Shown one piece after another: positions 1 to 22,041 of a stretch of DNA of 22,041 nt. Within the stretch, counting starts at the first letter, position 1; every line of letters starts with the position of its first letter. Below the pieces are notes generated by a model. It was not told the DNA's origin. It made no database searches and saw nothing but the letters and a program-made list of their open reading frames with translations. The position numbers and the translations under genes were made by a program. Origin of the DNA: a virus; the IMG/VR virus record IMGVR_UViG_3300030117_000628, positions 1 to 22,041 of that record. One strand, given 5' to 3'.

Positions 1-3000
1 CTACAATTTTCCAACGGGTCGAAGAGTTTGCGCCACTCGGCCAATCTACAAACGACGTACCATCATTGTAGTACACACGAATACCGTCAACTTGTTTTAC
101 ATTTTGGATATTCATGTTACTCATTTTTAAATTGTTGGTGTTAAAAGTAAACCCGCTATTATACTTGGGTCTAAATTCGACTCTTCCGTCACGACCAACA
201 AGTAGCGAAAACGTATTTGCAAGACCTTGTGTTATACCTGTTCCTGAGCCTTGTAACATTTCGTTTAGTACGGCAAGTTTGCTTCTGCCTCTTGCGTCCT
301 GAACAGACCCAAAACTGTCTAAGTCTGTTGCGCCTGAATACCCTGTTTGTGTTATCGTCATGTTGTTTGTTAGTGGAACGTTGTTAATGTCAGATAGCGC
401 AGAAAGACCGGATTGTGAAAGCCAAGAAATAGTAGCGCCGTTGTTCTGTAAAAAGCGGATTTTATCACTTTCGTAAAACGTACCGCTATTTTCAGATTTT
501 ATGTACCCATCAACTTGCATCATTAATCTGTTAGGTTGAGATGCCGAACAGGTGTTATAAATTTGTATTTCATCAAAGGTCCCGGTTGCCGTGTTGCCTG
601 ACGAACTGCCTGATTTAACTTGTAACGTACCGGCTTTGTTGCCAATTGCAGTTCTCCATACCGTGCGCCATGTTGTTGCGTCTGCTTCTGTTGTGGTGGA
701 GTGGCTTTGGCTCAGTAACGCCACACTGGTCAATTCTGCGGGAACGTCTGTTTTACCTTGGTACTCAAATGAGTCACCTTGCACGATACCATAGCCCCTG
801 TTTGTTCCTGATACCGTTGCGTTACCTGCCCAATCCATCATTTGTACTCCTGATGTATGGCCCAAACGTATAAGAGTTGACGACGTTGTTAGGCTATTTA
901 CAAGTCTCATGTATCTTGCCTGTGAGTTTTGGGCGGAGTTTGTTGCCGAAGAATGAATCTGCGCTGATTCTAACTCTCTCCACATGGCTTGTTTAATGCT
1001 ATCGTATCTGTTAGCGGGGTCGATTTGAGAATCGGGTATGTGTTTGATAAAAACGCCTTTGAGGATATTGTCACACACAACGGAACCTGCCGGGTGGTCA
1101 GCGGCTACTGCCGGACCCGTGACTCCCGTAAGCGTGTGTGTTGATTTACCTGTCCATTGGAATGTAAGACCATTTACGGAGCCTGTGCCACTGGTATCAA
1201 ATCGACTACCGTCTGTAAGCACAATACTCGTCGCTCCTGCGGTGTACGCTGAACCCGATGCAATCGTTCCCTCTTCCTTGTGTGTCCATGTGTAGTAATA
1301 CAAACTTTCTGTTTGTTCCGCTCCGTTTCCTGTCAGCCCACGAATCATACCAATAGATTGTAATTGGTCTGACCCGGTAGCCCCTGATTTAAATGAACTT
1401 TGAGGCCAATAGTAAGCGTTGTTTAAATACATTGTGGTATCATTTGCAGCAATGTATTGTGTTGCGCCGTTACTGTTTGCCGTAGTTTCTGTAAGCGCAG
1501 TTACACTTGACATAAACCGATGAGCGTTGGGGTGTTGTGTAATTGGCGTTTCAGAGTTTAACGCAGTTGGTGGCGCTTGCCTCCAGTAGTTATCCAATAA
1601 AATAGGCACACCTTCTACGTCGACAGTAAAATCACCAAGGGTTTTGTTGCCGCCGGATGTTTTGCTTATATTGCCGTAATTTGCTTCTGTGTTTAGATTA
1701 AAGAACGGCGAGCAATCAATAAGCAAAAATGAACCTGCCTTTGACTCCCAACTGTCGGCAGAACCCAAAGAAGCAAACGTGTTACCACTAAAGGGTTCAA
1801 CGGATGCGTCAACTTCCCATAGGTCAATTTCTTCTCCCACTTTTAAATCCGTAAATACGGGACGGTCTTCTAAATTTTCACCAAGTAAGTGTTCTGCATA
1901 AACGAGAGAGACTTCATAATTTTCAAAGGCAGGATATAACGCGCCCCACGATTTTGTTTTATGTCCACCATCTGCGTCTGCAAATCCATCGTTTCGCATA
2001 TCGGCAAATAAGACCCAACAATGTTTATAGTCATTGTCAATGTATCTTAGACCCATTAGTGATTGCGCGGGATAAGTCCTTCCTATTTGGTTTGCGGTCA
2101 TGTGTACTTGTATGTCAAAACTGACTGCGGTGTGCGTACCGGTAGAATCATAGTGGTTACTACCGCCCCAATCGCTAATCTTAAACGCTTTAAAATTCAC
2201 GGTGTGGTCTACGGCAAGGTTACCTGACGGGGACGTTCCTGAAGTTGGTTGTGCGTAAGCAATCGGACAAAACGGCTTGGTTACAAAATCAATGTTGGTG
2301 CCGCCTACACCCAATGTAGTTTCATAACTTTCTCCATTGGTAGCAAATGCGTTTTGCGTTCGACTTTGTTGCCAAAATATGTAAGTATCATAAAATGTAG
2401 AAAAGTAATATGTGTTACCGTTGGTGTCTGTATAGGAAGACGGAAGAAGTGTAAAGGTAGTAGATGATGGGACACTATAAACATAGTAGAAATTCTCATG
2501 CTCCCAATCTAATCCGTAACCATTGTCGTTAGACGCGGCAAGAAGTGTGCCTGACATTTGTCTTGTCGGTTCTACGTTGTTTGTGCTTAAACCGTACATG
2601 ATAATCATATCGCCCTGTGTAAAACTGTGCGCGGCTGACGTAGTAAATTTAGCATAGGAGGTACTTGTAACCTCTACTTTGTTTACTGTTTTAGATGTGT
2701 CACTCCCACTTACCATTACGTTTGCGCTTGTAACATACAATGATTCCGTAGGCTGACTACTGTCAACAGTTTGGTTAGCCCAATTCGGTGATGTAAGGAA
2801 ATACCCGGTAGTTTGTGGTTTAAATACATCCATAATTAAGGCAGAAGCGGTATTTTCACCTGCGCTTCTGTCGTTAATCATCTGAAGTAATCCGGCATTA
2901 CTTCTACCGGTATAAATATCACTACTAGCGTTTAAAAGAATGTTTGTTGAATTAGGTGCAAGACTACTTCCTGTTTTAATGGTGTTAAGGCCAAAATTAT

Positions 3001-5194
3001 ATTGTCCTGTTGTTCCTAATCTGTAATTAGCAATCTTGCCGAATTTTTTGGCAAACCATTTGGATTTGCACAAGTCACGCACCCATTCGGAATGGATTGA
3101 GCGATTTTGAATTTCCGTACCGACGCCTGTAATACCTGAACTGTAACCAGCCCACTGGTCTTCGGCATCGTTTGGCCCGTTAGTGTCTTCGTTGTTGTAA
3201 ATTTGTATAGGGTGAGCAGAGCCTAACTGCATTCGCTGGTCTGTCGTTTTAGAATAATCTTGTTCTCGACCTAACCCTAAAGTTGGATTGAGGGGCTTTA
3301 GTTTTCTAACACCAAAGTACATGGACTCTCTAAAAGTTTCCATTTCAGAATTTCGATGTTGTATGACTTGGTTGGGACTTACACTGTTTGACCCAATGTC
3401 CCACGCAATCATTTCGTTATTAAGTCTTTTCAATACGTCGCTTGCTTGTATTGTGATATTTTTTGTTTGGTCTTTGTTACTTTGTTTTACGTTACACGCT
3501 GTTACGTCGCCTCGCCACAGCATTTTGTATCTACCAATTGCTTCCGTGTTATACCAAAGAACAAGTTCAGAACCTCCGGCACCACCACTGGCAAACATAC
3601 TTAACAGATTCGGACGGTCGTTACCATCGTCAAGCACTTCAATCTGCATAGTAGACGCTTGGTTAACTTGTTTGTTGATACTCATGCTTTCTACAAGCAC
3701 GCTTGCCTTATCTGCCTCTCCACTTGCGTCTGTTACTACGCTGTCGTTAAGTGGGTGATAAACGGCCACGCGGTCAAGACAAGTCATATACATACAATCA
3801 CTGTCATCTGCACTGTTTTTCATGGACAACTCCCAACCATACATATCCTCAATTTCCCAAGGAGCGCCCGCCTTTGAACCCATAGACACGGGGCCGGAGA
3901 CTTTGGCACCATCAACGTAGTAGTAGTATTTTTGATTAGTAAAATCGAGTGCAATGTCTATATCTGACCAACGTTCATCGGCACTGTAAGTAGAATCAGC
4001 AGAAGAAGTGGATGCAACGTATGGGTAATTTGCCTGAAGACTTGAAATTGTAAATTCTAATGTGACTGCTGATTGATAAGAGCCGGGGTCGGCATAAACG
4101 TAGCCGTCTTGGTCTAAAGACAAACCAAGGTCAGGGCCTACCTGACCAAACCCAAATCGTAACTTGTAAGTGCCATCTTGTACTCTTAGGTCACACGCAT
4201 CACCGTTACCGTGTGCGTCGACACCATCAAGTGATATTCTCATGTGGAAAATGTCACCGTCGCCTTTACAGTTTAATGCGCCTTCATAAAACATGACGGG
4301 CCTGTATGTATTGTTGGCCCTGTAAGTTTGGATGCAAAGGAATGGCTTGCCGGATGGGGATTTTAGTGGGGCGTACAATGCCTGTGTACCGTTACCGCCT
4401 AAGTTGCTATCGGTAGAATCTTTGTACGCGGAAGAACGTGTCCGTGGAATGGCTTCTCCGGCTAAGACACCGACCAAGTTAACCTGCTGACACATTAGAG
4501 ATTCATCTGAACCCAATTGTGGACTTGACGCAGGTCTTCCTTCGTTTCCATCGAAGTAACCGGCGGTTGAGTGACTACCGTCAGCCTTAAACGAATGTTC
4601 AATTACGTTTCTTCGCCCGTAACTTGAATCCCAATCCATAGTCGGAACCCAATACCTGCCAATGTTAGTACCCACGTCTTGTGACGGCCTGAATGCGTAG
4701 CCGTTTGTGAACCAAATAAACCTGTCATCTCCTGTCAGAGAATCTTCTCCGTTGCCGTAATCACCTGAAGGGTCGTAACGGAATCTGTTAGCGTGGGGAA
4801 TACTGTCGGGGTATCGTAAGTTTGCACGTCCAATGTATGTGTTGCCCTGTCCTAATCGCATAGGGTCGTGTGTAAGCCACTCTTGGACGCCGCTATTATG
4901 CAGTAGTGGTTGCCCGCTAATGTCTTCTCCTGTGGACGTACCAACCACGTCGTTTTCTACGCCCACGGTTGTCGTGTACGCACCGGTAAGAGCGCCTCGC
5001 TCGACGTATGAGAACCGATACCTTGGGTTCAGTGGGGCTTCACCGTTTAGTGGATTGCCGTAGTGACTGCTTGTGTGTACAATAGATGTGGCAGTAGTCG
5101 CGTTCATATCATCAGGGATGCACCTTGCACCCATAAAATCGTCAAAGTAATGGGCAAGCCAAACTGTGTACCGTCCGCCAAAATTATTGTTCAT
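1..5194 (-). CDS. Giant modular tail-tip / baseplate hub protein (3' end beyond window)
   Basis: I read this frame codon by codon: it is open for 1731 codons from ATG at 5194 to the window edge, so the C-terminus is missing. The start lies one base after the tape measure stop, behind AGGTGG with a 5-base spacer. The N-terminus reads MNNNFGGRYTVWLAHYFDD. Residues about 314-484 look like a concanavalin A/laminin G-type sandwich (WSDIDIALDF, then YYYYVDG). Residues about 499-600 resemble a phage hub barrel of the gp27/Tal type (STMQIEVLDD, YKMLWRGDV, ITIQASDVLKRL). Residues about 846-920 hold an HSFTQGD motif. Residues about 1312-1373 hold an AGATSIVLTDGS module shared with the connector gene. 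From residue 1639 the text (LLVGRDGRVEFRP, VDGIRVYYNDG) resembles the second half of a hub, suggesting a hub interrupted by large insertions. Position after the tape measure supports a tail-tip role in host contact. The hub reading is an inference from fold-like patterns. Confidence 0.8.
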   Translation of the reverse strand, partial: MNNNFGGRYTVWLAHYFDDFMGARCIPDDMNATTATSIVHTSSHYGNPLNGEAPLNPRYRFSYVERGALTGAYTTTVGVENDVVGTSTGEDISGQPLLHNSGVQEWLTHDPMRLGQGNTYIGRANLRYPDSIPHANRFRYDPSGDYGNGEDSLTGDDRFIWFTNGYAFRPSQDVGTNIGRYWVPTMDWDSSYGRRNVIEHSFKADGSHSTAGYFDGNEGRPASSPQLGSDESLMCQQVNLVGVLAGEAIPRTRSSAYKDSTDSNLGGNGTQALYAPLKSPSGKPFLCIQTYRANNTYRPVMFYEGALNCKGDGDIFHMRISLDGVDAHGNGDACDLRVQDGTYKLRFGFGQVGPDLGLSLDQDGYVYADPGSYQSAVTLEFTISSLQANYPYVASTSSADSTYSADERWSDIDIALDFTNQKYYYYVDGAKVSGPVSMGSKAGAPWEIEDMYGWELSMKNSADDSDCMYMTCLDRVAVYHPLNDSVVTDASGEADKASVLVESMSINKQVNQASTMQIEVLDDGNDRPNLLSMFASGGAGGSELVLWYNTEAIGRYKMLWRGDVTACNVKQSNKDQTKNITIQASDVLKRLNNEMIAWDIGSNSVSPNQVIQHRNSEMETFRESMYFGVRKLKPLNPTLGLGREQDYSKTTDQRMQLGSAHPIQIYNNEDTNGPNDAEDQWAGYSSGITGVGTEIQNRSIHSEWVRDLCKSKWFAKKFGKIANYRLGTTGQYNFGLNTIKTGSSLAPNSTNILLNASSDIYTGRSNAGLLQMINDRSAGENTASALIMDVFKPQTTGYFLTSPNWANQTVDSSQPTESLYVTSANVMVSGSDTSKTVNKVEVTSTSYAKFTTSAAHSFTQGDMIIMYGLSTNNVEPTRQMSGTLLAASNDNGYGLDWEHENFYYVYSVPSSTTFTLLPSSYTDTNGNTYYFSTFYDTYIFWQQSRTQNAFATNGESYETTLGVGGTNIDFVTKPFCPIAYAQPTSGTSPSGNLAVDHTVNFKAFKISDWGGSNHYDSTGTHTAVSFDIQVHMTANQIGRTYPAQSLMGLRYIDNDYKHCWVLFADMRNDGFADADGGHKTKSWGALYPAFENYEVSLVYAEHLLGENLEDRPVFTDLKVGEEIDLWEVDASVEPFSGNTFASLGSADSWESKAGSFLLIDCSPFFNLNTEANYGNISKTSGGNKTLGDFTVDVEGVPILLDNYWRQAPPTALNSETPITQHPNAHRFMSSVTALTETTANSNGATQYIAANDTTMYLNNAYYWPQSSFKSGATGSDQLQSIGMIRGLTGNGAEQTESLYYYTWTHKEEGTIASGSAYTAGATSIVLTDGSRFDTSGTGSVNGLTFQWTGKSTHTLTGVTGPAVAADHPAGSVVCDNILKGVFIKHIPDSQIDPANRYDSIKQAMWRELESAQIHSSATNSAQNSQARYMRLVNSLTTSSTLIRLGHTSGVQMMDWAGNATVSGTNRGYGIVQGDSFEYQGKTDVPAELTSVALLSQSHSTTTEADATTWRTVWRTAIGNKAGTLQVKSGSSSGNTATGTFDEIQIYNTCSASQPNRLMMQVDGYIKSENSGTFYESDKIRFLQNNGATISWLSQSGLSALSDINNVPLTNNMTITQTGYSGATDLDSFGSVQDARGRSKLAVLNEMLQGSGTGITQGLANTFSLLVGRDGRVEFRPKYNSGFTFNTNNLKMSNMNIQNVKQVDGIRVYYNDGTSFVDWPSGANSSTRWKIV
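1076..1261 (-). repeat. AGATS-type beta module, copy in the hub protein
   Basis: Residues about 1312-1373 of the hub contain AGATSIVLTDGSRF, then WTGKSTHTLTGVTG, then AADHPAGSVV. The same order of motifs occurs in the connector at 13318-13497. The amino acid match is close, but synonymous positions differ widely, so this is an old or separately acquired copy, not a recent DNA duplication. Confidence 0.75.
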
Positions 5195-5195
5195 T

Positions 5196-8100
5196 CTATC
5201 CACCTAATGCTACTCTAAGCGACCGACCCTCTAAGTGAGCGTCAATCGCATCTCCTATCTTCCGTGCCGCCTCGTCTATGCTGAAGAAGCCGTGGAAGTT
5301 GTTGGTACTACTCACAATGACCTCTTGGTGATTGTACAGTGTGCCGACTCCCTGTTGTATAACTTGTCGGTATAGCGAGCCTGTTAGTGCCGCTGTCCGA
5401 CCACCAAAGAACAACTCGTCCCGCGTGCTTTCAAAGTCCTGCATAAGACCCACGGCCTGTCGAATTGGTTCTGTAATTCCTAATTCAATAGCCGTTCCAT
5501 CAAATTGTAATGCCGCGTTAAGAACAAGACCCAAAGCAACGGTAGATTCTACACCGCTATCCAAAATGTATTGGTAGGCTTCCTGCCAATCCTTTGTTAC
5601 TAATTGTGTAACCGTTGTATTTACATTTGTAATATTGTCTAAGAAATCAGCATCCATTGACCTTAAGAATCCCAAAAATCCTTGGTCACCTGCCAATTGT
5701 TGTAAACGTCTTTCTACCCCTTCGTCGCCCTCGTACATAGTACCCATGTAGACATCAGGGTCAAGTAATTGTCTAATGTGCGTTCCACTACCCCTTCTGC
5801 TCGCGTCTAATTTGTCTAAATCGCTTACAACGTCTTCAAATTCTAATCTTCCTGACTCAATCATTTTTCGGTAAAATATAATCGTATCAGCCGCAGAATT
5901 AAATGCGTCAATATCATTGTTAGGGTCAAGACCTAAGAATCCGGCATTTGGGTCGCTAATAGGATTTCTGATTGCGTTAGCGGCGGCAACCAATATATCT
6001 ACCATTTCTTCGTTTTGTTTTGCCGTCAATTGGTCATTGTGTAGTTGTGCGCGTTTTATTTCAAGCAGACGACTGTTTTGTGTTATTTCTTCTTCCAATT
6101 CGCTGATTCTTTCTTGGTATGCTTGTTTCATATCTCTGTCAGCATTTTTCATAGATTTTTCCATTGCCTCTACTTGGCTTCTCATTTCATCTATTCTTGC
6201 TTGCGTACCGGTAGCAGTTTCGTCTGCATATTGTTGTGAAAGCGCAACGATTTTATCAAAACTCAAAGCAATACTGCTCATACCTGCTTCAATATCTTCG
6301 GTTTCATCTGCGATTTTTGGCATTACATTGCCCCATTTTACGGCGGCAACGGCGGCAATAGCAACTGCCGCACCAATACCTGTCCATATCATAAATGCTC
6401 TTGTTGCTTTAGCGGCGGCGGCCATTTGGTAAGCAAATTTACCCATTTCAAATACCATTGCGGCCATTGTTAGGGACATCGTAAGAACCTGCGCCTGTGC
6501 CTGTTCGGTGTCATTTAAAAATCTTCTTAAGGCCAAATTTGTTCCCATCAAAGCAACGTTGAATCCCATTGTAGCACTACTAAAATCTTTCATTCCACCT
6601 GCGCCTTTCTTGCTTGCCTTGGACGCTTCCAATACCTTTAGATTGTGAGCGGCAGTAGCGGCGGCGGCTTTTGCCTTTTCGTCGTTAACCCGACCTTGGG
6701 CCATTGCTTCTTGGTGCAAGGCGGCTGTTAACTCCTTTTCGTTCATTGTTAGCATATTCAACGTTACGTTAAGTGGTTGTGCCAAACCTAACATTTCAGT
6801 AACGTGTGTATTCACAATATCTTGTGCCGCCGCAAGTTTTTTCTTTGCCTCTGCGGCCCCTTCTTCAGCCATAGCAATGCTTCTTGCCGCGACCAATTCT
6901 CCTTCGGCAAGGTGTAATTTTTGTTCCGCTTGAACAATTTGTTCTTTTTGAGCGATAGTAATGTTTTCAATTAAATGCGCTTTTGTTCTCATACCGGCTT
7001 TTTCCAAATCTTCATACGCCTGTGAACCTATCAACTGCGTAAGATATTCTTGTAATACCGTCTTTTTTCTTTTTTCAAGACCAAGATTCATTCTCAGATG
7101 AATTTCTTCCATACTGAGCAAATTGTTTTTTGCTTTTGTGTATGCGGTTTGTGCTTTTGTTTGATAGGTTTGTAATTTAGTTAAATCATAACCTCGGGCC
7201 TTCATTACATTCATAGCCCTATCCAATTCTAATTGTATTCGCAATTCGCTTGAACCTTTACCAATTGCATCGGCATAAGCCTTTGCTCTTACGAGTTTTT
7301 CCTTTTCTTTATTGTTGAGTATTTCTTGATTAAAAGCCGCCTTTTCTACTTGTTTGTTAATTGCTTCTTGTTGTACTGATTCTTGGGCAAGAAGGTTACG
7401 TCGCGCTTCTTCTAAGTTTTTTATTTTTTCAAGATTTTGCTCCCGCGCTACTTGTTGTTGGTATTTGATATAACCTTGATTGATTTCTGTTTCAGACATA
7501 GCAATGTTTAAAGCCATACCTGAACTTTGCATATTGTAAAAATCACCTAAATTTGAACTCATAGAACGCATAACAAGACCGTATGCCTCTAACCCAATCT
7601 TAGCAGAAAGAATACCCGTATAAATGTTAAACCAACCACTCCAAATTCTTAGATATTCAGACACAACAATACTTGCTCTTGCAACGCCACTAACAATACC
7701 TGCAATACCAGTCCCTTCTTCGTCCATTAGACTTACAATGACCTTTCGATATTCTAATCGTATTTTCAATTGCTCTTCAAGAGCGGGCATCATGTGTTCT
7801 GATAGTAACCGTTCTTGGTTTTCCAATTCGGTGTTTAGTACCTTTACACTCATTGCGGTTTCTCGTAATTTCCTGTCGCGTTCTTCTTCGGCAGGGAACA
7901 ATCGGTCATACGCATTCTTTTGTAGATTGAGTAGTCGCTCATGGTTTTCCATTAACTTAATGAATCTGACGTAGTGTCGATTTCCTGACACAGACTGTGC
8001 AATTGCCTGTTTTTCAGCGGCGGTAAATTCTTCCCACCGTGGAGCCAAATCCGCCATAATTTCCGACAACGGACGCATTGTATTCGTGCTTTCGTCCATG

Positions 8101-8915
8101 ACATCAACGTATTGACCAAGAGCATCTGCCGCCCCACTGATGTTACCACCGAGACGTGCGTAAATCATACGAAGCGCACGACCGGCCTTACCTTGCTCTT
8201 CACCGGCTTCAATCAATAGTGCGGATTGTGCGGCCATGCTTTCGATAGATTCACCGGTTAGAGCGGCCTGTGCCGCGAAGTTATTCATTACGTCAGTTAT
8301 CTGACTCATAATGGCAACGCTTGTGTTTTCTACGGAGTTGAGTGCGTCCATTACACGAATCGTTTCTTCGTGCATAATTTTGAGTTTTTCACCGGCATCT
8401 AAAACTGCAAACTGTTGTTGGTTGAAGTCACCCATCATAAAGTTTGTCTGTTGTTGGAGTTGAATCATTTTCTTCATGGCATCTTCATTCGTCATACCAC
8501 CAATCATACCAAAGGTCATACCCAATTGAGTTCCCATAGGGACTGCTTCAGGTCCAAACATAGTGGACAATTGAGCCATACGCGCACCGGCTGACAGTGC
8601 TTCTTCTGCGCCGAATCCATACCCGGCACCCATAGAAATGATTTGGTCTTCTACTGACCTTGCATCTTCCATTACGGAAAAGAATTTTTCAAACTCAACA
8701 CGGGCCAATCCGGTTTCAATACCGAGTGTAACCATCTGTGATGTCCAAGCGTTTGTAATGTCAACAAGACCCTGCATCGAATCTCCGATGCCCGCAAGCG
8801 TATCGAGTGTAGCCGCACGAAGCATTACCTGTTGTGCCTTTACGTCTTTGATTAGACGTGCAGTTTGGTAACGTATCATTACGTCAAAAAAGACTCGGGA
8901 TGCACCTTGTCGCAT
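5196..8915 (-). CDS. Tail tape measure protein
   Basis: 1239 residues. Tape measure proteins fill the tail tube lumen, set tail length and are passed toward the host at infection. The protein is the longest complete one here, is mostly helical, and lies between the chaperone pair and the hub, which is the canonical place. The N-terminal 250 residues (LATLAGIGDS-like and ALSAGARMAQLSTMFG text) resemble the phage tail minor tape domain. Residues about 470-760 are rich in Ala, Glu, Lys and Gln and look like long helices. About residues 780-865 form a hydrophobic stretch including GIGAAVAIAAVAAVKWG, and residues about 900-960 look like a coiled coil (QERISELEEEITQNSRLLEI). The start is ATG behind GAGGTGAT. 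At about 1.5 angstroms per residue, a rule of thumb for siphoviruses, the tail would be near 185 nm. No lysozyme or peptidase motif was seen. Confidence 0.93.
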   Translation of the reverse strand: MRQGASRVFFDVMIRYQTARLIKDVKAQQVMLRAATLDTLAGIGDSMQGLVDITNAWTSQMVTLGIETGLARVEFEKFFSVMEDARSVEDQIISMGAGYGFGAEEALSAGARMAQLSTMFGPEAVPMGTQLGMTFGMIGGMTNEDAMKKMIQLQQQTNFMMGDFNQQQFAVLDAGEKLKIMHEETIRVMDALNSVENTSVAIMSQITDVMNNFAAQAALTGESIESMAAQSALLIEAGEEQGKAGRALRMIYARLGGNISGAADALGQYVDVMDESTNTMRPLSEIMADLAPRWEEFTAAEKQAIAQSVSGNRHYVRFIKLMENHERLLNLQKNAYDRLFPAEEERDRKLRETAMSVKVLNTELENQERLLSEHMMPALEEQLKIRLEYRKVIVSLMDEEGTGIAGIVSGVARASIVVSEYLRIWSGWFNIYTGILSAKIGLEAYGLVMRSMSSNLGDFYNMQSSGMALNIAMSETEINQGYIKYQQQVAREQNLEKIKNLEEARRNLLAQESVQQEAINKQVEKAAFNQEILNNKEKEKLVRAKAYADAIGKGSSELRIQLELDRAMNVMKARGYDLTKLQTYQTKAQTAYTKAKNNLLSMEEIHLRMNLGLEKRKKTVLQEYLTQLIGSQAYEDLEKAGMRTKAHLIENITIAQKEQIVQAEQKLHLAEGELVAARSIAMAEEGAAEAKKKLAAAQDIVNTHVTEMLGLAQPLNVTLNMLTMNEKELTAALHQEAMAQGRVNDEKAKAAAATAAHNLKVLEASKASKKGAGGMKDFSSATMGFNVALMGTNLALRRFLNDTEQAQAQVLTMSLTMAAMVFEMGKFAYQMAAAAKATRAFMIWTGIGAAVAIAAVAAVKWGNVMPKIADETEDIEAGMSSIALSFDKIVALSQQYADETATGTQARIDEMRSQVEAMEKSMKNADRDMKQAYQERISELEEEITQNSRLLEIKRAQLHNDQLTAKQNEEMVDILVAAANAIRNPISDPNAGFLGLDPNNDIDAFNSAADTIIFYRKMIESGRLEFEDVVSDLDKLDASRRGSGTHIRQLLDPDVYMGTMYEGDEGVERRLQQLAGDQGFLGFLRSMDADFLDNITNVNTTVTQLVTKDWQEAYQYILDSGVESTVALGLVLNAALQFDGTAIELGITEPIRQAVGLMQDFESTRDELFFGGRTAALTGSLYRQVIQQGVGTLYNHQEVIVSSTNNFHGFFSIDEAARKIGDAIDAHLEGRSLRVALGG

Positions 8916-8932
8916 GGTATCACCTCACTATG

Positions 8933-9214
8933 TCACTCCATGAATCCGCCGTCTTTTAACAGTTTCACCGCATCGGCGTCTGAAAGGGCTTCTCCGCGTG
9001 CTTGGCGTCGTTGATTACGCCTTGCTACCGCTCCACCGGCATCAGTCTTACCTTGGGTGCTGTCAATGCGCTCTTTGACTTGGTCGCTAATTTCGCTTGC
9101 TACACACAGGTCTAACTCAAGCCTATGCTGACCGCCCTCGCCGTGATAACGCTCATACAGGTCACTTGCAGTCAACGCTTTGAACGTTTGACACAAGGCC
9201 GGAGCGACACGCAT
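8933..9214 (-). CDS. Tail assembly chaperone, downstream (gpT-like) frame
   Basis: This frame encodes about 93 residues if it starts at ATG 9214 (MRVAPALCQTFKALTASDLY), and it is also open upstream through GTG 9220. It is charged, with an Arg- and Gln-rich middle (ARRNQRRQARGEALSDADAV). It sits directly after the first chaperone and before the tape measure gene, as the T part of lambda G/GT does. The stop of the upstream gene (TGA 9219-9217) falls inside this frame's open region, and a slippery heptamer lies just before it. I infer that it is made mainly as the C-terminal part of a 210-residue frameshift fusion. Independent initiation at ATG 9214 behind GGAG is the alternative. In siphoviruses the G and GT forms coat the tape measure and recruit tail tube subunits. 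Confidence 0.8.
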   Translation of the reverse strand: MRVAPALCQTFKALTASDLYERYHGEGGQHRLELDLCVASEISDQVKERIDSTQGKTDAGGAVARRNQRRQARGEALSDADAVKLLKDGGFME

Positions 9215-9223
9215 AATCACTCC
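9201..9223 (-). promoter_or_regulatory. Hairpin abutting the chaperone frameshift site
   Basis: GGAGTGA (9223-9217) can pair with TCGCTCC (9207-9201) to form seven pairs, one of them U-G, around a 9-base loop. The loop contains the ATG at 9214, and the 5' arm contains the GGAG that would serve it. The structure could hinder independent initiation of the second chaperone frame. It starts right at the slippery site instead of the usual 5-9 bases downstream, so a stimulatory role is uncertain. Confidence 0.4.
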
Positions 9224-9564
9224 AAAGGGATTGCGCCATCCGGGTCGTCGCCACGGATAAACATAAGTAGCATACGCACTTCGTCACCGGTCAACGTGTT
9301 AGGGTCAAAGCCTTCAGTTAGGATGCAGTTAGGCAACCACTGTGCGGCTTGTTGGTCGATGCCCGCACCTTCCTTGTCCAACAATTCCATGAAGTCCATG
9401 TGTTGTTCATCGGTCCAGTCGGCTACGTTATCGCCGAACTGTCGACACTTGCGAATCACACGGGCCTGAATGGCCTCAATCTTCATCTTTTCTAATCCCG
9501 ATGCTTGGCGCACCGTTAGTTTCTGTCCATCATCTAATTCAAATTCTCGCTTCAATACGGGCAT
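9217..9564 (-). CDS. Tail assembly chaperone, upstream (gpG-like) frame
   Basis: 115 residues, ATG behind GAGGAG with an 8-base spacer. The N-terminus (MPVLKREFELDDGQKLTVRQ) is a short beta region of a type frequent in tail chaperones, followed by a helical body (EQHMDFMELLDKEGAGID; LTGDEVRMLLMFIRGD). I recognise it by length, helical and acidic character, position just before the tape measure, and the in-phase slippery heptamer at its last codons. The family is poorly conserved in sequence, so the call rests mainly on context. It would be produced in excess over the frameshifted G-T fusion, and both forms would be absent from the mature virion. Confidence 0.82.
   Translation of the reverse strand: MPVLKREFELDDGQKLTVRQASGLEKMKIEAIQARVIRKCRQFGDNVADWTDEQHMDFMELLDKEGAGIDQQAAQWLPNCILTEGFDPNTLTGDEVRMLLMFIRGDDPDGAIPLE
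9223..9229 (-). promoter_or_regulatory. Slippery heptamer C_CCT_TTG for -1 frameshifting
   Basis: The last codons of the first chaperone are ATC CCT TTG GAG TGA. The heptamer CCCTTTG is in the correct phase for X_XXY_YYZ: CCT and TTG can slip back to CCC and TTT. After a -1 slip the ribosome reads GGA GTG ATT ATG and continues in the second chaperone frame to its stop at 8933. A -1 slip at exactly this place is the known mechanism for lambda G/GT and most long-tailed phages. Confidence 0.75.
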
Positions 9565-9600
9565 TCTTATTTCTCCTCTATACTATACTTGTTACTGAAT

Positions 9601-9798
9601 CTATGCTACATTGTACCACACTACGGTTAGTGTGATGTCGTTACTATCTTTCTTTCTGCTCGTATCGCAAGAGATGATAACATCGTTGTTTGCGATTGCC
9701 GCACGGAACGCAGTTTGGACTGCCGCCGCCGTACCTGTAAATTGACTGACCTCTAGTTTGGTCTTGTCGCTAATGACCGTACCACCATTGTTTGCCAT
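9601..9798 (-). CDS. Small protein between tail tube and chaperones, unknown function
   Basis: 65 residues, ATG preceded by TGAGG, in which the tail tube stop codon overlaps the ribosome binding site. The protein starts MANNGGTVISDKTKLEVSQF and ends in a beta-like run (DITLTVVWYNVA). It has no signal peptide, membrane segment, Cys pair or catalytic motif. The middle TAAAVQTAFRAAIANND could be one amphipathic helix, giving a beta-alpha-beta outline. I do not recognise a family. Its place beside the tail tube gene suggests a tail tube accessory or a minor tail protein. The spacing, good ribosome binding site and lack of a better frame make it a real gene. Confidence 0.75.
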   Translation of the reverse strand: MANNGGTVISDKTKLEVSQFTGTAAAVQTAFRAAIANNDVIISCDTSRKKDSNDITLTVVWYNVA

Positions 9799-9808
9799 CT
9801 AAAACGCC

Positions 9809-10876
9809 TCACAGTTTGTGCATTTGGATTGTGCCGTTAGCGTGGTCGTTGAAGACTGTCTTTGACATTGCGTTAGCAGGGTTTGAGCCATCTGAGTCGT
9901 AAAGAGCCGTGAAATTCATGCTCATGGTCTGTGTGTCTCGACCGCTTACAGTGCTTGAAGCCGCCTCCCAACGAACCTTGTACAAATCAATAGTTGTTGG
10001 ACTTACGCCATCTGTAATCAAAAGTTGGATTGCGTAGTCATCAGCCGCCGCATCGGGATTAAACTCAAGACCAGCGGCAGTAATCATTTGAGTGTATGTT
10101 GGTTCGCTCTCTACTGCCGTGTGGATAACCTTTGCGAATTCAACGCTACCTGTAATTTCACGTCGTTGTGGGGTTGGTGCGCGAACGTAAGTCGTGCTTC
10201 CCAATGCACAAGCATTGTCAGTATCGAGGTTGTTTGTCCAATCAATGTTAATTGATTTAACAAGTGTACTTGCCTGTGCGTCTTCTAAGAATTTAACGCT
10301 ACATTGGCGGAAGTGCATAGCGTCAATACCTGCACCGCAAAACTTAGGAGTGACTAACGTTGATACGGCGGACTCGCTTTTACCGACCCAATCGCTACTG
10401 ACCATAACGTACTCGTTTAGGTTTGCGCTGATACTGAGGCGGTTGCACATCATACCTGTGTATGTGTGTTCTTTTTCTTCACGACCAATTTCCATTGTAA
10501 AGGAAGGTAAGTCTTTGTTTGTGACTTCTGTGAATGTGTGCGTCCCGGTTGATACTGAGGGTTCTCCACCGTAAATACCATAGAAATGCAAGCCCATAAA
10601 CATATCAGGTTGCATAGCAAAGTTTAGACCGCCTTCCGAGTATTCCTTACCTTGTTGGCTTTTTGATACACCAAAATGCGACATATCAGCACGGTACATT
10701 GTTTCAAATTGATGTTGAATTGACTCGTCGTCAACCTCGCCTCCGATGTAACTCGCGCTGTATGCGGAGTTATATGCAACCATGCCGGAATCAGTTCCGT
10801 ATGTCAGGGTTTGGTTTGTTTGGTTAGTGGTTTGTTCCGGTGTAAGGAAGACGTAGCGATTTACGAATGAAGCCAT
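9809..10876 (-). CDS. Major tail tube protein
   Basis: 355 residues from ATG 10876 (MASFVNRYVFLTPEQ). An in-frame GTG three codons upstream lies inside AGGTGA, which is the ribosome binding site for the ATG with a 5-base spacer, so I prefer the ATG. The protein is beta-rich, with paired segments typical of siphovirus tube subunits: LPSFTMEIGR, LSISANLNEYVMVSSDWVGK, and SINIDWTNNLD followed by REITGSVEF. The text near residue 180-250 (specific binding-like strand, then thr-rich strand, then REITGSVEF) is characteristic of tail tube proteins where a strand pair builds the inner barrel. It lies between the tail terminator and the chaperones, as expected. Because there is no sheath gene beside it, the tail is probably non-contractile. 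It is longer than a minimal tube protein, so an extra surface domain is possible. Confidence 0.8.
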   Translation of the reverse strand: MASFVNRYVFLTPEQTTNQTNQTLTYGTDSGMVAYNSAYSASYIGGEVDDESIQHQFETMYRADMSHFGVSKSQQGKEYSEGGLNFAMQPDMFMGLHFYGIYGGEPSVSTGTHTFTEVTNKDLPSFTMEIGREEKEHTYTGMMCNRLSISANLNEYVMVSSDWVGKSESAVSTLVTPKFCGAGIDAMHFRQCSVKFLEDAQASTLVKSINIDWTNNLDTDNACALGSTTYVRAPTPQRREITGSVEFAKVIHTAVESEPTYTQMITAAGLEFNPDAAADDYAIQLLITDGVSPTTIDLYKVRWEAASSTVSGRDTQTMSMNFTALYDSDGSNPANAMSKTVFNDHANGTIQMHKL

Positions 10877-10921
10877 AGTGGTCACCTATACTCGGTTTAG
10901 GAGTCATTTGTTACTTAAATG

Positions 10922-12001
10922 TTATCGGTGAAGCATATTCATGCGTCTCATGTAGTTAAACGATAGTTGGTGTACGCAAATAATTTCGTCGTCATCTACT
11001 TTGGTATCGAGAGCCATAGTGTAGCCTCTAAGCGCGTCGGTAGTGTAGTCCGTACCCGTCTTGATAAACAATTCGTCGAACACCTCCCCGCTAATATCCA
11101 TACCCATGCGGTACGCTGATTCGTAAGTGCTTCCTCTTGTGCATACGAAAACCATTACAGTGTATTCGTGTTCAAGGCGTGTACCTGACAACGTAGCAAA
11201 ATCGGGAGAAGTAAGGTTCTGTAACACGACGTGAATTGAAGGAGGCGATGTTCTCGACAACATACCACTGGATAAATCGTAACCGTATTGGATGGCAGAA
11301 TTGCTAACGTGTGTTTTAACGTATGGTCTTTTGCAGTCTCTTAACACTTGTACGATGTTTAGCGCCATTTGTAGCATTGTGTTTGTAGTCCAATCGCTTA
11401 GGGCCATTTCGTCAGGGTTAAATGCCCCATCGTCGGTATAGTACACGTTATGCCATGTAACTGTGCCGGAGGAATTGCCCCACTTCGCTTCTTTGGTAGA
11501 GCCTGACGCCCCAACCACTGAAATGAAATTGTCCGAACCATCATCGTCCTCGATAATTTCACGCATATACAGTTTGGCGTTGCCCGACGCATCAAGAGTA
11601 AGTCGTAGAACAAGCGGTATGGAATCGTCGCCCTCACTGGCGTCGATGTCAAGTTCGCGTGTAGTAACAGTTGTAGCACCGACAAGGTCTAACGTGTTTG
11701 CGTTGCCTTTGGCGCGTACTTCTACCTTCTTGGAGCCATTGTCAAGCGACATAAGCACTGTTCCGTTACTCGGCAAAGCACCACTGTTTGAGAATGTGAT
11801 AATAGCGACCATTGTGTACGCGCTACTTGTTGGAGTTTGTGTGTAGTATTCGTTAGCGGTAATGACCCAATTATCGTTGACGGCAGAAGATGTGCCTGTC
11901 ACGCTTTTTGTCCAGTTGGTCTGTTCATTGCCCTCTAACGCGGTGGGGTCTTCACCGTTCATACGGGCCGTCCAAAAATCTGTTGTTGTTGCTATTGCCA
12001 T
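10922..12001 (-). CDS. Tail terminator-like protein with N-terminal lectin-like domain
   Basis: 359 residues. The start overlaps the stop of the neck gene (TGATG) and has GGGAGGGG seven bases upstream. Residues 1 to about 200 look like a concanavalin A/laminin G-type beta sandwich: YTMVAIITFSN, KVEVRAKGN, LVLRLTLDASGNAKLYMRE, then VTWHNVYYTDDGAFNPDEM. Residues about 205-359 look like a separate small domain beginning with a helix (MLQMALNIVQVLRDC) and continuing SIHVVLQNL, LEHEYTVMVFVCTRG and ISGEVFDELF, which is the strand-helix outline of tail terminator or completion proteins. The position between neck and tail tube fits a terminator, which caps the tail tube and joins it to the head. The lectin-like part would be displayed at the neck. 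The terminator call is inferred from context and outline. Confidence 0.65.
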   Translation of the reverse strand: MAIATTTDFWTARMNGEDPTALEGNEQTNWTKSVTGTSSAVNDNWVITANEYYTQTPTSSAYTMVAIITFSNSGALPSNGTVLMSLDNGSKKVEVRAKGNANTLDLVGATTVTTRELDIDASEGDDSIPLVLRLTLDASGNAKLYMREIIEDDDGSDNFISVVGASGSTKEAKWGNSSGTVTWHNVYYTDDGAFNPDEMALSDWTTNTMLQMALNIVQVLRDCKRPYVKTHVSNSAIQYGYDLSSGMLSRTSPPSIHVVLQNLTSPDFATLSGTRLEHEYTVMVFVCTRGSTYESAYRMGMDISGEVFDELFIKTGTDYTTDALRGYTMALDTKVDDDEIICVHQLSFNYMRRMNMLHR

Positions 12002-13134
12002 CAGAATACCCCTCCCTTTGTATCGTATGCGTCTCCGCCTCTAAATCCGCTCTTCTCCCATGCCGTGGAGTTTGCCTTTGGATGTCGCATTCCACGCTTG
12101 TACATTCCTAATGCGGTCTTGTTGGCTCGGCTATTCCATTCTTTGTGTGATTCAGCGACCGCGTTACTAAGGTTTGATTTTCTTCCCTTCAGCAAAGCGT
12201 TACCCATAACCCATGCGGCCTTTGCCGTAGCGGCGTGTGCTATATCAGCATAGTAATCCAACCAACCCAAACCCGGAATAGGAACGTAACCACCCAATCT
12301 GCTTCTAATTTTTAGTGAGCCACCACCAAACATTGCCTTTTTACGCATGGCTTTCATTTTTGAACCATGTTTTGTTTTTTCTCTACCTATGTTTTTTGGT
12401 CTTGGTGAATGCCTTGTTTTCTCAAAGGGAAGAACGTAGACGCTTTCCCCTGCTCTTTTTTGTCTCTTTTTAAAGCCACCGCTACCACCGGCCCCTGCCA
12501 ATGGAAGAATAATACCACCCAACTGTCTTAGTTTTTTCTGCTTTCGCCGTCCTTTGCCGGAACCCTTGAAGTATTCTTCCCAACCTATGTTGTCTTTGAC
12601 CAAGTCACCCTTAGAACCAATAGTACCAAAGTTTAGTGCGTGTGACATACTGAAGTGACCATATTTTTTTGATTTACCTTTACCGCGAATACCCTTTTCG
12701 TTCATAGCCATAAATCTAACCTTTGTTTGTCCTGAATGTCCGGTTACGCCACCACCCTGCAACACAAATGAGTCCGCCGTCTTTAGTTTTGCCTTTCTGT
12801 ATTTGTCAGGACCAAGGGGACCGATTGTCTTGTGTTCAGCAACATACGCTCTTGTTGCAAGAAGAGCAGTTCTTGTTCCTTGTCGTATAGCCATCATCAT
12901 AACTTTGTCTATGTTTTCGGTTCTTTTGATAACCCGTGACATTTCAGTTTCGTCTATTTTTACCATTACTTGTAAATCTCTGTTAGACCTTAGTTCAATT
13001 AAATTAGATATTCTTCCCATCTTTTTTTCTGAGCCACCCAACTTTTCAGTTGATTTTACAGCGGCCTCAAATGAAGACGCACTTACAGGAAGTCTTTTGG
13101 GAAATGACCGAGTCATATCCTTTAGGCCGACCAT
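12001..13134 (-). CDS. Neck / tail completion protein, HK97 gp10-like, with basic extension
   Basis: 377 residues, starting immediately after the connector stop (TAA then ATG) behind GGTGG. Residues about 52-130 (LQVMVKIDETEMSRVI, MMMAIRQGTRTALLATRAYV, then KLKTADSFVLQ) match the outline of the HK97 gp10-like neck family, in which a long helix is followed by a short strand region. Family members are usually 110-200 residues; this one has a long Lys-, Arg- and Gly-rich remainder (GKGRRKQKKLRQLGG, MKAMRKKAMFGGG) and a C-terminal tail that ends in GGDAYDTKGGVF. The basic part may contact DNA at the portal exit or the acidic connector. Position between connector and tail terminator supports a neck role. 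The function of the extension is unknown. Confidence 0.6.
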   Translation of the reverse strand: MVGLKDMTRSFPKRLPVSASSFEAAVKSTEKLGGSEKKMGRISNLIELRSNRDLQVMVKIDETEMSRVIKRTENIDKVMMMAIRQGTRTALLATRAYVAEHKTIGPLGPDKYRKAKLKTADSFVLQGGGVTGHSGQTKVRFMAMNEKGIRGKGKSKKYGHFSMSHALNFGTIGSKGDLVKDNIGWEEYFKGSGKGRRKQKKLRQLGGIILPLAGAGGSGGFKKRQKRAGESVYVLPFEKTRHSPRPKNIGREKTKHGSKMKAMRKKAMFGGGSLKIRSRLGGYVPIPGLGWLDYYADIAHAATAKAAWVMGNALLKGRKSNLSNAVAESHKEWNSRANKTALGMYKRGMRHPKANSTAWEKSGFRGGDAYDTKGGVF

Positions 13135-13671
13135 TTAGTCCACCGTCCCAAGATGTGCAATGCGACGCAAGTTTGTGGTCGCTCTTTCACGAAGCATATT
13201 ACCACGCATACCACCGTCGATACCGCCATCTTGGAAAGCCGCTTCGTCTTCTAAATAGTAAGACGCGGCCAAATCAGCGCAGACTTCACGAAGGATGTGA
13301 GCCATTTCGCCCTGTTGTACTGTGGCACCGCTTGAGTGGTCAGCAGTAACACCTGTGACCCCTGATAGGGTATGTGTGGATTTCCCCGTCCATGCGAACG
13401 AGTCACCATCAATGTTACCGTTGCCGGACGTGCCGAACGAAGAGCCATCCGTCAATACGATACTGGTAGCACCTGCGGCCACCGCACCGTTCAGTGTCGT
13501 CTCTCCTGTCTCACGGCTCGGTGTAGTGCGGCCATAGTATCGGAATTCTTGGTCGATGTCGATTGACGCACGGCGAATTGCCGAACTGACACGACTTGAA
13601 GAACGGTCACGTTGTTGAGCATTTAGCCCTAATCGTGAACCCACATCAGCCGCCGAACAGTAAAACGCCAT
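13135..13671 (-). CDS. Head-tail connector (gp6-like adaptor) with inserted beta module
   Basis: 178 residues, ATG behind AGGTGAT. The ends form a helical adaptor: residues 5-48 (CSAADVGSRLGL; SSAIRRASIDIDQEFRYYG) and residues 121-174 (EMAHILREVCADLAASYYLE; RERATTNLRRIAHLG). This is the outline of the HK97 gp6/SPP1 gp15 class that binds below the portal. Between the helices, residues about 59-118 are a beta-rich insertion containing AGATSIVLTDGSSF and WTGKSTHTLSGVTG, which recurs in the hub protein. The insertion probably projects outward from the connector ring. The order connector, neck, terminator, tube is canonical. The gp6-like reading is moderately secure; the insertion is directly visible. 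Confidence 0.75.
   Translation of the reverse strand: MAFYCSAADVGSRLGLNAQQRDRSSSRVSSAIRRASIDIDQEFRYYGRTTPSRETGETTLNGAVAAGATSIVLTDGSSFGTSGNGNIDGDSFAWTGKSTHTLSGVTGVTADHSSGATVQQGEMAHILREVCADLAASYYLEDEAAFQDGGIDGGMRGNMLRERATTNLRRIAHLGTVD
13318..13497 (-). repeat. AGATS-type beta module, copy in the connector
   Basis: Residues about 59-118 of the connector contain AGATSIVLTDGSSF, NIDGDSFAWTGKSTHTL, SGVTGVTADH and SGATV in the same order and nearly the same spacing as hub residues 1312-1373. It appears as an insertion between two helical halves of the adaptor. Confidence 0.75.
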
Positions 13672-13681
13672 GTAATCACCT

Positions 13682-13876
13682 TCACTCTACGTCAGCCAAA
13701 ATTTCTTTCACTTCTTCTTTCGTTTCTTTTGCTTTGTCTGCTACGTCGTCAACGGTGTCAATCAATTCGTCAAGTGTTACCTTGCCGTCAGCCATTACGG
13801 TCTGATACTTCTTGATAGCCCATACGGCTACACCGATTCCGAGGACAGCCAATGTCGCATACATTTCTATGTTCAT
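13682..13876 (-). CDS. Small single-span membrane protein with amphipathic tail
   Basis: 64 residues. The ATG follows GGAGG, which is encoded in the last codons of the upstream gene. Residues about 6-21 (YATLAVLGIGVAVWAI) form one membrane helix, followed by KKYQTVMADGKVTLDELID and a charged heptad-like helix (ADKAKETKEEVKEILADVE). Short proteins of this shape recur in marine virus structural clusters. It could be a holin-type protein, a minor virion membrane-contact protein or an assembly factor; there is no lysis enzyme near it to decide. It sits between a 54-residue gene and the connector with a gap of 10 bases. Confidence 0.75.
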   Translation of the reverse strand: MNIEMYATLAVLGIGVAVWAIKKYQTVMADGKVTLDELIDTVDDVADKAKETKEEVKEILADVE

Positions 13877-13878
13877 TT

Positions 13879-14043
13879 CTATTCCTCCCTGTATTCAATT
13901 TGTTTAACCGCGCTAAACGGTATAAATGTAAATGCCCTGTTTTCACCCTTCCGGTATATCTTATAGCCGTGGTCTGTCTCTTCAATGTTTATGTTCGTAT
14001 AGCACCTTTCCGGCGGCTGATACACAATTTTTCCTGCTCTCAT
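13879..14043 (-). CDS. Very small protein, unknown function (54 residues)
   Basis: ATG at 14043, one base after the stop of the upstream small gene, behind GAGTGAG. The protein reads MRAGKIVYQPPERCYTNINI, then EETDHGYKIYRKGENRAFTF, and ends VKQIEYREE. It looks like a compact beta protein with alternating charged and aromatic residues (YKIYRKG, FTFIPFSAV), a shape seen in small proteins that read like single-sheet folds. It has no membrane segment or metal site. I do not recognise it. Coding evidence is the tight fit between neighbours, the ribosome binding sites on both sides and the lack of any other frame filling the gap. Confidence 0.65.
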   Translation of the reverse strand: MRAGKIVYQPPERCYTNINIEETDHGYKIYRKGENRAFTFIPFSAVKQIEYREE

Positions 14044-14044
14044 G

Positions 14045-14218
14045 TTACTCACTCATCCATGCTTCTAATTGCTCGTCTGTGGGCGCTGTACCCCATTCTG
14101 CGGGCCACAAGTCCCGTCGAAAATAATTGTCGCTTCCGTCATTCTGCACAAGATTGTACATAAGCGGGTCAAAGTCGGAAAAGTTTTCCAACAATACTTG
14201 TTCCATACTTTTTGCCAT
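14045..14218 (-). CDS. Very small protein, unknown function (57 residues)
   Basis: ATG overlaps the stop of the C1q-like gene by one base (TAATG) and has GGAG seven bases upstream. The protein reads MAKSMEQVLLENFSDFDPLM, then an acidic middle, then LWPAEWGTAPTDEQLEAWMS. The WP.EWG...TDE.LEAW end is reminiscent of short segments seen in phage tail-fibre-linked genes, and its position right after a receptor-binding-type gene would suit a fibre chaperone. That is only a suggestion from context. The overlap and spacing make translation coupled to the upstream gene likely. Confidence 0.65.
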   Translation of the reverse strand: MAKSMEQVLLENFSDFDPLMYNLVQNDGSDNYFRRDLWPAEWGTAPTDEQLEAWMSE

Positions 14219-15978
14219 TACAAAATCTCCATTATGTGCATAAATACTGAACCGGGAGTTACGGCGTCACCAATAAGGTTTTTGCTTGAACCTCCGTTGT
14301 GATAACCATAAAGTTGTAGATAATCTCCTTTGTTTAGGTCCAACAATACTGTACCATCTGACGGTGCGCCTGAACCTGCATAAGTAAACGTTCCTTTCTT
14401 TTTGCTTGAACCATTAAGATACAGGTTAGAAATTGCAACGTGTGAGGTCGTTGTGTACCGGATAGCGATACCAAAATTGATAAGATATTTGCCGTCACGC
14501 GGAACAGTCCATTTGTAAGTCGATGCTCCAGTCCATGCGCTTGCTGTATCATATTCAGTAGCGTCAAGAGGACATAGTGTGTATGCGCCACTCGTAAAAC
14601 CTGATACGCTTGTTTGTAGTCTAAAGTGAGCGGTATGTGGAGTTAAATTGGGAATCCGTGTTTCTACTGGTAGTGTAATAGGACTACGGTAAATCCCCGG
14701 TACTACTTGACTAAAATTCCAAGAGCCTATAATTTTAGGGGGTTTAACACAGTGGATTTCTGCGGAGTTTGTTCCTGTAAAAAGTGGCCCCTTTAGCACA
14801 CAACCATCGCCAATTTCTAAACTTTCACATACAAGTTTTTCGCCTTGTCCCATCGTAACTATGTGACCGGCTGTATCAGCGTGTAACTTTACCTTTCTGA
14901 TTTGTGGTTTGAATATACCTGAACCTGCCGTACCGTATGTTGAGGAACCTGTAACGGGCATAACAAACCCACCGCTTGATGCTTGGAAATCCCACTCGGC
15001 GAATCCGCCATTGAACGTATCAATTGTACAAGCAAAACCACCGTCACTTGTTATCTTGAATTTCTTAGCACCGTCCGTGTATTCGTTTGAAGTGTTTGCG
15101 TTAGGCTTGAACAGTGGTGGGTTGCTTGCCCGCCCGGTAACTGTCAAAGAATACATGGATGCTTTTCCATTATCACAGTATTCGTGTTCTGTCGCTGTCG
15201 GTGTAGCATATTCAGGGGAAAATGTAACAGCCGTACCTGCTACGCCTTGACAGTCAACATTTGGGTACGGTCCGTCATCAAATGTAACCGGGTTTTGTGT
15301 ACCCAAGTAAGTGTATGTGAGATGTTGAGGATTTGTAATTTTTGCGTATTGCCGGTTTTTTACCATAAAGGTTCCATAGCCGCTTTTTGCCGCTCCCGTG
15401 AACTCAATGCTCGCGTTTGCACCACCCCCTTTCAATTCTCCATTGAGGTCAAGACCACCTGCGTTTGAGCCGTCCGATACTGTTACCTTTACACCTGTGT
15501 TAATGGTTACAGTACCCGCATAACTATCTAGTATTTTTACCTCACCAATTGTCAAATTTGCCGTAAAGTTTGCATCAAAAACAAAAACGGCTTTAAAATC
15601 TGTGGTTGGTAACCCTTCGCTAGTTATGTCTACTGGAGCGCCACCGGAACTTTCTGATACTTCAAATGTGTTTGTTGATTTGTTAACGATGTGGTATATT
15701 GTTCTTTCTTGTAGAGGTTCAGGCAAATTGTAACCTGTGGTTGGGATAAACCATATACGGTCATTGTTGTTAAATCCGTGGCTACTAATTGTAAATGCGT
15801 TTGCACCAACGTCTACCGTATTCCCTGATTGTACATATCCAGCACCATCAAAAATTGCTACGTCTGCGGCACCGGGAACACCTGCTCCAGCAGTCGCAAA
15901 ATTGCCCGAAGCAGACCCCCAATTGTTGGTGTCGTTCGCGTCGGTTCCTGCCGCACCTAACCAATATCTATCAGCCAT
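14218..15978 (-). CDS. Receptor-binding-type fibre protein with C1q-like C-terminal domain
   Basis: 586 residues, ATG behind GAGTGA. Residues 4-45 (RYWLGAAGTD; NNWGSASG; VPGAADVAIFDGAG) match a module I associate with adsorption proteins of marine viruses. Residues about 67-125 contain HGFNNNDRIWF and NTFEVSESSGG, another virion-protein motif. Residues about 130-420 are Gly-, Thr- and Asn-rich beta text that could form a beta helix or stacked sandwiches. Residues about 450-586 have a C1q/TNF-type jelly roll outline: YKWTVPRDGKYLINFGI, ISNLYLNGS, VLLDLNKGDYLQLYGY. C1q-like heads trimerise and often bind ligands at the tips of fibres. The gene lies among head and connector genes rather than tail-tip genes, so the fibre may attach to the neck or the head. 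The C1q call is from pattern only. Confidence 0.7.
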   Translation of the reverse strand: MADRYWLGAAGTDANDTNNWGSASGNFATAGAGVPGAADVAIFDGAGYVQSGNTVDVGANAFTISSHGFNNNDRIWFIPTTGYNLPEPLQERTIYHIVNKSTNTFEVSESSGGAPVDITSEGLPTTDFKAVFVFDANFTANLTIGEVKILDSYAGTVTINTGVKVTVSDGSNAGGLDLNGELKGGGANASIEFTGAAKSGYGTFMVKNRQYAKITNPQHLTYTYLGTQNPVTFDDGPYPNVDCQGVAGTAVTFSPEYATPTATEHEYCDNGKASMYSLTVTGRASNPPLFKPNANTSNEYTDGAKKFKITSDGGFACTIDTFNGGFAEWDFQASSGGFVMPVTGSSTYGTAGSGIFKPQIRKVKLHADTAGHIVTMGQGEKLVCESLEIGDGCVLKGPLFTGTNSAEIHCVKPPKIIGSWNFSQVVPGIYRSPITLPVETRIPNLTPHTAHFRLQTSVSGFTSGAYTLCPLDATEYDTASAWTGASTYKWTVPRDGKYLINFGIAIRYTTTSHVAISNLYLNGSSKKKGTFTYAGSGAPSDGTVLLDLNKGDYLQLYGYHNGGSSKNLIGDAVTPGSVFMHIMEIL

Positions 15979-15982
15979 ACTT

Positions 15983-16375
15983 TCACTCTTCTAGTCTTGT
16001 ACTTGTGGACTTCTTGTAAAAAGCCGCCCCGCCCTTTTCTGATACGAGAGCCAAAGCCTCGTCTGCTTGTTTTTGGAACCGTGCTAGTTGGTCACGGTAT
16101 CTTTGGTCATTAGCACCGTGTTCATGTACAGGGTAGTACATTGGCACAGTGTCAATAAGAACGTTAAGACAGTCCACGCAGACCAACATTTTGATTGCGC
16201 TTTCCTTGAGTGTAGTAGTGGGAGTATTATCGGAATCCGCACCAAACAATGTGGAGGAACGGACTACCTTGTTAACCTGAGCCGTTCTGATTGTAATGTA
16301 CTCAGTGACAGTGGCTTCGGTCAGACCGCGTGGTCTGTTCAATAGGTCACGGATATTATCATTCGTTACTGCCAT
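15983..16375 (-). CDS. Alpha-helical head completion / connector-like protein
   Basis: 130 residues from ATG 16375 (MAVTNDNIRDLLNRPRGLTE) behind GGTGA with a 6-base spacer. The frame is open for 18 codons further upstream, but those overlap the previous gene and lack a better site. The start overlaps the SAP-like gene by 17 bases. The protein is mostly helical (VTEYITIRTAQVNKVVRSS; LKESAIKMLVCVDCLNVLID; YRDQLARFQKQADEALALVS). The helix layout resembles head-tail adaptor or head completion proteins, and the position downstream of the capsid gene agrees. A second adaptor candidate lies at 13135-13671, so one of the two may have another role. Confidence 0.55.
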   Translation of the reverse strand: MAVTNDNIRDLLNRPRGLTEATVTEYITIRTAQVNKVVRSSTLFGADSDNTPTTTLKESAIKMLVCVDCLNVLIDTVPMYYPVHEHGANDQRYRDQLARFQKQADEALALVSEKGGAAFYKKSTSTRLEE

Positions 16376-16733
16376 GCTCTTCACCGTCCCAACCCAAAGG
16401 CCAACGCTTGTTGTAGTCCAATGGAACATCCATGACTATCGCGTCTTTTGGAGGTTTCGGTGTTCGACCCATGACGAATACCAATTGAGTCTTGACTACG
16501 TCTGAAGCCATGCGGCTATTTGGAATCCAATATGTCTTCCCTTTTTCAAACAAGGCAATAGGTGTATGTGGTTTCACTGATGGCTGACGAACCAAACGGA
16601 TAATCCAACCCGGCCCTGCTCGCCAATTGCGAAGCCTGTGACGCAAAGCGTCAACCTTGTCTTCCTTTGGAATCGGTATTCCGACTTCCTTGAGTGCGGC
16701 AATAAGTCCTGCTTTTGAAGTACGAGTAGTCAC
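16359..16733 (-). CDS. SAP-like domain protein of the head module, unknown role
   Basis: 124 residues from GTG 16733 behind GAGGG with a 6-base spacer; codon one sits after an unrelated TAA. Residues 5-37 (SKAGLIAALKEVGIPIPKED, VDALRHRLRNW) have the helix-turn-helix outline of SAP domains, which bind DNA in many proteins and are also used as linkers in virion proteins. Residues 40-124 hold a small beta region (GWIIRLVRQP, ALFEKGKTYWIPNS, VVKTQLVFVMG) with a basic and Pro-rich character. No catalytic motif is visible. It may be a minor head protein contacting packaged DNA or a neck component. The SAP match is by eye and modest. Confidence 0.55.
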   Translation of the reverse strand: MTTRTSKAGLIAALKEVGIPIPKEDKVDALRHRLRNWRAGPGWIIRLVRQPSVKPHTPIALFEKGKTYWIPNSRMASDVVKTQLVFVMGRTPKPPKDAIVMDVPLDYNKRWPLGWDGEEHGSNE

Positions 16734-16742
16734 TTAGAACCC

Positions 16743-16907
16743 TCATTCCTTCTTTGCCTTTTTGGACTTCTTTGCCTTTTTTGCTGGTTTTGGGTTTTTC
16801 AAAACGTACACGGGGGCCTCAGGGTTACTGCCTTCTTTCATGACATAAACGTCGCCGTTCTTGTCAGTCCATTCAAGAAGATGACCAAACTCGTTGGTTT
16901 CGCTCAT
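16743..16907 (-). CDS. Small Lys-tailed protein, unknown function
   Basis: 54 residues from ATG 16907 (MSETNEFGHLLEWTDKNGDV). The frame is open ten codons further, but those overlap the upstream gene, while the ATG has AAGGTG seven bases before it, so I choose the ATG. After a short beta-like body (YVMKEGSNPEAPVYVLKNP) the protein ends in an Ala-Lys tail (KPAKKAKKSKKAKKE) rich in alternating Lys. Such tails bind nucleic acid or acidic proteins. It may be a minor capsid or DNA-contact protein. No family recognised. Confidence 0.7.
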   Translation of the reverse strand: MSETNEFGHLLEWTDKNGDVYVMKEGSNPEAPVYVLKNPKPAKKAKKSKKAKKE

Positions 16908-16909
16908 GC

Positions 16910-17407
16910 TCAAGCACCTTCGTAGTATTCGACCCAAATATAGGCTAAGCCCGCCGTTAGTGCGGTGCTAGCAATAGTCAAAAGAACGCTAACTGCGGTT
17001 GTTGTCTTAACAGGAACACCTGCGGTCAATTCTGTGATTGCTGGTGCGGTGAACATAGCGTTGTTTCGTGCGGTTGCACCGAGGAACGCATCAGTATCGC
17101 CTGTGAATCCAAGAGTAAGTGTATCTGAAGCCGTTCCACCTGTTAGTGTGGTGACTGGCTCAAAGTATGCTCTTGTGATAACTGCATTATCAGGGATGGT
17201 TTGTGCGCCACTTGGTCCGACAAGTGTGATTGTGCCAGCATCACCTGTTAGCATATCAAAATCGTAGGTAAATCGCAGGGTCTTTTGTTGGTATGCACCC
17301 AATTCAGCGTTGCCTATTGCATCGTCACGCATTTCTGCGTTGCCCACGGCGTTATCCGCCATGTATTTGTTCTCGATTAGATTTTGTAGTTTTCGGTTCT
17401 GTGCCAT
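16910..17407 (-). CDS. Virion decoration / short fibre-like structural protein
   Basis: 165 residues, ATG behind GGAGAGTGA, immediately downstream of the capsid gene. The N-terminus has a tandem decamer (residues 16-35) of the sort used in trimeric fibre shafts. The rest is a small beta domain: FDMLTGDAGTITLVGPSGAQ, IPDNAVITRAYFEPVTTLTG, DTLTLGFTGDTDAFLGA and a C-terminal LTAGLAYIWVEYYEG. This combination (AVITRA..., then ...TAG...VEYY) recurs in proteins encoded beside capsid genes in many environmental tailed viruses. I infer a head fibre or outer capsid decoration. It is not a protease or scaffold. The family name is not known to me. Confidence 0.6.
   Translation of the reverse strand: MAQNRKLQNLIENKYMADNAVGNAEMRDDAIGNAELGAYQQKTLRFTYDFDMLTGDAGTITLVGPSGAQTIPDNAVITRAYFEPVTTLTGGTASDTLTLGFTGDTDAFLGATARNNAMFTAPAITELTAGVPVKTTTAVSVLLTIASTALTAGLAYIWVEYYEGA
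17303..17362 (-). repeat. Two tandem decapeptide repeats in the fibre-like protein
   Basis: Residues 16-25 (MADNAVGNAE) and 26-35 (MRDDAIGNAE) are consecutive copies that match at seven of ten positions. Repeats of the D-A-V/I-G-x-A-E type are typical of trimeric fibre stems. Confidence 0.7.
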
Positions 17408-17445
17408 GATTTCACTCTCCTATATTTTTACCTCGGAGAACAACC

Positions 17446-18357
17446 TCACGAACGAACACCAGTCAACTTGTAAATTCTGTTGTTTGTGTTAGCCGACGCA
17501 CCATCTTGGTGTTCGTGGACAACAGTACCCCAATACGAAGTTAGAAGCCATGAGTAACCGACACCCTCAATTCGGGTCAACTCGGTTTCCATGTAACCTT
17601 CTCCGTTGTATTGGAAGAACTCTGCGGTTTCTCCACCGGGGATTAGCAAGAGTGCATCGTTACCGATTGCACTTGACGAACCGTAGTCACGGGTGTACTT
17701 GATGCTGATTTTACCGACGCGACCCATGTGGTCTGCGAGGGACTCAACAACGTTTCCGTAAAGTTGTGTGTTCAACATTGCACTTCGCTTGTCAGCAGGT
17801 AGAACAAGAGCAAGGCCCTCGTCACCGCTTACACGGGCGTTTGCAAAGATAGCGTCCATTGCGGTTAGCAAGTCGGACTCTTCGTCAGCAGTTGCGCTAC
17901 CGAATGTTGCGGTTGCGGCACCGGTCTGACCTGCACCTGCGTAAACTGCGGACAACACGTTGTTGTCAATCTTGTCTGCGCGAGCGCGGACAATTGCCAT
18001 CTGTTGGCGGTCCATGTTCTCCCATGTCTCACCGCGTAGACGTACTGAATCAAGGAAGACACATCGACCCTGACCCTTTTGCAAGGATGCTAGATACGAG
18101 GATGTACCAATCTTGGTTGGGTCAACGACTGCGTTGTCGTCGATTGGGTACTCAAAAGTACCGTCAACACCAGTGTACCACTTGAAGGTCATCCAAGGCA
18201 CAGTGCGAACACCGACCAAGTCTGTTGCGATAGCAATAGTGGTTGACTGAAGTTGGATAAAGTCACGGAGCGTCTGCTCAAGGACTGAATCTGCTTTACC
18301 GAATGGCCCTGCGGCCGCTTCTACGTTCATAATTTGCTCTAATGTTTCATTGCTCAT
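17446..18357 (-). CDS. Major capsid protein, HK97 fold
   Basis: 303 residues, ATG behind AGGAGG with a 7-base spacer, the strongest ribosome binding site in the window, as expected for the most abundant product. Residues 1-50 form an acidic helix and arm (LEQTLRDFIQLQ), followed by an E-loop-like region (RTVPWMTFKWYTG, GTFEYPIDD) and the spine-type helices (NMDRQQMAIVRARADKIDNN, ESDLLTAMDAIFANARV). Residues 181-240 (GLALVLPADKRSAMLNTQLY, NDALLLIPG) and the end (SYWGTVVHEH, NRIYKLTGVR) fit the A and P domains. The length is that of the mature form without a delta domain, which agrees with scaffold being supplied by the upstream gene. It lies after the decoration protein and protease, in the standard order. 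Confidence 0.88.
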   Translation of the reverse strand: MSNETLEQIMNVEAAAGPFGKADSVLEQTLRDFIQLQSTTIAIATDLVGVRTVPWMTFKWYTGVDGTFEYPIDDNAVVDPTKIGTSSYLASLQKGQGRCVFLDSVRLRGETWENMDRQQMAIVRARADKIDNNVLSAVYAGAGQTGAATATFGSATADEESDLLTAMDAIFANARVSGDEGLALVLPADKRSAMLNTQLYGNVVESLADHMGRVGKISIKYTRDYGSSSAIGNDALLLIPGGETAEFFQYNGEGYMETELTRIEGVGYSWLLTSYWGTVVHEHQDGASANTNNRIYKLTGVRS

Positions 18358-18372
18358 GTTTATCCCTCCTTA

Positions 18373-18777
18373 TCAGGCTACAACTCCACTTGATGTAGCG
18401 ATTGGAACCAAAGTACCTGCCGTAACTGCGCCGGGGGTTCCGACGAAGATTCCGACTGCCTTTTGGCTACTTGAAGATTTATTGATTTGACCACCGGCGG
18501 TTGCGTAAGCAATATCACCGATAGCCCATGTGACACCGGCTGACTGAATCATCAGAACACCGCCCAATGGGTATGCTGATACAGTTTGTCCGCTTGTTTC
18601 AAGAGCGTTGTCTTCTCCGCGAGAAGATTCATCAGCGCTAACTGCAACACAGACATTACTTGCCGCGTTGTTAGTTGTTTCAAGTGCGCCTGAGTTTACA
18701 AAGAGGCAAAGACCTGCGCCTGAGCAGGTTTCTGTTCCGTTCATATCATAGTTTCTTGGGTCATTAAATTGTGGCAT
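18373..18777 (-). CDS. Capsid decoration / stabilisation protein (DUF2190-like)
   Basis: 134 residues, ATG behind GAGGAAGTGATG. It is beta-rich and Gly-, Ala- and Ser-rich. The central text (GGVLMIQSAGVTWAIGDIAY, then KAVGIFVGTPG, then TAGTLVPIA) follows the DUF2190 pattern in which short strands are separated by small-residue turns and the end carries a G-x-V/L-V-P-I strand. DUF2190 and related proteins trimerise on the capsid surface and stabilise heads after expansion. Its place between protease-scaffold and capsid genes is the usual one. Three Cys residues (18, 24 and 43) are unusual for such a small decoration protein. The family call is from pattern and context. Confidence 0.7.
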   Translation of the reverse strand: MPQFNDPRNYDMNGTETCSGAGLCLFVNSGALETTNNAASNVCVAVSADESSRGEDNALETSGQTVSAYPLGGVLMIQSAGVTWAIGDIAYATAGGQINKSSSSQKAVGIFVGTPGAVTAGTLVPIATSSGVVA

Positions 18778-18790
18778 TTACATCACTTCC

Positions 18791-19282
18791 TCATAGGTTT
18801 TCCTTTACTTCGTCGTAGGTTCCTGCTCGCATTCCCTCGTTGACCTCAAGGCCGGAAAGGGTTCGGTTCCAAGCAGATGCCCAAGCATTGTAAGCGCGAG
18901 CGTAAAGTGACTCATCGCTTTCAATTAGGGTTCCGTTCAAGTAGTTTGCGACAACAGCCTTTGGCTCTTCGCTTGCTACTGCGGTTTCTGTTGGCTCAGA
19001 GGTCGCTGGTACTGCGGCCTCAAAAGTTGGTCGTGAGGATTCCCAAGATGCAATCATGGTGTTTAGAGTTTCGCTACTGAATTCTTCGTGTCCCTTTAGG
19101 CCCATTTCTGAAGCCTTTCGGACAAGATTCATGCGGTCTTCTTCTGCGCGAGCATCTTCAGCCGCCTTGAATTCGGCGATTGTTGCTTCTTGCAGAACCA
19201 TTGATGCCTTGAGAGCCTCGATTTCAGCCACAAGGGCCTCGCTCTCATCATTGTTCATTTCAATTTCTGTTTCGTCGGACAT
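18791..19282 (-). CDS. Nested in-frame scaffold protein (internal start)
   Basis: 163 residues from the internal ATG 19282 (MSDETEIEMNNDESEALVAE), identical to the C-terminal end of the protease-scaffold protein. AAGGAGG lies eight bases upstream, a better ribosome binding site than that of the full-length gene. The nested product begins exactly where the protease domain ends and the acidic coiled coil starts. It then contains LKASMVLQEATIAEFKAAED, an Ala/Thr/Pro/Glu-rich linker, and a helical end (ESLYARAYNAWASAWNRTLS) suited to capsid binding. This is the arrangement of lambda C/Nu3, where free scaffold is made in excess over protease-scaffold. Expression is inferred from sequence only. Confidence 0.65.
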   Translation of the reverse strand: MSDETEIEMNNDESEALVAEIEALKASMVLQEATIAEFKAAEDARAEEDRMNLVRKASEMGLKGHEEFSSETLNTMIASWESSRPTFEAAVPATSEPTETAVASEEPKAVVANYLNGTLIESDESLYARAYNAWASAWNRTLSGLEVNEGMRAGTYDEVKENL

Positions 19283-20671
19283 TTCGTTCGCCTCCTTGCG
19301 GCAGTCAGCCTTAGCATCAGTCTGATACTTAAATGTTATTTCATCTTCATCGGACTGAACATTTTCTTCGGTAGCCTCAATTTTCTTTACTTCTTCTATG
19401 TTAGCGCGCGTGTATGCTGGTTTATACACGATTGCCAAGTGGTCAAATGTGAAATCGGAACCGAAAACTACACCGTCTTCGGATTCTGCGTCGGGTACGC
19501 CGTAGCCGCCGATGGACACGCCGAAGTCTCCACGGGTCCATAGGCCGGACTCAAGGGCGTCGAATAATTCAGACCGTACAACGTGCGCGATATATCGAAC
19601 GTTCCAACCACCCTGTACTTCTTCGACCCATGCTTCCTTCACAGTACCAACGACTGCCTCTTCTACGCCACCATTCATATTACGCGCAAAGCCATGCCCT
19701 GTGGGTTTTGGGTGATGTAGTGTCAAATCCGCACCAACCATTTGCTCAACAACGTTTTGTACACCTGCTCTTGAAATAGACCATTTGTTTTTGTTAAAGC
19801 CTTCGTGGAATGCGATACCACTAATTTCAATGATAGTTTTACCAGTGGACGCTTCAACAATGCTTCTTGCATCTTCAACATCTAATTCGATAGTAACCGA
19901 TATAGCACGGCATTTACCGTCTCTAAATTCTTCACCGGGCGCACACGACGGTCTGTTTTCTTCAACGTATGCTTGGAATTCGTGACCTTTGTGTGCTTCC
20001 ATACATTCTGCGCGTGAGTGGCCCATAGCCTCACATCGGCTCATAAATTCGTCATGGGTTTCATTGCCTTTTGGTTGCGGCATTTCCTGACTGTAATAAT
20101 CATCATGGTCTTTTTTGTGCTTTGCTTCCATACAAGCACCGTGTTCGCTACACATTTCCTGACTTATGCAGTTAGCACAAACTTTGTAATCTGCTTCTGC
20201 CTTTTTCTTGATGGGAATACAATTTGGTACTTTACGACCATCCTTCATTTTCATTCCGTATTGTTCGTAGCCCTCAGTACAAGGGTCATCTTTGTCTTTG
20301 GCTTCTGCGTTTTGGTCACAACCGCAATCACCTGCTTCGACCTTCTTGCCGGGACGCCACTGACGACAAGACCAATAACGTGCTTTCCACTTAGGGCCGG
20401 GCGAATCGCAGTTGTGTCGAGAGCGGAAATTTTTTCTGCGTTGTGGGTCATCGCGTTTGATTTCCATGTTGGGGTCGCCGAACCTAACAAGAACTACGTT
20501 ACCTTTTTCATTCTTAGTGTAAACACCGAATTTTTTTGGCCCACCCTTGGTTCTAAAGGGTTTGTTTAACGTGACTTTTTTGCCCTTGTACTCGGCGGCG
20601 CTGACAACGTCTTCTTCGCCCCAATCTTCATAGGCTACCGCTTCTCCGCTACACCCACAACCGCATGACAT
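18791..20671 (-). CDS. Prohead protease-scaffold fusion with N-terminal marine-virus modules
   Basis: About 626 residues from ATG 20671 (MSCGCGCSGE); an in-frame GTG four codons upstream (20683) is possible, but AAGAAGTG serves the ATG better. Numbering below is from the GTG. Residues 45-110 (KFGVYTKNEKGNVVLVRFGD, NMEIKRDDPQRRKNFRSRHN, WKARYWSCRQW) are a module widespread in marine viruses, possibly DUF6321 from memory. Residues 134-160 (PCTEGYEQYGMKMKDGRKVP) are a second one, and residues 168-258 are Cys/His-rich (CANC, CSEHGAC, MSRCEAMGHSRAEC) and may bind zinc. Residues 283-436 fit a prohead maturation protease: TLHHPKPTGHG with His323/324, GVSIGG with Ser390, and FDHLAIVYKPAYTRANI. Residues 470-630 form the scaffold with a coiled coil (EALVAEIEALKAS). 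A strong internal start lies at 19282. Confidence 0.85.
   Translation of the reverse strand: MSCGCGCSGEAVAYEDWGEEDVVSAAEYKGKKVTLNKPFRTKGGPKKFGVYTKNEKGNVVLVRFGDPNMEIKRDDPQRRKNFRSRHNCDSPGPKWKARYWSCRQWRPGKKVEAGDCGCDQNAEAKDKDDPCTEGYEQYGMKMKDGRKVPNCIPIKKKAEADYKVCANCISQEMCSEHGACMEAKHKKDHDDYYSQEMPQPKGNETHDEFMSRCEAMGHSRAECMEAHKGHEFQAYVEENRPSCAPGEEFRDGKCRAISVTIELDVEDARSIVEASTGKTIIEISGIAFHEGFNKNKWSISRAGVQNVVEQMVGADLTLHHPKPTGHGFARNMNGGVEEAVVGTVKEAWVEEVQGGWNVRYIAHVVRSELFDALESGLWTRGDFGVSIGGYGVPDAESEDGVVFGSDFTFDHLAIVYKPAYTRANIEEVKKIEATEENVQSDEDEITFKYQTDAKADCRKEANEMSDETEIEMNNDESEALVAEIEALKASMVLQEATIAEFKAAEDARAEEDRMNLVRKASEMGLKGHEEFSSETLNTMIASWESSRPTFEAAVPATSEPTETAVASEEPKAVVANYLNGTLIESDESLYARAYNAWASAWNRTLSGLEVNEGMRAGTYDEVKENL
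19291..19297 (-). promoter_or_regulatory. Strong internal ribosome binding site for nested scaffold
   Basis: AAGGAGG followed by CGAACGAA and then ATG (19282): an eight-base spacer inside a long reading frame. The codons in that frame (CGC AAG GAG GCG) also encode protein, so chance is possible, but a seven-base match at ideal distance located exactly at a domain border is unlikely to be accidental. Confidence 0.65.
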
Positions 20672-20704
20672 ATCGTATTGCACTTCTTACGCGACTTATC
20701 AACG

Positions 20705-21022
20705 TTACTTTTCTTCCTTGAGGGCTACACGTTTCAAGTCGTCTTCTGTCTTAGAAGTACGGCGCATGGCTTCTACACGCTCTTCTTGTTCCGCGTTCCA
20801 TCGGTCAAAGAATCGGGAGATTGCCATGTAAGACGGACCCGAAAGAATACCGAGGACGGCAATGTAAGACTCAATGTCCTCACGGATAGATGGGTCTATA
20901 AAGGCTTGGTTAATGAGTTGGTAAGATAGGATAAAGAAAATGAAAACCATTGGCAACGACACAAGAGCAACGAAAATATCATTGAGTGTAATTCTCACAT
21001 CCCACACGCCATTATCTTGCAT
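20705..21022 (-). CDS. Two-helix small membrane protein
   Basis: 105 residues, ATG behind AGGTGAT; the ribosome binding site overlaps the stop of the acetyltransferase-like gene. Residues about 14-37 (DIFVALVSLPMVFIFFILSY) and about 50-68 (ESYIAVLGILSGPSYMAISR) are two membrane helices. The remaining C-terminus is charged and helical (RWNAEQEERVEAMRR; DDLKRVALKEEK). A short two-span protein with a charged tail has the outline of a holin, but no endolysin is nearby, and the location just upstream of the head protease is odd for lysis. It may instead be a virion or assembly membrane protein. I do not recognise a family. Confidence 0.75.
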   Translation of the reverse strand: MQDNGVWDVRITLNDIFVALVSLPMVFIFFILSYQLINQAFIDPSIREDIESYIAVLGILSGPSYMAISRFFDRWNAEQEERVEAMRRTSKTEDDLKRVALKEEK

Positions 21023-21026
21023 AATA

Positions 21027-21446
21027 TCACCTGTAAATATACATTGGAAGGGTTGATAAGTTGTTGTAAACTTCTTCTGTCATAATATCGCATACCTGAC
21101 TGTAAGTGTACACCGCCTCACCACCTTGTTTTGTGACCTGTGCTTTTAACATATCGGGATTTGTGTCAGCCAAAGGGTTAGCAAGAGTAATTTTTGGTTT
21201 GTCTTTCAAGTATTGGTTTCTTCTATGCAACAATATTTTGTAGTAACCCTTTCCCCTGTGTTCGGGAAGAATGTAAGTGTTGCCCACAAAATAAAACTCA
21301 CCCATATCTGAATACGAGGTGTAGCCGACTACCTCGGGATAAAACGCGCCGACAAAGTACATAACAGGATTAACGATTGTTGGGTATCCCTTATCTTCGG
21401 GTGTCGTGTCATCGACTAAATTTTCAGTGGTGACAAAAGTTATCAC
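21027..21446 (-). CDS. GNAT-family acetyltransferase-like protein
   Basis: 139 residues from GTG 21446, which overlaps the upstream stop by one base (TAGTG). GNAT enzymes move an acetyl group from acetyl-CoA to an amine. The central strand and loop (FYFVGNTYILPEHRGKGYYK) carry the acetyl-CoA pyrophosphate-binding motif with R64, G65, K66, G67, followed by a helix (YKILLHRRNQYL). Upstream strands (PVMYFVGAFYPEVVGYTS) and downstream LANPLADTNPDML then AVYTYSQVCDIMT complete a GNAT-like outline slightly shorter than the usual 150-170 residues. The substrate cannot be told from sequence. It could modify a virion or host protein, or a small molecule. Being in a structural cluster is unusual but known in some phages. 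Confidence 0.7.
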   Translation of the reverse strand: MITFVTTENLVDDTTPEDKGYPTIVNPVMYFVGAFYPEVVGYTSYSDMGEFYFVGNTYILPEHRGKGYYKILLHRRNQYLKDKPKITLANPLADTNPDMLKAQVTKQGGEAVYTYSQVCDIMTEEVYNNLSTLPMYIYR

Positions 21447-22041
21447 TACTCATCCCTCGCATTTAATTGCACATCAAACCACTTAAATTCCTTAATCATC
21501 TGTCCGTCTTGATTAATGAGGTAAGCATAAATGTCGTATGAACCATTTTCAAAATTACTTAGGAATACGGTTCTACTATCCCAATCTTGGTAGGTTGTAT
21601 TGTAAGTATCAGTAGTGTAGTTGTAAGGTGCTTCCCCGTGACCGCTACCGTTAACGTATGCAAGGAATTGTATTGTTACTTCCTGTTCTTCGTCGCACGA
21701 AATATCTACGTCGTATGTGAATTGGATGCCCGTTGTGTTGTTATCGGTGTAAGTAACGTATGCGTCGTAGTATTCCGGTTCACACTCGGGTTCAGGTTCA
21801 GGGTATGTGCATGAGCCATCATCTTCTTCGGCTTCCTCATCATAGTTTTCGGCTTCAGGGTCGGTGCATCCTTCGACGGGTTCCGGCTCGTCGTTTTGTA
21901 AGATGATAGCGGGGAATGTTTCATCGTCCATCAGTTCGCCTTCGGGATAGTATGCGCGGATTCGCACAACCCATTCACCATCTTCTAAGTCACTCCAATA
22001 CTCTTCAACGTGTCCGGTGTCACCCGCATATTCTTCGGTAT
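21446..22041 (-). CDS. Acidic secreted-type protein with calcium-binding-like repeat (5' end beyond window)
   Basis: The frame has no stop up to the window edge, so the start is outside; a GTG at 21967 is only an internal codon, because the text before it (EYWSDLEDGEWVVRIRAYYP) continues smoothly. The visible part is 198 codons. It carries GCTDPEAENYDEEAEEDDG followed by SC, a thrombospondin-3-like acidic repeat with a Cys at each end, seen in secreted proteins of marine bacteria and of Marine Group II archaea. A Pro-Glu-rich linker (YPEPEPECEPEYY) leads to an immunoglobulin-like beta domain (GIQFTYDVDISC, VTIQFLAYVNGSG, FENGSYDIYAYLIN). A virion surface protein that binds host or calcium, or a host-derived adhesin, is plausible. 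The first residues and any signal peptide are not visible. Confidence 0.7.
   Translation of the reverse strand, partial: TEEYAGDTGHVEEYWSDLEDGEWVVRIRAYYPEGELMDDETFPAIILQNDEPEPVEGCTDPEAENYDEEAEEDDGSCTYPEPEPECEPEYYDAYVTYTDNNTTGIQFTYDVDISCDEEQEVTIQFLAYVNGSGHGEAPYNYTTDTYNTTYQDWDSRTVFLSNFENGSYDIYAYLINQDGQMIKEFKWFDVQLNARDE

Follow-up and report, generated by a model that had tools for sequence, protein, structure and literature searches.

A conserved pyrimidine slip site with probable -1 frameshifting between two tail assembly chaperone frames in uncultured, probably archaeal tailed viruses

The window, i.e. the whole stretch of DNA analysed (an IMG/VR record of 22,041 bases), comes from a marine virus that is probably archaeal. 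It contains a locus that is very probably the G/GT-type tail assembly chaperone gene of this tailed virus, in which a -1 slip on C_CCU_UUG would lead to a G-T fusion. As far as sequences can tell, programmed -1 frameshifting joining the G-like and the T-like frame is strongly supported by the phase of the two frames, the slip site, the conservation of synonymous codons and the many second frames without an early ATG.

Anatomy of the probable chaperone locus

The features of the locus are as follows:

9809..10885, minus strand: tail tube protein, upstream (PF18906, 1.5e-15)
9217..9564, minus strand: putative G-like tail assembly chaperone, frame 0, 115 codons + TGA
9230..9241, minus strand: position of a Shine-Dalgarno (SD)-like stretch, consensus of the relatives approximately GAGGGTGCAGTC, degenerate in the window (GATGGCGCAATC)
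9223..9229, minus strand: slip heptamer C_CCT_TTG (C_CCU_UUG) in the phase X_XXY_YYZ, CCT and TTG being codons of frame 0
9202..9222, minus strand: window-specific 7-bp hairpin directly 3' of the heptamer, 9222-9216 pairing with 9208-9202
9217..9219, minus strand: frame-0 stop TGA, 10 nt past the first heptamer base
9212..9214, minus strand: ATG that may serve the second frame as a start of its own, with a GGAG on its 5' side, not conserved family-wide
8933..9222, minus strand: putative T-like domain in the -1 frame as read after the slip (GVIMRVAPALC...GGFME), aligned for the window and 22 loci
8933..9564, minus strand: predicted G-T fusion of 210 residues (203-224 aa in full-length relatives)
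5196..8915, minus strand: tape measure protein of 1239 aa, directly downstream (PHROGs tape measure, 7.9e-17)

The two frames are thus located between the tail tube gene and the tape measure gene, which is the position of G/GT in lambda. On the minus strand, frame 0 of the window ends with GCA ATC CCT TTG GAG TGA, while the -1 frame continues past the heptamer with GGA GTG ATT ATG CGT ... and stays open until the stop at 8933. The in-phase C_CCT_TTG and the 210-residue fusion proposed in the initial annotation were confirmed, the heptamer at 9229..9223 and the stop at 8933. Across the junction, the fusion of the window would read ...DDPDGAIPLGVIMR. In the relatives, the distance from the first heptamer base to the frame-0 stop amounts to 7, 10, 13, 16, 19 or 22 nt. 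The second frame is also open for about 50 nt 5' of the slip site, which is normal for an overlap, and shows no sign of being read there.

The chaperone assignment is based on gene position and frame architecture. Sequence searches with G, T and the fusion gave no convincing match to a known chaperone family or a named phage, and for the fusion the phage collection likewise gave no hit. When the AlphaFold model of G (pLDDT 87) was compared with PDB, the HK97 tail assembly chaperone 2OB9 came first, but as a weak fold match (E 0.3), while several annotated tail assembly chaperones were found in BFVD at probabilities of 0.7-0.96.

We infer that slippage occurs, in a minority of the ribosomes. 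Most ribosomes would stop at the TGA at 9217 and release the 115-residue G-like protein, while the others would slip one base back on C_CCU_UUG and continue in the -1 frame to the 210-residue G-T fusion. In this step, the tRNA-Pro would re-pair from CCU to CCC and the tRNA-Leu from UUG to UUU. The roles of the two products can be proposed by analogy to lambda: G would serve as a coat of the tape measure protein, and tail tube subunits would be brought in through the T part of the fusion.

Between the tube gene and G, the window comprises a 65-aa gene (9601-9798, minus strand), which is present in few relatives. Its identity amounts to 97% to L014, 86% to L078 and 80% to L058, whereas the tube and G proteins of the latter two show only about 43-51%. 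It looks like a recently exchanged or highly constrained small tail gene. Furthermore, the structural proteins at 13135-13671 and 2-5203 (both minus strand) were found to contain a common module (AGATSIVLTDGSSFGTSG...WTGKSTHTLSGVTG and AGATSIVLTDGSRFDTSG...WTGKSTHTLTGVTG).

Conservation of the slip site and starts of the second frame

While a scan with G as a single protein retrieved no relatives, a scan of IMG/VR with the major capsid protein (MCP) yielded 80 loci, 22 of which extend to the chaperone genes. Three more scans with G alignments as query raised the total to 141 distinct DNA sequences. From the first 109 of these, 71 representatives with less than 85% fusion identity were drawn.

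In all 22 MCP-derived loci, the T frame was found in the -1 phase and CCCTTT in phase. In the complete set of homologous loci, whose comparison had been proposed at the outset as a check, the second frame lies in the -1 phase in 141/141 distinct relatives, and the in-phase T_TTZ is kept in every one of them. The full C_CCT_TTZ is kept in 130/141, as CCCTTTG (95), CCCTTTA (18) or CCCTTTT (17), and the remaining 11 show N_CCT_TTT (9) or x_CAT_TTT (2), i.e. a site reduced to U_UUU. Relatives that keep both frames and lose the heptamer had been named as evidence against the frameshift. Such a loss does occur in these 11 sequences, but all of them retain the phase as well as U_UUU.

Elsewhere in the same genes, 55 of the 14,448 remaining codon positions (0.4%) carry an in-phase X_XXY_YYZ, and an in-phase CCCTTT was seen only once. 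Since 130/141 relatives keep C_CCT_TTZ, the slip motif exceeds what would be expected by chance. The explanation of the two frames by a sequencing indel or by gene decay can be regarded as refuted: a single contig may well hold an error, and gene decay would leave something resembling two frames, but the identical phase and site recur across 141 distinct loci, which stem from many metagenomes.

The heptamer is not only in phase but also under selection. Synonymous conservation beyond the codon-usage expectation was scored for 196 codon columns of the fusion alignment and showed a mean of 0.11 (sd 0.17). The highest three values belong to the slip codons, with 1.00 for CCT (71/71), 0.94 for the preceding NNC and 0.83 for TTR. 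Seven different amino acids (V, I, P, L, A, C, T) are encoded by the codon 5' of CCT, but its last base is C in 70/71 representatives, despite GTC and ATC being the rarest Val and Ile codons.

The start of the second frame was examined relative to the T-domain core [FY]K[GA], which begins at +45 in 71/71 representatives. Before this core, 34/71 contain no ATG and 20/71 contain neither ATG, GTG nor TTG. The fusion is therefore the only route to the T domain that is common to the family. The suggestion that the fusion may be the main or sole product of the second frame is accordingly supported by the family data, while the window itself contains GGAG-TGATT-ATG, from which a separate T product could be made in addition.

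It could also be assumed that the second frame forms a gene by itself, whose translation would begin at a separate start codon (ATG 9214 in the window) by termination-reinitiation or via its own SD, and that no functional frameshift exists. The GGAG five bases 5' of the window ATG would fit this assumption, as would one clade of relatives in which an ATG usually overlaps the frame-0 stop as TAATG or TGATG (see below). However, the representatives lacking any start before the core could not be served in this way, and neither the CCT in 71/71 nor the preceding C in 70/71 would be explained. A separate gene without frameshift is thus very unlikely, and the G-T fusion by -1 slippage is preferred.

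Loss of the first CCC and candidate stimulators

The 11 reduced sites are not evenly distributed. With G or A at the last heptamer position (Z), CCC is kept in 113/113 sequences, whereas with Z = T it is lost in 11/28, while T_TTT is kept in 28/28. This retention is set against a Phe usage of TTC in 44% of the other codons of the clade. The 28 sequences form one clade comprising 9.4% of the tree length, for which parsimony counted seven changes on the protein tree as well as on the DNA tree, some branches being weak. In this clade (L210-L260, including L258 and L259), the A-site codon is TTT and the sites go down to GTG/GTA CAT TTT.

A perfect A-site re-pairing on UUU would explain the relaxation of CCC. 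The sites could then be read as a series, in which UUG and UUA, re-pairing imperfectly on UUU, need CCC, whereas UUU makes the P-site contact dispensable and slippage of the A-site tRNA suffices. This reading is tentative, and we rate it slightly below even. If true, the family would offer naturally occurring mutants, in graded steps, of a site at which archaeal ribosomes slip by -1, and slippage by the A-site tRNA alone would be enough in these hosts, down to x_CAU_UUU. The graded losses of the slip site lead to precise predictions on which tRNA contacts matter.

The interpretation is complicated by the fact that an ATG overlaps the frame-0 stop in 26/28 sequences of the clade, so that coupled reinitiation is confounded with the loss of CCC. 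Both routes could be used, with the G-T frameshift acting everywhere and coupled reinitiation delivering free T where the ATG overlaps the stop, the heptamer being relaxed there. This combination would account for the first CCC being lost only in the clade with the overlapping ATG, but not for U_UUU being kept throughout the clade in spite of its TTC usage. Two exceptions point in opposite directions: L259 lost CCC without an overlapping ATG, which speaks against reinitiation, while L210 has no such ATG and kept CCC, which speaks for it. Two sequences are insufficient to decide, and overall we regard the use of both routes as unlikely.

Concerning stimulators, a seven-pair hairpin without spacer had been described in the window, which was said to hide the GGAG and the ATG of the second frame. 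The seven pairs, the lack of a spacer and the pairing of the GAG of GGAG were confirmed, but the ATG is unpaired and lies in the 7-nt loop. The idea that this hairpin stimulates the shift and masks the second start draws on the stable fold of the window, with z of about -2.6 to -4.7 for stretches of 30-60 nt starting at the heptamer. On the other hand, at least 6 of the 7 pairs are possible in only 3/71 representatives, with 5 of them formed in L014 and 4 in L083, the two closest relatives. Due to this missing conservation, the hairpin is unlikely to be a stimulator. Furthermore, with zero spacer a ribosome on the heptamer would be expected to melt the stem, and an ATG in the loop does not fit a masked start. 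Taken as a whole, the proposed function of the hairpin is very unlikely.

A downstream structure at a spacer of 5-9 nt, as expected for a canonical -1 signal with a 3' stimulator, was not found in the window, where the spacer is 0 nt and the hairpin not conserved, and no stem of at least 5 bp is common to more than 21% of the representatives. Over the representatives, 60-nt stretches beginning 0-12 nt from the first heptamer base showed a mean fold z of -0.9 to -1.3, compared to about -0.1 to -0.7 elsewhere, so that the excess near the heptamer is weak. One clade (L177-L190) shows a 9-bp stem 6 nt 3' of the heptamer, with 98% pairing in 10 sequences versus 30-51% for slid positions. Since the variation in this stem is one-sided, covariation is no proof, and its role as a stimulator is suggestive.

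The pairing predicted with the 3' end of the 16S rRNA is strongest immediately 5' of the slip site, the only place where it exceeds synonymous randomisation, with a mean z of about -0.35 to -0.6. Among the Glu codons at -11, GAG accounts for 39/56, compared to 28% elsewhere. The P values for the SD-like stretch and for the L177-L190 stem assume independent sequences and are therefore too small. The SD-like stretch appears to be favoured beyond the coding need. E. coli dnaX is among the closest known systems, and an upstream SD as frameshift stimulator is described in PMC8211752; different from dnaX, the SD-like stretch in the present family lies about 7 nt from the heptamer, is variable and is a putative stimulator. 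Altogether, the stimulators probably differ by clade, with an SD-like stretch in many, a 9-bp hairpin in one and no downstream element shared family-wide.

Comparison with known systems and probable host

Frameshifting of the lambda G/GT type is classical, with G_GGA_AAG as the lambda heptamer. The present locus shares with lambda the overlapping frames between tube and tape measure, an X_XXY_YYZ site for a -1 slip close to where G ends and, as a prediction, a long and a short product with a common N terminus. It differs in its heptamer and shows no detectable sequence similarity to a known chaperone family.

For HVTV-1 and HCTV-1, -2 and -5, the tail assembly chaperone gene has been reported to undergo a -1 frameshift (PMC5009743, PMC8211752). 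These are archaeal tailed viruses, and their PolB is the nearest to that of the present group. In the sequence of HVTV-1, G_GGA_AAG is readable and the shift lies directly before the tape measure gene. While the sites reported for the haloviruses are A- or G-based (PMC5009743), the present one is C_CCU_UUR with Leu in the A site. A 2021 review counts a single demonstrated archaeal case of -1 frameshifting, viral cases being reported but little studied (PMC8211752). The expectation that a documented archaeal case would be of interest therefore has to be tempered by the halovirus reports. The G/T frameshift is already known in tailed viruses, and the present case adds one more member, which is conserved widely and uses a pyrimidine heptamer. 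The literature searched, whose coverage is incomplete and hence no evidence of absence, contained no relevant paper on CCCUUUG as a shift site. What is added is a large and deeply conserved set of frameshift sites from uncultured, probably archaeal viruses, and in annotations of this virus group the T domain should be merged with G instead of being listed as a separate gene.

The window fragment contains structural genes only, so that the host has to be deduced from relatives. Among 18 related records of 59-74 kb, PolB was found in 18/18 and an ERCC4 nuclease in 12/18, for which control genomes were positive in archaea only. PCNA was not found above the cut-off in these 18 records, and two long relatives contained no tRNA genes. 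One closely examined relative contains an archaeal-type RFC small subunit (7e-41) and a Hef-like nuclease, i.e. archaeal-type replication genes are present in near-complete relatives. The best coverage and score for PolB were obtained with haloviruses (HCTV-5 and HVTV-1 nearest) at about 24% identity. An archaeal host, which had been raised as a possibility, can be considered probable with good confidence from the RFC, Hef, ERCC4 and PolB of the relatives, while Poseidoniales would be a guess.

The magroviruses and other Poseidoniales viruses (Aoguangviridae, Satyavativiridae) are likewise marine and tailed and possess PolB, a clamp loader and an ERCC4-type nuclease. Their genomes comprise 90-100 kb, in contrast to the 59-74 kb contigs and the missing PCNA signal described above. 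The Aoguangviridae are annotated with a tail assembly chaperone gene (PMC10768690, PMC10160649). No paper joining magroviruses and frameshifting was found, the one match containing the word only in its reference list.

The capsid protein of the window (17446-18357, minus strand) has at least 81 relatives among viral contigs. None of 50,697 phage records matched it, nor was a match confirmed among 84,980 GTDB genomes, in which the MCP scan revealed neither a provirus nor a binned contig. The viruses concerned form a sizeable group, of which the phage records and GTDB genomes scanned contain no named member. In tblastn against phages, neither the Hef-like protein nor a 312-residue ORF (L162:9029-9964) gave a match; as a candidate for the clamp loader this ORF was rejected, the clamp loader being encoded at L162:12469-13413. 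The 67.6-kb relative L162-L163 additionally contains DNA methyltransferases and an ArdC-like anti-restriction protein.
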